Part shown: positions 1 through 64,000 of the stretch, in pieces
Layout of the letters: the number at the start of each line of letters is the position of its first letter
How positions within the stretch are numbered: position 1 is the stretch's first letter
Origin: Blastopirellula sediminis
Lineage (GTDB): Bacteria > Planctomycetota > Planctomycetia > Pirellulales > Pirellulaceae
Assembly (NCBI RefSeq): GCF_020966755.1
Contig: NZ_JAJKFT010000010.1
Coordinates: 3,413,415 to 3,477,414, forward strand
DNA: 64,000 nucleotides
Direction of reading: 5' to 3'
The notes under the pieces: generated by a model
Told to the model about the DNA's origin: nothing
What the model saw: the letters and a program-made list of their open reading frames with translations, nothing else
Database searches by the model: none
Program-made: the position numbers and the translations under genes

Positions 1-884
1 AAACCGTTACGGTTGTGCAGTTTCGTCAGGCCGTCGAATTGCATCTTGCGATCGATGTCGGCCAAGCGGCGTTCGGCTCGCAAGATCGTCAGCAGGGTGT
101 CTTGCATCTTGTCGCGCAGGTCGTGCGCCAGATCGATCAGGCGGCTGATTTCCTGCAACAAGCGGCGACGGCCGTCCGCCGGATCGGACGACAGGTCGAA
201 TTGTTCGATGTTGCTGATCGTGGTCTCGATCTGAGCGGCCTGCTCCATTAGCACCATGTTGAGCGAGCCGCCAATATCGGAGTATTCGCCCAGCGCGTCT
301 TGATTGCTATCGAGGGTGCTGGCCGCTTCGGCTTGCTTATTGAGCCAGTCGCGGTTGAGATCTTCCAGTTCGACCGTGATAACTTCCAGCAGACCAGAGT
401 CAGGGCTATCGTCCATGGCCCGCAGTTGGTTGTCGATTTCAATGAGAGCGTCGCGATACTTGCCGACTTCCAGTCGCAACACTTCGGCCGAAGCTTCGAC
501 CAGGCTGTTGGCGACGATCGATTCTCCCTGGAGCATGCCGATGTATTCCGGCGGAATCGCGTCAATCGAAGCGATCGCACGTGCGCGTACCGTCGTTTGA
601 GTCGGCGCATTCGCCGATTCGCACGAGAGTTCACGACTGGCGTCAACCTCGGTCGTATCTTGATGCGAGTCGAACGCCACAACCGCTCGACCTTCATCTA
701 CGACTTGACGCAGGTATAACGCGAGGCCAAATCCGATTCCCAGATTGGCCAGCATCATCCCACTTAGGAATACCCACAACACGTTAAAGCCCCAAATTTC
801 TCGCGATTGCGATCGACGACTTGTCGGACCGCTGCTGCCGAAGCCTACGTTAGTAAAATGTGGGAAGAATAGTTCCTGTCTCAA
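1..884 (-). CDS. Membrane-anchored GGDEF protein (putative diguanylate cyclase), 5' part only
   Basis: The frame is open for about 294 codons and runs off the left edge. It reads a short basic N-terminus, one hydrophobic segment (near residues 28-52, WVFLSGMMLANLGIGFGLAL), a long charged helical region likely to be coiled coil, and ends with DIDRKMQFDGLTKLHNRNG. That last motif is the D-x-L-T-x-L-x-N-R signature that opens GGDEF domains, so the cyclase domain itself lies beyond the window. The role inferred is cyclic di-GMP synthesis at the inner membrane, with the coiled coil as a signal relay. No ATG precedes the membrane segment. The only early start I see is TTG at 882-884, with no convincing ribosome-binding site, so the 5' end is uncertain. 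The active-site GGDEF residues are not visible. Confidence 0.72.
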   Translation of the reverse strand, partial: MRQELFFPHFTNVGFGSSGPTSRRSQSREIWGFNVLWVFLSGMMLANLGIGFGLALYLRQVVDEGRAVVAFDSHQDTTEVDASRELSCESANAPTQTTVRARAIASIDAIPPEYIGMLQGESIVANSLVEASAEVLRLEVGKYRDALIEIDNQLRAMDDSPDSGLLEVITVELEDLNRDWLNKQAEAASTLDSNQDALGEYSDIGGSLNMVLMEQAAQIETTISNIEQFDLSSDPADGRRRLLQEISRLIDLAHDLRDKMQDTLLTILRAERRLADIDRKMQFDGLTKLHNRNG

Positions 885-923
885 ATCGGGGAATTCGTGT
901 TCCGGTTATGCCGGTTCTTGCAG

Positions 924-1967
924 TCACGTCTGGCGGTTTGCCTCTGCGTCGGGGGAGGCCTCGCCTCGTAAGATGGCCCGTCGAAACGGGTTATCCTTCG
1001 GTATAACTGGCCCTTCGCCGGGCGACGCGAGCGCTGCGGAAAACCGTTGCAGCTCCGAATTGATCCGATCGGCCTGCTGAACCAGCAGCGCTTCGCACGA
1101 AATCGGTCGCCGATAATCGCCGTCGGCGTAGTAATCCTGATGCGTTAGCACGATCAGTTCCAAACGCCTCAGCAAGTCGGGCGAAACTCTGAGTCGCTGA
1201 CCGGTTTCGCGTACCAGGTCACGTCCCATCAAAACGTGTCCCAGGATCTGGCCATCGAGCGAAGTCGCCACCCCGCCCTGCACCAGATCGATTTCCAGCA
1301 GTTTCCCCACGTCGTGCAGCAAGGCGCCGGCGATCGCCAGATCACACGTCGGCCGATCTTGCAGCGGCGGAAGTTGATGCCGATGCCGCTCGATTAGATC
1401 GATGACCGTCTGGGCGACGCTGAGCGAGTGCTCCAGCAAACCTCCCTGGTAACAGTGATGATGATAGAGCGCCGCCGGCGCGAGCAGCAACGGTTCCCGC
1501 TGCTCGGTATAGATCGTCGTTACCAATTGCCGCAGCGACTCGTCCTGGATATCGCATTGGCAAATCATCAGCGCCGCGTCCCACAGCTCGGCCGGGTCCT
1601 CTACCGATCGAGGTTGGCAGCGGGTCGGATCGAAGCCTTGCCGCAAATCATCTTCGTTGACTGGGCGAATCTTGCGCGGTACCAGTTCCTTTCCGCGGTG
1701 CGACTCGTGGTAGATCGCTCGGACCTTAAAGTGCTGGCCCAGTTTCCATTCGTCCTGGCACGCTTCGAACCATTGCGAGTCATTCCAGATCATGGCAAAA
1801 ACGCGGCGACGATCGTCTCGAAATTCGAGCCGTCGATATGGTAGGCCGTTTTTGCCGATCCGCTCTTGGCGGTCGACCAGTTGAACGTAAACGTCGCCGA
1901 ATTCTCCCGGGCGGAGATCTCCCAGCGTCGTCGCGATGGAAAGGGGATCGTCATTCATGTCCGCCAT
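924..1967 (-). CDS. YhaM-like 3'-5' exoribonuclease, OB-fold plus HD domain
   Basis: 347 residues. The N-terminal third (about residues 16-105) has the look of an OB-fold nucleic-acid binding domain (GEFGDVYVQLVDRQERIGKNG and a RRVFAMIWNDS strand). The central part carries an HD metal-dependent phosphohydrolase core: YQGGLLEHSLSV, GALLHDVGKL, and a later VLTHQDYY histidine. This order and length match the YhaM family, which trims RNA 3' ends and can degrade single-stranded DNA in Firmicutes. The acidic C-terminus is not conserved as far as I can tell. The gene stands 35 bp downstream of the acyltransferase on the same strand, so it may be the last gene of a galE-acyltransferase-yhaM unit. Two possible ATG starts lie three codons apart (MADM); the first is used here. 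Confidence 0.85.
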   Translation of the reverse strand: MADMNDDPLSIATTLGDLRPGEFGDVYVQLVDRQERIGKNGLPYRRLEFRDDRRRVFAMIWNDSQWFEACQDEWKLGQHFKVRAIYHESHRGKELVPRKIRPVNEDDLRQGFDPTRCQPRSVEDPAELWDAALMICQCDIQDESLRQLVTTIYTEQREPLLLAPAALYHHHCYQGGLLEHSLSVAQTVIDLIERHRHQLPPLQDRPTCDLAIAGALLHDVGKLLEIDLVQGGVATSLDGQILGHVLMGRDLVRETGQRLRVSPDLLRRLELIVLTHQDYYADGDYRRPISCEALLVQQADRINSELQRFSAALASPGEGPVIPKDNPFRRAILRGEASPDAEANRQT

Positions 1968-2002
1968 TCTAGCGGGAATCGATCCCCTCTCAAGAGTTTT
2001 CG

Positions 2003-3217
2003 TCAGTCCTGGTACAGCGGCGATTCTCGGGAGAGTTTCGCCAGCTTTGCCGCGAGTCGATCTCGCAGCAGCTCGCTCAGCGGGTCGATGCTCGCCGAGC
2101 GATCCCGCTCAGGCGAGACTTCGATCGCCGGGTCGACGTCGATCACCACGTGCAGCTTGCCATGGACCCGAACCTTGTCGGTCAGATCTTCTTCGTACCG
2201 CTCGACCGTTTCGAGCAAGCGATCGACCGACGGGTACTCGGCCAGATAATCGGGCAAATAGCAGGAAAGCTGTTGGGCCAGATAAATGTCAGCCAGCTGG
2301 TCCCAGCGGCGGTTCCGTTCTTCCTGCGGCAATGCTTCCTTCACCATCGCCGGCATGATCTTCATCCGCAGCGCTTTGACCCGCGGAACGACGGCAGGCG
2401 CTTCGGGCGGGCATTGCCACTCTTCTTCGAGCGGTCCAAGCAGTCGATTGATTAAGTTGTCGAGCCGCTGCTGCGTGCTGCCGGTGCGGATTTGCTGGAA
2501 GTACTCCGATTCTTTGAGCGCGAGCAGCGCCATGCCGACTTTTGCGATGCGATCGAACAGCGGCAGATGGCTTTGCGGCTTCCAGGTGAGCCGATGTTCG
2601 ATTTCGGTGAGCACCGGATCAACCGCGCGGCGCAGATCGCCGCGAAACAGATACTTGATGCCGATCGGATGGATCACGACTTTGCCGCCGGTCGATTTGG
2701 CCCGCTTTTTGGCCGCGGCGCGAGCGATAAAGGTGACGCCGTCCAGCAGCGCATGAATTCGATCATTGGTTCGTGTGGTGGAGCCTTCGGGAAAGACCAG
2801 CAGCGGGCGTTCGGCGGTCGCCAGCGCGTCGATCGCGGTATTGATCGCCTGACGGTCGATCCCTTCGCGATAAATGCTGAAGCCGCCCATCAGGCGAATC
2901 GCCAGCGAGTTGAACCAACCTTGGTTGAACAAGTGCCAGCTCGCCATTGCGTAGAGATGAAAGCCGACGTCTTTCGCCAGATAACCGAGCGTTAGCGGAT
3001 CGGAGGTGCGGCAATGATTCGGCGCCATCATCACGCCGTGCCCCGCGTCGAGCGACTCGCGGAGCAAGTGCTGATTGCGAAGTTCGTAGCTCTCGACCCC
3101 TTCCTTCTTTCGCAGGTAATAGCCGTACAAGTCCAATCTCTGGATCAACGCGGGCCAAAAGTGGCCGCGATGAGGAGGAATAAACGTGTACGGCTTTTCG
3201 AATACGATCTGCTGCAT
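2003..3217 (-). CDS. PlsC-like 1-acyl-glycerol-phosphate acyltransferase family protein
   Basis: 404 residues from the ATG at 3215-3217. The frame is open further upstream but that stretch overlaps galE antisense-free coding and is basic and unlike a protein start. The NHCRTSD motif fits the H-x4-D catalytic motif of the glycerolipid acyltransferase family, and FPEGSTTR fits the substrate-binding FPEG motif. The N-terminal 200 residues form the acyltransferase domain. The C-terminal 200 residues are helical and charged and are not recognised. No clear membrane helix is present, so the protein may be peripherally bound. The likely role is acylation of a lysophospholipid or another glycerol phosphate, but the exact acceptor cannot be read from the sequence. 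It lies 23 bp after galE on the same strand, suggesting co-transcription in envelope lipid or glycan synthesis. Confidence 0.82.
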   Translation of the reverse strand: MQQIVFEKPYTFIPPHRGHFWPALIQRLDLYGYYLRKKEGVESYELRNQHLLRESLDAGHGVMMAPNHCRTSDPLTLGYLAKDVGFHLYAMASWHLFNQGWFNSLAIRLMGGFSIYREGIDRQAINTAIDALATAERPLLVFPEGSTTRTNDRIHALLDGVTFIARAAAKKRAKSTGGKVVIHPIGIKYLFRGDLRRAVDPVLTEIEHRLTWKPQSHLPLFDRIAKVGMALLALKESEYFQQIRTGSTQQRLDNLINRLLGPLEEEWQCPPEAPAVVPRVKALRMKIMPAMVKEALPQEERNRRWDQLADIYLAQQLSCYLPDYLAEYPSVDRLLETVERYEEDLTDKVRVHGKLHVVIDVDPAIEVSPERDRSASIDPLSELLRDRLAAKLAKLSRESPLYQD

Positions 3218-3240
3218 CGGAGGAGAGTCGAACTTGCTCG

Positions 3241-4224
3241 TTAGTCGGCGTAGCCGTGCGGATGGGCGACGTGCCACTTCCACGCGGTTTCTACGGTCTT
3301 TCGAATGTCCAGGTATTTCGCACGCCAACCCAATTGCTTCAGCGCCAGCGAGGCGTCGGCGACCAGTTCCGGCGGGTCGCCGGGGCGACGCGGAGCGATT
3401 TTTTCGGGGATCGCGTGGCCGGTGACGTCGCGACAAGCTTGGATCACTTCCCGAACGCTCACCCCTTCCCCGGTTCCCAGGTTCAGCTTCAACGCCACGC
3501 CGGGCTCCAGCTTTTCCATCGCCGTCAGATGGGCGGTCGCCAGATCGTCGACATGAATATAGTCGCGAATGCAGGTTCCGTCAGGCGTTGGGTAATCGTC
3601 GCCGAAAATCGAAATCGCTTCGCGCTGGCCGAGCGCCACTTGCAACACGATCGGGATCAGGTGCGATTCGGGATCATGGTCTTCCCCAATGTCGCCGTCA
3701 GGCGATGCGCCGGAAGCGTTGAAGTAGCGGAGCGCCGCGTAGCCGAATCCATACGCGTGAGCGTAGTCGGCCAATGCGTGTTCGATGCACAACTTGGTAA
3801 AGCCGTACGGATTGACCGGCGACTGCGTGGTCGACTCGGTAATCGGCATTTGATCGGGTTCGCCGTAGGTGGCGCAGGTGCTCGAAAAGACGATCCGGCG
3901 AACGTCGGCGGCCCGCATCGAGTCTAGCAGCGACAGCGTCGCGACGATGTTGTTGCGATAGTATTTGGCTGGATCGGTCACCGACTCGCCGACCAGGGCG
4001 CTCGCGGCGAAGTGCATCACGGCTTCGATTTTCAACTCCCGCATCAGGCTCGTCAGTTGCGGGCCATCGTGCAGGTCGCCGACGATCAAACGGTCGGCCG
4101 GAACCGCCCCGCGGTGACCTTGCGAGAGGTTGTCGTAGATCCAGACGTCATGTCCTTGCCGCATCAAATGACGGGCAGTATGCGAGCCGACGTAGCCGGC
4201 GCCGCCGGAAACCAGGACTTTCAT
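3241..4224 (-). CDS. galE: UDP-glucose 4-epimerase
   Basis: 327 residues, the usual GalE length. The start is set at the ATG at 4222-4224 (MKVLVSGGAGYVGSH); an in-frame extension of 14 residues upstream lacks family similarity. It is a short-chain dehydrogenase/reductase: the NAD-binding GGAGYVG motif is at residues 7-13, SSTCATYG supplies the catalytic Ser/Thr near 114-116, and NPYGFTK supplies the Tyr140-x3-Lys144 pair. DYIHVDDLATAH and the NLGTGEGVSV stretch are typical of bacterial GalE. The enzyme interconverts UDP-glucose and UDP-galactose in the cytoplasm for surface polysaccharide. It is divergent from the xerC/D-like gene, with 225 bp between them, which probably carries both promoters. 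Confidence 0.95.
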   Translation of the reverse strand: MKVLVSGGAGYVGSHTARHLMRQGHDVWIYDNLSQGHRGAVPADRLIVGDLHDGPQLTSLMRELKIEAVMHFAASALVGESVTDPAKYYRNNIVATLSLLDSMRAADVRRIVFSSTCATYGEPDQMPITESTTQSPVNPYGFTKLCIEHALADYAHAYGFGYAALRYFNASGASPDGDIGEDHDPESHLIPIVLQVALGQREAISIFGDDYPTPDGTCIRDYIHVDDLATAHLTAMEKLEPGVALKLNLGTGEGVSVREVIQACRDVTGHAIPEKIAPRRPGDPPELVADASLALKQLGWRAKYLDIRKTVETAWKWHVAHPHGYAD

Positions 4225-4449
4225 GATATGCGCCTTACCAGTGTATTGGGGTGCGGGTGCGGTCATGCGATCCGTTGCGCCCAGATTCTGGACGAAAACG
4301 CCATTAGGATCAATATGACCGGTAAGGTTAACCGTGACTTGGGGTTAGGTTCGGTTTGGCGGCGAATTCGGGCCGTTTCAATCTAGCCTCGTCCGCCGCC
4401 GATACTGGATAATGACGCACTCAAACATACCGCGTGAAAAACGGCAGGC

Positions 4450-5391
4450 ATGGCCAGAATAAGACGGAAATTAGTTCGCCCCCAACCGCAAGCTCGCGGC
4501 AACGTCGCCGCGCGGATGTCGGCGGCGTTCGCCGATTATTTGCAGAGCGAGTGCCACTTGGCCGCCAATACGGTCGCCGCCTATCGTCGCGATCTGGTTC
4601 GGTTTGAAAAATGGCTTGGGGCGCGAGAGATTAAGAGTCTGCGGGTTTCGGACCTGGCCGATTACGTTGCGTGGCTCCATCGCCAAGACCTGGCCCCGGC
4701 AACAATCGCCCGCGGCGTCGTGTCGCTGAAGATTTTCTTCCGTTATCTCCAGTTGGAAGGAATCTTGCAGGACAACGTGGTGGAACTGCTCGGCAGTCAA
4801 AAGATCTGGCGGCGGATCCCCTCCGTCATTGCGCCTCATAAGATCGACGATCTGATGACGGCGCCTTGGAGCGAAGATCCTTACTGGCGCCGCGATCGGG
4901 CCCTGTTGGAGCTTCTATACGCTACCGGTTGCCGTGCGTCGGAAGTGAGTAATCTTCGTTTAGACGACGTTCATCTGGACGAAGGGTACTGCAAGTGCGA
5001 AGGGAAAGGCTCGAAGCAGCGGATCGCGCCGCTAGCGAAAAAAGCGGCCGACACGGTCCGGGCGTATCTCGAAACCGATCGTCCGAAGCTGACCAAGCGA
5101 AATCCACCGGACGCGGTGTACCTGTTTCTCTCGCGCAGCGGCAAGCGACTGTCGCGCATCGCGATTTGGGAACTGGTGAAAAAGTACGCCGCCCGGGCCG
5201 GGATCGATCCGGAAGTGAGTCCTCACTCGCTCCGACATAGCTTTGCGACCCATTTGCTGGCCGGCGGCGCCGATTTGCGGCATGTGCAGGAAATGATGGG
5301 GCACGCCAGCATCGCAACGACGCAGATCTACACGCACGTCGACCAGTCGCGTTTGAAGAAGGTGCACGCACAGTTTCATCCGCGTGCGTAA
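4450..5391 (+). CDS. Tyrosine recombinase of the XerC/XerD family
   Basis: 313 residues. The N-terminal SAM-like core-binding domain (about 25-110) precedes a full catalytic domain with Arg162 (ATGCRASE), Lys186 (GKGSKQR), His259 and Arg262 (HSLRHSF), His285 (GHAS) and the Tyr294 nucleophile (IYTHV). The overall length and the HSFATHLL, GADLRHVQEMMGHASIATTQIYTHV series match chromosomal XerC/XerD, which resolve chromosome dimers at dif. I cannot say which of the two it is. No integron-, phage- or transposon-like gene is adjacent, which favours a housekeeping role. The N-terminus has about 20 extra basic residues compared with E. coli XerD; a later start at Met23 is possible. Its stop codon directly abuts the stop of the convergent gene that follows. 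Confidence 0.93.
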   Translation: MARIRRKLVRPQPQARGNVAARMSAAFADYLQSECHLAANTVAAYRRDLVRFEKWLGAREIKSLRVSDLADYVAWLHRQDLAPATIARGVVSLKIFFRYLQLEGILQDNVVELLGSQKIWRRIPSVIAPHKIDDLMTAPWSEDPYWRRDRALLELLYATGCRASEVSNLRLDDVHLDEGYCKCEGKGSKQRIAPLAKKAADTVRAYLETDRPKLTKRNPPDAVYLFLSRSGKRLSRIAIWELVKKYAARAGIDPEVSPHSLRHSFATHLLAGGADLRHVQEMMGHASIATTQIYTHVDQSRLKKVHAQFHPRA

Positions 5392-5955
5392 TTACTGGGC
5401 CGCTTGTTTCGCTAGTTGCTCGTCTTGCTCCATCGCCGCTTGGACGGCGCTGAAATCATTATTCTTCTCGTACCACGTTTCCCACGAAGCGACCTCTTCC
5501 GGACTACACCAGAGATTCACCTCGTAGATAGGCCCTGCAGAGCTTCGACCCCTCGCGGTAAACGCAGCTTCCGCTTGTCCCGATTGACGCTGAGCGACCT
5601 GGGTGCTGAGGTAATGGGCTTCGGGCGAAGGACAGGGAATCTGCTCGAAGCGAAACTGGCAGTGAACAAGTCGGCCTTGTTTCACCAGCGCATCACGATG
5701 GTAACGCCCCCAGTCGGCGGTCTGATCCCAATCGAGAAAACGAGCGACGATTCCATGTTTGCCGCCGTTCATGTAAGCGTTGATTTCGGAACTCGCCCAG
5801 GCCATCCCCAAACGATGAAATCGACCGCCCGTGAAGAGATAGACGGCGCCGGCAATCATCGCCAGAAGGACGACGACGCAGATTCCGCGTACGACGCGGT
5901 AGGGGACTTTGCTGTTGGGCTGCGACGTTGGAGCGTCGGCAGATGCGTTCGACAT
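5392..5955 (-). CDS. Hypothetical single-pass membrane protein
   Basis: 187 residues with a polar N-terminus, one hydrophobic helix at about 22-43 (ICVVVLLAMIAGAVYLF) and a soluble domain rich in aromatic residues outside it. The soluble part contains two cysteines (CQFRFEQIPC) that could form a disulfide and a third in LWCSPEEVASWETWY. I recognise no family. Topology (short basic cytoplasmic tail then helix) suggests a periplasmic soluble domain. It ends exactly next to the stop of the convergent recombinase gene with no spacer, and its own start is about 150 bp downstream of the Exb-operon terminator, so it is probably a separate transcription unit. Confidence 0.72.
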   Translation of the reverse strand: MSNASADAPTSQPNSKVPYRVVRGICVVVLLAMIAGAVYLFTGGRFHRLGMAWASSEINAYMNGGKHGIVARFLDWDQTADWGRYHRDALVKQGRLVHCQFRFEQIPCPSPEAHYLSTQVAQRQSGQAEAAFTARGRSSAGPIYEVNLWCSPEEVASWETWYEKNNDFSAVQAAMEQDEQLAKQAAQ

Positions 5956-6100
5956 CGTCGTTCGGCTCTCGATAGTGAGCGGCGATTCGTGAAATAGACG
6001 CTGTCGGAATTTTAACCCGATGGGAACGGACCGGGAAAGAGACTTGCGGCGGCATGCCCTCGGCTCACGCCTTGGGCTACTCTTCGGGCCGCGCGCAAGA

Positions 6101-6137
6101 AAAGAGGCCGGGTCTGCTTTCGCGGTCCGGCCTCTTT
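6101..6137 (-). terminator. Intrinsic terminator after the ExbB/ExbD genes
   Basis: An 11-bp perfect inverted repeat (AAAGAGGCCGG / CCGGCCTCTTT) encloses a 15-base loop. Read on the minus strand the 3' arm ends in TTTTCTTG, giving a modest T tract. It lies 24 bp after the stop of the last ExbD gene. Confidence 0.75.
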
Positions 6138-6160
6138 CGGAGACGTTATTGATTCGCCAG

Positions 6161-6661
6161 TTAGCGTCCGGCGGAGGGAGAGAACTTGACCTTTTCGATC
6201 AAGCGCTGGATGTTCCCTTCTTTGTCGACGCGACCGGTGACTGCGGTCATCGCTTCGATGACATATTCGTACTGCAGGTTGTAATCGGCGTCGATTTCAA
6301 TCTCCGCCTCTTCCGCCGCCGAGCCGGGACCGGTGTCGGTGCCGATTTGCTCGATGATCTGGTCCTGCAGCTTCTTGAACTTCTCTTGGTACGACAAGCC
6401 GGAGAACGATCGATCGCCCAAACGGACTTCGTCAAGTTTGCCGGTCGGCGTGGCTCGAAGCGTCAACTTCAGCGGAAGTTGGTCGCTGGGAGCGCCCTGA
6501 GCCGCTTTCGGCATCTTGATGTCGAAGTCCCCTTCCATCGCCGCGACTTTAAACGTCATGACGAAGAAGACGAGCAGCTGAAACACGATGTCGATCATCG
6601 GCGTCATCTGCAAATCGATCTTATCGCTGCCGGCATGGCGAGCGGAATTTCGTAACTTCAT
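6161..6661 (-). CDS. ExbD/TolR-type biopolymer transport protein (second copy)
   Basis: 166 residues. The N-terminal LQMTPMIDIVFQLLVFFVM matches the ExbD/TolR family: a single transmembrane helix with the conserved aspartate of the proton channel (MIDIVF), then a periplasmic domain. ExbD forms a channel with ExbB and couples the proton gradient to work across the periplasm. The periplasmic part (DADYNLQYEYVIEAMTAVTG) resembles the ExbD fold, which usually carries a peptidoglycan- or partner-binding groove. It follows the first ExbD gene by only 14 bp and is the last gene of the block. Having two different ExbD paralogues in tandem is common in planctomycetes and other bacteria and suggests a mixed ExbD dimer or alternative partners. 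Confidence 0.93.
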   Translation of the reverse strand: MKLRNSARHAGSDKIDLQMTPMIDIVFQLLVFFVMTFKVAAMEGDFDIKMPKAAQGAPSDQLPLKLTLRATPTGKLDEVRLGDRSFSGLSYQEKFKKLQDQIIEQIGTDTGPGSAAEEAEIEIDADYNLQYEYVIEAMTAVTGRVDKEGNIQRLIEKVKFSPSAGR

Positions 6662-6675
6662 TGCCGCGGGACTTT

Positions 6676-7107
6676 CTACTTATACGTAAGCCGTTCTTTG
6701 GCTCTCAAAGCGAATAGTTCAAAGCCGACGTCCTGGCAAAGCCGGATTACTTCCTGCACTTTGCCGGTCGCCACTTCTCGGTCGCCGCGAATGATGATCG
6801 TGACTTTCGTCGGATCTTCGGCGTATTGCTTTTCCAGGATCATCCGCTTGCGCAGTTGTTCCATATCGTGCTCGTCATTGGCGATCACGATGATGCCGTT
6901 CTTGCGGACGTGCAACGTTAACGCGTCGATCAGCGGCGCGTCCGGGGGACGGGCCAGTTCGCTGTCGGGCAGTTTGACGTCTTTGTCCTGTTCCGCCTGG
7001 CTGAAATTAATCAGCACCATGAAGAAGGCGATCAATTGAAACGTCATGTCGATCATGGGGGTCATATCCCCCTCTGCGAGCACACGACGTGATTTTTTGA
7101 TGCGCAT
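6676..7107 (-). CDS. ExbD/TolR-type biopolymer transport protein (first copy)
   Basis: 143 residues. GDMTPMIDMTFQLIAFFMVL is the ExbD/TolR transmembrane segment with the channel aspartate (MIDM). The periplasmic domain contains VTIIIRGDREVATGKVQEVIRLCQDVG, the typical final strand-helix unit of ExbD (…I.aD……v..v…..aG). It lies 39 bp after exbB and 14 bp before the second exbD, so the three are almost certainly co-transcribed. The function inferred is a stator-type proton-channel subunit at the inner membrane. The start ATG is preceded by GGAGAACATAC (an SD-like GGAG). Confidence 0.93.
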   Translation of the reverse strand: MRIKKSRRVLAEGDMTPMIDMTFQLIAFFMVLINFSQAEQDKDVKLPDSELARPPDAPLIDALTLHVRKNGIIVIANDEHDMEQLRKRMILEKQYAEDPTKVTIIIRGDREVATGKVQEVIRLCQDVGFELFALRAKERLTYK

Positions 7108-7146
7108 GTATGTTCTCCGCTTGGCTCAAGGTCCGTAACGGCCTGA

Positions 7147-7974
7147 TTACTTGCGACCGACGGTTTGGAAGCGGCTCATCAAACCTTCGCTGGTGATGCC
7201 GACTTCCAGGGCGAGACGATCGACCCGGTTGCGGAGAATGCTGAACGAAGCGATCGCCGGAATCGCGATCGCGAGACCGACCAGCGTCGTCATGAGAGCG
7301 GTTGAAATGCCGTTGGCCAATTCGGCCGGATTCGGCGTGGCGCCGCCCAGCGCGATCACGCTAAACGCGCGAATCATCCCGTCGACCGTCCCGAACAGAC
7401 CGATCATCGGGCTGAGCGAGCCGATCAGAGCCAGGTAGCTGAGGCGGTGATCGAGCTTCATGTTCTCTTCTTCGCCCACTTCCTGCATCGCTTCGATCGC
7501 CTTGTCGTAGCCGAGCGAAACCTTTTCGAGGCCGGCCGACAGAACCTTGCCGAGGAAGGTGTCGTCTTCCTTCGCCAGATCGTACGCTTCCTGCACCTTG
7601 TTTTCGTCCAGGCAAGCTTCAAAGCTTTCGACCAGGTGGAGCGGCACCACGTTGTCGCGGCGAGCGTTGAGCAAGCACATGACGAACAGGGCGACGAAGA
7701 TCACCGAAATGAGCAGGAAGATGAAGAAGTAGTAGCTGAGGGCCTGCATGGTCCAGGTCAAAGCGTCGAGCTTCTTCGGGGGCTCTTCGGTCGGAGCGGC
7801 GCCAGCGGCCGGAGCAGCCGCAGGCGCGGCGGCCGGTTCGGCGGCGGCTGGTTCAGCCGCATCGTCCTGGGCGTACATGACGGATGACATCGGGCCGGCG
7901 GTCGCACAAACGACGGCCAGCGCGGCAATCACAGGAAACAACCAGCGAGAAACTTGAGACGATCCTGCGATCAT
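7147..7974 (-). CDS. ExbB/TolQ/MotA-type proton channel protein with N-terminal export signal
   Basis: 275 residues from the ATG at 7972-7974, which has GGAGCG eight bases upstream; a longer frame upstream is not supported. Residues 1-35 look like a signal sequence (WLFPVIAALAVVCATAGPM). An Ala/Pro/Glu-rich linker of about 30 residues follows, then the ExbB core: helix 1 (YYFFIFLLISVIFVALFVMCLL), a cytoplasmic loop, and helices 2 and 3 with LIGSLSPMIGLFGTVDGMI and GISTALMTTLVGLAIAIPAI, the most conserved ExbB/TolQ signature. The N-terminal signal plus linker is not present in E. coli ExbB or TolQ but occurs in longer family members. It lies between two secreted TPR genes and two exbD genes, which points to a dedicated Exb-type motor for an envelope process. 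Confidence 0.93.
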   Translation of the reverse strand: MIAGSSQVSRWLFPVIAALAVVCATAGPMSSVMYAQDDAAEPAAAEPAAAPAAAPAAGAAPTEEPPKKLDALTWTMQALSYYFFIFLLISVIFVALFVMCLLNARRDNVVPLHLVESFEACLDENKVQEAYDLAKEDDTFLGKVLSAGLEKVSLGYDKAIEAMQEVGEEENMKLDHRLSYLALIGSLSPMIGLFGTVDGMIRAFSVIALGGATPNPAELANGISTALMTTLVGLAIAIPAIASFSILRNRVDRLALEVGITSEGLMSRFQTVGRK

Positions 7975-8209
7975 CGGACGCTCCGTTCGAGTTAAATCGA
8001 TTGTGTGGGATGTGACGGCGAAAATGAGATGGGCCCAACGCGACTTGGGACGGAGTGTCGGCGTCGCGATTGGGGTTGGGAAGTCCCCGAAGAGCGATCG
8101 GCCCAGCGGGGAAGTTTCCAGTCTAATCACTCAAGTCTGACGGACAATCAGGCTTAGGCGAGTGGGATTACGTTGTTTTCGTACGAGAGCGGGCGTTTTA
8201 TTCCCGGTC

Positions 8210-9229
8210 TTAGTTCATGCCGGCCCAGCGACTGCCGGAATAGCGGGAACGAAGCAGTTCGTACGCGGCGACCCCCTTGTCGGGGTCATTCACTTCTTTC
8301 CAAAGCTTGCTCATGAAGTAGAGGGCTTCGGCGTGCATTTCGGGGTTGCCGTAGAACAGGATGTCGGTGTGCAGATAGGCCAGCAGCGCATCTTTCGGCT
8401 GATTCGCCTTAAGGTAGCAGCGTCCCATTGCGTTGTACGCGGCCGAAAAAAGATCGATGTCTTTCGGGTTGGCGCGCTCGATGACCGGTTCGATCATCTT
8501 GACCCCGTCCATCGGTTTCCCCATTTCGGCGACGCAGATCGCTTTGCCGACCGTGGCGAAGTCCTTTTGGCGAGCGACGCCCGGCGACGGCGACTGTAGG
8601 GCGAGGACGTCGTCATACATCTTGACCGCTTCGGCGTATTTGTCTTGGGCGATCAAGGCGCGGGCGGCCAAGACGCGCGAGCGAGCCTGGTAGTCGGCCG
8701 CTTTGGCGTTCGCGATGCTGCCGTAGAACTGCGTGGCCCGATCGTACTGCTGCTGCGCGACCGCCAGGTCGCCGAGCAGTTCGGCCGCTTCGTAGAAGTG
8801 CCAGCTGTTGGGAGCGCTCTGGGCGAACTTGAACAGCAGGTTGGTCGCTTCCTTCTGGTCGGCCGAACCGGCCAGGGCCAAACGAGCGGTGCAGTAAGCC
8901 TTCAGGTATTCCCCTTCTTGCTTCACCAGGTCGGTGCCCGACGGTTCGAGCTTGACCAAGCGATCGAGCGCGTCCTGCAACTGGCCGTTGGCCGCTTCCT
9001 GTCGCGCCTGCTTCAGGGCGAACGGCTCGTCGTCGAACGAGACGGTGACGATCTCTTCGATCGGAACCTCAACCGGCGAGCCCGCCTTGTTGAGGATCAA
9101 TGCGTCTTTGGTGCTGCTGACGATGTTGCCGGTCTGCCCGCCGGACTCGGTCCGAATTTGATCGGCGGAGGCGAGTCCGGTCAGCGCTGCGATCAGCGTG
9201 AGGGAAAGTAATTGACGGGTATTTCGCAT
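8210..9229 (-). CDS. Secreted tetratricopeptide-repeat protein
   Basis: 339 residues. A signal peptide is clear (MRNTRQLLSLTLIAALTGLASA/DQ). Residues 25-75 form a short beta-rich section (TGNIVSSTKDALILNKAGSPVEVPIEEIVTVSF), and the rest is helical with TPR-like units such as AARALIAQDKYAEAVKMYDDVLALQ and AYNAMGRCYLKANQPKDALLAYLHTD. TPR proteins act as scaffolds; this one is predicted to be periplasmic. It sits between the long TPR gene and exbB on the same strand with spacers of 66 and 235 bp, so it is probably an accessory protein of the Exb machine, comparable in position to YbgF/CpoB in Tol-Pal operons. That comparison is by position and architecture only. Confidence 0.85.
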   Translation of the reverse strand: MRNTRQLLSLTLIAALTGLASADQIRTESGGQTGNIVSSTKDALILNKAGSPVEVPIEEIVTVSFDDEPFALKQARQEAANGQLQDALDRLVKLEPSGTDLVKQEGEYLKAYCTARLALAGSADQKEATNLLFKFAQSAPNSWHFYEAAELLGDLAVAQQQYDRATQFYGSIANAKAADYQARSRVLAARALIAQDKYAEAVKMYDDVLALQSPSPGVARQKDFATVGKAICVAEMGKPMDGVKMIEPVIERANPKDIDLFSAAYNAMGRCYLKANQPKDALLAYLHTDILFYGNPEMHAEALYFMSKLWKEVNDPDKGVAAYELLRSRYSGSRWAGMN

Positions 9230-9295
9230 CTTAACGCTCCAGATATTCTTGAGCTGGGAATGGCTCGATCGTGATTAGGTTGGGTTGGACGAGGA

Positions 9296-12200
9296 TTACG
9301 ACGCGGCGGCTTCCGGCTTGGAGAGGCCGACCGGCGATTTGTGCAAAGCGGTCTGAATTTTCTTCAAGAGCGCGTCGAAGCGAGCACGCCATTCGTCTCC
9401 CCCCATATCGGGATAGGCGAACTCGGTGCTGAGGATGTCTTTCTCGGCCATCGCCATGTACTTCTGCTTGGCGTCATCGGCCGACTGGCGCGAAGCGAAC
9501 TGGAACCGAGCGAGGGCCATGTTGTAGCGAGCTTCAAAGAAGATCTCGCGATAGGCCGGCTGGTTGGCGTCCTTCGACGCGTAGCGAGCCAAGACCGATT
9601 GAATGCGGCCCCAGCCCCAGATCGAGTTCTGCTTCTTGTCGTTCGGGTAGGCGCCTTGGATCGCTTCGCCGAACTTGCGGGCTTCGTTTTTGGCGAGCCC
9701 CCAGTCGTACAGCATCTTGGCGGCGTCGACCTGAACGTTAACCATCATCGGGTTTTCTTTCAGGACGTCGACGTACGTTTCCATCGCGGGTTCAAACTCG
9801 CCCAAGCCGGCCCGAGCGGCGGCGATGCGCACTTTGACCTGCAGCAGGAGCTGAGGATTCGTCGTGCCTCCCTCGCTGATGATCCGTTCGTAAACCGTGA
9901 TCGCCTTGTTGAAGAAGCCGGCTGCATCGGTAGCGGCGGTCGGATCGTCTTTCATGCTGACGCCGAGGCCGTAGAAGGTTTCGCCGACCCAGTTCAAAAC
10001 GAGCGGATCTTTGGTCGATTCGCCGACCCGGTTGAGGAACGCTTCAAACCCGGCCGACAGAGCTTTCTTCTGAGCCGGTGGGGCGTTTTCCAATTGGGTT
10101 TGCAGGTCCTTGGCCAGCGAGATGTAGGTCGCCACCAACTGCTTCTTGCCTGCTTCGTCTTCGCCGACCAGGGCCTTGAGCTGCGTCATCGCCTCTTCGG
10201 CCTTGGTCATCATGGCGTCGGTGTCGGCCTGACTTTTAACGTTCGGCAAGGCCGAGATGTAGGCTCGGACCGCCGCCTTGTAGATCATCCCCGGCAACCC
10301 GGTTCGCGAGGTCGCTTCCGACTTCGACTCGACCAACTTCAGCAGGCCGAGGTTGTCTTTCTCGAACAGCGGGAACGCCTTTTCGGGTTCGCCGATGTCG
10401 GTGTAGATCTGGGCCAGCGACAGCGCAGCGATGACGTAGCTATAGTCGGCCGCTTTGCCGGTGTACTTGTCGACGCCGTCGGTCAGGACCTTGAGCGCTT
10501 TGTCTTTCATCGCAGTCAGTTCCGCGTCGGTCGGAGCGGCGTTCGGGGCGCCGTCGGCCGCGGCTTGACGCCGAGCGTTCATCCCACGGAGATAGTTGAC
10601 CCAGATCGATTGACCGAGCTTCAATTCGGCTTCGGAACGAGCGATCGAGTCGGCGGGGATCTTGGCGAGCGTCTTTTCCGCTTCTTCGATTTGCCCTTGG
10701 GCGACTTCAAAGCCGACCAGGGTCGAAAGGGCTTCGTTCGATTCCGGTTCGCCGGCCCATTGGGTCGCGATGAAGTTGACGATCTTTTTGACCTGGGCGA
10801 CTTCAAAGTCCTTCTTTTCGGCGGGCGAATCCTGGTAGATCAGCAGAGCCGAAGCGAGGGCCAACTTGGCACAAGCCTTGGCGCTGGCGCTGGTCGGATA
10901 GCGACGAGCGACGAACGAGGCCTGAACCATCGTCGGGAAGTAGTCTTTCTTCTGGAAAGCGAGGAACGCCAGGCTGTAGCGAATGACGTTCAGGTCGTCA
11001 TTGGAAACGTCGACGTCCGCTTTGCCGAGCGCCATCTTGAGGTACTTGCCGGCGTTGTCAAACGCCTTGTCGAGTCCTTCTTGGGCCGTCTTGATCTGGC
11101 CGGCCAGGTCTTCTTTTTCGGCCGGAGTCTTGGCGGCGGCGAGCTGCTCTTTCAGCTTGTTGATGACGAAGGTTTGCGACTGGATCTCCTGCATCGCGGC
11201 ACGCCCGGCTTCGTTCGCTTCCTGGAACGTCTCCGGCGGCTTGTCGGTGGCGGCGACGGCGGCGTCGGCGCCTTGCAATTCCGTGCGCAGCGCGAGGGCG
11301 TCTTTCTGGTAGGGGCCCGGATACTTCGAGGCGTCGACCACCAGCTTGACCGCTCGCTTCAGCGCTTCGGCCTTGTCTTCTTTCTTCTCCAGCTTCGGCG
11401 CGACCCCTTGGTAGGCCCGAGCGAGTTGGAGCTTCAGCTCAATCCATTCCGGATCGCGATCTTCGCTGACGCGTAGTTGTTGAGCGTCGTACCATTCGCC
11501 GCAAACTTTGACGATCTGTTCGTACTTCGGCGGCTTTTCCGCGTCCCAGCACTTGGCCAGCAACTTGACCGACTTCAACTTCAGCAAACGGAAGTCTTGC
11601 GGCTGATCGCCGAGGATCATCAGGTCGTTTTGAAGCGTGGTGGTCGCCTTCTTCGTGTCTCCCAGCGCCAGTTCGCATTCGGCCTGGTAGAGTCGGGCGT
11701 AGAGCCCCGAGAGGAACTTGCGATAGTTGCCGAAGATGGTGTCGAACTCCTTCGCGGAAGCGGTGAGGAGTTCTTTTTTCTTCTTGTCGTCGGCGGTGAT
11801 CTTCGCTTTTTCGTAGAGCGAGGTCGCGGCCAACAGGTTAGCGCGAACGTAGGCGCCGCGGAGCTCATCGCGAAGTTCGATCTTCGACGCGTCCGCTTTC
11901 GGATCAAGCGTCGAGGGGATTTCTTTCAGCACGTCTCGGATTTGTCCGACCGCCGCTTGATAAACGCCGCGAGCCGCATCGTACTGTTTGGCCGCTTCGT
12001 CCATATGGGCCTTTTTAGCGGCGTCGTCCTTTTCGCGATCGGCCAGCAGTTCTTCCAGCTTGGCCCGTTCCAGCATGATGGCGCCGCGCTGCATCCGCGC
12101 ATCGACCGTCTTGTCATGCTTCGGCTGGGCCTTCACGAACGCTTCCAGATTGCTGTCGGCTTGATCGAGGAGATCTTTGCGAGCGGCCGGGTTGCGTTGC

Positions 12201-12436
12201 GTACGCGAGACTTCGAGCTGGGCGATCGCTTTGCGATACGGCAGGGTCGCCTTCATCGCGGCGGGGGTCTTCGGCGACTTCTCGAGTTGCTCGATGTACC
12301 ACATCGCCGGATCGTAATATCCTTGCTCGATCAACCCGTCCAAGAACGCTTCCCGCGGCTCCTCGGCGCAAAGGGGAGCCGAAAAGAGCATGGCTAGCGC
12401 GAACGTCAAGCTAAAACGTTGAACCCACAGAGGCAT
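9296..12436 (-). CDS. Large secreted helical/TPR-like protein
   Basis: 1046 residues. The N-terminus is a signal peptide (MPLWVQRFSLTFALAMLFSAPLCA/EE). The rest is an alpha-solenoid of charged helices rich in Ala, Lys and Glu, with degenerate TPR-like motifs (for example AAALSLAQIYTDIGEPEKAFPLFEKD shape near residue 670 and LGEFEPAMETYVDVLKENP near 890). I see no catalytic domain and no further membrane helix. The protein is likely a periplasmic scaffold. It starts the run long TPR protein, short TPR protein, ExbB, ExbD, ExbD. A long opposite-strand open frame (711 codons) exists here only because codon bias keeps the complementary frame free of stops. Confidence 0.85.
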   Translation of the reverse strand: MPLWVQRFSLTFALAMLFSAPLCAEEPREAFLDGLIEQGYYDPAMWYIEQLEKSPKTPAAMKATLPYRKAIAQLEVSRTQRNPAARKDLLDQADSNLEAFVKAQPKHDKTVDARMQRGAIMLERAKLEELLADREKDDAAKKAHMDEAAKQYDAARGVYQAAVGQIRDVLKEIPSTLDPKADASKIELRDELRGAYVRANLLAATSLYEKAKITADDKKKKELLTASAKEFDTIFGNYRKFLSGLYARLYQAECELALGDTKKATTTLQNDLMILGDQPQDFRLLKLKSVKLLAKCWDAEKPPKYEQIVKVCGEWYDAQQLRVSEDRDPEWIELKLQLARAYQGVAPKLEKKEDKAEALKRAVKLVVDASKYPGPYQKDALALRTELQGADAAVAATDKPPETFQEANEAGRAAMQEIQSQTFVINKLKEQLAAAKTPAEKEDLAGQIKTAQEGLDKAFDNAGKYLKMALGKADVDVSNDDLNVIRYSLAFLAFQKKDYFPTMVQASFVARRYPTSASAKACAKLALASALLIYQDSPAEKKDFEVAQVKKIVNFIATQWAGEPESNEALSTLVGFEVAQGQIEEAEKTLAKIPADSIARSEAELKLGQSIWVNYLRGMNARRQAAADGAPNAAPTDAELTAMKDKALKVLTDGVDKYTGKAADYSYVIAALSLAQIYTDIGEPEKAFPLFEKDNLGLLKLVESKSEATSRTGLPGMIYKAAVRAYISALPNVKSQADTDAMMTKAEEAMTQLKALVGEDEAGKKQLVATYISLAKDLQTQLENAPPAQKKALSAGFEAFLNRVGESTKDPLVLNWVGETFYGLGVSMKDDPTAATDAAGFFNKAITVYERIISEGGTTNPQLLLQVKVRIAAARAGLGEFEPAMETYVDVLKENPMMVNVQVDAAKMLYDWGLAKNEARKFGEAIQGAYPNDKKQNSIWGWGRIQSVLARYASKDANQPAYREIFFEARYNMALARFQFASRQSADDAKQKYMAMAEKDILSTEFAYPDMGGDEWRARFDALLKKIQTALHKSPVGLSKPEAAAS

Positions 12437-12565
12437 TGATAGAATCCTTGCTGGTCGCGAAATGCGAAGCGATTCGAGCAGAGAGGAGGAAACGACTCGA
12501 TCGCGTGGCTAGTCTAGTTTACCAGGGTATGGTGAAAAGCGGTGGTTTCTGGTGAATACTGTGCC

Positions 12566-12583
12566 CCAAACAGGCCAGTTTGG
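12566..12583. promoter_or_regulatory. Near-perfect palindrome upstream of the TPR/Exb genes
   Basis: The 18-bp sequence has arms CCAAAC and GTTTGG around AGGCCA, with one symmetric mismatch. It lies between the stop of the VWA gene and the start of the long TPR gene, 130 bp before that start. It could be a protein-binding operator or a weak hairpin; no T tract follows on either strand. I cannot choose between them. Confidence 0.3.
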
Positions 12584-12636
12584 TGGTTTGTTTTAACTTA
12601 TCCGTCGAAACTCGATCATTCAACTGCATCCTGCAT

Positions 12637-14694
12637 CTAAAATCCGTTTGTTCGTCGACGTTCGGTCGCTCGTATTAGTTGTTCCAGGTAGGCGAACTCG
12701 TCGTGACGTGCCAGTTGGCGGTTAGCGCGACCGAGCATCGAGGACAATTCGCTCGCGTCTCCCCCCCGTTGACGTACGAAGTACGATTCACGCATCAGCC
12801 CGCCTGCTTGGACCGCCAACTGCGCGGCTTGCAGCGAGAGAGGCGAAGCTTCCCACGACGGCGCAAATTGCAGGCGACTGACGACCTGCACTTCTTTTTT
12901 CGGTTTGCCGGTCGCCGGATCCTGCCAAGTCGCCTCGACGCGGGCGACTTCGTTCGGACCATCCGGCGTCAGGACGACTTCAAACAGCGCCGACGCCGCT
13001 TCTTCACCATGAAGTTCGAGCGGCTGTTGACCAGAACCAAGACCGGCCGCTTCGACCTGGCAACCGACCAGGCGGTACGAAGCGACGCTCTTTACATTCC
13101 AGTGAACGGTCAAGCGAAGGTCGGTCGCCAGGCAAGTCGACTTGCCGAAGTCGACCTGCTCGAGACCACGAAGGAGCGAACGTTCGTCGTTTGATGCGAC
13201 GACCGAGCCGACCTCGCGCCAGAACTTGCTAAGCGGGCCGTACTGATCGCTATTGTCGATCGTGAACCAGTGGTAGTCGACTTGCTGCGAGTTGGCGTCG
13301 TCAATCAGCGGTTCCAGTTCGCCGCAGGTCGCGTCGCTCAAGTGGTCAAAGCGATCCGAGATGACGATCAGCGGACGGCGAATGTCGCCGAACGAAGCCG
13401 TGCGGAGGGCGACGGCCGACGAAAAACGAATCCCTTCGGCCAGGCAATCGCTGTCATTCGGGGTCATCTGTTGCAAGGTTTCACGCCAGGCGGCGGCGTC
13501 GGCCGAGGTCGCGTCTTCGACCAGCGTATGGCTGAATTCGTCAATGCAGACCAGCGAGACCGTGTCGTACGGCGACATCCGCTCGATCAGTTCTCCCAAG
13601 GCCTGGCGAACGCTGTCCCAGCGACCGCTCTCTTTCATCCCGGCGGTCAGGTCGACGGCGATCGTCAAATGGGTCGGGGGACGATCGACGATGTCGGCGC
13701 TGCCGGCGATCATGCCGACCTGCAGCAATTGGACTCCCGAGTTGGCGAAGGCAGCCGGACCAGCGGCGGTACGAAGAGCGACCTGCTGCCGTTCCGCTTT
13801 AATGAACATGGCGCCGCCGAGTGCGGCCAACTCTTCCAAGCGAATCGGTTGCGGCACGCCGGTATCGACAGTGATCTGGCGAACCGCTTCTCGCCAACTG
13901 CGAGTCGCCGCGAGCGGCGCGGTGATCGAGTTCAGTTTGTCGTTGGGGAGCGAAATGAACGGCTGCTCTTCTTCACGCAGCAGGAACTGGCGATCGTAAC
14001 CTGGCGCGAGGGAAAAGAACTCGGCCATTTGGTCGGTCGAAGGAGCGCGCTGAATCTCACGCGGTTTGGCGTCGATCAGCGGTCGGGCGCCGAGCGGTTT
14101 CCACCGCATCAAGAAGGCGTCGGCCATCAGGTTCGACGGCAAGTCGGAAGCCAAGTGGACCAACTGCGGAGGAATCGCCTTCGCCGGAGGTTGGGTTGGA
14201 TCGTCCCAGTCAAGTTGGCGATAGCCCGCCGTGTCGACGTTGGAGGTGGGCTGTTCCCGGAGATGTTGCGCCAAGTCGACAATCGCCAGATCGTCCGGAA
14301 CCGGTCCGAGCCAAGCGAGTGATTCGACCGCCGTGTCAATCGGTTCGGGAGCGACTGCGATCGAGGGAATTGGCGCCTCAGGAGTCGGTTTTGTCGCCTG
14401 CCAGCCCCTGAACGAAGCCGATACTAGCAAGCAGGCAGCCGTCCCCCAAACGAGGATGTTTTGCCAGCGAAGAGGTTGCCGATCGCTGCGACGGGCTCGC
14501 TCATTGCGCGAACTGTGCAAAATTCGATCGGCAAGACCATATGGAACCGAGATGTCGCGCAGCGCTTCGTCAATCTCCCCGTCGGTTAGATCGACCTGCG
14601 ATGCGGCCTGAAGACGCGCAGCCAGATCGGGCGGCGTCGGCGTGCGACGAAGGATTTCGTCTAAATCATCGAATTGTGGATCTGGCGTGTCCAC
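12637..14694 (-). CDS. Membrane VWA-domain protein with anti-sigma-like N-terminus
   Basis: 685 residues. Residues 1-75 are cytoplasmic and helical with two similar short units (DEILRRTPTPPDLAARL and DEALRDISVPYGLADRI). A transmembrane helix follows at about 79-95. The large outer part has a von Willebrand A fold from about 340: HLTIAVDLTAGMKESG would be the metal site, but the canonical D-x-S-x-S is D-L-T-A-G, so it is degenerate. The end (YLEQLIRATERRR) is polar. The family resembles YfbK/VWA proteins. It directly follows the ECF sigma gene on the same strand (43 bp), and the cytoplasmic N-terminus plus single helix is the layout of anti-sigma factors, so it may hold the sigma factor at the membrane. 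That role is inferred from layout only. Confidence 0.8.
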   Translation of the reverse strand: MDTPDPQFDDLDEILRRTPTPPDLAARLQAASQVDLTDGEIDEALRDISVPYGLADRILHSSRNERARRSDRQPLRWQNILVWGTAACLLVSASFRGWQATKPTPEAPIPSIAVAPEPIDTAVESLAWLGPVPDDLAIVDLAQHLREQPTSNVDTAGYRQLDWDDPTQPPAKAIPPQLVHLASDLPSNLMADAFLMRWKPLGARPLIDAKPREIQRAPSTDQMAEFFSLAPGYDRQFLLREEEQPFISLPNDKLNSITAPLAATRSWREAVRQITVDTGVPQPIRLEELAALGGAMFIKAERQQVALRTAAGPAAFANSGVQLLQVGMIAGSADIVDRPPTHLTIAVDLTAGMKESGRWDSVRQALGELIERMSPYDTVSLVCIDEFSHTLVEDATSADAAAWRETLQQMTPNDSDCLAEGIRFSSAVALRTASFGDIRRPLIVISDRFDHLSDATCGELEPLIDDANSQQVDYHWFTIDNSDQYGPLSKFWREVGSVVASNDERSLLRGLEQVDFGKSTCLATDLRLTVHWNVKSVASYRLVGCQVEAAGLGSGQQPLELHGEEAASALFEVVLTPDGPNEVARVEATWQDPATGKPKKEVQVVSRLQFAPSWEASPLSLQAAQLAVQAGGLMRESYFVRQRGGDASELSSMLGRANRQLARHDEFAYLEQLIRATERRRTNGF

Positions 14695-14736
14695 TTGGGG
14701 GGAAACTCCGCAATCATATATCAGTCCGGCTATCTG

Positions 14737-15285
14737 TCATTTCGATTGACGAGCCGAAAGATATTCCCGTAGCCGCCCTCGCGCTCGATTCACGCGGGAT
14801 AAGACCGTTCCAATCGGAACTCCCAGCGTTTCCGCCGCTTCTCGGTGCGTTAGCTCACCAACGACGACCAGTAACAGAGTCTCTTTCAGCTCGGTCGGCA
14901 GACGATCAAGGGCCGCTTGCATCTCGGCGCTTAATTCGTCTCCAAAAGGATCGACGTCAAACGTCGCGCGATCGAGCATCTCGGAATCGCCCACGCTTTT
15001 GACGTCGCTCTTTTTCCGCCAGCGATCAATGATTCGGCGTCGCAAGATCGACGCGAGCCAGGCTCGTTCGCTCCGTTCGGGATCGAGCTTCGCACGTCCG
15101 GTCCAGACCGACCGAAACGCCTCCTGAAGGACATCTTCAGCCAAGTGGCGATCCCCGAGCATCCGAAACGCAACGCGATAGAGCGCCGGGCTATGCTCGT
15201 GAATGAGTCGCTCAAATTGCTCGGAAGATAACGGCAACGCGGCTGGCTCCGATGGGCCAATGCTTCGATGGGAAACCTTTATCAT
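14737..15285 (-). CDS. ECF-type RNA polymerase sigma factor
   Basis: 182 residues from the ATG at 15283-15285; the frame continues upstream across the divergent gene's start and is not likely used. Region 2 is visible in LYRVAFRMLGDRHLAEDVLQ and EAFRSVWTGR, with RAWLASILRRRIIDRWRKKS, and region 4 in LPTELKETLLLVVVGELTH followed by REAAETLGVPIGTVLSRVNRA, the helix-turn-helix that reads the -35 element. There is no region 1 or 3, as in sigma-70 group IV factors. It is followed by the VWA membrane protein and then by the Exb block. The first gene downstream being membrane-bound with a cytoplasmic tail suggests a sigma/anti-sigma pair. Confidence 0.92.
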   Translation of the reverse strand: MIKVSHRSIGPSEPAALPLSSEQFERLIHEHSPALYRVAFRMLGDRHLAEDVLQEAFRSVWTGRAKLDPERSERAWLASILRRRIIDRWRKKSDVKSVGDSEMLDRATFDVDPFGDELSAEMQAALDRLPTELKETLLLVVVGELTHREAAETLGVPIGTVLSRVNRARGRLREYLSARQSK

Positions 15286-15361
15286 ATCATAACGTCGTTT
15301 TTTCGCCTCGGAATTTACCCGGATGTCGCTTCCCCCCGCCGGTGGACGATAAAATAAAGAT

Positions 15362-16432
15362 ATGAACGCCTCGGAAAGCCCCAAACGACGACCTCCCCGC
15401 AACTATTTCTCGCGTCGAGAGCAGGTCCGCCTGTTCCTCCTCTCGGGCGCGTTGACGCTCACTTTCATCCTGATTTACCAGGCGGCCCAACCGTCCACCT
15501 GGCAAAAACTGTTCGGAGACGAAGGTCCTCCGCCGGTCGCTCAGGAAGAGATCGACACGCGGGTTCCCCGCAAAGCGGTCGAAGATGAGCCGATGGAAGG
15601 AGCGTTTAAGGTCGTTCCGCCAACTCCCTTCACCATGAACCGAACCGGCGCCAAAGTCGAAGCGGGGAAACCGGCCATCCCCGAAGAAGACTTGGCGACC
15701 ATTCAAGACGACTCGGTCTTTCGGCAGGCGGAATATGGAGCGTGGCGCCAAATCTTCTATGCGCTGCAAAAGACGCCTGACGATTCATTAACTCCGGCTC
15801 AGGCCGAGCCGGTGCAGTTCGCCCAACTCTTTCGTCAGCCTGACGAGTATCGCGGCAAGTTGGTCGCGGTCTCCGGTACGGTCAAACGAGTCGTGAAGGT
15901 CGACGCCTCGAAGGAAGATCTGGGAGTTGATCATCTTTGGCAGATCTGGCTCTTCTCCGGCGCTGACGCCAACCCGATGGTGATCTATTCGCTGGAACTC
16001 CCGGATCAGTTCCCGACCGGACTAAAGGTGAACGAACGAGCGACGATTGTCGGCGTCTTCTTCAAACGTTGGATTTATAAGGCGGAAGGAGGCATCTTCA
16101 CCGCGCCGCTGCTGTTATCGAAGAGCGTCGCGTGGTCCCCTCCCCCGCAATACAAACCGATGTCGATGACGCAACTGGGAATCGGCATTGCCGTTTCGGT
16201 GGTCGTCGCCCTGGTGATCGCGACGTTGATTTTCCGCAAGAGTAACGACGCCGAATCCGTGGCCGAAAGAATGATCCGCGATCGCCAGGAAGAGAAGTTC
16301 CGTTCCGAAGTGGGCGAGATGGATACCGGCGTTTCGGTCCGCGACCAATTGAAAGCGGTCGCCGCCCAATTGGAACAGCGAACTAGTGATTCAAAAAGCG
16401 ACGAGTCAGAAAGTGACGAGACGAATGCGTAG
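15362..16432 (+). CDS. Hypothetical membrane protein with OB-fold-like domain
   Basis: 356 residues. Helix 1 is at about 23-40 (LFLLSGALTLTFILIYQ) and helix 2 at about 268-288 (IGIAVSVVVALVIATLIF). The segment between them holds a domain of about 100 residues with EYRGKLVAVSGTVKRVVKV, a strand pattern like the OB-fold of tRNA_anti/CcmE-type modules. The tail is acidic and helical. The same domain recurs in the next gene (QFRGAAMRVSGTVRRITKI), so the two are paralogous in that part. I recognise no named family. Its start is 76 bp from the divergent sigma gene's start. The last eight bases overlap the next gene (ATGCGTAG), which suggests translational coupling. Confidence 0.78.
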   Translation: MNASESPKRRPPRNYFSRREQVRLFLLSGALTLTFILIYQAAQPSTWQKLFGDEGPPPVAQEEIDTRVPRKAVEDEPMEGAFKVVPPTPFTMNRTGAKVEAGKPAIPEEDLATIQDDSVFRQAEYGAWRQIFYALQKTPDDSLTPAQAEPVQFAQLFRQPDEYRGKLVAVSGTVKRVVKVDASKEDLGVDHLWQIWLFSGADANPMVIYSLELPDQFPTGLKVNERATIVGVFFKRWIYKAEGGIFTAPLLLSKSVAWSPPPQYKPMSMTQLGIGIAVSVVVALVIATLIFRKSNDAESVAERMIRDRQEEKFRSEVGEMDTGVSVRDQLKAVAAQLEQRTSDSKSDESESDETNA

Positions 16433-17792
16433 TACCAGACGAAACGTCGCTTGGCTCTTCTCGATGGCAGTGATGATCTTGTCGGCGCCTTGCGTCAGTC
16501 GGGCCGATGTGCCTGATCCGAGCGAAGTCGACTTGTCGACTCCGCAAGGTTTCATGGCGGGGATCGGCTTCGATGAGAGCTATTACAAGATGTTCGACGA
16601 CGCCCAGCCTCTCAACGAAGCGGAGCAAGAACCGCTGATCCGGCTGCTGTCCCGAATCCGCCGTCCGAAACCGAAGCAGGTCGAATCATGGCTCAAGATT
16701 GAGCCGGATTGGAAGGCGTATGCCGAAGAACCGGCGCCGTCGCGGCTCGATTGTTTCCTGCTGGTCGGTCGCGTGGTGAAGATCGAGAGCCGGCCGATTC
16801 TGCCGGAACTGGGCGCCGCCTACGAATTGGAAGACTTCTATTCGCTGGAAGTGATTCCCGACGGCGACAAGACTGGTTCAGTCAAACGGGTCGTCCTACT
16901 GTCCTTGGCGATTCCGGAGCGTTTCAAGCCGCTAGTCGATAAGGAAGAAGGCGCCATTAACCAGCCGATCAGCGCCGCGGCTTACTTTCTGAAGCGAATG
17001 ACTCCGGTCGACGCCGAGGAGACCACGATTGCCGCGGTGACGCAGCGGGTCTCATGGCATCCCGATCAGGTTGACGCCCAGCTTGGAGTCAACGAAGGGC
17101 AAGTCTTGTTAGCGGCGCAAGGGGTTGATGTCGGCGAGTTTGACGCGGTCCGCGATCGGGCCTCTTTCTCAGGGCTTGAAAACGAATCGTTCTATCAATG
17201 TCTGTCAGCGGTCTCCTCCGTTCCGCGGGAAGAGTTGGCCAAAGCGGCGACGACGATTTCCTTGCCGCGGCTATTGACCGAACCGGAGCAATTTCGGGGC
17301 GCTGCGATGCGGGTGAGCGGTACGGTGCGGCGGATTACCAAGATCGTCGTCGATGAAGAGACGGCGCGACGCCGCGGTTTCGATCACTACTACGAGATCA
17401 ATCTGTTTGTGCCGCTTAAGGCGCCGATCATTTCGCAGGCCCACGGCGACCCTGCGACGCGACGCGAGTTCAAGGACGCGTATCCCGTCGTACTCTGCTC
17501 TCGTCAGTTGCCGGAAGGGGGAAGCGTCAGCGACGATTTGCATCTTCCGGTGACGGCCGACTGTTTCTTTTACAAGGACTGGGCGTATCGTTCGCCGTTC
17601 ATGTCGGACGAAGATTCGAATCGCCGTCAGGTCAGTCCCCTCTTCATCGTCGATCGCCCCCGCACGATGGAGGGCGCATCAACGGCCGAGGTGAATTCGA
17701 TCGCGGTCTGGCTCTTGATTTTCGCCGTTATCGCTTCAAGTTTGGGGATTGGCGCCGGCGTGATGCTGGCGGGAAGTCGGAATCGACGGTAA
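16425..17792 (+). CDS. Hypothetical secreted/membrane protein with OB-fold-like domain
   Basis: 455 residues from the ATG at 16425, which overlaps the upstream stop; an ATT-like upstream extension of 13 codons lacks a signal. The N-terminus is a signal sequence (VAWLFSMAVMILSAPCVSRA/DV). Two beta-rich domains follow. The first (about 80-200) and the second (about 280-395) both resemble the OB-like domain of the preceding protein: LPRLLTEPEQFRGAAMRVSG parallels FAQLFRQPDEYRGKLVAVSG, and both end in an aromatic F(F/Y)K-W-(I/A)Y motif. The C-terminus has a transmembrane helix (VNSIAVWLLIFAVIASSLGI) and a short basic tail. The protein is therefore probably anchored with its domains outside. Function unknown. 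Confidence 0.78.
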   Translation: MRSTRRNVAWLFSMAVMILSAPCVSRADVPDPSEVDLSTPQGFMAGIGFDESYYKMFDDAQPLNEAEQEPLIRLLSRIRRPKPKQVESWLKIEPDWKAYAEEPAPSRLDCFLLVGRVVKIESRPILPELGAAYELEDFYSLEVIPDGDKTGSVKRVVLLSLAIPERFKPLVDKEEGAINQPISAAAYFLKRMTPVDAEETTIAAVTQRVSWHPDQVDAQLGVNEGQVLLAAQGVDVGEFDAVRDRASFSGLENESFYQCLSAVSSVPREELAKAATTISLPRLLTEPEQFRGAAMRVSGTVRRITKIVVDEETARRRGFDHYYEINLFVPLKAPIISQAHGDPATRREFKDAYPVVLCSRQLPEGGSVSDDLHLPVTADCFFYKDWAYRSPFMSDEDSNRRQVSPLFIVDRPRTMEGASTAEVNSIAVWLLIFAVIASSLGIGAGVMLAGSRNRR

Positions 17793-17826
17793 AACAACGA
17801 GCGTCGTCGCATCACGGAGAACGAAC

Positions 17827-18090
17827 GTGGGATGGACAGCGCGGAAATCGATTACCTTGGGGCCGTTGCGCATCAACTTTAGCAAGAGCGGCGTCGGCTT
17901 TTCGTTCGGGATCACCGGCTTTCGCGGCGGCATGAGCGCTACCGGCAGAAAGTACGTCTCGGCCACCATTCCCGGGACCGGGATTCGCTATCAAAAGTCG
18001 GGCAAGACGTTGATGTCGTTGCTTGATTTCAGTCAGCCCGAAAAGAAAACAAAAAAACGAACTTACAAACGCAAGACAACGATTAGGTGA
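17827..18090 (+). CDS. DUF4236 family protein
   Basis: 87 residues. The pattern GWTARKSITLGPLRINFSKSG, then GVGFSFGITGFRGG and TIPGTGIRYQKS matches the DUF4236 family, whose N-terminal signature is F-R-x-S-x-x-x-G-P-x-R-x-N-x-S-K-S-G, often at the start of larger proteins of unknown function. Here it stands alone with a Lys/Arg-rich tail. No membrane helix is seen. It ends in a GTGA overlap with the next gene, so the two are probably made together. Confidence 0.8.
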   Translation: MGWTARKSITLGPLRINFSKSGVGFSFGITGFRGGMSATGRKYVSATIPGTGIRYQKSGKTLMSLLDFSQPEKKTKKRTYKRKTTIR

Positions 18091-18392
18091 AGAGCGTGGA
18101 TATTCAATTTGTTCGCATGGTCCGTACCGACGCCTCGGAACGATTTGTCCTGCTAGGAGCGGATGGCGCCGAGCTTGGGATGTTCGACCTCCACTTTTTG
18201 ACCAGCGGCAACGTAATCGGCTCGCTGATCCTGCTCGACGAAAGTTTGGCCGCAGGCGAATCGGTTGAAAAACTGTTGCACCGGATCGACGAAGAGCTGC
18301 TGCCGGCCGTCAGCCTGGACGAAAAGAATCTGTCGTTCACGGTAGTCAAAGGGGAATTGATCGGCACCTTCTCCTCGAACGACGAAGAATAG
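18087..18392 (+). CDS. Small acidic protein of unknown function
   Basis: 101 residues, starting with GTG at 18087-18089 that overlaps the previous stop by four bases (GTGA). The sequence alternates predicted strands and one helix (ESVEKLLHRIDEELLPAVSL) and ends in an acidic tail. I recognise no family. Its tight coupling to the DUF4236 gene upstream and to the pentapeptide gene seven bases downstream suggests a shared operon. Confidence 0.7.
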   Translation: MKSVDIQFVRMVRTDASERFVLLGADGAELGMFDLHFLTSGNVIGSLILLDESLAAGESVEKLLHRIDEELLPAVSLDEKNLSFTVVKGELIGTFSSNDEE

Positions 18393-18399
18393 ACGGCGG

Positions 18400-19050
18400 A
18401 TGGCGAAAAAGACGTGGGGCTACGGATTATTGGCCCCGGACCTGCCGGCTGACGAAGATCTGACCCCCTGCTCGGTCGAAACGATTGCTGAGGATCAAGC
18501 GTACGAGCGGGTCTTGATCCGCGGGCAGCGCACCTCGGGGACGATCGATCGGTTGACGATCGCCGAATCGCGACTGGACCAGGTCGCGTGGCCCGAAGCG
18601 AAGCTGCCGGAGGTGCTGCTCCGCGACGTGCAGGGATCGACCTGCGACTTCTCCAACGCCCAGATGCCGGGGGGCGAATTTCAGCAGGTCGAACTGGTCG
18701 GCGCGAAGCTGATCGGGATCGACTTTACTGACGCCGCCTGGCGGAATGTTGTGCTGACCCGCTGTAATCTTTCGTTCTGCACATGGCGCGGGGCCAAGCT
18801 AAAGAACGTTCGCTTTGAAGACTGCGAACTGGGAGACGCCGACTTCTACCTGGTTCAGTTTGAATCGGTCGAATGGATCGATTGCCGATTGCGTCGCAGT
18901 CGGTTTTACGGCGCCCGTTTTACCGAAACGAAGATGACGCGGTGCGACCTGCTCGATCTGGGCGCTGCGGCGGACGACTTGCGGAAGCTGAAGATGGACG
19001 CTGCTGGTTGGCTGCAACTGGCGCCTCTGTTTGACGTAACGATTGACTAG
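18400..19050 (+). CDS. Pentapeptide-repeat protein
   Basis: 216 residues. From about residue 55 to 190 the sequence follows the A(D/N)LxX five-residue rhythm, for example DFSNAQMPGGEFQQVELVGA, KLIGIDFTDA, CNLSFCTWRGAKLKNVRFED and CELGDADFYLVQFESVEWID. Such repeats form a right-handed quadrilateral beta helix. Some members bind DNA gyrase, but most have no known role. There is no signal peptide, so it is probably cytoplasmic. It closes the plus-strand run starting at 15362. Confidence 0.85.
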   Translation: MAKKTWGYGLLAPDLPADEDLTPCSVETIAEDQAYERVLIRGQRTSGTIDRLTIAESRLDQVAWPEAKLPEVLLRDVQGSTCDFSNAQMPGGEFQQVELVGAKLIGIDFTDAAWRNVVLTRCNLSFCTWRGAKLKNVRFEDCELGDADFYLVQFESVEWIDCRLRRSRFYGARFTETKMTRCDLLDLGAAADDLRKLKMDAAGWLQLAPLFDVTID

Positions 19051-19140
19051 CCGGATTCGGGGGTTTTGATTGCTTCTGTGACCGGGGGGAAATATCTTGC
19101 AAGGATTGGTTAACGCCCCTTGCTTGAAAGCCCCAAGTCC

Positions 19141-19968
19141 ATGAATCGAATCGTATTGCTCCTTGCTCTGTTGTTGCCAAGCGTAGTGATCCATTCTTCC
19201 GCGGCGCAAGCTCCTCGTCGTGAAGTTCAATGGGTAAATTCCGATATCGCCAAGGCGCCAGGACTGTCGCATAAGATTTTGGACAGCAAGGCGCTCGGAC
19301 ATGACGTTGGATACGTCGTCTGGACGCCGCCGCAGTTCGACGACAGCGGAAAGACTCGCTATCCGGTCGTCTACTTTCTGCATGGCGCCGGCGGTTCGGA
19401 AAAGTCGGACTCCGCCGGTTTCTCATCAATGGTTGCCGGGGCGATTCGCAGCGGTAAGTTTCCCGCCGCGATTTGCGTCTTTCCCAACGGCGGCATGAGC
19501 GGCTATCGAGCGGAGGTCGAGAAGATGATCGTCGACGAATTGATTCCGCTGATCGACAATGAGTATCCGACCAGGGCGGAGCAGTCGTCGCGCGTTGTCT
19601 GCGGTTTTTCGATGGGAGGCGCGGGATCGGTTCGACTATCGCTGGAACATCCCGATTTGTTCGCCGCCGCCGGAAGTTGGGGTGGCGCACTCAACTGGCG
19701 CGGACGGGCCGAAGATAGCACGATGCTGCCGGTCGCCAAACAAAACGCCGGAACGCTAAAGAAGAACAACTTCGCCCTGCTGACGATCAACGGCGATCAG
19801 GATCATCCCGAAGGGTTCGACCTACTGAAAGAGATTTTGACGGCGGCTGAAGTCCCGCACGAAACGCTCGTTCTGCCGGAAACCAATCACAATCTCGGCA
19901 AGTACTATAACGGCTCCAAAGAGAAGACGCTGCAGTTTCTGGCGACGCATCTAACCGAGTCGAATTAA
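19141..19968 (+). CDS. Secreted esterase of the alpha/beta-hydrolase (esterase D/enterochelin esterase-like) group
   Basis: 275 residues from the ATG at 19141; a TTG seven codons upstream is less likely. The signal peptide is MNRIVLLLALLLPSVVIHSS ending near AAQA. The fold markers are VVYFLHGAGGSEKS (oxyanion strand), the nucleophile elbow GFSMGGAGS with the Ser of G-x-S-x-G, an Asp in NGDQDHPEG and the His of ETNHNLGKYY. These are features of the putative esterase family (PF00756). The substrate is not evident. A periplasmic or surface location is predicted. It converges on the NADH dehydrogenase gene with 18 bp between stops. Confidence 0.88.
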   Translation: MNRIVLLLALLLPSVVIHSSAAQAPRREVQWVNSDIAKAPGLSHKILDSKALGHDVGYVVWTPPQFDDSGKTRYPVVYFLHGAGGSEKSDSAGFSSMVAGAIRSGKFPAAICVFPNGGMSGYRAEVEKMIVDELIPLIDNEYPTRAEQSSRVVCGFSMGGAGSVRLSLEHPDLFAAAGSWGGALNWRGRAEDSTMLPVAKQNAGTLKKNNFALLTINGDQDHPEGFDLLKEILTAAEVPHETLVLPETNHNLGKYYNGSKEKTLQFLATHLTESN

Positions 19969-19986
19969 CGTGGCGGCCTGACTTCG

Positions 19987-21294
19987 CTACGAGTTCAAAA
20001 TATCCTGCAGCTCTTCCTGGCGATAATCTTCACCGGTGATCAAGCGGGCCGAGCGATTGAAGGTGGAGTAAGCCCAACTCCATTGCATCAGCACGAGCAG
20101 GCGGCTTTCGAACTGGATCAGCTTCATCAAGTGAATGACCAGCCAGAGGACCCACGCGACGAAGCCGGTATATTTCCATTTGCCGAGCACCGCGACCGCT
20201 TTCGAGCGGCCGATCGTCGCCAGGCTGCCGGGGTCATGGTAGTGGAACGGATCGACCGGTTTGCCTTGCAGACGTTTGACGATCGTCTTCGCGGCGTATT
20301 GCCCTTGTTGCATCGCGACCGGAGCGACGCCAGGCAGCGGGTGTTCGCCTTGATGCGCGTAGCAGGCCATATCGCCGATCACGAAGATCTCGGGATGGCC
20401 GGCGATCGTGCAATCGGGCTCGGTCATGACGCGTCCGCCGCGATCGGTTTTCGCGCCGGTCTTTTCGGCCAGCTTGCGACCTAGCGGATTCGCTTGCACG
20501 CCGGCCGCCCAGATGATCGTTTTTGCTCGGATGGTCGTTTCTTCATCATTGTGCGAAACGACGACCGAGTCTTCCTCGACGTTGCACACCTTGTGGTGGT
20601 TGTGAACTTCCACGCCAAGTTTGACCAGCGCGTCATGCGCGTAGGTCGACAGTTCCACTGGGAAGGGCGCCAGGACGCGCTCTCCGGCGTCGACCAGCAG
20701 GATCCGCGCATCGGCGGGGTTAATGTTGCGGAAGTCGTACTTCATCGTGTTGTGCGAGATCTCGGCCAAGGCGCCGGCCAACTCGACGCCGGTCGGACCG
20801 CCGCCGACGATGACGAAGGTCAGCAACTCTTCGCGGAGTTTCGGATCGGTCTCTCGTTCCGCTTGCTCAAAGGCGGAGAGGACGCGGCGGCGGATTTCGG
20901 TCGCATCTTCGATCGACTTCAGGCCAGGCGAAAGCTTCGCCCATTGATTCTGCCCGAAGTAGCCGGTCTCGGCCCCGGCGGCGACGATCAGCGAGTCGTA
21001 TGCAATTTCGCCGTCGTGCAGGATCACCTTTTTATTTTCAGGATCGAAGTCGGCGACGTCGGCCATCACCACTTCGGTATTGCGCTGACGGACCAGGATT
21101 CGCCGCAGCGGCGCGGCGATGTTGGCCGGAGAGAGCCCGCCGGTCGCGACCTGGTAAAGGAGCGGCTGGAACAAGTGAAAGTTCCGCCGATCGACCATCG
21201 TCACTTGGACCGGCGACGAACCCAAGCTGCGCGCCGCGTAGAGGCCGCCAAAGCCGCCTCCGATAATCACTACTCGATGCGTTTCGCCCTTCAT
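19987..21294 (-). CDS. ndh: Type II NADH:quinone oxidoreductase
   Basis: 435 residues from the ATG at 21292-21294, with GGGAG about eight bases upstream. The FAD-binding motif is VVIIGGGFGGLYAARSLG and the NAD-binding motif FVIVGGGPTGVELAGALAE; DCTIAGHPEIFVIGDMA is the second FAD contact. PVAMQQGQYAAKTI is the quinone-site AQxAxQ-like region. A C-terminal amphipathic/hydrophobic stretch (FVAWVLWLVIHLMKLIQF) would attach the protein to the inner membrane. NDH-2 transfers electrons from NADH to (mena)quinone without pumping protons. It is monocistronic, between convergent and divergent neighbours. Confidence 0.93.
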   Translation of the reverse strand: MKGETHRVVIIGGGFGGLYAARSLGSSPVQVTMVDRRNFHLFQPLLYQVATGGLSPANIAAPLRRILVRQRNTEVVMADVADFDPENKKVILHDGEIAYDSLIVAAGAETGYFGQNQWAKLSPGLKSIEDATEIRRRVLSAFEQAERETDPKLREELLTFVIVGGGPTGVELAGALAEISHNTMKYDFRNINPADARILLVDAGERVLAPFPVELSTYAHDALVKLGVEVHNHHKVCNVEEDSVVVSHNDEETTIRAKTIIWAAGVQANPLGRKLAEKTGAKTDRGGRVMTEPDCTIAGHPEIFVIGDMACYAHQGEHPLPGVAPVAMQQGQYAAKTIVKRLQGKPVDPFHYHDPGSLATIGRSKAVAVLGKWKYTGFVAWVLWLVIHLMKLIQFESRLLVLMQWSWAYSTFNRSARLITGEDYRQEELQDILNS

Positions 21295-21436
21295 GGAGGA
21301 TCTCCCAGGTGAGTTTGGGACTTTCATTGTCGCGATTTCTGGAATTCCTTGAAGCAGGGCGCCTTTTGCGGATAATCAAAACCATGCGCGGATGGCATCT
21401 TTTGACTCTCCCCTGCCCTGGATTAAGGAATTCGAC

Positions 21437-22537
21437 ATGCGGACGACGCTTGGAGCCTTCGTGCTCAGTTTGACGATGGTCGCTGGTTTACATGCCGCCG
21501 ATGCGGAAATGTACGGCCTGAAAAAAGGAACGCCCGAAATAAAATCGGCCGGACCGCTCGCTTTCGCCCCAGACGGAGTATTGCTGGTCGGCGATCCGAA
21601 ATCGGCCGCCGTGTTCGCCATCGCTACGGGGGAAAAACCGGGCGCCCCGGAAAAGGTGAAGTTCGAGATCGCCTCGCTGCGCGAAAAACTCGCCAAGGTG
21701 CTCGGTGGCAGTCCGGCTGATCTGAATATCGCGGATCTGGCGGTTAATCCGGAAACAGGCACGGTTTATCTGTCGGTCGCTTCCGGCGGCAAGCCGGCGC
21801 TGGTGAAGATCGACGCCGATCAGAACATCACCTCGATCGCGCTGAAAGACGTTCCCTTCGCCCAGGTAGAGCTATCGGATGCTCCGGCCGACGAATTGAG
21901 CGGCGAAGGTCGTCGTCGTCGCAACCTGCGTAACGAGTCGATTACCGATATCGCCTATGCCGACGGTCAGGTCATCGTTACCGGTCTGGCGGCCGGCGAA
22001 GGCGCCTCGGCGGTTCGCAGCGTGCCGTTCCCCTTCACCACCGGCGATCAACTGTCGCGGATCGAAATCTTCCACGCCGCTCACGGACGTGACGAAGATA
22101 CGGCCGTGGTTCGCACGTTCGTGCCGTTTAACATCGGCGGCGAACCTCACGTGCTGGCCGGCTTTACCTGCACGCCGCTGGTCAAGTTCCCGGTCAAGCA
22201 ACTGCAGACGCAGGAAAAAGTGAAAGGGACGACGGTCGCCGAACTCGGCAATCGCAATCAGCCGCTCGACATGATCGTCTACGAAAAGGATGGCAAGACC
22301 TTCCTGCTGTCGGCCAACTCGGCTCGCGGCGTGATGAAGATCAGCACTGACGATCTGGAACGGGAAGAAGGTTTGACCGAACCGGTTAAAGGTGGCGGCA
22401 CCGCTGGCCAGTCGTACGAAACGATCGGCGACCTGGAAGGAGTTGTGCAGTTGGCCAAGCTGAACGACACGAGCGCCGTCGTCGTGATCCAAGGCGCCGA
22501 CAACGGCTGGACTCTGAAGTCGGTCCCACTGCCGTAA
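21437..22537 (+). CDS. Secreted protein of unknown function
   Basis: 366 residues from the ATG at 21437, preceded by AAGGAA. The signal peptide is clear (TTLGAFVLSLTMVAGLHA/AD). The mature part has repeated strand patterns of the type GPLAFAPDGVLLVGDPKSAA, IADLAVNPETGTVYLSVASG and ITDIAYADGQVIVTGLAAG, which look like beta-propeller blades. I cannot name a family with confidence. A strong terminator follows the stop by 23 bp, so it is transcribed alone. Confidence 0.8.
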   Translation: MRTTLGAFVLSLTMVAGLHAADAEMYGLKKGTPEIKSAGPLAFAPDGVLLVGDPKSAAVFAIATGEKPGAPEKVKFEIASLREKLAKVLGGSPADLNIADLAVNPETGTVYLSVASGGKPALVKIDADQNITSIALKDVPFAQVELSDAPADELSGEGRRRRNLRNESITDIAYADGQVIVTGLAAGEGASAVRSVPFPFTTGDQLSRIEIFHAAHGRDEDTAVVRTFVPFNIGGEPHVLAGFTCTPLVKFPVKQLQTQEKVKGTTVAELGNRNQPLDMIVYEKDGKTFLLSANSARGVMKISTDDLEREEGLTEPVKGGGTAGQSYETIGDLEGVVQLAKLNDTSAVVVIQGADNGWTLKSVPLP

Positions 22538-22560
22538 GGCGGATTTGACGTAACATTCCG

Positions 22561-22597
22561 GGCGCCACGGCTCACAGAGCCGTGGCGCCCTTTTTTT
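22561..22597 (+). terminator. Strong intrinsic terminator
   Basis: A perfect 13-bp stem (GGCGCCACGGCTC / GAGCCGTGGCGCC) with an ACA loop is followed by CTTTTTTT. It lies 23 bp after the stop of the secreted-protein gene. Confidence 0.93.
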
Positions 22598-22728
22598 GTG
22601 GTTAGCCCTGAAAGCTCCTGCTTTCTGGGCGGCGCAGCCGCAGGAAGCATCAAAGCCAGGTCATGTAGTCTAGGGAGGCGCCGATTCCTATCCGGCCGCG
22701 GAGCGATGCTTCCTGGCGACGTTGTCGC

Positions 22729-22752
22729 CCCAGATAGCGGCAGCTATCTGGG
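22729..22752. repeat. Perfect hairpin abutting the thiE stop
   Basis: CCCAGATAGC and GCTATCTGGG form a perfect 10-bp stem with a GGCA loop. Its edge touches the stop codon of thiE on the minus strand. No T tract follows on the minus strand. It may slow decay or mark a REP-like element; a pair of inverted GGAAGCATC-type arms (22642-22651 and 22705-22714) lies next to it. Confidence 0.5.
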
Positions 22753-23823
22753 CTAATCAGTTTGAAGAATTGCTCGCAGTTTCGCGGCCGCACTCTTCGG
22801 ATCTTTGGCGGCTGCGACCGCTCCGCTCACCGCCACGCGAGTCAGTCCTGCGTCGATCACTTGACCGACATTCTCGGCGGAGATGCCACCAATCGCGAAA
22901 GCCGGCAAGCGGATCTCATCGGCCACTTGTCGCACCAGATCGAGTCCAGGGAACTGATCAAACGATTTCGTTTGCGACGGAAACGTCGGTCCGACGCCAA
23001 TGTAGTCAGCGCCATCGAGAACCGCGCGGCGAGCTTGTTCGATGCTGTGCGTTGAGACGCCGACCAATTTGTCGACGCCGAGAATCGCGCGTGCTTCTTT
23101 AACTGACAGTTCTTCCTGTCCCACGTGTACTCCATCGGCGCCAGCCAGCGCTGCGATGTCTACGCGGTCGTTAACGATGAAAAAAGTGGAACTTTCGCTC
23201 GTCATTTTGCGCAAATGTCGCGCTCGTTCGAGCAGCGTTTTGTCGTCGAGTCGCTTGTCGCGAAGTTGCAAAATATCAACTCCGCCAGCGATCAACTCGC
23301 CTGCGAGTTGCGCGAAATGTTCCGCGTCACGCCCACCATCGATCAGCACATAGAGGCGCGCGTCGGCCAGTCTCGCGCCGTTCTCGCGCGTCGTGGTGAT
23401 CGCTTTCTCGAGCGTGTAGCTGCGGTATCGGAGTTGTTCGAAATGGGACGAAACTGCCGGCTGCACCAGCTTGCTGAATTCCTCCAGCGTCCGGAGCGAC
23501 TGCTGGGCCCGTTTGAGGTTCGAGATGGCAATCTGGGCAAGATCGGTTCTTGCCTGTTCCGCTTCGGTGGAAACCGTCACGCCGACGTCGGCTTGCGTAT
23601 CTCTCGCCCTGTGCAGCGTTTCGGACGAGAAAAGCTTGAGTGTGGCGGTCAGGTCGTGGCGGAGGTTTTTCACCTGCGTGGTTAAATGACGATCATCCAG
23701 GCCGAAACGGACGAAATCTTCGACAACCCGCAATCCTTCGGCCGCTCGGTTGGCGGCGGCGTCGATGGCACGCCAGGCGGTTATGGTCGAATGGGGGTTT
23801 GCTGGCTGCGAGTCGTGCGACAT
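22753..23823 (-). CDS. thiE: Thiamine phosphate synthase fused to an N-terminal ThiD2 domain
   Basis: 356 residues, against about 210 for a plain ThiE. Residues 1-135 carry NRAAEGLRVVEDFVRFGLDD and KNLRHDL, the signature of the ThiD2 domain, reported as a hydroxymethylpyrimidine-phosphate kinase in such fusions. Residues 150-350 are a ThiE TIM barrel: QLRDK, NDRVDIAALAGADGVHVGQE, GVSTHSIEQARRA, DYIGVGPTFPSQTK and FAIGGISAENVGQVIDAG. The enzyme would phosphorylate HMP-P and join it to thiazole phosphate. The HMP-P maker thiC is also in this window, about 20 kb away. I saw no TPP-riboswitch sequence in the 300 bp upstream. Confidence 0.9.
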   Translation of the reverse strand: MSHDSQPANPHSTITAWRAIDAAANRAAEGLRVVEDFVRFGLDDRHLTTQVKNLRHDLTATLKLFSSETLHRARDTQADVGVTVSTEAEQARTDLAQIAISNLKRAQQSLRTLEEFSKLVQPAVSSHFEQLRYRSYTLEKAITTTRENGARLADARLYVLIDGGRDAEHFAQLAGELIAGGVDILQLRDKRLDDKTLLERARHLRKMTSESSTFFIVNDRVDIAALAGADGVHVGQEELSVKEARAILGVDKLVGVSTHSIEQARRAVLDGADYIGVGPTFPSQTKSFDQFPGLDLVRQVADEIRLPAFAIGGISAENVGQVIDAGLTRVAVSGAVAAAKDPKSAAAKLRAILQTD

Positions 23824-24129
23824 CCGATATTTCCTGGGGTATTAGTCATCCCGATTGTAGAGACTCTGGCCCAGTGGGGCATTAGGGGCGAACATTTCAC
23901 GTAAACGACGCCTGGGGCAAGGGTTGCTGAGTTGCCGCCATTTCCTTGCGATAGAAGTATCGGTTACATCGTTACCTTTAGAGATTTTGATCCTGTTCGC
24001 CCAAAGTGCGTAAGTTCATGGCGTTTCTTTAGTTGCCTTGCTTGCGCTTTATTTGCGAGTTAGAATTCCCAGGCGATTCCGACCGATCGCTCCGCTGTGC
24101 GGAGTTTGATCGCTTCTGGAGAGGTAGGG
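23824..24129. other. Intergenic region, divergent promoters expected
   Basis: 306 bp separate thiE (minus) from the TPR membrane gene (plus). Apart from the promoter candidate listed at 24038-24066 and a small hairpin near the end (GCTCCGC TGT GCGGAG), I see no open frame or RNA gene here. Confidence 0.5.
24038..24066 (+). promoter_or_regulatory. Sigma-70-like promoter candidate for the TPR membrane gene and clpC
   Basis: TTGCTT and TAGAAT are separated by exactly 17 bp. They lie 64 bp before the start of the TPR membrane gene. The -35 is imperfect (TTGACA consensus) and planctomycete promoters are poorly defined, so this is a sequence-only candidate. Confidence 0.4.
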
Positions 24130-24762
24130 ATGCTAAGTTCGCCATGGATATATTGCCTTTGGCCAGGGCTCACCGAAACGTGGGTATATGGTCGATGGCG
24201 AGGGCTCGTGTGGGCCGGCGGGTTCGCGCTGCTTTTGAACGCAGCGTTGATTCTGCACGGCGTTTGGCCAGAGCTCGTGGGCGAAACGATACGGCATAGC
24301 ATTTGGTATGTAGTCACTGGCGTTTGGGTGACTTCCGCTGGATGGAGCATCTATCGCGTCGCTCGCGGCGGTTATCAACCGCTGGACGAGTCGGTCGAGG
24401 CCTTGTTTCACGCGGCCCAAAACGAATACTTACAAGGGCAATGGCACCAGGCCGAAGCGACTTTGCTTCGTTTGCTCTCGCGCGAACCGCGTGACGCAGA
24501 AGCGCGCCTGATGTTGGCGACCTTGTACCGGCACACTCAGCGATATGACGCGGCGCTCGAAGCGATCGCCAAGTTGACCAAGCTGGATGCGGCCGGACGC
24601 TGGTGGGCGGAGATTCAACGCGAACGCCGCTTGCTGGCCGATCGGATGGCGGATGAGAGCGAACCGGACGAAAGCGAACCGGATCCCTCCCCTTCAGCAT
24701 CCAATCAGGAAGCAGAGAATGTCGGACGAGACGAAACGGCCCCGTCTACAGAGGCGGCATAG
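24130..24762 (+). CDS. Membrane protein with TPR-like domain
   Basis: 210 residues from the ATG at 24130, preceded by GAGGTAGGG. Two hydrophobic helices (about 24-45 WAGGFALLLNAALILHGVW, and 57-75 YVVTGVWVTSAGWSIY) precede a soluble TPR-like pair: ALFHAAQNEYLQGQWHQAEA and ARLMLATLYRHTQRYDAALE. The C-terminal tail is acidic and rich in Glu, Ser and Pro. It is 72 bp upstream of clpC on the same strand and might be co-transcribed. I know of no named function. TPR domains of this type bind partner proteins. Confidence 0.8.
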   Translation: MLSSPWIYCLWPGLTETWVYGRWRGLVWAGGFALLLNAALILHGVWPELVGETIRHSIWYVVTGVWVTSAGWSIYRVARGGYQPLDESVEALFHAAQNEYLQGQWHQAEATLLRLLSREPRDAEARLMLATLYRHTQRYDAALEAIAKLTKLDAAGRWWAEIQRERRLLADRMADESEPDESEPDPSPSASNQEAENVGRDETAPSTEAA

Positions 24763-24834
24763 TCCGGATCGCCCAGTCCGATAGAATACAAAGCAGTAGA
24801 CTACCCGCTATTACTCATCGCGAGGTTGAACTCC

Positions 24835-27378
<2,544 letters not shown>

Positions 27379-27403
27379 GCTTCGCCTTGAAAAGTGAAAT
27401 TAG

Positions 27404-27434
27404 AAAGCCCGGCCAAATTGGCCGGGCTTTTTTT
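27404..27434 (+). terminator. Intrinsic terminator of clpC
   Basis: AAAGCCCGGCCAA and TTGGCCGGGCTTT form a 13-bp stem around a single base (in practice a shorter stem with a small loop), followed by TTTTT. It lies 25 bp after the clpC stop. Confidence 0.92.
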
Positions 27435-27494
27435 GTTTCTTGGTATAACGCGAAGAGAAAGGGAAGATCGTTTTTATCGCGAAAGGCTCGTAAC

Positions 27495-27908
27495 GTGAAT
27501 AGCCGTGTTCTTTCGATCGGAGCACTGTTAATCGTTGTCGTCATCGCAATTGTGTTCCAGGTTCGTTCGGTAAGTGATTTCGGGATTTTGGAAGCCAATG
27601 CGAGAAGACGCACTCAGACGTTCTGGATGGGATGGCCAAGAACGTACTTTTACTGGACGGTTGAGGAGCGAAGTGTGTTCGATGGCGAGTCCTGGTGGGC
27701 AGAAGAACGGCCAACGGCGCATCTGGAGCGACATACAAACATCGATCTTGCGAATATCAACTACCGGAACCTTCTGATCGTAGTCGCCTGGTGGATGGCA
27801 GTCGCCGGCTCCGTTTGGGCGACTTTGCCGCTCTTGTGGCTGCGGTGGGATCTGAAGAGCCTCCTGCTGCTTCAGGCCTCGATTGCGGTGTTAGTTCTTT
27901 TGCGATAG
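27495..27908 (+). CDS. Small membrane protein of unknown function
   Basis: 137 residues from the GTG at 27495, with GAAAGG upstream. The frame is open back to 27387 but that stretch would include the clpC terminator, so the later start is chosen. Helix 1 spans about 5-22 (VLSIGALLIVVVIAIVFQV), and helix 2/3 lie near the C-terminus (LLIVVAWWMAVAGSVWATLP and LLLLQASIAVLVLLR). Between them is a polar loop with many aromatic residues. No family recognised. The last 18 bases overlap the 3' end of the convergent gene. Confidence 0.6.
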   Translation: MNSRVLSIGALLIVVVIAIVFQVRSVSDFGILEANARRRTQTFWMGWPRTYFYWTVEERSVFDGESWWAEERPTAHLERHTNIDLANINYRNLLIVVAWWMAVAGSVWATLPLLWLRWDLKSLLLLQASIAVLVLLR

Positions 27909-28724
27909 CGCTTCGCCGTTCAGGTACTTGGCGAGCCCCGACAAGTCATCCGTATTGATCGCATCGACCCCGCACTCGTCCAACACTCGCCACATCGCTA
28001 GCGTATCAGGCGTTCCCCAAAAGCGAATCGCTCGTCCTTCGTCATGCGTGCGCCGCACCAACTGTCGCAGTTTCTCCTTCTCGGCGGCTGGGATCTCCCC
28101 TGCTCCGTTCCACTTGAAGTGCGACTTCCAGTTGTCGCTGATCAGCGGCATGAGATGCTTCGCCTTTTGGCCGCCGAGGTCTCCCAGGCGTCCGTCGATT
28201 CCGGCGTAGCGTGAATTCGCTGCGGCAATCGTTTGCTGCGGGCGGTTGCCGGAGATGACGACTTCGATCGCGCCCGGCTGGAACTTGCTGTCGTGAACTT
28301 GCGCGAGAATGTCCGCATACTTGGCCAGCATGATATTGAGCGCGGCGTACGTCGTTTCAGCATCGCTTTTGATATCGATCATTAGGCGAAACGGCGGTGC
28401 GTTGGGATAGACCTTGCCGTCGCCAGCCTTGACGCGCTGTTTGAGCGGTTCGAGATAAAGCGACTCGAGCGTTCGCTGCGGATGAATCTCTTGGTGCGAA
28501 TGGGCGACCAGCAGTTGATCGTCAACCAGAAAGATATCGGCCTCGACGCTGTTAAAGCCGTGCGAAAGAGCGTCTTGCAGCGGTCGCTTGTGCAGGTAGT
28601 CGTTATGGGCGTGAGCACGCGGCAAGACGGTCGCGATCTCTTCCGCCTGCACTTGGGCGAATGTCGAAAGTAGAAACGACACGACCAGGAGGAGATGATT
28701 CAAACGCAAGGGACCGATCCGCAA
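27891..28724 (-). CDS. Secreted GDPD/PI-PLC-like phosphodiesterase
   Basis: 277 residues. A signal peptide is present (LLLVVSFLLSTFAQVQA/EE). The core has RAHAHNDYLHKRPLQDAL, FNSVEADIFLVDDQLLVAHS, PFRLMIDIKSD and VISGNRPQQT, the residue series (His, Glu/Asp, His, Lys) of the glycerophosphodiester phosphodiesterase/PI-PLC TIM-barrel superfamily. The C-terminus (VDAINTDDLSGLAKYL) is the usual final barrel strand. The enzyme probably cleaves a phosphodiester outside the cytoplasm; the substrate is unknown. It shares 18 bp with the 3' end of the convergent small membrane gene. Confidence 0.85.
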   Translation of the reverse strand: MRIGPLRLNHLLLVVSFLLSTFAQVQAEEIATVLPRAHAHNDYLHKRPLQDALSHGFNSVEADIFLVDDQLLVAHSHQEIHPQRTLESLYLEPLKQRVKAGDGKVYPNAPPFRLMIDIKSDAETTYAALNIMLAKYADILAQVHDSKFQPGAIEVVISGNRPQQTIAAANSRYAGIDGRLGDLGGQKAKHLMPLISDNWKSHFKWNGAGEIPAAEKEKLRQLVRRTHDEGRAIRFWGTPDTLAMWRVLDECGVDAINTDDLSGLAKYLNGEALSQKN

Positions 28725-28787
28725 TTAAGGAAACTTCAGGCGTCAGAAAACTGCAGCCATTGTAACCTCGGCGGTCGCCGGATTGAT

Positions 28788-29519
28788 CTACGCCCCGAGA
28801 AACTCCCGCTGAAACGCCAAGAGCAGCCCCTCCGTTTCGGTCGCCGCGGCAGTAAAACTCGCTTCAAACTCGTAGTACGGAATGCCGGCGATTTTTGCGC
28901 AGTATTCGGGATAGGCTCTGACTCGTTCCAACAGCGCGGGGACCGTCAGTTCGGGATGGAACTGCGTGCAGTAGATCGGTTTGTTGTGAACGCGGAACGC
29001 TTGCTGCGGGACGAGATCGCTTGAGGCGAGCAGGTCGACGCCTGGCGGCAGTTCAATCACGCGGTCTTCGTGTCCCATGTAGGCGGGGAAACGCTGGCTC
29101 AGGGTTCCGAAGATCGGATCGGCCCGACCGGCGTCAGTCAGGAAGAGTTCGTGCGTTCCCAGCTCCGCATGTTCCAGGTCATGGATCACGCGCCCGCCGA
29201 GCGCTCGCGCGAGCGCCTGAAATCCCCAGCACGAGCCGAACATCGGGACTTCAAGCTCGACAATTTTCCGCAGCCCCGCCATCGCCGCATGCAGCCACTC
29301 GCCGTCGGACGCGACCGAATAGTGTCCGCTGCCGCCGATCATCACCATGTCGATCTCGGCGAGATGACGCTCGCTAGGGGCGCCAGAGAGCAAATCAAAC
29401 GGCTCGATCTGGCTCGGATGGCACTCCAGTGCTCGCGCGAAACAGCCGATTTCCTGGCCGCGAATCGGATCGTCAGCGTTGCGGATCTGAATCAGAAGAT
29501 AGCGGAGGCGTTTCGTCAT
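28788..29519 (-). CDS. Class I glutamine amidotransferase-like protein
   Basis: 243 residues. The triad of class I glutaminases is visible: Cys97 in the FGSCWGFQALA elbow, His in QFHPEL, and the following Glu. The VMIGGSGHYSV strand resembles the GMP synthase-type glutaminase oxyanion region. The end is not shared with GuaA or CarA, so it is a stand-alone member of the GATase1-like group, which includes enzymes of unknown substrates. Cytoplasmic. It is 27 bp downstream of the quinone gene ubiA on the same strand, so it may be in that operon, but its connection to quinone synthesis is not established. Confidence 0.88.
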   Translation of the reverse strand: MTKRLRYLLIQIRNADDPIRGQEIGCFARALECHPSQIEPFDLLSGAPSERHLAEIDMVMIGGSGHYSVASDGEWLHAAMAGLRKIVELEVPMFGSCWGFQALARALGGRVIHDLEHAELGTHELFLTDAGRADPIFGTLSQRFPAYMGHEDRVIELPPGVDLLASSDLVPQQAFRVHNKPIYCTQFHPELTVPALLERVRAYPEYCAKIAGIPYYEFEASFTAAATETEGLLLAFQREFLGA

Positions 29520-29546
29520 GCCGCCATTCTAGGCCAGCGGCGACGA

Positions 29547-30458
29547 TTACTTCCAGAGCAGCAGGTCGAGCGTCGTCACAATGAAGAGCCCGATCCCAAC
29601 GATCGTGTTGACATGAAAGAAGGCGAGATTGACCCGCGACAAGTCGTCAGGGCGAACGATCGCATGCTCGTAAATCAGCAGAATCGCCACGGCCGCAACG
29701 CCGATCCAATAGAGCAGACCGAGCGATGGATAGACCACCGGCAAGAGCGCCAACGCTCCGATCATCAGCGCGTGACATGCGGCCGCGATCCGCAAGGCGC
29801 CCGCGATGCCGAACGTCGACGGAACGCTGTGCAGTTTGGCGTCGCGATCGAACTCCGCGTCTTGGCACGCATAGATGATGTCGAACCCGGCGACCCACAA
29901 CAGCACGGCGAAACCAAGCGTCACGGCCGGCAGCAGATCGAGCGGACTGGCCAGAATCGCCGCGCCACGGATCGCGATCCAGGCCGCGATCGGCGCCATC
30001 ATCAACGAGGCGCCAAGCCAAAAGTGAGCGAGCGACGTCCAGCGTTTCGTATAGCTGTAACCGAACAGGAAAAGCAGAACCGGAACTGAAAGCGCCAGCG
30101 GCAGCCAATTCGGCCAGAAGAGCAGCGTCGACGCAATGAAGCCGATCGAGCAGGCGACAGTAAACAGCGTCACTTCGCCGACCGAAAGAATCCCGGCCGG
30201 GATATGTCGCGTTTTGGTGCGGGGGTTCTCGGCGTCGATCTTGCGATCGGCGAGTCGATTGACCGCCATCGCGGCGCTGCGGGCAAAGACCATGCAGAGG
30301 ACGATCCCCAGCAGTTCACGCCATGAGAACCGCACGTCGATTCCCTCCGGTGTCGGCGCATTCCAGGCCATCACTGCGGCGAGCAATGCGAACGGCATCG
30401 CGAAGACGGTATGGCTAAAGCGGATCATCGCCAGGATGTCGCTAATTCGCTGAATCAT
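29547..30458 (-). CDS. ubiA: UbiA-family 4-hydroxybenzoate polyprenyltransferase (MqnP/UbiA-like)
   Basis: 303 residues with eight or nine membrane helices. The two Asp-rich motifs that bind the Mg-pyrophosphate are seen: NRLADRKIDAENPRTKTR (N-x2-x-D-x3-D) and YACQDAEFDRDAKLHSVP (D-x3-D). The enzyme transfers a polyprenyl chain to an aromatic acid in the inner membrane. UbiX and MenG genes lie directly upstream. No MenB/D/F genes are here, so the futalosine-type menaquinone route (MqnP) seems likely for a planctomycete, but the other mqn genes are outside the window. It overlaps the upstream UbiX gene by 17 bp. Confidence 0.93.
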   Translation of the reverse strand: MIQRISDILAMIRFSHTVFAMPFALLAAVMAWNAPTPEGIDVRFSWRELLGIVLCMVFARSAAMAVNRLADRKIDAENPRTKTRHIPAGILSVGEVTLFTVACSIGFIASTLLFWPNWLPLALSVPVLLFLFGYSYTKRWTSLAHFWLGASLMMAPIAAWIAIRGAAILASPLDLLPAVTLGFAVLLWVAGFDIIYACQDAEFDRDAKLHSVPSTFGIAGALRIAAACHALMIGALALLPVVYPSLGLLYWIGVAAVAILLIYEHAIVRPDDLSRVNLAFFHVNTIVGIGLFIVTTLDLLLWK

Positions 30459-31110
30459 CGCTCCCCCATCGTCGCATCAATGCGTGCGGAACTTCCAACT
30501 GATCCAAAATCCGGGCCACGATAAAGTCGATCAAGTCGTCGAGCGTCTGCACGCCGTGATACCAACCCGGCATCGCCGGCAAGACGACGGCGCCAGCTTC
30601 GGCCGCGCGACGCAAGTTGTCGAGATAAACGAGCGACAGCGGCGTCTCGCGCGGAACGAGAATCAGCTTACGGCGTTCTTTCAGGTGGACGTCGGCCGCT
30701 CGTTCAATCAACGTATCGCTGGCGCCATGGACGACGCCGCTCAGCGTTCCGCCAGAGCAGGGACAAATCACCATGCCGCGGGAAAGGGCCGAACCGCTGG
30801 CGATCGGCGCCAGAAAGTCTTTGTAGTGAAAGTAGCGGAGTTTGCCGGTCGTTTGCGGCTGATTTAATTCGATCGTTGCGGCCAGGCGTTTATCAGCGGT
30901 CGGCGTCGTTTTGGCCAGAATCGAATACGGATCAAACTTTTGCAGGTCGAGCGCAACGTCCAGCTCTTGCAGCCAGACGGCGCGGCCTGACTCGCTGATC
31001 GAGAGGTCGACGTCGTAGCCGGAGTGAATCAGCACGTTCAGCAGGCGTCGCGCGTAAACGGCGCCACTGGCGCCGGTGATTCCCAGCACAATGGGAGACG
31101 CCGCGCTCAT
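30442..31110 (-). CDS. ubiX: UbiX-type flavin prenyltransferase
   Basis: 222 residues. VLGITGASGAVYARRLLNVL is the FMN-binding start, and PCSGGTLSGVVHGASDTLIERAADV plus RKLILVPRETPLSLVYLDNL are the hallmark UbiX/Pad1 segments. UbiX makes prenylated FMN for UbiD-family decarboxylases, one of which (UbiD/MqnL-like) is expected elsewhere in the genome. The start overlaps the stop of MenG by four bases (ATGA), and its 3' end overlaps ubiA, so the three genes are translationally coupled. Soluble, cytoplasmic. Confidence 0.95.
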   Translation of the reverse strand: MSAASPIVLGITGASGAVYARRLLNVLIHSGYDVDLSISESGRAVWLQELDVALDLQKFDPYSILAKTTPTADKRLAATIELNQPQTTGKLRYFHYKDFLAPIASGSALSRGMVICPCSGGTLSGVVHGASDTLIERAADVHLKERRKLILVPRETPLSLVYLDNLRRAAEAGAVVLPAMPGWYHGVQTLDDLIDFIVARILDQLEVPHALMRRWGSDDSAN

Positions 31111-31814
31111 TTGGTCCCCACGTAGAGCGTCGCAATGCCGAAGGTGAGCGGCTTGAAAAAGACGTCATGCAGACCGGCGGCTCGCATTCGCTCGGCGAGC
31201 GCTTCGCCATACGGAAACTCGCCGACGCTATCAGGCAGATACTTGTAAGCGTCTTCTTTGTTCTTCGCGAACATCCGTCCCAGCAGCGGCAGGATATTGC
31301 GGAAGTACCACAGGTAAAACGCCTTGAACGGCTGCCACTGCGGAATCGAGAACTCAAGGACCGCAACTTTGCCGCCGGGCTTGCAGACGCGGGTCATCTC
31401 GCTGAGGCCAAGATCGGTGTTCGTCACATTACGCAGGCCGAACGCCACCGAGACGATCTGAAACGTATCGCTCTCGAACGGCAACGCCTGGGTGTCGGCT
31501 TCCTGAAAGCGAATCCCTTCAATGCCGGCGCGTTGCTTTTTGACTTCGCCGATTTCGAGCATTTCGGGACAGAAGTCGGTCGCTTCGATCTGCAGCTTCC
31601 CCTTCGCCGCTTTGTAATAGGCGATCGCCAGGTCGCCGGTGCCGGTGCAGACGTCCAGAATCGGCGCGTCGCCGGTCGGGGGAACGATTTTGGTCGTTCG
31701 CCAACGCCAATAGCGGTCGACGTTCATCGACAGCAGATGATTCATCCGGTCGTATTTTCCGGCAATTTCGGCGAACATTCGCCGGACGCGCGTTTCCGAT
31801 TTGTCGACGACCAT
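31107..31814 (-). CDS. menG: Demethylmenaquinone/quinone methyltransferase MenG/UbiE
   Basis: 235 residues from the ATG at 31812-31814 (MVVDKSETRVRRMFAEIAG). A GTG at 31857-31859 would add 15 residues; the family normally starts near the VDKS motif, so the shorter form is preferred. SAM-binding motif I is ILDVCTGTGDLAI; IVSVAFGLRNVTN and GGKVAVLEFSIPQW are the UbiE signatures. It adds the methyl group in the last step of menaquinone (or ubiquinone) synthesis. It is the first of the overlapping menG-ubiX-ubiA group. Confidence 0.94.
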   Translation of the reverse strand: MVVDKSETRVRRMFAEIAGKYDRMNHLLSMNVDRYWRWRTTKIVPPTGDAPILDVCTGTGDLAIAYYKAAKGKLQIEATDFCPEMLEIGEVKKQRAGIEGIRFQEADTQALPFESDTFQIVSVAFGLRNVTNTDLGLSEMTRVCKPGGKVAVLEFSIPQWQPFKAFYLWYFRNILPLLGRMFAKNKEDAYKYLPDSVGEFPYGEALAERMRAAGLHDVFFKPLTFGIATLYVGTK

Positions 31815-32013
31815 GCGTTGCGCTTTCCCAGTGCGGGCGACTTGAAGCGATGAAACCACCTAATTTACCGCAAGCGGGAGGTTTTCGTAACACGGCGTCG
31901 GCGGGCGGCCTTCGGGGCGAAAAATCGGATCCTCCCTCTGGTGGCGGCTGTTGTCGCATTCCTTCCAGCCGCTGGGCGTTATATCATGGCGACCAACTTA
32001 TCGAGAGGAAATC

Positions 32014-32748
32014 ATGTCGTCTGCGCTTCACGTACATCTGCTGCCGGAACTTGCCTCGGAAGAAGCTCTTGCTGGATCGACCACGGTCGTCATCGACGTC
32101 CTTCGAGCGACTACCACGATCGTTCATATGCTGGCCGCCGGCGCCGATCATGTGGTCCCCTGCATCTCGATCGAAGACGCCAAAGAAAAAGCGGCCGCCA
32201 TCGACGGAGCGCTTTTGGGGGGCGAACGCGGGGGCTTGCGGATCGACGGGTTCGATCTCGGGAATTCTCCCTCCGAGTATTCGACAAGCGTGGTTGGAGG
32301 CCATACGGTCGTCTTTACCACCACCAACGGCACCAAGGCGATGCAGCGCTGTCAGCGGGCGAAGCGGATTCTGATTGGCGCCTTCGTCAATCTTTCGGCG
32401 GTCTGCCGCGAACTTTCAGGCGCCCAAGAGGTCCATCTGGTTTGTGCCGGAACTGCCGGCGAAGTGACCCGTGAAGACGTCCTGCTGGCCGGAGCGATCG
32501 TCGACCTGATGGCCGCCACCGGCGATTGGGAGCTGAACGACGCCGCTCAAATCGCCCTCGACGCTTGGCAGACGGCCCAGGAAAACCTGGTCGCCGTCCC
32601 GTTGGTCGAGCGGCTGCAAAAGAGCCGCGGCGGCCGCAACGTGCTGGCGATCGGTCTGGAAAACGACATCCAGATCGCCGCGACGCTCGACAAGTTCGAT
32701 CTGGTTCCCGAGCTGAACGCAAGCACGTGGGAAATACGTCTCCGGTAG
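32014..32748 (+). CDS. comB: ComB-like 2-phosphosulfolactate phosphatase
   Basis: 244 residues from the ATG at 32014, with GAGAGGAA upstream. TTVVIDVLRATTTIVHMLAA is the defining N-terminal motif of ComB, and TTTNGTKAMQRC and VCAGTAGEVTREDVLLAG are the second and third motifs. In methanogens ComB makes sulfolactate for coenzyme M. Bacterial homologues are common but their physiological substrate is not settled; it may act in sulfolactate metabolism or another phosphatase role. Cytoplasmic, Mg-dependent. It is 104 bp upstream of glyS and in the same direction. Confidence 0.85.
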   Translation: MSSALHVHLLPELASEEALAGSTTVVIDVLRATTTIVHMLAAGADHVVPCISIEDAKEKAAAIDGALLGGERGGLRIDGFDLGNSPSEYSTSVVGGHTVVFTTTNGTKAMQRCQRAKRILIGAFVNLSAVCRELSGAQEVHLVCAGTAGEVTREDVLLAGAIVDLMAATGDWELNDAAQIALDAWQTAQENLVAVPLVERLQKSRGGRNVLAIGLENDIQIAATLDKFDLVPELNASTWEIRLR

Positions 32749-32852
32749 ACGTAACTCCCTATGGCAAGCTAAACTAGGTCCTTTTCGTCCCCATGTTTGG
32801 GCGACGATTGGTACGCCTTTACACCCCCACTCTTTGTTAGCCGAGTCCTGTC

Positions 32853-34463
32853 ATGGAAATGGAAAAGCTGGTGTCGCTCTGCAAGCGACGCGGATTTCTC
32901 TTTCAATCCTCTGAAATCTACGGAGGGATCAACGGCTTTTGGGACTACGGGCCGCTCGGAGTTGAGCTGAAGCGCAACGTCAAAGAGGCCTGGTGGCGCG
33001 ATATGGTCACCGGACATGACGACCTGTCGACGATGCCGGGAGCTCCCGAGCCGTACGAAATGACCGGGCTCGACTGCACGATCATCATGCACCCGCAGGT
33101 CTGGAAGTGCTCGGGGCACTACGACCTGTTCCACGACTACATGGTCGACTGCCGCCAATCGAAAAGACGCTATCGCCACGACCAGGTCGTCGGACGTTGG
33201 GTCGAAGCGAAGGGACAGATCGTCTTCGCGACCGCCGGATCGGACTCGGATCATCCCGAAGCCGACATCGAACGGAACGCGCTGAAGTTCTTCGGGCTTC
33301 GCACCAAGCAAGCCGATCAGCTGAAGTGGGACGGAGTGATGGTTTCGCTCACGACGGTTGACGACTTCTCACAAGTGCTGGGGCCAGACGCGAAAGAGCT
33401 GGGAACGCTGACCGAGCCGCGCGAATACAACCTGATGTTCAAGACGATCGTCGGGGCGCTCGGGGGAGAAGAAAACGCCGCGTTTTTGCGTCCCGAAACG
33501 GCTCAGGGGATCTTCGTCAACTTCAAGAACGTGGTCGACAGCTCGCGGGTTCGCGTGCCGTTCGGGATCGCGCAGATCGGAAAGAGCTTCCGCAACGAAA
33601 TCACGCCGCGGAACTTCACCTTCCGTTCGCGTGAGTTCGAGCAGATGGAAATCGAGTTCTTCTGCCATCCCAACTCGTCGGCCGAGTGGTACACCTACTG
33701 GCGCAATCGTCGCTTCCAGTGGTACATCGACATGGGGTTGGCTGGGGACAAGCTCCGCCTGCGTGAGCATGATCCGGACGAATTGAGCCATTACTCGACC
33801 GGCACCGCCGACGTCGAGTACGCATTCCCGTTCTTGCCGGCCGGCGAGTACGGAGAACTGGAAGGGATCGCCCATCGCGGCGACTTCGACCTGCGCAGTC
33901 ACATGGAAGGAAAGCTCGATCCCGAAAGCAACCCGCTGACGCTGGAACTGGACGAGAACGGCAAACCGCGGCATCGTGGCAGCGGCAAGGATTTGACCTA
34001 CCGAGACGACATCACGAACGAGCGTTATACGCCGCACGTGATCGAACCTTCGGCCGGGGCCGATCGTGCGACGCTGGCCTTCCTGTGCGAAGCGTACACC
34101 GAGGACGAAGCGCCCGATGAAAACGGCAAGATGCAGTCGCGCGTGGTGATGAAGCTGCACCCGCGGATCGCCCCGCTCAAAGCGGCGGTCTTCCCATTGG
34201 TCAAGAAAGATGGAATGCCCGAGATGGCACAGGACATCTACCGCTCGCTGAAGAAGAAATTCAACGTCTTCTATGACGAAAAGGGAGCGGTTGGACGACG
34301 ATATCGCCGTCAGGACGAGGCCGGAACGCCGTTCTGCATTACGGTCGATGGAGAGTCGATCAGCGACGGAACGGTCACGATTCGCCATCGCGACACGCTG
34401 GAACAATGGCGCGTCAAGAAAGACGACGTGGTCGCCGAGATCGATAAGCTGGTCAACGGCTAA
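32853..34463 (+). CDS. glyS: Glycyl-tRNA synthetase, single-chain (dimer) type
   Basis: 536 residues. Class II motifs are present: SEIYGGINGFWDYGPLGVEL at the N-terminus, motif 2 in FGIAQIGKSFRNEITPRNFT-like residues with RSREFEQMEIEFF, and motif 3 in the IEPSAGADRATLAF helix near residue 395. The C-terminal anticodon-binding domain begins near ALKAAVFPLVKKDG. This is the archaeal/eukaryal-like alpha2 GlyRS, not the E. coli alpha2beta2 type. A terminator follows the stop, so it ends its transcription unit. Note: its standard bacterial symbol is glyQS or glyS. Confidence 0.96.
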   Translation: MEMEKLVSLCKRRGFLFQSSEIYGGINGFWDYGPLGVELKRNVKEAWWRDMVTGHDDLSTMPGAPEPYEMTGLDCTIIMHPQVWKCSGHYDLFHDYMVDCRQSKRRYRHDQVVGRWVEAKGQIVFATAGSDSDHPEADIERNALKFFGLRTKQADQLKWDGVMVSLTTVDDFSQVLGPDAKELGTLTEPREYNLMFKTIVGALGGEENAAFLRPETAQGIFVNFKNVVDSSRVRVPFGIAQIGKSFRNEITPRNFTFRSREFEQMEIEFFCHPNSSAEWYTYWRNRRFQWYIDMGLAGDKLRLREHDPDELSHYSTGTADVEYAFPFLPAGEYGELEGIAHRGDFDLRSHMEGKLDPESNPLTLELDENGKPRHRGSGKDLTYRDDITNERYTPHVIEPSAGADRATLAFLCEAYTEDEAPDENGKMQSRVVMKLHPRIAPLKAAVFPLVKKDGMPEMAQDIYRSLKKKFNVFYDEKGAVGRRYRRQDEAGTPFCITVDGESISDGTVTIRHRDTLEQWRVKKDDVVAEIDKLVNG

Positions 34464-34478
34464 TCACGAAGTGCATCC

Positions 34479-34516
34479 CGCTTATGCGGCCTGGTGGCCG
34501 CATAAGCGTTTTTTTT
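34479..34516 (+). terminator. Intrinsic terminator of the glycyl-tRNA synthetase gene
   Basis: CGCTTATGCGGCC and GGCCGCATAAGCG form a perfect 13-bp stem with a TGGT loop, followed by eight T residues. It lies 15 bp after the stop and 23 bp before the end of the opposing Rrf2 gene. Confidence 0.94.
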
Positions 34517-34538
34517 CCGCGCTAGGTTGGCAAGAGAA

Positions 34539-35027
34539 CTAGGTTCCCTGGCGAACCGGCACGCCGGCATCGGTCATCGTGGACGCGATGTGCGGGTGCG
34601 GAGCGATGACCGGACGGCCGTTGCCGCTTGACGCCTTGGTCACAAGCTTCGAGATCTTGATGTCGGCAAGTTGCTGACGCATCGCGCTGGTGACGTTGGC
34701 CAAAGCTTCTTTCAGGTTCTCCTGGAACGAAGTGTCGACTTCGGTTTCCAGCGGCAATCGCGAGTCCATCGGACCGTCGATCGCCTCGATGATTTCTAGG
34801 AGCGAAATCTGGTCGGCCGGACGCACCAAGGTGTAGCCGCCGTCGACTCCGCGCGTGCTGCGCAGGATGCCATGGGTGACAAGATTACGCAGGACCTGCA
34901 ACAGGAAACGTTCTGGCATGTCTCCCTTGGCAGCGAGTTTGCTGCAGGGAACCGGGCTTTGGGAATCGGTTTCAGCCAGTTGGAGGGTCGCCTGAAGGGC
35001 ATAGGCGACGGTACGCGAAAGTTTCAT
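34539..35027 (-). CDS. Rrf2-family transcriptional regulator
   Basis: 162 residues from the ATG at 35025-35027 (MKLSRTVAYALQATLQL), with AGGGG upstream. The winged helix-turn-helix is complete: SKLAAKGDMPERFLLQVLRN and GILRSTRGVDGGYTLVRP. Family members such as IscR, NsrR and CymR sense Fe-S, NO or cysteine status. Only one cysteine (VPCSKL) is present and the C-x5-C-x2-C cluster ligands are absent, so a cluster-free sensor is expected. Its own promoter region holds an AT-rich palindrome, which fits autoregulation. The gene lies alone between two transcription units. Confidence 0.92.
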   Translation of the reverse strand: MKLSRTVAYALQATLQLAETDSQSPVPCSKLAAKGDMPERFLLQVLRNLVTHGILRSTRGVDGGYTLVRPADQISLLEIIEAIDGPMDSRLPLETEVDTSFQENLKEALANVTSAMRQQLADIKISKLVTKASSGNGRPVIAPHPHIASTMTDAGVPVRQGT

Positions 35028-35151
35028 GGGATTGCCCCTATGTTGGGAGGTGAAGACTCCCGTGCGCATGATGAGAAGAAGTGTTTGACGATTGTTCCGC
35101 TTCCATTTCTCGCCAATGTGAGGGCATTGACCAGAACTTCCACGGGACAGG

Positions 35152-35174
35152 TGATAATTTACTAGAAATTATTA
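35152..35174. promoter_or_regulatory. AT-rich palindrome, candidate Rrf2 operator
   Basis: ATAATTT, ACTAG and AAATTAT form a palindrome at 35154-35172 with a further T-A pair outside one mismatch. It covers the -10 and spacer of the Rrf2 gene's promoter candidate, the position expected for an autoregulatory operator. Most of the surrounding DNA is GC-rich, which makes this AT block stand out. Confidence 0.5.
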
Positions 35175-35183
35175 CATTGTCAA
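35156..35183 (-). promoter_or_regulatory. Sigma-70-like promoter candidate for the Rrf2 gene
   Basis: On the minus strand TTGACA (35178-35183) and TAAATT (35156-35161) are separated by 16 bp, 129 bp before the start codon. The -35 is a perfect consensus match. Confidence 0.5.
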
Positions 35184-35193
35184 TAAAATATGC

Positions 35194-35835
35194 TTACACT
35201 TCTTGTTGGGGCGGGTGGTTGGCTGGGGATTGCGACGCTTTTTCCCCCGCAGGCTGCATAAAAGCATGGATAAGAAGCAATGCAGCCCCACAAACTAAAA
35301 AACTGTCCGCGATATTAAAATTTGGCCAGCGGAGGTCGTAAGAGCCAGCTGTCAGCAAAATCCAGTCGCGAACGGCGCCTTTGTCCCAATGACCGAAGCC
35401 GTGGTACATACCGAGTCGGTCATATAGATTTCCGAAAATGCCTGCGGTCACGCTGCCGAGCGCAATCGTCAGCCAGAGATCGCTCGCCGCCTTGCGGATA
35501 AAGAGCCAATAGACGATCCCAATTGCCGCTAATACCGAGAAACCAGCGAAAACCGGCGTCCCGCCCTGCCCTAGGCCGAACAGCGCGCCGTGATTGAGCG
35601 ACGTCTCAAAGCCGACGTAGTTCTCGATCAGCCAGTAGATTCGCAGCGGCGGTTTTCCTGGGCGTTCGATCAGCGGAAACTGCGCGTCGGCCTGAAACAC
35701 GGCGTGTTTTGTCCACAAATCCAACGCGCACCCGGCGATCGCCAAGGTGAAGAAGATGACGTAGCGGCTGACCCCAACGGTCGGTTGGATCGAAGGTTGC
35801 GGGCTAGGCGTGTTCTCGCTGGTTGGCACAGTCAA
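35194..35835 (-). CDS. lspA: Lipoprotein signal peptidase (signal peptidase II)
   Basis: 213 residues with four membrane helices and an unusually long N-terminal and C-terminal tail. The two catalytic aspartates are in GNLYDRLG (Asp139) and NFNIADSFLVCG (Asp177). The conserved region NHGALFGLGQ matches N-x-G-A-x-F. The enzyme cleaves prolipoprotein signal peptides in the inner membrane. The leucine-rich lipoprotein in this window is one expected substrate. Starts available are TTG at 35833-35835 or GTG at 35827-35829; the first is used. It overlaps the preceding dksA-like gene by 32 bp, so they are probably coupled. Confidence 0.93.
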   Translation of the reverse strand: MTVPTSENTPSPQPSIQPTVGVSRYVIFFTLAIAGCALDLWTKHAVFQADAQFPLIERPGKPPLRIYWLIENYVGFETSLNHGALFGLGQGGTPVFAGFSVLAAIGIVYWLFIRKAASDLWLTIALGSVTAGIFGNLYDRLGMYHGFGHWDKGAVRDWILLTAGSYDLRWPNFNIADSFLVCGAALLLIHAFMQPAGEKASQSPANHPPQQEV

Positions 35836-36211
35836 TGCAAAGCGGTGTGTAAGGGATCGCGTTTAGTCGCGGCTTTTTAATTCGTCCGCCGCATTCGACG
35901 CACGCACCATACATTCCGGAGTCAATTCTGGCCAGTGCGTCTTGAATCAGTTGAAGCGTCCCTTCCTCGGCCGCCAGCATGTTGAGCGTGAACTCCTGCT
36001 CGTAGTTGTCGCTGCCGATGTCCGCCATGTGAATCGGCATGCTCGAGAGATCACCCGACGATTCGCTCCGTGTTTTGCGGAGAGCCGACTCGGTCATTTG
36101 CGAAACGTCTCCCCGCAGTCGAGCACGCAGCGTCTGCAGCAATACGCGGAAAGGCTCGGCTTCCGCAGGCTTCAAAGCGTTTTTTTTCGCGTCCGAAGGG
36201 GTTGTCGCCAT
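35804..36211 (-). CDS. DksA/TraR-type zinc-finger protein
   Basis: 135 residues from the ATG at 36209-36211, with GGAG nine bases upstream; an ATG five codons earlier lacks a ribosome site. A helical coiled-coil-like N-terminal part (RVLLQTLRARLRGDVSQM and FTLNMLAAEEGTLQLIQDAL) precedes the zinc finger: YGACVECGG, then PLCIDCAN, four cysteines C-x2-C and C-x2-C. DksA-like proteins bind RNA polymerase's secondary channel with ppGpp. In this member the acidic tip pair of DksA (DxxDxA) is not obvious, so whether it regulates stringently is uncertain. It is the upstream partner of lspA. Confidence 0.9.
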   Translation of the reverse strand: MATTPSDAKKNALKPAEAEPFRVLLQTLRARLRGDVSQMTESALRKTRSESSGDLSSMPIHMADIGSDNYEQEFTLNMLAAEEGTLQLIQDALARIDSGMYGACVECGGRIKKPRLNAIPYTPLCIDCANQREHA

Positions 36212-36410
36212 GGCCGCGGACTCCATCGAGGTGAGTGAAAGCCCCCTTATTCTAATGGGGGAATTTTCGCCGCGTCAATTTTTGAACCATCTTCGCTTTT
36301 TCCGCCTCTACGCAGGGTGGGATCTCGCCTTGATGGGCGCGACTTGCTCCAATAGACTGAGCGTTCCCGATTTTTGTTCAAAAAGCCTTTCATAGTAAGT
36401 AATTAGCCAC

Positions 36411-37811
<1,401 letters not shown>

Positions 37812-37830
37812 TCGAAGCGGTTCAATCCGG

Positions 37831-37858
37831 GTGGCACTGTTGGCTTGCCCAACAGTGG
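37831..37858 (+). repeat. REP-like repeat, copy 1
   Basis: A 28-bp imperfect palindrome with CACTGTTGG and CCAACAGTG arms around CTTGC. A second copy lies inverted 18 bp further on. Confidence 0.65.
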
Positions 37859-37876
37859 GCGCCTGATACCGACTTT

Positions 37877-37904
37877 CCACTGCTGGACAAGCCATCAGTG
37901 GCAC
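37877..37904 (-). repeat. REP-like repeat, copy 2 (inverted)
   Basis: Its reverse complement matches copy 1 at most positions (both contain a TGGCTTG core flanked by CCAGCAGTGG/CCAACAGTGG-type arms). The two face each other, as in a bacterial BIME. Confidence 0.65.
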
Positions 37905-37969
37905 ACGGCGTTTCGTTGCCAATCGCTCACCAGCTGTTCCACGACAAACGTGTGATTCATGCACATTCA

Positions 37970-37989
37970 TTGCCACGCAGACGTGGCAA
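37970..37989. repeat. Third hairpin between thrC and dapB
   Basis: TTGCCACG and CGTGGCAA arms around CAGA make an 8-bp perfect stem. It belongs to the same repeat cluster by position. Confidence 0.5.
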
Positions 37990-38037
37990 CGGCACCCCAG
38001 TACCAGATCAAACAGAGTTCATCGGAGTATAGAAGCT

Positions 38038-38835
38038 ATGAGCGCACCGCGCGTGGTGATCAGCGGCGCCGCTGGTCGAATGGGGCAACGTTTGATTGCG
38101 CTGGGACATCAAAATCCCGGCATCGAGCTGGTCGCGGCGCTAGAGCATGACGGCCATCCCAGATTGGGCGAAGACGCCGGCGCGATTGCTGGCGTCGGGC
38201 CGATCGGCTTGCCTCTCTCGTCGAAACTGGAAGTCTCGGCCGACGCGCTGATCGACTTCTCAGTTCCCGCTGGCGCCGATCGCGCGATCAAGCTGTGCGT
38301 CGACAACAACATCGCCCTGGTGATGGCGACGACCGGTCTGACCGACGAGCACAAAGCGGCGCTGCACGAAGCGGCCAAGAAGATTGCCATCGTCTGGGCG
38401 CCCAGCATGAGTCTGGCGGTCAACCTGACGATGAAGCTGACCGAAATCGCCGCCGCCTCGCTGAAGGACTATCCCGGCGGCGCCGACGTTGAAATCGTCG
38501 AGCGACATCATCGCTTTAAGGAAGACTCGCCGAGCGGCACCGCGCTGAAGTTCGGTGAGATCGTCAAATCGCAGATGGGACAAACCAAAGAAGCGCACGG
38601 CCGCGAAGGTCGTCCCGGCGAGCGTCCTCATGACGAGATCGGCTACCACGCCGTTCGCGTTGGCGACAACCCGGGCGAGCACACGATCATCTTCGGCTTG
38701 CTGGGCGAAACGATCGAACTGAAAGTGGGCGCCAGCAATCGCGATTGCTACGCGAACGGCGCGCTGAAAGCGGCGCAGTTCGTCGCCGGCAAACCGGCCG
38801 GGCTGTACACGATGGCGGACGTCCTGGGACTGTAA
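38038..38835 (+). CDS. dapB: 4-hydroxy-tetrahydrodipicolinate reductase
   Basis: 265 residues. The NAD(P)-binding GAAGRMGQ motif is at the N-terminus (residues 10-17), ALIDFSVPAGADRAIKLC is the conserved nucleotide site, and VEIVERHHRFKEDSPSGTAL is the substrate-binding EhHH-x-K-x-DxPSGTA block with the catalytic His and Lys. The enzyme works in lysine and diaminopimelate synthesis. Planctomycetes have peptidoglycan, so DAP is needed. The stop is immediately followed by the ATG of the small Cys-rich protein. Confidence 0.96.
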   Translation: MSAPRVVISGAAGRMGQRLIALGHQNPGIELVAALEHDGHPRLGEDAGAIAGVGPIGLPLSSKLEVSADALIDFSVPAGADRAIKLCVDNNIALVMATTGLTDEHKAALHEAAKKIAIVWAPSMSLAVNLTMKLTEIAAASLKDYPGGADVEIVERHHRFKEDSPSGTALKFGEIVKSQMGQTKEAHGREGRPGERPHDEIGYHAVRVGDNPGEHTIIFGLLGETIELKVGASNRDCYANGALKAAQFVAGKPAGLYTMADVLGL

Positions 38836-39207
38836 ATGGCGAAGTGCGACGAAGGGTACAACTGCGAAGTGTGCGGCCGCCCGGTCGAGAAGCTGACCGA
38901 GAGCGACCTCTATCTGCGGTACGTGATCGGGATGCTTGACCCGGAAGTGCTGCACACGACGCCGGAACGCCACATTCGTTGCAACCCAGTCCTGGCTCAG
39001 TTCGTCGTCCATCCGGACTTTCCGCCGGTCGTCGCCGAGGGAGACTTCGCGAAGTCGAATCTCGATCCGGCGTTCGTCGCCGAGCGGGAAAAGTTAGCGA
39101 CTCGCGGTTACGAACGGTTGCGAGAACTGGTGCAAGTAAATTTGCCAATTGTCGACTATCCTTTGCCCGAAGTGCGGGCAAAGTATGCGGAGAGCCGCGG
39201 AAAGTAA
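38836..39207 (+). CDS. Small conserved protein with possible metal-binding cysteines
   Basis: 123 residues. Four cysteines lie early (C4, C10, C13, C49) in the context CDEGYNCEVCGRPV and RHIRCNPVL, possibly a zinc site. The remainder is polar with SDLYLRYVIGML and DYPLPEVRAKYAES. I recognise no named family. It begins right after the dapB stop without spacer, so the two are likely translated together. Confidence 0.72.
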   Translation: MAKCDEGYNCEVCGRPVEKLTESDLYLRYVIGMLDPEVLHTTPERHIRCNPVLAQFVVHPDFPPVVAEGDFAKSNLDPAFVAEREKLATRGYERLRELVQVNLPIVDYPLPEVRAKYAESRGK

Positions 39208-39264
39208 AATGCTCTGCGGTTTGCGCGCAGATTCTACAAGAGCCTTCGACGAGGATCAGGCATA

Positions 39265-40365
39265 ATGAGCGATAACGCTTGGTCTTTCACATCTTCAGCT
39301 TCGTCGGAGGGTCGCTTGAACGCCCCCAATCCACTGCCGCGCCGTCAGTTCGCCAGCGATAACTACGCAGGCGTCATTCCTGAAGTCTGGGAAGCGCTCG
39401 AGCATGCCCGATTTGGTCATGCCCCTGCGTACGGAGATGATCCCTGGACTGCGCGTGCGTCCGACTTGCTGCGTCAGTTTTTCGAGACCGACTGCGAAGT
39501 CTACTTCGTCTTCAACGGTACGGCGGCCAACTCGCTCGCCTTGGCCTCGCTTTGCAACTCGTACCACAGTGTGATCTGCCACGCGCTCGCCCACGTCGAA
39601 ACCGACGAGTGCGGCGCGCCGGAGTTCTTCTCCAACGGTACGAAGGTTCTCTTGGCCGATGGCGCCAACGGAAAGATTGATCCAGACTCGGTCGAAAGCA
39701 TCGTCAATCGTCGCAAAGACATCCACTATCCAAAGCCGCGCGTCCTGAGCGTCACCCAGGCGACCGAAATGGGTACGGTCTACCAACCGGATGAACTCGC
39801 CGCGCTGTGCGACGTCGCCAAGCGGCATGACTTGCGAGTCCATCTGGACGGCGCCCGGTTGTCGAACGCCTTGGCTAGTTTAGGAAAAGCCCCGGCCGAC
39901 GTTACCTGGCGACTGGGGATCGACGTCCTTTGCTTCGGCGGCACAAAGATCGGCATGCCGGTCGGCGAAGCGGTCATCTTCTTTGACCATGACCTCGCCA
40001 ACGAGTTTGAATACCGTTGCAAGCAGTCAGGGCAGTTGGCCTCGAAGATGCGTTTCCTGTCGGCGCCCTGGATCGGGCTGCTCGAAACGAACGCCTGGCT
40101 GAAGCATGCCAAGAACGCCAACGCTTGTGCGGCGGCTCTGGGAAAAGCGGTCGAGTCGATCGAAGGATTGTCGCTACTCGCGCCCGTCGAAGCGAACGCC
40201 TGCTTCGTGCATTTGCCGGAGAATGTTGCGGCGGGACTTCGTGAGCGAGGCTGGAAGTTCTACAACTTCATCGGCAGCGGCGGCGCCCGCTTCATGTGCT
40301 CGTGGGATACGTCGATGGATGACGTGAACGCGCTGATTGATGATCTGCGTGAGCTGACGAAGTAG
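39265..40365 (+). CDS. ltaE: Low-specificity L-threonine aldolase
   Basis: 366 residues starting at ATG 39265, with GAGGATC upstream. The PLP lysine is Lys228 in CFGGTKIGMPVGEAV, with HLDGARLSNALASLG and FFSNGTKVLLADGANGKIDP as fold-type I markers. It cleaves threonine or allo-threonine to glycine and acetaldehyde. Downstream is a 31-bp perfect inverted repeat. The enzyme may serve glycine supply, near glyS and thrC. Confidence 0.92.
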   Translation: MSDNAWSFTSSASSEGRLNAPNPLPRRQFASDNYAGVIPEVWEALEHARFGHAPAYGDDPWTARASDLLRQFFETDCEVYFVFNGTAANSLALASLCNSYHSVICHALAHVETDECGAPEFFSNGTKVLLADGANGKIDPDSVESIVNRRKDIHYPKPRVLSVTQATEMGTVYQPDELAALCDVAKRHDLRVHLDGARLSNALASLGKAPADVTWRLGIDVLCFGGTKIGMPVGEAVIFFDHDLANEFEYRCKQSGQLASKMRFLSAPWIGLLETNAWLKHAKNANACAAALGKAVESIEGLSLLAPVEANACFVHLPENVAAGLRERGWKFYNFIGSGGARFMCSWDTSMDDVNALIDDLRELTK

Positions 40366-40401
40366 GGTCCGCTCTTCGGACCACGAATCGCGAATCCGCT
40401 A

Positions 40402-40529
40402 AACACTAGCCCGCAGCGCAAGCGAGGGAATGTGCTCGCATTCTAGTGGCGCGTAGCCCCATCAAAGTCGCTTCGAAACGAATCATGATCGCTAGACGCA
40501 TTCCCTCGCTTGCGCTGCGGGCTAGTGTT
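40402..40529. repeat. 31-bp perfect inverted repeat with 66-bp loop
   Basis: Arms at 40402-40432 and 40499-40529 are exact reverse complements and contain CCCGCAGCGCAAGCGAGGGA. The element lies between the converging threonine aldolase and ROK kinase genes and its right arm ends one or two bases within the kinase stop (TAA at 40528-40530). The repeat resembles REP/MITE-type elements of planctomycetes by memory; I have not searched. Confidence 0.8.
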
Positions 40530-41520
40530 AGGCGTTTTGTGCAGCGAGAGCGAGTGCGCCGTGGACGACCACTAGTTCGCCGAGCGCCGCCGGGACGATC
40601 GCGTAGCTGTCGGCCAGCGGCGGGAAGACGAACCGCCGGACTTGGGCGCGCAGCGGGGTGAAGAAGAGTTGGTCTCCCATCAGCGAGACCCCGCCGCCGA
40701 CCACAATCACTTGCGGCGCGATTAGCGTGACGACCTGGGCGATCGCCCAGCCGAGCGCCTGGGTGCCATGGTCGAGAATGTCGCGGGCCAATTCATTGCC
40801 ATCCGCGGCAGCCTGGCCGATTAGCTTGGCGGTCAGTTGGTCGAGATCATGGTCGCAGCGGAGGAGCAGATCACGCGAGAATTCGTCGCTGGTTTGTTCG
40901 GCGATCGGCCCTCGTTCGCGGGAAAGGGAGAGGGAACGGGAAACGTCTCCCATCAGACGGGAGCGAGCTTCGGCTGCAAGCCCCCAACCGCTGGCGATTG
41001 ATTCGACGGTGATCTCGGCTCGATCGGCGTGCATGCCGGGACGCATGTGCCCAATCTCGGCGATCGCCGGACGATCGGCGCCAAACTGCTTTCCTTGATA
41101 GACGAAGCCGCCGCCGACTCCAGTGCCGACTGTGACGTAGAAGACGCTGCCGGCGCCCTCCCCTGCTCCGTAGGTCGCTTCGGCCAACGCGGCAGCGTCG
41201 CAGTCGTTGCAGATCGACGTCGGCAAGTTGAACGTCTTTTGACACCAGTCACGCAGCGGGAAGCGGTCCCAGCCTTCAATCTGATGGCTCTTGGCGACAA
41301 TGCCGGTTTGCGGATCAACCGGGCCGCCGAAGCCGACGCCGATGCCGACCGGTTTGTTCTTTTGCAGCAAGCGATGCGTGGCGGTTTCGATCTGGTCGAG
41401 AATCCCAATCGCGCCACGATCAGGCTGCACATCCATTCGCTCTAAAGCGACTGGATCTTGTCCCGGCTCACCGATAACGACTTGCAGTTTGGTACCGCCG
41501 ATCTCGATTCCGAGGAACAT
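40528..41520 (-). CDS. ROK-family sugar kinase (glucokinase-like)
   Basis: 330 residues. The start MFLGIEIGGTKLQVVIGEPG carries the phosphate-1 motif with the DIGGTK-like EIGGTK; SICNDCDAAALAEATYGAG has the catalytic base Asp106, and YVTVGTGVGGGFV is the phosphate-2 motif. The usual zinc motif C-x-C-G-x2-G-C-x-E of ROK proteins is missing: EIGHMRPGMHADRAEITVES holds only His158 and no cysteines. Substrate probably glucose or another hexose. The 3' end enters the inverted repeat. Confidence 0.88.
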   Translation of the reverse strand: MFLGIEIGGTKLQVVIGEPGQDPVALERMDVQPDRGAIGILDQIETATHRLLQKNKPVGIGVGFGGPVDPQTGIVAKSHQIEGWDRFPLRDWCQKTFNLPTSICNDCDAAALAEATYGAGEGAGSVFYVTVGTGVGGGFVYQGKQFGADRPAIAEIGHMRPGMHADRAEITVESIASGWGLAAEARSRLMGDVSRSLSLSRERGPIAEQTSDEFSRDLLLRCDHDLDQLTAKLIGQAAADGNELARDILDHGTQALGWAIAQVVTLIAPQVIVVGGGVSLMGDQLFFTPLRAQVRRFVFPPLADSYAIVPAALGELVVVHGALALAAQNA

Positions 41521-41551
41521 GTTGGCTTCATCTCCTCGGAACGCAAGCGGC

Positions 41552-42160
41552 TTACGCGGCGTATCGACCGACGTGATTGATGCGGGCGAAGACGTCGTTC
41601 AAGACCCAGTGGAACAAGCAAAGATGAATGCTCTCGACCATCCCCATATCGTCGGTCGGTACGTGCAGGCTATGCTGGGCGAGGTCTTTCAGCTTGCCGC
41701 CGCTATAGCCGGTCAGGCCGATCGTCTTCAGACCATGGCGATTCGCCCAGTCGACGGCGTTCAGCACATTGGCGCTGTTGCCGGATCCGCTGATCGCAAT
41801 CACCACGTCCCCTTCCCCGCCGTAGTTCATCAACTGCTGCAGGAAGATTTGATCGTAGGCGAGGTCGTTACCGACCGCCATCAACCAACCGGCGTTATCG
41901 GTCAGGCTGAGCACCTTTAGACGCTTCCGCGACTCGTCGCCAAGGTCTTTTTCGTGCAGCGTGCTTTTCCCCAGGTCTTCGGCCATGTGGCTGGCGGTTG
42001 TGCCGGAGCCGCCGTTGCCGAAGATGTAAACCCATTTCCCATTTTCCCAGGCCTGATAAATCAGATCGGCCCAGTTCTTGATCGCAGCCTGATCGACTTT
42101 CGCGATCTCTTGTTGCAAGTGGGAGATGTACGCGGACGTATCTAGTTGGGCGCCTAGCAT
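41552..42160 (-). CDS. SIS-domain sugar isomerase, GmhA-like
   Basis: 202 residues from the ATG at 42158-42160 (MLGAQLDTSAYISHLQQEIA). WVYIFGNGGSGTTASHMAED is the SIS phosphosugar motif; VIAISGSGNSANVLNAVDWA the second; DDMGMVESIHLCLFHWVLN has the GmhA-type acid/His pair. GmhA converts sedoheptulose-7-phosphate to heptose phosphate for LPS core. Planctomycetes do have LPS-like lipids, but a role in another nucleotide sugar is equally open. It starts 8 bp after the stop of the MFS gene. Confidence 0.88.
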   Translation of the reverse strand: MLGAQLDTSAYISHLQQEIAKVDQAAIKNWADLIYQAWENGKWVYIFGNGGSGTTASHMAEDLGKSTLHEKDLGDESRKRLKVLSLTDNAGWLMAVGNDLAYDQIFLQQLMNYGGEGDVVIAISGSGNSANVLNAVDWANRHGLKTIGLTGYSGGKLKDLAQHSLHVPTDDMGMVESIHLCLFHWVLNDVFARINHVGRYAA

Positions 42161-42168
42161 GACGGCGT

Positions 42169-43518
42169 TTACTCTAAATCTTCGCTGGGGGGATGGTAAA
42201 GAATCGCAACCGGCAGCATGATCAGCACGGTAAATGCGAACAAATAGCAGCGAGGCCACTCGAAACTTAGCAATATTTTGTCAAACACGCCATAGAGGAC
42301 GCCGGAGAGCAAGATCGCGACCCAGTTGGCCCGGCTCATCTCGGCGATCACTTCCCCTTTCTGCGACAGGGGCGCCTTCGCTTGCAGGTAGACCTGGATT
42401 GGGACCGAGAACATCCCGGTGCAGGCGCCCAAAACGACCAAAACCGGCAAGCTTCCCCAGTAGCCGAGCAAGTGCCCATGATTGGGGCCTGGCAGCGCCA
42501 ATAATGCCAGCGATGCGCTAATCCCCCAGGCGCCGGTCTGGACGATGCGGAAGTTGATTTGCCCTTTCGACAAGAGACCCGCGAGCAGGCAACCGCAGGC
42601 GATACCGACGCCGATCAGCCCGTTCATGATGCTGGTTTCGGTGTCATTTAGTTTCAGCTGCACCACACCGAGCGAGTTGACCGATTGCTGCACGATGCCG
42701 GCACAAAGCCAGAAAATGCACGAGGCGAGCAGCGCCTTCAGCATCGGCGGTCGAGCGCGAAACAGCTTGATTGCGCTGGGAGGAATGGTGCAAGCGCCGA
42801 CCGTTAGCTTGGCGTTGGGCTTAGCCGGTTCCGTTTTGCGAACCAGCAACGACGTCAGCGTTCCGACGATGGCGATCACGACGCAGATCGCGGATCCAAT
42901 CCAGAGCTGGTTGTTCGATTCGGCGCCATCTCCCGTCAGCTGATCACGCAGCACGCCGGCGGCGACGGTGCCGAAGATGATCGCCAGGAAGGTGGTCATC
43001 AGGAAGATGCCGTTCGCTTTGGGCAAGTCATGTTCGTGCAACATCTCGGGCAAGATGCCATATTTGGCGGGGCCGAAGAACGTGCTTTGCGCTCCCATCA
43101 AAAAGAGGACGACGAAGAGCCCCGCGAAGCCGAACATGCCGAAGTACCAAAAGCCGATCACCCCCAGCAGCATCGCGACGATCTCGGCGACCTTCGAGAG
43201 CACGATCACGTTGGTCTTCGAATACTTGTCGGCCAAGTAACCGGCCGGTCCGGCCAGCAGCAAGAAGGGGAGCGAGAAGATGATCATCGCGATCCCTTGC
43301 AGATCCTGGCCAGTGCCGTCGACCGCTTGGGCGACTCCCATCAGCAGCAAGAGCTGCTTGAAGACATTGTCATTGAACGCGCCAAAGAACTGCGTGATCG
43401 TCATCCCCCAAAAGCTGACGTCGCGCGAGAGCGGCGGCAGGTGCGTGGGGTCTTCGATCCGCAGTTCCGAGGTTTGCGGCGATTCAAATCCTTCCAACGA
43501 TTTATCCATAGCCGGCAT
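42169..43518 (-). CDS. MFS transporter, LplT-like
   Basis: 449 residues from the ATG at 43516-43518; another ATG lies 9 bp downstream. About 12 membrane helices are seen. The N-terminal WGMTITQFFGAFNDNVFKQL is the signature of the lysophospholipid flippase LplT subgroup of MFS, and GPAGYLADKYSKTNVIV is its loop 2-3 motif. LplT returns lysophospholipids across the inner membrane. No acyltransferase domain (as in Aas fusions) is attached; the PlsC-like gene at 2 kb is not adjacent. It is followed by the GmhA-like gene on the same strand. Confidence 0.88.
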   Translation of the reverse strand: MPAMDKSLEGFESPQTSELRIEDPTHLPPLSRDVSFWGMTITQFFGAFNDNVFKQLLLLMGVAQAVDGTGQDLQGIAMIIFSLPFLLLAGPAGYLADKYSKTNVIVLSKVAEIVAMLLGVIGFWYFGMFGFAGLFVVLFLMGAQSTFFGPAKYGILPEMLHEHDLPKANGIFLMTTFLAIIFGTVAAGVLRDQLTGDGAESNNQLWIGSAICVVIAIVGTLTSLLVRKTEPAKPNAKLTVGACTIPPSAIKLFRARPPMLKALLASCIFWLCAGIVQQSVNSLGVVQLKLNDTETSIMNGLIGVGIACGCLLAGLLSKGQINFRIVQTGAWGISASLALLALPGPNHGHLLGYWGSLPVLVVLGACTGMFSVPIQVYLQAKAPLSQKGEVIAEMSRANWVAILLSGVLYGVFDKILLSFEWPRCYLFAFTVLIMLPVAILYHPPSEDLE

Positions 43519-43624
43519 TATGCGGAAAGGGGCCGAGCGGGGATAGGCGAAATGCGCAAAGAAAGAGCGTTCCCCGGCTGCGGAAAACGCTTTTTCCAAA
43601 GTTTCTTACGTGACAGCCGCCAGC

Positions 43625-44965
<1,341 letters not shown>

Positions 44966-45132
44966 TTACCCAATCCTTGCTGCGGCGCGCCTAGCGCCGA
45001 AATGTAGAAGCCTCACTCGAAGAGTCGTAACCGGATGCGGCGATTCGACTTCGGTAAAAGAACATGGTATCGGTCGAAGGCCGAGGGTGTCAATCTGGCG
45101 CAGGAGCGCCGAACGGGGCGAATTGGCCGTTT

Positions 45133-46479
45133 TTACAGAGTTTTCAGGTATTCGAGCACGGCCCGCTTTTCTTCCGGCGTCAGCTCGTCGGGATAGTCGT
45201 GCCCGGCGGCGCTTTTGCCGTAGTTACGCGTGTCGAAATAGTTGCGTCGCTCGTCGCGCCGTGTGACCTCTGGCGGCATCCTGGCAAACTCTTTGACGGT
45301 CAGGCCGACACGCTGCTGATCCAGCTGGCCACTGGTCCGATGCCAGACGGTCGGCCGCTCGCTAGGGTTCAGCACATGCCATAAAGTCGGAACCGACCCA
45401 TTGTGAAAATAGGGAGGCGAAGCCCAAACGCCGGCAAGATGCGGGGCGACGTATCCCGCCGGATCGTCGACCGTTTTTGCGCCTTGGTTGTACTCGTTGA
45501 ACCAACTGTCGCCGTATAGTTTGCGGTCGGCCGGCGAGAGCGCCTCGTAACGAACCGGATCGGTTCCCAGTTCTTCGATGTCGACGACGATCGATGGATA
45601 TTTTTCCTCGGGGCCATACTTTCCATGGCAGCGAGCGCAGGTCTTTTCGAAGGCGATTCTCCCCTGCTCCGCCAAGCTCTTGTCGACTTCGTACGGATAC
45701 TTGGGCGCCTTGATCGATTCGAGGTAGGCGTAGACGTTTTCAAAATCCTCCTGCCAACCGCGGAATTTCTCCGGGCCATTTTCGCGGGCGAGCGCAAATT
45801 GCATCAGCCCTTTGACTCCCTTCGGAGCGAAGGCGTCGCAGTAGATGTAGTCCTTCGCCGCGAAATTCCACCAGGCGGGGGCGTCCATGTCATGATGCTT
45901 GGTCGGCATGAAGTCCGCACTGCTGTGGACATTCAGGTCGGCGTCACGGAAGGCCATCAGAATCACGCCGAACATCACCGCGTTGGTCGTGCCGTTGGTT
46001 CCCCCCAGCGGCACCACGGCCGAGCCGTAGTCCGATTTCAACAGACGCTTGCCCATCAGCATCTTGGCGTAGCGAATGTCGTCGGCCAACGTTTGCATCG
46101 CATAGCGATGATTGGGGGCGCCGGGGATTACCTGACCGGCGACTTCTCCCCCATGACAGGTAAAGCAGTTGGGGGTCCAGAGCCCATCATCCCCAACGAC
46201 ATATTGCAGCGGCTTGTTGGGATTGTCGGGGCGAGGAGTGAGCCCGTACCGATCGTACGCCATCCGCTTGCGCTCTTCTGGCGAAGCCTTCTCGGCCAGC
46301 TCTTTCAGATCCTTCGGCCAGACGCGCCACGTGTTGTCGAAGGTCTCCTGATCCCAATAGGGGGAAATCAGCGGCTTGTCGACGATGACGTGATAGCCCT
46401 TCTCTGGATCGCCAGCTAGCGACAGAGAACTGCCGCAGAGGAACAGCAACAAGCCAAGAGAAATCAGGCGAAGTTTCAT
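45133..46479 (-). CDS. Secreted di-heme cytochrome c-type protein
   Basis: 448 residues from the ATG at 46477-46479. A signal peptide is present (KLRLISLGLLLFLCGSSLSLA/GD). Two heme-c sites are seen: CFTCHGG near residue 108 and CARCHGK near 290, each C-x2-C-H. Later Met and His residues (PPYFHNGSVPTLWHVLN) resemble the distal ligand region of bacterial cytochrome c peroxidase-like and RoxA-like proteins. It is probably periplasmic. It lies upstream of thiC on the same strand with 170 bp between them, so I infer separate transcription. The substrate or electron partner is unknown. Confidence 0.87.
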   Translation of the reverse strand: MKLRLISLGLLLFLCGSSLSLAGDPEKGYHVIVDKPLISPYWDQETFDNTWRVWPKDLKELAEKASPEERKRMAYDRYGLTPRPDNPNKPLQYVVGDDGLWTPNCFTCHGGEVAGQVIPGAPNHRYAMQTLADDIRYAKMLMGKRLLKSDYGSAVVPLGGTNGTTNAVMFGVILMAFRDADLNVHSSADFMPTKHHDMDAPAWWNFAAKDYIYCDAFAPKGVKGLMQFALARENGPEKFRGWQEDFENVYAYLESIKAPKYPYEVDKSLAEQGRIAFEKTCARCHGKYGPEEKYPSIVVDIEELGTDPVRYEALSPADRKLYGDSWFNEYNQGAKTVDDPAGYVAPHLAGVWASPPYFHNGSVPTLWHVLNPSERPTVWHRTSGQLDQQRVGLTVKEFARMPPEVTRRDERRNYFDTRNYGKSAAGHDYPDELTPEEKRAVLEYLKTL

Positions 46480-46709
46480 ACCAACTACCATAACGCGCAG
46501 ACGATCTTCTTCCTTTCCCGACCGCAGGAGAGCTTGAATTATAACCGGCGGTGAAGCGAAGGGAGGAATAATGGCGAGGGAGTCGCAAAAGCAGTACCCA
46601 GTTCGAGGCTAGTTGGTTCCGCCAAAACGGACCGATTCCCCGAGAAAACCACTCGCCTGACTTCACCCGGCAGGCACAACCACAGACCGAAGCTACAAAT
46701 CCCTCCTCC

Positions 46710-46740
46710 TATCTGCGTACATCTGCGCGAATCTGCGGTT
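46710..46740 (+). repeat. Triple-decamer repeat, copy 1
   Basis: Three 10-mers in tandem, each beginning ATCTGCG (tails TAC, CGA, GTT). Confidence 0.85.
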
Positions 46741-46766
46741 TAGCATCTTCCCCTAGGAGTTTTTGG

Positions 46767-46796
46767 AACCGCAGATGAACGCAGATTTGCGCAGAT
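46767..46796 (-). repeat. Triple-decamer repeat, copy 2 (inverted)
   Basis: Same element on the opposite strand: plus-strand sequence begins AACCGCAGAT and ends GCGCAGAT. Confidence 0.85.
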
Positions 46797-46925
46797 GGTA
46801 GTTGATATGGTCGCCATCTGTTCGAGGTCGCGGACCCAAAGCGTAGGGAAGAGCGATCGATTCCTGGAACGCAAAGCAACGGCAGAACATTTTTGGTTCT
46901 AGACTCATCCCCCCAAAAATATCTC

Positions 46926-46958
46926 TTATCTGCGTTCATCTGCGCAAATCTGCGGTTC
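46926..46958 (+). repeat. Triple-decamer repeat, copy 3, reaching the GxxExxY stop codon
   Basis: The repeat ends TGCGGTT and the next bases complete TCA, the reverse complement of TGA that ends the GxxExxY gene. So the 3' end of that gene enters the repeat. Confidence 0.85.
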
Positions 46959-47412
46959 AAAACCCTCTCTTCGGAGACGTTGGAACTGCTGGTGAGTTGG
47001 ATTGGCGTAGATGGTTGTTGATGAACCGTTTGTATTCGAGTTGGGAGGTTGCAAAGTTAAATAGGATCGCTCGACCGAAGCCGGTCGCCTTTAGGTAGTG
47101 TAGGACTTGCGCATCCTCAATTTCCGACAGTTTTTTGATCGCCTTCAGTTCGACAATGATCGAACCAAAGCAGACGAAATCGGCTTTATAGGGGGCGGAT
47201 AAGGAAAGCCCTTTGTAGAGGATCAGAATCGATTGTTCACGGACGTAGGGCACGTTTCGGTCGATGAATTCCCGTTCGAGCGCATCCTGGTAAACCCCCT
47301 CCAGGAATCCGCATCCGAGTAGGGAGTGAACTTCCATCGCCGCGCCGATGATCGCATAGGTTTGCGGATCGCGCTGGCTCGCCAGCTCGTTTCGACTTTT
47401 ATCTGCGTTCAT
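46957..47412 (-). CDS. GxxExxY protein (PDDEXK-superfamily nuclease-like)
   Basis: 151 residues from the ATG at 47410-47412 (MNADKSRNELASQRD). The G-C-G-F-L-E-G-V-Y motif names the family. YKADFVCFGSIIVELKAIKK carries D and E-L-K, the acid-x-E-x-K pattern of PDDEXK nucleases. Family members are often found next to repetitive DNA, but no function is established. The start lies inside a decamer repeat and overlaps the ATPase stop by one base (TGATG). Its stop codon is in another repeat copy, so both ends of the gene are set by repeats. An upstream in-frame extension is open to 48141 but overlaps the ATPase in another frame and is not counted. Confidence 0.85.
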   Translation of the reverse strand: MNADKSRNELASQRDPQTYAIIGAAMEVHSLLGCGFLEGVYQDALEREFIDRNVPYVREQSILILYKGLSLSAPYKADFVCFGSIIVELKAIKKLSEIEDAQVLHYLKATGFGRAILFNFATSQLEYKRFINNHLRQSNSPAVPTSPKRGF

Positions 47413-47432
47413 CAGCGCACCTCTGCGGTTAA
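47399..47432 (+). repeat. Triple-decamer repeat, copy 4, joining two genes
   Basis: Diverged copy with ATCAGCG and CTCTGCG in the second and third decamers. On the minus strand it encodes the ATPase C-terminus LTAEVR-stop and, overlapping by one base, the GxxExxY start MNADK. Confidence 0.85.
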
Positions 47433-48758
47433 CTTCTTGCCTCGCTTCCTCACCAACGCTTTTTCTGCCGCTTCGGCCGACGTTTGCGCTCTTTCCGCGT
47501 GGAGCGGACTGGACTCGCCGGCTGCTTTTTTTTTCTCGACCGCTGGCGGCGATTCGAGTGGACTGGACTCCAAACTTATTTTTTCGAGTTGGGCGAGGAT
47601 GGCGGCTCTTCGCCGCGGAGAATCGTCGAGTGGACTCTGCGGTGAAGTTTTTTCGTCGTCCGACGGCGATGGTTCGACTCGGTTGCCCGAGACTGCTTTC
47701 GTTGCGGGCGGATCGACTGGACTCGGCGGCGATTTTTTTTCGTTGGCGGCGAGCAACTCGGCGGTCGTCATGGTTTGGAAATACTGGTCGATCGGCGAGT
47801 TGTGGACTCGGCCGAAGTTTTTCGGTTCGGATGGATCGATCAGGCGATAACGCGATTCCGAGGATTGGCGATTCGGATCGGCCGGCGTGATGAAGGTAAT
47901 CTCGCCCCCGTCGATCAGGCCATCCCACGCAATGCGAAACTTGGCGCCGCTCATCCCGGACCATTCGCGGATGCGCAACTTGGTCGCATCGGCTGGCTTG
48001 ATCCGCTTGAGGACGGCTCGCACCTTTCGCTTGAGATGCTCTTCCAGCGACGCTGCCGCAAGTTCGGCGCTTTCCTGCTCGACCGACGCGCGATCGCGGA
48101 GCGTCACTTGATCGGCTCCTTCCTCGATGTCGACGCCCCACAATCCGCTCTGCCCGGCGTCATTGCCATGCGTCAGCCAGAGTCGCTGTCGATCGGTCCC
48201 CGGCGTAAACGCTTCGCGGCGATTCACCAAGAGCCATTGCCGCGCGACAGCGCCGCACGGAGCGCTCGCCAGATCGGACGTATCCATGGTGCGCGGCCGT
48301 AACTCTTTCCGCGTGCGGGCGCAAACGATCGGCGTCGCGCCAGCCGCCAGGCAACAGCGAACCAGGCTGCGGAGCTGGGCCGTTTCGGCTTTGGGAGTGG
48401 ACGCCGACGTTAAATCGGCCGCGTCGATCAGGACCACTTCCAATTGATGGCGCTCGATCCAATCGCTCAGCCGCCGCAGGTTCACCGGTTCGCCGGGGCT
48501 GATCAGATTGAACGCCCAGACGATCCGATCGAGCGACGGCGGATCAACGTCGGCCGCTGCGCTGCTGCGCCGGGCGGAATTGGCGACGACATCCTGCGTC
48601 TCTTCGCCGCCAACAAAGCCGACCTGAAAGGCTCGTTCGGCGGAGAACTGCCCCAGAAACTGACCTCCGCTCGCCAGCGCCGCGCAGAGATCGACGGCAA
48701 GCGACGTTTTCAAGCAGCGACTTGGCCCCAAAATCACCGCCGCTTGCCGCTGGCGCAA
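47412..48758 (-). CDS. RepA-like AAA ATPase, start codon displaced by a repeat insertion
   Basis: 448 residues from the first usable start, TTG at 48756-48758. ILGPSRCLKTSLAVDLCAAL is a Walker A-like loop (GPSRCLKTS) of the AAA_25/RepA group, VVLIDAADL the Walker B strand. A winged-helix-like part (KLRIREWSGMSGAKFRIAWD) follows, then a Ser/Pro-rich tail with repeated SPLE/SSPL units. The reading frame stays open upstream to 48941 (SLDPPELEPLESLTISQLL is visible just before the TTG) and enters the REP-like element, but contains no ATG or GTG. So the true 5' end was probably lost or shifted. Plasmid-type helicase or replication role by homology; not proven. Confidence 0.75.
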   Translation of the reverse strand: MRQRQAAVILGPSRCLKTSLAVDLCAALASGGQFLGQFSAERAFQVGFVGGEETQDVVANSARRSSAAADVDPPSLDRIVWAFNLISPGEPVNLRRLSDWIERHQLEVVLIDAADLTSASTPKAETAQLRSLVRCCLAAGATPIVCARTRKELRPRTMDTSDLASAPCGAVARQWLLVNRREAFTPGTDRQRLWLTHGNDAGQSGLWGVDIEEGADQVTLRDRASVEQESAELAAASLEEHLKRKVRAVLKRIKPADATKLRIREWSGMSGAKFRIAWDGLIDGGEITFITPADPNRQSSESRYRLIDPSEPKNFGRVHNSPIDQYFQTMTTAELLAANEKKSPPSPVDPPATKAVSGNRVEPSPSDDEKTSPQSPLDDSPRRRAAILAQLEKISLESSPLESPPAVEKKKAAGESSPLHAERAQTSAEAAEKALVRKRGKKLTAEVR

Positions 48759-48941
48759 CAGGCCGGAGAGTAGCCACTGCGGCGGCGTTTGCCGCGCGAG
48801 CAGTTGGGAAATCGTCAGCGACTCGAGCGGTTCCAGCTCAGGCGGATCGAGCGATTCGCCAACCGGAAACGTCTCACGTAGGCTGGGTCGAGACCCGGCT
48901 CTTGCGAGCGTAACGTGCTGCGCTGGGTCTCGACCTTCGAA

Positions 48942-49100
48942 TTACCCACATCTCAATAAGCAACGCTATCGTAGCGTTGCTTAACCGAAGACTCGGCTTG
49001 ACTTACGGTTTTCACGCCTTGTTGAGTCTCAACAGAGTCGGAATCGTGTAACTGATTGAGCTATTTGCGGTTCTGTCAATTGTTGTTGAGATGTGGGTAA
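48942..49100. repeat. MITE-like element, copy 1
   Basis: 159 bp with perfect 15-bp terminal inverted repeats TTACCCACATCTCAA / TTGAGATGTGGGTAA. An internal perfect hairpin (11-bp arms AAGCAACGCTA around TCG) lies at 48958-48982. No open frame. Confidence 0.88.
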
Positions 49101-49122
49101 GAGTGAGGTCTCGACCTTCGAA

Positions 49123-49281
49123 TTACCCACATCTCAATAAGCAACGCTATCGTAGCGTTGCTTAACCGAAGACTCGGCTTGACTTACGGTTTTCACGCCT
49201 TGTTGAGTCTCAACAGAGTCGGAATCGTGTAACTGATTGAGCTATTTGCGGTTCTGTCAATTGTTGTTGAGATGTGGGTAA
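49123..49281. repeat. MITE-like element, copy 2
   Basis: Appears identical to copy 1, 181 bp downstream, with the same terminal repeats and internal hairpin (49139-49163). The 22-bp spacer to copy 1 contains GGTCTCGACC. Confidence 0.88.
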
Positions 49282-49304
49282 GAGTGAGGTCTCGACCCAG
49301 CCTA

Positions 49305-49666
49305 CCAGGACTACAACTTTCGGTTGCGATTACGGACATTGCAATCTTCTCCCTTCGGTTGGCCGTCGGCGCGTACGGAGAGCGCCGCCGAAAACGGCTT
49401 CACCAAAAAACTACTCTGCCCTTGGCCGGATCCCCCGGCCAAACGCCCCACGTAATCAGAACCCGACGCATCCTGCCGACGCCGGTGGATGGAGAAAGGA
49501 CTTTGCCAATCGGAGGTAAAACTCCGGATGGGCGTGCCTGTACAAATTTATACTAAATATGGGGTGGTGAGTCAACCAGTTTTGGGGAGGTAAGGCGCCG
49601 GGCATTTCTGCTAGTCTGAATAGACATCTTCCGAACCCTCCCAAGTCCATTGTCAAAGGCCTCCCG
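49305..49666. other. Intergenic region without a recognisable gene
   Basis: 362 bp between the nested repeat and the rhodanese gene. It holds a small hairpin (CGGAG GTAAAA CTCCG near 49509) and an AT-rich stretch at about 49540-49560 (ATTTATACTAAAT) that could contain a promoter. Short frames on both strands look accidental. Confidence 0.45.
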
Positions 49667-50065
49667 ATGCGATCCGCCCCTTTCCTCTCCTTGTCGCTGC
49701 TGCTCGTGTTGGCGATTTCGACCTCGATCCATGCCGCGGAACCGACCCCGCATTCGTTGCCGGAGGTTCAAAAAACGCTCAAGGAAAAGAAGGGGATCTT
49801 GCTCGACGTGCGGGAGAAGCAAGAGTGGGACCGAGGTCACATCGACGGCGCCGTTCTGATGTCGATGAGCGTGCTGCAAGACGACGACGTGGCGGAGACG
49901 CTGAAGTCGCTGCCGAAGGACAAAGTGATCTATACGTATTGTGCGGTGGGACGTCGGGCGGCGTACTGCGCCACGCTGTTGGCCGAACAAGGCTATCAAG
50001 TGCAGCCGCTGAAGTTGGGCTACAAGGATTTGATTGGCGCCGGATTCCCGCAGGCGATGGAGTAG
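49667..50065 (+). CDS. Secreted rhodanese-domain protein
   Basis: 132 residues. The signal peptide is FLSLSLLLVLAISTSIHA/AE. The rhodanese fold is complete: LLDVREKQEWDRGHIDGAVL and the active-site loop with Cys92 in YTYCAVGRRAAY. Single-domain rhodaneses transfer sulfane sulfur; a periplasmic one may act in sulfide or cyanide handling or redox. The C-terminal LGYKDLIGAGFP is typical. The next gene starts 7 bp after the stop. Confidence 0.92.
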   Translation: MRSAPFLSLSLLLVLAISTSIHAAEPTPHSLPEVQKTLKEKKGILLDVREKQEWDRGHIDGAVLMSMSVLQDDDVAETLKSLPKDKVIYTYCAVGRRAAYCATLLAEQGYQVQPLKLGYKDLIGAGFPQAME

Positions 50066-50072
50066 CGGCGAA

Positions 50073-51020
50073 GTGCCGGATGATTTTCCTGAGTGGGCGG
50101 CCTACGCCAAGCCGAGCGTCACGCTAATCGGTCTGATTCTACTCTGGACGTGGGAGTCGTTTCATCCGCTGGTGGAGTATCGGCGTGGTCGCTGGTCGCA
50201 CGCCGCGCGGAACGTCGTCATCGCGCTGATCAACGCGGCGATGCTGGCGATCTTGTTCGGGACGATCACCGTGGCGGTCGTTCAGTGGGGCCAACTGCGA
50301 CAATGGGGACTGCTGCCTTGGCTGGCGGCGCCGCCGCTGTTGAGATTCGCGCTGGCGATCGTGCTGCTTGATTTCTGGATGTACGTGTGGCATCGGCTGA
50401 ACCACCGCGTCCCCCTGCTCTGGCGATCGCACCGGATGCATCACGCCGACTTTGCGATGGACGTGACGTCGGCGACGCGATTTCATCTGTTTGAGCAATT
50501 GGCGGCGGCGACGCTACGGCTCGGCGTGCTGTTACTGCTGGGGATTGGGCTGCTGGAGTTGCTCGTCTACGAGACGCTGGTCGTGGCGATCACGATGTTT
50601 CACCACGCGAACATTACGCTCGGTTGGCTCGATCGGCCGCTGCGGTGGCTGATCGTCACGCCGCGATTCCATCAGATTCATCACTCGCGCGAGCGGATCG
50701 AGACGAACTCGAATTACTCGGTTCTCTTCTCGGTTTGGGATCGGGTGTTCGGCTCTTATCAAATGCGCGGCGATGCGGAGCCGGTCGACTATGGGCTCGA
50801 CGAATTCGACGATGATCGTTGGCGGTCGCTCTTGGGGATGTTGCGGATGCCGTTCGCTGCGCTAGTCGGCGACGTCATCCCCGAACAGGATCATCCCAAT
50901 GGCGAACAGCGAAACGCCGATCGCGCCGGCGAGATAGCCGGCATGCAGTTTTTGGGTCAGGTCGGGAATGCCGAAGCTGACGCCGAACAGGACGACGGCC
51001 GCCGCGGTCCAGGCGAATAG
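50073..51020 (+). CDS. Fatty acid hydroxylase/sterol desaturase family membrane protein
   Basis: 315 residues from the GTG at 50073, with GGAG 11 bases upstream. Four membrane helices hold the diiron His motifs HRLNH, HRMHH and HQIHH. The enzyme family hydroxylates or desaturates lipids at the membrane. The last 50 residues after MPFAALVGDVIPEQ are polar, rich in Asp, Glu and Gly, and overlap 159 bp of the convergent kinase gene; they look like readthrough into antisense coding, not a family domain. So the stop may have been lost. Located next to the rhodanese gene. Confidence 0.85.
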   Translation: MPDDFPEWAAYAKPSVTLIGLILLWTWESFHPLVEYRRGRWSHAARNVVIALINAAMLAILFGTITVAVVQWGQLRQWGLLPWLAAPPLLRFALAIVLLDFWMYVWHRLNHRVPLLWRSHRMHHADFAMDVTSATRFHLFEQLAAATLRLGVLLLLGIGLLELLVYETLVVAITMFHHANITLGWLDRPLRWLIVTPRFHQIHHSRERIETNSNYSVLFSVWDRVFGSYQMRGDAEPVDYGLDEFDDDRWRSLLGMLRMPFAALVGDVIPEQDHPNGEQRNADRAGEIAGMQFLGQVGNAEADAEQDDGRRGPGE

Positions 51021-53780
51021 GCTAAGTCGCCATGAGCCGAAGAAGGCGGAGCCGAGCAGCACCAGCCCGGCGACGCCTGCCGCAAAGCTGGAGACGAACT
51101 TCGCCATATCGGCAGTGACCATCGGCAGCTCCAGCGTCTGGAAGGTTCGCTGGGTATCGAGGGCCGACGCCAGGTCGCCGCTGAACAGTTCATTCTGATG
51201 GAGCCAGAGGGTGCAGCCGGCCAGCAGTAACGCGCCGACAAGGATGCGGAGCGGCGCGCCGGTAACCAGGGCCAGCGGCATCGCCAGCAATCGCTGGGCC
51301 GAATTGATGGAGGAGGTCGGCTGGGGAGTGCGAGCCTCGCTCAGCAATTGCTTCATCCGGCTGCGGCGCAGGGCCGCCGCTTTCCGCGGATCGAGCGACG
51401 CGGCCTGATCAGGATCATACGCCGTTTCCCGCTGATGGATCGCTTCGTCGACCATCGCCTGAGCGGCACGGGCGGCGACCTCTTCCGCTTCGTCTTCCGA
51501 AATCCCTTCCGCTTGCAGGCGTTTCGCTTCGATCGCGGCCAAGTGACGACGCTCGCGAGCTTCTTTGGCGGCAAGAATGCGGCGATCGCAGAAGCGGATG
51601 ATTGGATCACGCCACGCGGCGAAGGTTCGATTCTTTTCGGAGTCGCCGGTGCGACTCGAAAAGTCGCGAGCATGGATCTTGGCCTGATAGCCGAAGAGTT
51701 CTTCAAACGCTTCTTCCCAATCGACGCCCGCATATTTGACGACGAAGGTGCGGAGCTCCGATTCGTCGAGGCCGCGGAGACGGAGCGACTTGAGCAGTTG
51801 TTCGATTTTTTCCCTCGCCAGCCGGCGTTGCTTGTGGAGGAGTCGATCGACCGTGAAGTAGTAGGCGGCCGCGACGGCGACCGCCAGCACGGCGCCTCCG
51901 GCGGCGGCCAGAAGTGTGCCGGTCGCCATCAGCAGCAGCGCCGCCAGCATCGCCCCTCCCAGGTATTTCACCCAATCGAGCAGCGACGAAGAGAAGAGAA
52001 ACTGACGCAGTTTGCGATAGAGAAAGTTGCCTGACAGGATGCCGGAGGTCGTGAGGTAAGCCAGCGGCGTGACGATCGCCATCGTGAGCGCGGCGACAAA
52101 TGCGCTTCCCATGCCGAAGAGGACGCCGCCGAGCATCACGGCGACCAGGATGCCGGCAAAAGCGAGTAGACAGGACTTTCGCAGCGGGCCGGCCGACGCG
52201 GCGTTGAACTGATTGACGCCGGCTTCCAGCATCTCGACATGTTGCTGTCCCGGCGAGAAGGAGCCGGTTGGTCCCATGCCAAGGTATTCTTCCAGCTTGC
52301 GAATCACTTCGGCCAGACTCGACGCCCGCTGGTCAGGATCTTTGGCGACCATCCGCATTGTGACGTCGGCCAACTGTTTCGGCACATGCTTGGCGACGGC
52401 GTCCGGACGGACGATCGGCTCTTCGAGATGCTTGGTAATGACCTCCAGCGCGGTGGCGCCGTCGAATGGCGGTCGCCCGGTCAGCAACGCGTAGAAGGTG
52501 CAGCCGAGTGAATATATATCGGCCCGATGATCGACGCTCGACGCGTCGCGGGCTTGTTCCGGCGGCATGTAGGCGGGCGTTCCCATCGACATGTTGGCGA
52601 CGGTCGTGCTGGCGCTCCGTTTCTTGAGAAGTTCTTGATCAACGTCGCCGCCGCGCGATTCTTCTTCGTCGGGAAGCTTGACCAGACCCAGGTCGGCGAC
52701 CTTCACCACGCCCTGGTTGTTGACCATCAAGTTGTCGGGCTTCACGTCGCGGTGGATGATGCCGCGCTGGTGGGCGAATTGCAGACCGCGGGCCGCTTGC
52801 AGGATGTAACCGACGGCGACGTCCCGATCGAGTCGGCCGGTCTCTTTCAGCACGGCGCCGAGCGATTGCCCGTCGACCAGTTCCATGCTGAAGAAGTGGA
52901 CTCCTTCATCTTCTCCCATGTCGTAGATCTGTACGATGTTGTGATGCGTCAGCTGAGCGGCGGCGTACGCTTCGCGGGTGAAACGCGAGATGAAAACCGG
53001 ATTGGAGGCCCACTTGGCCTGGATCGTTTTGACGGCGACTTCGCGATCGAGCGACTTTTGCCGCGCCAGATAAACGGCCCCCATGGCGCCTTTGCCCAAG
53101 ATGCGAATCAGCCGATAGCCGGCCAACGATTGGGGCATCGGTTGTTCGGCGGCCGATTCCTCTTCGTCCGCTTCTTCGGGCAAGACGGCGGCGGTGGCCA
53201 ACGTGACGACGGCGCCGTCAAGTTCGGTCGGACGATGGGGCAGCGTTTCCGAGAACTGTTGCGGCTCGACCGGGGCCGGAACGAAGTCGTCCGATTCTTC
53301 GGGCTCGTCATAGTTGGGACGGCCGAGGACCGGTTCGTCCTCCTCTTCCTCGTCCTCCTCCTCGCCAGGAGTGACGTGGGTGATCGACTCTTCGTCGTCC
53401 GATACGAGTGAGTATTCGTCGCCAGCGAAGGTTTGCAGCGCTTCGCTGTCGCTATCCGCCGCGTGTCCGTTTGTCGCGTGGAACGGCAGCGCGTCCTCCT
53501 CGTCATCGTCTAGTCGCGTCGCTACGGGAAGAGTCGCGGATGCGTCGATCGCCGTCACGTGAGTCGCGGGACGATTCCTCTTTTTCATCCCCAGCGACTC
53601 ACGCATCTCCTGGCGGATTTCTTTCAGCGTCTTGACGACCACTTCTTCGTCGGCGGCGTCATCGGAAGGAACGCCGACATAGAAGAGCTGCCGGCAACTG
53701 CGACATTGCGGGCGGTAATGTCCCATGGCGATATTCGTCACTTCCATCGACGATCGGCAATGAGGACATTTCAACCACAT
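50862..53780 (-). CDS. Ser/Thr protein kinase with N-terminal zinc ribbon and C-terminal membrane helices
   Basis: 972 residues. Residues 1-38 form a zinc ribbon (MWLKCPHC, then CRSCRQLFYVG), unusual for a bacterial kinase. An acidic, disordered region follows to about 215. The kinase domain (about 218-495) has GKGAMGAVYLARQ (P-loop), the VAIK-like EVAVKTIQ lysine, HRDVKPDNLMV and ADLGLVK (DFG replaced by DLG). The C-terminal half has at least six membrane helices in two groups with a soluble cytoplasmic part between (AVAARAAQAMVDEAI). It probably phosphorylates cytoplasmic proteins in response to the envelope. A double-FHA protein lies just upstream and is a candidate partner. Confidence 0.9.
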   Translation of the reverse strand: MWLKCPHCRSSMEVTNIAMGHYRPQCRSCRQLFYVGVPSDDAADEEVVVKTLKEIRQEMRESLGMKKRNRPATHVTAIDASATLPVATRLDDDEEDALPFHATNGHAADSDSEALQTFAGDEYSLVSDDEESITHVTPGEEEDEEEEDEPVLGRPNYDEPEESDDFVPAPVEPQQFSETLPHRPTELDGAVVTLATAAVLPEEADEEESAAEQPMPQSLAGYRLIRILGKGAMGAVYLARQKSLDREVAVKTIQAKWASNPVFISRFTREAYAAAQLTHHNIVQIYDMGEDEGVHFFSMELVDGQSLGAVLKETGRLDRDVAVGYILQAARGLQFAHQRGIIHRDVKPDNLMVNNQGVVKVADLGLVKLPDEEESRGGDVDQELLKKRSASTTVANMSMGTPAYMPPEQARDASSVDHRADIYSLGCTFYALLTGRPPFDGATALEVITKHLEEPIVRPDAVAKHVPKQLADVTMRMVAKDPDQRASSLAEVIRKLEEYLGMGPTGSFSPGQQHVEMLEAGVNQFNAASAGPLRKSCLLAFAGILVAVMLGGVLFGMGSAFVAALTMAIVTPLAYLTTSGILSGNFLYRKLRQFLFSSSLLDWVKYLGGAMLAALLLMATGTLLAAAGGAVLAVAVAAAYYFTVDRLLHKQRRLAREKIEQLLKSLRLRGLDESELRTFVVKYAGVDWEEAFEELFGYQAKIHARDFSSRTGDSEKNRTFAAWRDPIIRFCDRRILAAKEARERRHLAAIEAKRLQAEGISEDEAEEVAARAAQAMVDEAIHQRETAYDPDQAASLDPRKAAALRRSRMKQLLSEARTPQPTSSINSAQRLLAMPLALVTGAPLRILVGALLLAGCTLWLHQNELFSGDLASALDTQRTFQTLELPMVTADMAKFVSSFAAGVAGLVLLGSAFFGSWRLSLFAWTAAAVVLFGVSFGIPDLTQKLHAGYLAGAIGVSLFAIGMILFGDDVAD

Positions 53781-53902
53781 AGGTCATTCGCTAAAGACGA
53801 CGCGACGACAGCTTGCCCGCGGCTGGGAAAATAGGGACGCCTGCGTCGCCTAGAATAGTCGATGGGCATGAAGAAAGCGTGAAGCTCAGGCGTCGACTCG
53901 GA

Positions 53903-54676
53903 CTACGCGACCGTCAAAGAGAATCGCTGCTCGCCGCAGTGGAAGTAGCCGCCACGTCCAATATTCAGTTCTTTAATACGAAGCCAGATGCCGTTTAGCG
54001 ATTTGGCGTCGTCAATGATCCAACGCCCCTGCTTGTCTTGATAGATGCGGGCATGTTGTGGACTGACGGTCGGATCGTTCACCAGGATCGAACATTGCAC
54101 CGGATCGCTGCCGATCCAATGTTCCTTCTTGGTCAGCTTATGGCGTTTGCCGTTGCCATCGTAGTTAATTTCCTGCAAACAAGGAACGAGCTCATCCATT
54201 CCTTCCTGGGCTACGTCAAGTAGTTCTTTTTCCCCTTGGATCGTTGCGCCGATGTTTCCGTCGGCCCGCGGTGGGATTTGTCCAAAGCGTTTACCGCCGA
54301 TCATCATCACCTGATTCGGCTTGACGATGATCTGCGTTGCGCGGACGAAGGTGCCATTGGTCGAACCGAGGTCGCGCAGCACCCAATCAAAGCCGCCGGG
54401 GCGTTCGCGGCGCTGAATTTCTAGATGCCGACTGGAAATTTGGCTGTCGTGCGGGATGATAAGATCCCCTTCAGTTCGTCCGATGATGAACGAGGATTTT
54501 CGGATCCGAATTACATCTCCAGTTTCGGCGCCGTCGTCGTAAACGATCAACTTGGCCATCGGCGGACGGAGCGTGGGACGATAGCGGGCGACCTCCGAGC
54601 TGCGACCTTCGTCAATCAGGGCATCTTCTTCCCCGATGCCAAACAAGGTCGACTGTCCTGGATGTTTCGATGACAT
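53903..54676 (-). CDS. Protein with two FHA domains
   Basis: 257 residues. FHA domain 1 spans about 42-135: SFIIGRTEGDLIIPHDSQIS then SRHLEIQRR and DLGSTNGTFV. FHA domain 2 spans about 170-255: HWIGSDPVQCSILVNDPTVS then PQHARIYQD and SLNGIWLRI. FHA domains bind phosphothreonine peptides. Both have the conserved G-R/G-S, S-x-H/S-x-x-H and N-G turns. It is 122 bp upstream of the Ser/Thr kinase on the same strand, so it is likely a kinase readout or adaptor. No membrane segment. Confidence 0.93.
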   Translation of the reverse strand: MSSKHPGQSTLFGIGEEDALIDEGRSSEVARYRPTLRPPMAKLIVYDDGAETGDVIRIRKSSFIIGRTEGDLIIPHDSQISSRHLEIQRRERPGGFDWVLRDLGSTNGTFVRATQIIVKPNQVMMIGGKRFGQIPPRADGNIGATIQGEKELLDVAQEGMDELVPCLQEINYDGNGKRHKLTKKEHWIGSDPVQCSILVNDPTVSPQHARIYQDKQGRWIIDDAKSLNGIWLRIKELNIGRGGYFHCGEQRFSLTVA

Positions 54677-54825
54677 GTTCGCGCGTTTCAGGTGAAGCGA
54701 AGTTGAATTTTGGAAGACGACGTTTGGGCCTGAGGCGTCTATTTTAGTGACGAAAATCAGACGGGGATCGTTCGTTTATCCTCCGTTCATGGTAACTTCA
54801 TCATTTTGACACGTGCGACAGACCT

Positions 54826-56052
54826 GTGGATAGAGTGGAACTGACAATAATTGGCGGCGGCGCCGCTGGGCTGATGGCGGCGATTTGGGCTGCACGCACC
54901 AATCCTGATCGGCGGATTGTGGTGCTGGATGGGGCTGCTCGACTCGGGGCGAAAATCTTGATCGCCGGGGGCGGTCGCTGCAATGTCACGCACTATCAGG
55001 TCACGGCCGACGACTTTTGCGGCGGAAGTCGCAACGCGATCAAGAAGTTGTTGGCTCGTTTTCCGGCCGAAGCGACGGTGGAGTTATTCGCAGAACTGGG
55101 CGTTCGACTGAAACGAGAAGAGACCGGCAAACTCTTTCCAACGACCAATCGCGCCCAAACGGTCCTCGACGCTCTGATCAACGAGGCTCGCCGCTTGAAC
55201 GTTTCGATCCTCACCAAACGCCGCGTCACCCGCTTGGCCAAAAATGAGGATGGGACATTTTCGATCAGCGGCGAGTGGGGGGAGATCGTTTCGCCGCATG
55301 TGATCTTGGCGACCGGCGGGAAGAGCGTTCCGAAGACCGGATCGGATGGATTTGGCTGGGAGTTAGCGAAACGACTTGGCCACACGCTGACTCCGCGGAT
55401 TTTTCCAGCGCTAGTTCCGCTCGTCGCGGCCGACGATTGGCGTCCCAAAGAACTCTCCGGCGTAAGTCTCCCGGCCGAACTCTCGGTCCATAGTGGATCC
55501 GGCAAACGACTGCGGAGCGTGACCGGCGACTTGCTCTTTACGCATCGCGGTCTATCGGGACCGGCGGTGCTCGATATCAGTCGGCACTTTCTCGACGCGC
55601 TTCAAGACGATCCGCAAACCCAGCTGAGGGCCAATTGGCTGCCGGGGGAAAAGAGCGAAGAGTTTGATGCAGAGTTGCAAGCGTTGGGGCCTGCAAGCAT
55701 TCGAAAGCTGCTCCGCGAAAAACTGCCGGCTCGGTTGGCCGACTTGCTGCTGGAGCTGGCCGAAATCGATCCCGAACGAACCGGAGACCAGCTGGATCGC
55801 GCCGCCCGGCAGCGGCTGGTCCGAATGACGACGGCGATGGAAACGCCGATCGTCGGTAATCGCGGTTTCGCCGTCGCCGAAGCGACCGCCGGCGGCATTC
55901 CGCTCGATCAGATCCAGCTGAAGACGATGGAGTCGCGCGTTTGCCCAGGGCTGTTTCTCTGCGGCGAAATCTGCGACGTCGACGGACGCATCGGCGGATT
56001 TAATTTCCAATGGGCCTGGTCGAGCGGTCACGTAGCGGGGGTTTCGGCCTGA
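54826..56052 (+). CDS. BaiN/HI0933-type FAD-dependent oxidoreductase
   Basis: 408 residues starting with GTG at 54826. The N-terminus has LTIIGGGAAGLMAAIWAART for FAD binding and GAKILIAGGGRCNVTH, the signature of the HI0933/BaiN flavoprotein family. VILATGGKSVPKTGSDGFGW and LFLCGEICDVDGRIGGFNFQ complete the Rossmann contacts. The family includes a bile-acid dehydrogenase in gut bacteria, but most members have no assigned reaction. Cytoplasmic. It is divergent from the FHA gene. Confidence 0.9.
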   Translation: MDRVELTIIGGGAAGLMAAIWAARTNPDRRIVVLDGAARLGAKILIAGGGRCNVTHYQVTADDFCGGSRNAIKKLLARFPAEATVELFAELGVRLKREETGKLFPTTNRAQTVLDALINEARRLNVSILTKRRVTRLAKNEDGTFSISGEWGEIVSPHVILATGGKSVPKTGSDGFGWELAKRLGHTLTPRIFPALVPLVAADDWRPKELSGVSLPAELSVHSGSGKRLRSVTGDLLFTHRGLSGPAVLDISRHFLDALQDDPQTQLRANWLPGEKSEEFDAELQALGPASIRKLLREKLPARLADLLLELAEIDPERTGDQLDRAARQRLVRMTTAMETPIVGNRGFAVAEATAGGIPLDQIQLKTMESRVCPGLFLCGEICDVDGRIGGFNFQWAWSSGHVAGVSA

Positions 56053-56244
56053 TAAATACGGTCGACCGCCGTTGGTCGTTATAACCGGTACGATCGCCAG
56101 GTGGTTCGCGGCAGTTTGCTACGGGAAAGCCCGTGCGAAGCTTGAAATACGACATATCTTTGAACTATGCCGCTTGCGCGTTAACGGCGATAGGCCCGCG
56201 CAAAGAGAGGATCGTGACTCATCGGGAAGAAGGAGAGTGCCGGC

Positions 56245-57117
56245 ATGACGGTGGCGACGCTCAAAGTGTTGAATGAAGAGGCGCTGGATATCTTGATCCA
56301 GCGAGTAGAGGAGGTCTCTTCACTTCCCCAAATTGCCATCCAGGCGATGGGGATCGCAAGCACGGAAGAATCGAGCGCATCGGACCTGACGGCGGTAATT
56401 GAGTGCGACGTCGCGCTATCGGCTCGCGTGCTGAAGCTCGTAAACTCGTCGGCGTTCGGTCTGCGAAATAAGGTTACCAACCTCCAGCAAGCGATCGCCT
56501 ACCTCGGCATGAAGCAAGTGCGCAACCTGGCGATTACGGCCAGCGTGAGCGAACTGTTTCAAGGGGGGGACAAGATCGGCCGCTATAGTCGATCGGGACT
56601 TTGGGAACATATGGTCGCCGTCGGAATTGCGGCCCGCATGTTCGCCAAGAGGCATCGCATCGGCGATCCAGAGGACGCGTTCATCGCGGGTCTCTTGCAC
56701 GATCTAGGGATCGTGATTCTGGATCAGTTTCTGAACACCCGCTTCGAGATGATGCTTTCGGCGATGACCGCGCAACAAGTGCAGGTACGCTGGGAGCAGC
56801 AATACTTCGGCTTCGATCACACCGAATTTGGCGAGCGAGTCGCTCGTCACTGGAAGTTTCCAGAACCGGTGATCGACACGATTCGCTATCACCACATGGC
56901 GGGCGTCTATCGCGGTCCCAACTCGCAGCTGATCAAAGCGGTCGAAATGGGAAACATGGCGATGACCGAAGTCGGCATCACATCGCTCGGCGCCAAGTAC
57001 AACCGACTTTCGATGGCCGCTCTGAATAACTTCGACATGACGATCGGCGACTTGTCGCGGTTCGGCGAAGAGGTGAAGGTCGAGCTGACGAAGTACCACG
57101 ATTGGCTCGTCTATTAG
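56245..57117 (+). CDS. HDOD-domain protein
   Basis: 290 residues. The HDOD fold is visible in SSLPQIAIQAMGIASTEESS, VIECDVALSARVLKLVNSSA, QAIAYLGMKQVRNLAITASV, and FIAGLLHDLGIVILDQF, which retains an HD (His-Asp) pair, and RYHHMAGVY. HDOD proteins act in signalling and regulation, often with GGDEF or kinase domains; this one is stand-alone. The product is cytoplasmic. A structured RNA/DNA element begins about 36 bp after the stop. Confidence 0.9.
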   Translation: MTVATLKVLNEEALDILIQRVEEVSSLPQIAIQAMGIASTEESSASDLTAVIECDVALSARVLKLVNSSAFGLRNKVTNLQQAIAYLGMKQVRNLAITASVSELFQGGDKIGRYSRSGLWEHMVAVGIAARMFAKRHRIGDPEDAFIAGLLHDLGIVILDQFLNTRFEMMLSAMTAQQVQVRWEQQYFGFDHTEFGERVARHWKFPEPVIDTIRYHHMAGVYRGPNSQLIKAVEMGNMAMTEVGITSLGAKYNRLSMAALNNFDMTIGDLSRFGEEVKVELTKYHDWLVY

Positions 57118-57603
57118 TCTGAGCGAATCTTTTCTCGACCAATGCAAAGGCCGCCGTTTGCCCGAAAGGGAAATGACGAGGCTCGTCAGGCGAACGGCCA
57201 GATCACCTGTGCAAAAGGGACGGAGACAATGAGAATCGACTTCGATTTTTAAACGCTACTTTCGGCATAGATAAAAGCAGTGGGAGCGCTCTCTTCGCCC
57301 CTCTGGACGCTTGGCTTGGGGAGTTTTGTCGTTCTGACGACGCTGACTCAGCCCATTCGCAAAACTGCTTAATTCGCAGGGAGACCTTTTCGGCGAAACG
57401 CCCGCGTCGCTGAAAACGCGGGGATCTACAGACGAAGCGAATGTGATAGGATAGAGCCGCTTCAGATATTATTTTTCGCTGCTCTGCTGCGGCGACATGC
57501 GACAGCCGATCAAGTAAAGGCCGCGGAATCTTCCCGGCCGACGACCAGCGAGCCCTTTCGTAGAGTGCTGACTTTTCCGTTCTCTTTCGTCGGACATCGA
57601 TAC
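57118..57603. other. Intergenic region with one structured element
   Basis: 486 bp between the HDOD gene and the lipoprotein gene. Besides the hairpin at 57153-57198, a short weak hairpin (AATCG/CGATT, then TTTTT) at about 57234-57250 could be a terminator. I find no open frame that looks like a gene. Confidence 0.5.
57153..57198. other. Strong secondary-structure element, possible RNA motif
   Basis: A 10-bp stem (GCCGTTTGCC / GGCGAACGGC with one G-T pair) encloses a 6-bp hairpin TGACGA-GGC-TCGTCA. The purine-rich 5' bulge includes CCCGAAAGGG, which can form its own CCC-GAAA-GGG tetraloop hairpin, giving an alternative three-way fold. I match it to no known riboswitch. Confidence 0.45.
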
Positions 57604-58680
57604 ATGACCTCTTCGTTGCGGATGTTTCTCGGATCGGTTTTGCTGATTTCGATGCTGGGCTGCATGCCGCAGGAGTCGGCGGAAATGCCGCAGAAAGAGA
57701 CGTATCCTTCCGACCCTCCGACCGTCGCACGCTTGGGAAAACTGGGGGCGAAAATCGCGCGTTCGTCGGCCGGAGAACCGATTGGCATGGACTTGAGCCG
57801 CGTGATTGCGACCGACGTCGATTTCCGCGGTCTGGGAGACGCGGTCTCGCTCCGTAAATTAACGATGCAAGACGTCGGCATGACTGACGCATCAGCTACG
57901 GAACTTGCGAAGCTCAAAAAGCTGCAAACGTTGGATCTGCGCGGGGTATCGATCACCGGCGAAGCGCTCCAATCAATCGGGCAACTGACTGAACTGGAAC
58001 GTCTCCTCTTTCGCGGACAGCCCATTCGTGACGCCGATCTCCAGCAGCTTGTGCCGCTAACCAAACTGAAGGTCTTGGGGCTGGATGAGACGGAAGCGTC
58101 AGCGGCTGGGCTCGAGCAACTGGCCGGCGCGTCGCAGTTGAAAGAGGTCTTTCTGTTCCGCACGCCGACCGGAGACGACGATCTCGCGGCTTTGACGAAG
58201 TTTCCCGCTTTGGCGAAGCTCCGTTTGCGCGGCAGCGAAGTGGCCGGCCAAGGGATGGCTCACTTGGCGAAGATCCCGACGTTGGTCGATCTCGACGTTA
58301 GCGAAACGGCGGTCGATGATGCTGGCGCTGCGGAAATCGCCAAGCTGTCGAACCTGAAAGATCTCAACCTCTGGAAGACCAAGATCACCGACGCGGCAAT
58401 TCCAGAACTCGCCAAGTTGGAATCGATCGAGCGTTTGAATCTGGATGCCAACGAACTGACCGACGAGCATCTCGCCTTGCTGGCCGAACTGCCGAATTTA
58501 AAGTGGCTCCATCTCGGATCGACCGGTGCGACAGACGCCGGAATCTTGCCGTTGGCCAAGTCGAAGTCGCTAGAGACCCTGATCGTGACCCGGACGAAGG
58601 TGACCGACGAGGGAGCGGCCGCGTTCAGTGCGGCGGCGCCAAATATTGCGATTCAGCATATCTACATGGTTGAAGAATAG
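57604..58680 (+). CDS. Leucine-rich-repeat lipoprotein
   Basis: 358 residues from the ATG at 57604. A signal with lipobox LISMLGC gives a lipid-modified Cys at about residue 19. The rest consists of about 11 leucine-rich repeats of about 23-24 residues, such as LKKLQTLDLRGVSITGEALQ, LTKLKVLGLDETEASAAGL and LSNLKDLNLWKTKITDAAI. Planctomycetes have many such surface LRR proteins, and the lspA product would process it. No enzymatic domain. The function is likely protein binding at the envelope. Confidence 0.9.
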   Translation: MTSSLRMFLGSVLLISMLGCMPQESAEMPQKETYPSDPPTVARLGKLGAKIARSSAGEPIGMDLSRVIATDVDFRGLGDAVSLRKLTMQDVGMTDASATELAKLKKLQTLDLRGVSITGEALQSIGQLTELERLLFRGQPIRDADLQQLVPLTKLKVLGLDETEASAAGLEQLAGASQLKEVFLFRTPTGDDDLAALTKFPALAKLRLRGSEVAGQGMAHLAKIPTLVDLDVSETAVDDAGAAEIAKLSNLKDLNLWKTKITDAAIPELAKLESIERLNLDANELTDEHLALLAELPNLKWLHLGSTGATDAGILPLAKSKSLETLIVTRTKVTDEGAAAFSAAAPNIAIQHIYMVEE

Positions 58681-58937
58681 GCGCCGGCGGTTGCCCGCTT
58701 GTCCAATCGTCACGATTGCTACGACCGGTCTCTTCTTGCGTCCCCTTGCGCTCTACAGGCCCGCCTGGCGTCGATGTCGTAACCCCCGGCAGGCGTAGGA
58801 TCTCCGCAAAATCGGCGAACCTGTTGCCCGGGAACGAATTGCGAATTTCGCATGCTATAGTTGCGTGATGTCGGAAAATTTCGGCAGTGACAATAGGTAA
58901 ATATCGCTTATCGCAAAGAGTAGCTCGTCGTCCGCCC

Positions 58938-59756
58938 ATGCCATCACTCGATACAATTTCTGAAAAATTGAGCGGCGCTGTCCGCGATGTGATGACGGTG
59001 AAGGTGCATACCGCTACGGTCGGCACCCACGTGAAAATCGTCGCTGGGCTGATGGCTCGCCACAACCTTCGTCGCATTATCGTCGTTGACGATAAGAAGC
59101 GGGTGATCGGAGTCGTGTCGCAACGCGACGTGGTCCGCTCGATGATGAAGCCGGAAGAAGCGGACGAATTGCCGCGTGAAATTCAACAACTCATCACGCG
59201 CGAACGGCCGGTTACCGTTTCGCCCGAAGTGCCGTTGGCCAAAGCGGCGCTGGTGCTCGCGACGAACAAGATCGGCTGCTTGCCGGTCGTCGGTCTGCGA
59301 CAAGAGCTGCGCGGCGTGCTGAGCACTTCCGATTTGATTCAGCACCTGGCTGACGTGCAGGAAGGGGAAGTCGAAAACTCGTTCCGCATGTATTCGCCGA
59401 TGACCGAAGCGAAGGTCAAGATCCCGGCTTACATTCGCAAAGTGAACGGCGACCTGGTGATTCCGATGAACAACATCAAGAATCGTAAGGCGCGACTCGA
59501 CCGCGTGGTGCTGGGATACGATCCTCCCAGCAGTCGCATTCTAGTCAAGTTCGTCCGCGGCACCGTCGAAGACGCCATCGCGACCAAGATCGCCGACAAC
59601 AACCTGGTCATTCCGGCCCACGGCTTTGTGCGGCACTTTGACCTCATCGGCAAGTCGTCGGCGTTTGACGTCGTCGATCACAACGACAGCAAGTTTCTGG
59701 TGCTGACGCCGCGGCAGTCAGGCGATAACGCTCCGCCCGCCGCCGGTTCGACGTAA
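58938..59756 (+). CDS. CBS-domain protein with an uncharacterised C-terminal domain
   Basis: 272 residues from the ATG at 58938; GTG at 58887 would add 17 residues, and neither has a clear ribosome site. Residues about 15-70 (MTVKVHTATVGTHVKIVAGL and RRIIVVDDKKRVIGVVSQRD) and 85-135 (VTVSPEVPLAKAALVLATNK and GVLSTSDLIQHL) are a CBS pair that usually binds an adenine nucleotide. The C-terminal 120 residues (VNGDLVIPMNNIKNRKARLD to HFDLIGKSSAFDV) are beta-rich and unfamiliar to me. Cytoplasmic regulator by type. It converges on metH with 9 bp between stops. Confidence 0.83.
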   Translation: MPSLDTISEKLSGAVRDVMTVKVHTATVGTHVKIVAGLMARHNLRRIIVVDDKKRVIGVVSQRDVVRSMMKPEEADELPREIQQLITRERPVTVSPEVPLAKAALVLATNKIGCLPVVGLRQELRGVLSTSDLIQHLADVQEGEVENSFRMYSPMTEAKVKIPAYIRKVNGDLVIPMNNIKNRKARLDRVVLGYDPPSSRILVKFVRGTVEDAIATKIADNNLVIPAHGFVRHFDLIGKSSAFDVVDHNDSKFLVLTPRQSGDNAPPAAGST

Positions 59757-59765
59757 TCGCGTCCG

Positions 59766-62700
59766 CTACGCTTCGTCCGGATCGTAACCCAAGTTGGGCG
59801 CGAGCCAACGTTCCATCTCGGCCAGTGTGAATCCCTTGCGCTGGGCGTAGTCGGCGACCTGTTCACGCGTCATCCGATCGACGGCGAAATATCGCGAATT
59901 GGGATGCGCGAAGTAAAGCCCCGAAACGCTCGCGGCCGGCATCATCGCCATGCTCTCGGTCAGCTCGATGCCGGCGTTCTTTTCGGCCTCCAGCAAATCG
60001 AAGAGCAGACGCTTTTCGGTATGGTCAGGTTGAGCCGGATAGCCTGCGGCCGGACGAATGCCCCGATACTTCTCGGCGATCAACTCTTCCTTGGACAGGT
60101 TCTCGTCGGCGCCAAAGCCCCAGTCGTTGCGTGCCTTGGCGTGCAGCCATTCGGCGAACGCTTCGGCCAGACGATCCGCAAGCGCCTTCGTCATGATCGA
60201 GTTGTAGTCGTCATAGTCGGCGTCGAACTTCGAGGCCAATTCCTGGCAACCGATCCCAGTCGTCACGGCGAAACCGCCGAGATAGTCTTTTCGGCCTGAG
60301 TCGATCGGCGCGATGTAGTCGGCCAAGGCACGGAAGTCCTTTTGTCCTTGACGTTCCCACTGCTGACGCAAGGTATGCATCCGGCCGATCTCGGTCTGGC
60401 GGGTCTCGTCGCTGTAGAGGACGACGTCGTCCCCCTCGCTGTTGGCCGGCCAGAAGGCGTAAACGCCGTTGGCGGTGAACAGGTCTTCCGCGATGATCTT
60501 GTCGAGCAGCGCGTTGGCGTCATCGTACAGCTTCTTCGCTTCGGCGCCGACGAACTCATCATCGAAGATCTTCGGGAATTTTCCTTTCAGCTCCCAAGAC
60601 ATGAAGAACGGCGTCCAGTCGATGTACTCACGCAGTTCGGCAAGCGAGACCTTCGGCAACGTCCGAACTCCCAGGAAGCTCGGCGTCCGAATGTCGACCG
60701 CCAGCCAGTCGGTGGCGAACTTGTTGCGGCGAGCATGTTCCAGCGAAACGAGCTTCACCTCTTGCCGCTTCTTGTACGACGCGACCAGGTCTTCCTGCAA
60801 TTGGCGGTTCTTCTCAAGGAACTCGGCTCGCAGGTCTTCGCTCAAAAGGCGATCGACGACCCCGACGCTACGTGAGGCGTCGAGAACATGAACCGTCGTG
60901 CCATGGTAAGCCGGAGCGATCTTCACCGCGGTATGCTTGGCGCTGGTCGTGGCGCCGCCGATCAAGAGCGGAATGTCGAAACCGCCGGCTTCCATCTCTT
61001 TGGCGACATGGACCATTTCGTCCAAGCTTGGCGTGATCAGACCCGAAAGGCCGATCGCATCGACGTTATGCTGTTTGGCGGCGGCCAAAATCTTATCGCA
61101 CGAAACCATCACGCCGAGGTCGATCACCTCGTAGTTGTTGCAGCCCAAGACGACGCCAACGATGTTCTTGCCGATGTCATGGACGTCCCCCTTGACGGTC
61201 GCCATCAGGATTTTGCCGCGAGCAGCTTGCGCCGATTCGCCGGCGGCCGCTTTTTCTTCTTCCATGAACGGTAGCAAGTAGGCGACCGCTTTCTTCATCA
61301 CGCGGGCGCTTTTGACCACCTGGGGAAGGAACATCTTGCCGGCGCCAAACAGGTCGCCGACGATGTTCATCCCGTCCATCAGCGGGCCTTCAATAATGTG
61401 GAGACACTTCTCATAGTGCGAGCGTGCTTCTTCGGTATCTTCGACGACGTACTTGTCGATCCCTTTGACCAGCGCGTGGGCCAATCGCTCTTGGACCGAG
61501 TTGTTGCGCCACGAGAGATCCTCGGTCGCGCCGGCGCCGCCTGCCTTGCGGTCTTTGACCGATTCGGCGTAATCGACCAACCGTTCGGTTGCGTCCGCGC
61601 GGCGATTGAAGAGGACGTCTTCGATCAAGTCGCGGAGTTCTGGCTCGACTTCGTCATACACCGCCAACTGGCCGGCGTTGACGATCCCCATGTCGAGGCC
61701 CGCTTTGATCGCGTGATACAGGAAGCAAGCGTGGATCGCTTCGCGGACGAAGTCGTTACCGCGGAACGAGAACGACACATTGCTGACGCCGCCGGAGATC
61801 ATCGCGCCAGGGCAAACCTGTTTGATCTCTCGGCAAGCTTCGATGAAGTTCAACGCGTAATTGTTGTGCTCTTCGATACCGGTCGCGACCGTCAAAATGT
61901 TCGGGTCGAAGATGATGTCGCTCGGGTGGAAGCCGACTTTTTCGACGAGCAGGTCGTAGGCTCGTTTGCAGATCCGAACCTTGTCGTCTTTCTCGACTGC
62001 CTGGCCGGTTTCGTCGAACGCCATCACAACGACGGCGGCGCCATAGCTGCGAACCAGTCGCGCCTTGGCGAGGAAGTCTTCCTCTCCTTCCTTCAAGCTG
62101 ATTGAATTGACGATCGGTTTACCTTGCACGCAGCGGAGGCCTGCTTCGATGACCGACCACTTCGAGCTGTCGATCATGATCGGCGCCTTGCAGATGTCAG
62201 GCTCGGCTGCGATCAGGTTCAGAAAGCGAGCCATCGCCGCTTCGCCGTCGAGTAACGCATCGTCCATGTTGATGTCGATGACGTTGGCGCCGTTGTTGAC
62301 CTGTTCGAGCGCGACGGCGATCGCTTCTTCATACTGCTCTTCGCGAATCAAGCGGGCGAATTTCCGCGAACCGGTCACATTGGTTCGTTCGCCGATCATC
62401 GTGAAGTTGGAGGTCGGCAGAATCGTCAGCGATTCCTGCCCCGACAGACGCGTGTAGTCAGGCGGAGTCGCACGAACACGCGGCGGTTTGTGCTGAACCG
62501 CTTCGGCGATCGCTTTGATGTGGGCCGGCGAAGTGCCGCAGCAACCGCCGACGATGTTGATCCAGCCGTTGTCGGCGAAGGTCGCCAGCGTCGCGGCCAT
62601 TTGTTCCGGCGTTTCGTCATACTCGCCGAATTCGTTCGGCAAGCCGGCGTTCGGGTGACAGCTGACGTACGACGGCGAAATGGTCGCTAGTTCCTGCACG

Positions 62701-63485
62701 TAGGGACGCATCTTGTCGGCGCCGAGCGCACAGTTGACGCCGATGCTCAGCAGCGGGAAGTGCGCGACGGAGTTCCAGAACGCTTCGACCGTCTGACCGC
62801 TAAGGGTGCGGCCGCTCTCGTCGGTGATCGTCACCGATCCCATGACCGGCAACTCGACGTTGTTGTCGCGGAAGTATTTTTCGATCGCGAAGAGGCACGC
62901 CTTCAGGTTGAGCGTATCGAACGACGTTTCGGGAAACAGGAGGTCGGCTCCGGCTTCGACCATCGCAGCGATCTGCACCAGGTACGAATCGACCAACTGC
63001 TGGAAGGTGATGTTGCGGTAGCCGGGATCTTCGACCTTGGGAGACATCGACGCGGTGCGGCTGGTCGGACCGATCGAACCGGCGACGAATCGCGGCTTGT
63101 TCGGGGTCCGCTCATTGAATTCGTCCGCTACCTTGCGGGCTAGCTTGACCGCAGCGACGTTCACGTCAGTCGCCAAGTGAGGCAGATCGAACTCTTCCAT
63201 CGCCACCGGCGTCGCGCCGAAGGTATTGGTCTCGATGATATCAGCGCCAGCTTCCAGGAAGTCGCGATGAATCTGCTCGATAATCTGAGGGCGTGTCAGG
63301 CAGAGGATATCGGTGAAGTTCTTGAGGTCTTTGTGAAAACCTTGGAACTGCGTACCGCGCACCGCATCTTCGTCCAGCTTGTGCTTCTGGACCATGGTTC
63401 CCATCGCTCCGTCGAGGATGAGAATCCGTTTGTCGAGTTCCTGGTAGATGAGATGCTTGGTATCGTTCGGGGTCGCGATCGCCAT
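59766..63485 (-). CDS. metH: Cobalamin-dependent methionine synthase
   Basis: 1239 residues, the full MetH length. The homocysteine domain starts with [20 protein letters not shown] and has the zinc cysteines in [11 protein letters not shown] near 320. The methyltetrahydrofolate domain has [16 protein letters not shown] near 365. The cobalamin domain has [17 protein letters not shown] with the lower-ligand His near residue 770. The AdoMet activation domain has [14 protein letters not shown] near 1150. All four modules are intact. It methylates homocysteine in the cytoplasm. In the 280 bp upstream I saw no cobalamin riboswitch (no B12 box GCCACTG). Confidence 0.97.
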
Positions 63486-63768
63486 GTTGGATATTTATGG
63501 GCCGCCGGCGGCTGCCGTACGGACTTGGTCAGAGCACTGCTGTCAACAAAGGAAGATTTGTAGCCCTCTAAGTATCCCAGATTGCCAATAAAGCCACAAG
63601 GTTCGTCCGAAAAGCGGTTTCCGCAAAACTTCGCCTAGTCGGCAAAGTCAATTTTTCTTATCTAACGCTCAAGATCTGCAGACTCGCTGCCCGATCCGAA
63701 GAGATGACGGACCAGAAATACGCCAAGACGGCGACGAGACTGTGAAAATAGGCAAGGAAGCCAAGACG

Positions 63769-64000
63769 ATGACCAATACGACAACCCCCAAAACCACGGA
63801 GCCGACAGCCCAGCTTGTTCCGGCGCTCCCCCGGGTTTTGTTGCGTATGCCCGACTTGGCGGCTCCCCCGAAGCCGCCTGCCGCTCCGCTGGCCGTCGAA
63901 CCCGACGTCGATCAAGAGCCGCTCATTGCAAACGCCCCCCCGGTCGATCCCCCGAAACAAAGCTTTCGAGTCGACGCCGCACACGCTCCGCGGGCTCCCC
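63769..64000 (+). CDS. Proline-rich protein, N-terminal part only
   Basis: The ATG at 63769-63771 has AAGGAAG about nine bases upstream. The frame is open for 77 codons to the right edge: MTNTTTPKTTEPTAQLVPAL then many Pro/Ala-rich units (PPKPPAAPLAV, ANAPPVDPPK). No signal peptide is apparent at the start. The sequence is low complexity, so the gene call rests on the start context and continuous frame. It is divergent from metH. The function cannot be judged. Confidence 0.5.
   Translation, partial: MTNTTTPKTTEPTAQLVPALPRVLLRMPDLAAPPKPPAAPLAVEPDVDQEPLIANAPPVDPPKQSFRVDAAHAPRAP

Follow-up and report, generated by a model that had tools for sequence, protein, structure and literature searches.

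Among described systems, REPIN/RAYT offers the nearest model for a small gene associated with a repeat. As described in two papers, a solitary gene lies beside its own type of repeat, the repeats occur as dispersed inverted pairs, and gene and repeat co-evolve (PMC3116915, PMC8266576). The first of these papers adds that RAYTs appear incapable of self-mobilization (PMC3116915). Here we analyze a gene of a different family that is likewise accompanied by repeats. GxxExxY proteins are widespread and have been named by annotation pipelines from a motif alone. Among the titles, abstract openings, and passages of open-licence PubMed Central papers, none was found that pairs GxxExxY, PF13366, TIGR04256, or PDDEXK_3 with such repeats.

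The locus lies in a 64,000-nucleotide stretch of the Blastopirellula sediminis genome (NZ_JAJKFT010000010.1, positions 3,413,415 to 3,477,414), hereafter the window, and comprises the following features, numbered from the first base of the window.

46957..47412, minus strand: GxxExxY gene (TIGR04256/PF13366; 151 aa), defined by its open reading frame, NCBIfam, Pfam, and an AlphaFold model
47401..47430, plus strand: triple-decamer arm, copy 4, with two mismatches to the pattern, containing the GxxExxY ATG and the ATPase TGA
46928..46957, plus strand: triple-decamer arm, copy 3, forming a palindrome with 46984-47013 and contributing the last base of the GxxExxY TGA
46984..47013, minus strand: decayed inverted arm within the 3′ end of the GxxExxY gene, whose equivalent in the congeneric genome G107 bears a TAA stop
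46711..46796, no strand: gene-less palindrome, with an arm at 46711-46740 (plus), a 26-nt spacer, and an inverted arm at 46767-46796 (minus)
47412..48758, minus strand: AAA_25 ATPase gene with a family of paralogs in this genome, its last codons being repeat DNA

Four triple-decamer copies in the window share the form ATCTGCGNNNATCTGCGNNNATCTGCGGTT (46711-46740, 46767-46796 inverted, 46928-46957, and 47401-47430), with the first two forming a palindrome separate from that of copy 3. The preliminary description held that copy 4 encodes both the end of the ATPase and the start of the GxxExxY protein, and the sequence bears this out: the ATPase ends ...KKLTAEVR-TGA, the GxxExxY protein begins MNADK, and the two overlap by one base in TGATG. 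The companion claim that copy 3 supplies the GxxExxY stop codon holds for its final A (base 46957), which lies in the arm, but the rest of the codon falls outside 46928-46957. The C-terminus of the protein reads through a 26-nt spacer and the decayed inverted arm at 46984-47013. A 181-nt sequence that contains palindromes (e.g., TAAGCAACGCTATCGTAGCGTTGCTTA) is present as two exact copies in tandem upstream of the ATPase gene (48926-49287). The AAA_25 ATPase family has 21 matching places in the window genome (G000) and 11-16 in genus mates, and several window-type solo palindromes are located close to its members (L124, L125, L129-L131).

The window gene scores 125.9 bits against TIGR04256 (cut-off 35) and 115.8 against PF13366 (cut-off 22). 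These were its only matches in the NCBIfam and Pfam libraries, and no transposase domain was found there. Its AlphaFold model (pLDDT 88) has the core fold of the PD-(D/E)XK superfamily, and the D and ExK residues of that superfamily are present as D78, E88, and K90, which are invariant or nearly so in a 30-row alignment. The alignment also displays a conserved E and a frequent QxxxY pattern. On this model and its fold matches, the protein is a predicted Cas4/lambda-exonuclease-like nuclease. Other assignments fared poorly: T7 endonuclease I matched only at E 0.77, junction resolvases ranked low in the fold-match lists, and a homing endonuclease domain (3r3p) appeared at rank 29 (E 0.11). An anti-phage defence role was set aside, as the window protein has no PADLOC match; a weak PADLOC Cas4 match was obtained for L016 (E 0.0054). 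Phage or plasmid cargo was likewise rejected, as an L016 query found no match among 50,697 phage records and 8 among 72,556 plasmid records. The second GxxExxY gene of the window genome (L001, 1477-1851) carries VEIE for VE(L/I)K, losing the catalytic lysine, and by eye has a degenerate, different repeat of the CACGGA type inverted at both ends. A further variant, L087 (1048-1872), encodes two GxxExxY domains fused in one protein.

Beyond the window, GxxExxY genes were suggested in the preliminary description to lie often beside repeats. We assembled a family set of 92 loci (two from the window genome, 30 returned by the family-genome search, and 60 chosen from the top of its list downward, some being skipped) and a phyla set of the best 80 named GxxExxY loci, mostly metagenome-assembled and from 17 phyla including archaea, two of them the same genes as in the family set. 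Triple repeats were scored in 260-nt flanks with a unit spacing of 8-11, a low-complexity filter, and a threshold of at least 20 of 21, using segments more than 600 nt away within the same loci as controls. At this threshold, a triple repeat was present in 113/180 flanks versus 17/431 control segments in the family set, and in 96/155 flanks versus 20/1049 controls in the phyla set. The suggestion therefore stands, with repeats far commoner beside the gene than in distant parts of the same loci. Relaxing the score to 19 gave 148/180 versus 34/431 and 115/155 versus 101/1049, respectively, and an earlier pass with a spacing of 9-11 gave the same picture. Among the 88 family loci with both flanks at least 150 nt long, repeats occurred on both sides in 42, on one side in 25, and on neither in 21; for 75 phyla loci these counts were 34, 24, and 17 (score 20). 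At the genome level, 107 of 149 genomes have a GxxExxY match, and an ACCACRRAG trimer was found in 41 of them, versus 4 of the other 42 (Fisher p 0.0006; backward control 0). One genome, G003, has 17 such trimers and no GxxExxY match.

The arrangement of start and stop codons seen in the window does not generalize. The start codon lies within or touches the best upstream arm in 11/68 loci, and the stop codon reaches or passes the inner edge of the best downstream arm in 6/73. That gene start and stop always lie inside arms is thus rejected as a rule, and the earlier suggestion that the cassette brings both along does not hold in general. This spread also bears on a regulatory explanation, according to which the arms control the GxxExxY gene as operators or RNA hairpins. 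In some loci, arms do adjoin the start and stop codons; however, their distance to these codons varies widely, they flank both sides of the gene, and many copies lie away from any GxxExxY gene. We consider this explanation highly improbable.

The repeats themselves follow a common plan, in which each arm consists of three near-identical units of 8-11 nt, and their sequence differs from one protein group to the next. Proteins of the LSNRVIGCAIEVHR type go with CACGAAG cores and those of the window type with CGCAGAT, while DESYxIxGACFEVY-type proteins mostly have CACGAAA, CACGAAT, or CGCGAAT. A single conserved decamer for all GxxExxY genes is thereby ruled out, and the notion of a repeat tied to the gene survives in modified form: triple repeats accompany the gene, but as many decamer sequences tracking protein group. 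In 27 of the 52 loci (of 92) whose core could be typed, the nearest protein neighbor at a different site has an identical core, compared with a permutation mean of 4.8 and none of 10,000 permutations reaching 27. Such agreement can arise through linkage by descent alone. More telling is the agreement within loci, where two arms about 400 nt apart carry an identical 7-mer core in about 89/102 cases (random pairing: mean 14.4, maximum 26), so that the six units of a locus are kept in step. By best arm, 63 of these 102 loci are inverted with AACC outward, 30 are direct, and 9 are inverted the other way, giving about 70% inverted; the nearest arms face outward in 17/42 family loci and 25/34 phyla loci (score 20).

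Whether the repeat forms the boundary of an element was examined with seven CACGAAG-type loci from six genera, giving 21 pairwise DNA comparisons with 71-94% similarity. In 18 of these pairs, the similarity stops at both ends no more than 12 nt from the outer edges of the arms in the first locus; with L030 and L101 beginning 9 nt outside the left arm, the left end carries little evidence in eight of the 18, and the other ten are free at both ends. For the remaining three pairs (among L030, L046, and L101), similarity extends 35-146 nt beyond the right arm. In this group the unit measures ~430 bp and the gene ~370 nt, and the flanks of the gene-bearing units do not match one another. The proposal that the repeat is the element's own boundary is thus borne out in the CACGAAG group, where homology ends at the arms. 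In other, more diverged groups, most matches end inside arms or no arm could be typed.

These boundaries and the matched arms weigh on a second explanation, in which the arms are dispersed repeats moved by another enzyme and the GxxExxY gene is a passenger or an adjacent cellular nuclease. Its best evidence is the number of arms with no matching gene in the genomes examined, together with the GxxExxY loci that lack arms at score 20 (21/88 family, 17/75 phyla). For the locus L083 (arm CACGGAA), G123, G150, G156, G163, and G164 each have 30-49 matches and G151 has 15, the listed ones falling mostly on the arm; as one arm can be counted by both query arms, the arms themselves are fewer, perhaps half as many. 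In the stretches analyzed, the CACGGAA arm was not found beside the GxxExxY genes of these genomes (three of the four counted in G123), which have other arms or none, some lying at contig ends. It had been set down beforehand that repeats equally common away from the gene would tell against the cassette idea and, taken strictly, these many copies without a matching gene do so. Yet an unrelated mover would not be expected to track the protein, whereas each protein group has its own arm sequence and the paired arms of a locus agree. Moreover, with a gene of ~370 nt in a unit of ~430 bp, there is no space for another gene. We therefore regard movement by another enzyme as unlikely. Two arrays of arms were also observed: a regular series with ~370-nt spacing in G013 (C1 515426-519538), and seven CACGGAA arms ~138 nt apart in L285 (510-1362).

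Loci that carry inverted arms and no gene were then compared with GxxExxY coding DNA. For 18 such loci of the CACGAAG or CACAGAG type, chosen among the matches listed, six match coding DNA between the arms (L289-L293 and L296), three match over 18 nt of arm alone, and nine have no match. The clearest case, L296, retains both gene ends with the middle missing and is 91% identical to L016, an intact gene of the same genome (G015). A further 15 gene-less loci (four CACGGAA-type and 11 window-type) yielded no gene remnant, three of them giving 26-nt arm matches, which brings the total to 6/33. From these sequence comparisons, we conclude that some solo palindromes appear to be deleted copies of the unit.

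The same loci speak to a third explanation, homing, in which the gene invades existing palindromes, cuts them, and enters as a copy made during repair, with the arms serving as homology and the gene-less palindromes being empty targets. A stand-alone predicted nuclease fits such a route, as does the lack of a target-site duplication signal, for which the mean direct-repeat length was 2.85 versus 3.03 for shuffled partners (61 usable units). Several 9-spaced families also contain gene-less pairs with the layout AACC-arm-spacer-arm-GGTT, as in the gene-bearing unit. On the other side, the remnants in 6/18 gene-less loci make at least those look like deleted copies, the flanks of gene-bearing CACGAAG units are mutually unmatched, and in the window family the gene-less palindromes are opposite in polarity. 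Taken together, homing seems to us quite improbable.

An unoccupied counterpart of a filled site, which the preliminary description had proposed to look for in sister strains, was found at one junction. The unit L021 of G135 occupies a 775-nt gap between two genes that, from their sequences, we take to be tsaB and ispG. The gap is 78, 78, and 116 nt in the genus mates G160, G162, and G155, where the GxxExxY gene is absent, no arm is visible, and GxxExxY genes occur at other places. The site is thus filled in G135 and unoccupied in three genus mates, in junction sequence too diverged to place the exact join, and gene loss is a possible alternative to insertion. G135 has 28 GxxExxY matches in total, several of them partial.

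At the window site, no recent movement is visible, as G107, of the same genus, carries its unit at the identical site. The two genomes have the gene order ATPase-GxxExxY-cytochrome-thiC-MFS in common (the last three being names that we assume from the sequences), and their GxxExxY proteins are 73% identical. The G107 gene has its start codon in an intact arm and its terminal ...HLR-TAA in a second arm that carries one mismatch, while the ATPase stop precedes the arm; an ATPase stop within the arm is thus not common to both genomes. Because the G107 stop sits inside the equivalent arm, the longer C-terminus of the window protein fits decay of a stop-bearing arm. Given the same site in G107 and the decayed 3′ arm, the window copy looks old. 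In G018 and G080, the cytochrome, thiC, and MFS genes are kept and different genes replace the ATPase-GxxExxY block, so the unit boundaries are unreadable there; neither a GxxExxY match nor a window-type repeat was found in these two genomes.

The window-type repeat is dispersed. Its pattern has 12 matches (at most three mismatches) in the 7.05-Mb genome, four of them at the window locus, and the pattern read backwards has none, which places the repeat far from chance. The eight outside matches form five sites, each an inverted pair with some arms degenerate. These solo palindromes have both arms in common and, in the type with a 26-nt spacer, much of the spacer; the flanks of most differ, with L126 and L127 sharing some outer sequence. 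Further dispersed inverted pairs occur in G107, and at most two mismatches the pattern is present in 9/149 family genomes (the backward control giving one match in one genome). Two solo palindromes were tried as candidates for empty sites and rejected: for one, neither G018 nor G080 has a match to the neighboring gene, and those in G107 are weak and partial; for the other, a decayed element is by eye also in G107, and the gene is absent from G018 and G080.

Together, these findings suggest that, in relatives of the window gene, the gene and its inverted triple repeats form one unit of ~430-480 bp, found at unrelated sites in different genomes. From the sequence boundaries, we conclude that, at least in the CACGAAG group, arm, gene, and arm appear to have reached unrelated places by being copied together, and the GxxExxY nuclease is the likely agent of this spread. 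The cassette idea is largely supported; we infer both the movement and the protein's role in it, namely that it binds and cuts the arms, that cutting drives copying, and by what route. In the proposed mechanism, the predicted Cas4-like nuclease would recognize its own repeats as the unit ends and cut at the arms, allowing the unit to spread within chromosomes and gene-less copies to spread in trans. The lack of any observed target-site duplication would make copying through a hairpin, a single strand, or coupled repair likelier than a classical cut-and-paste transposase route. On balance, we lean towards this reading of an arm-gene-arm unit whose nuclease recognizes and cuts its own ends, spreading itself and its gene-less copies. 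A broader proposal, which we offer tentatively and with some doubt, is that GxxExxY proteins constitute a mobility enzyme class of a new kind. In this proposal, a Cas4-like nuclease acting alone would recognize inverted triple-unit ends through a 7-base core specific to each protein, and would spread the ~430-bp unit and its gene-less derivatives with no transposase, integrase, or target-site duplication.

The link to repeats gives a family named from its motif a testable job, and it explains a class of repeats, of the CACGAAG and CACAGAG kind, that is scattered in many genomes. If true, a nuclease-only element would join the short list of known routes for the spread of very small DNA units in bacteria. 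Protein-repeat pairs, which are many and vary at defined core positions, also provide a natural set for deriving a DNA-recognition code.

The comparison with known systems places the unit close to several of them. Like REPIN/RAYT (REPtron), it combines dispersed inverted pairs (five other sites in the window genome and more in G107) with a gene flanked by its own repeat; unlike that system, in which the RAYT is a Y1 (HUH) tyrosine enzyme, its protein has a predicted PD-(D/E)XK, Cas4-like fold, its arm consists of three 8-11-nt units, and gene and arms occur together at unrelated sites. With insertion sequences and MITEs it shares inverted ends around one gene and the retention of those ends in partly deleted copies (6/18 of the CACGAAG/CACAGAG type), but it has no transposase domain, no target-site duplication signal, and a length of ~430 bp (CACGAAG group). 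Homing endonuclease genes resemble it in being stand-alone, selfish-looking genes for a nuclease, here a predicted one, and differ in that the flanks of the GxxExxY units are mutually unmatched and the gene carries inverted arms. The predicted fold, the conserved E, D, and ExK, and the frequent QxxxY are those of Cas4, RecB-type, and lambda exonucleases. Membership in Cas4 itself entails the cysteines of an iron-sulphur cluster, whereas GxxExxY proteins are ~123 aa long and have no conserved cysteine set in the 30-row alignment. We conclude that the GxxExxY unit works like a REPIN/RAYT or MITE system while being a member of neither.
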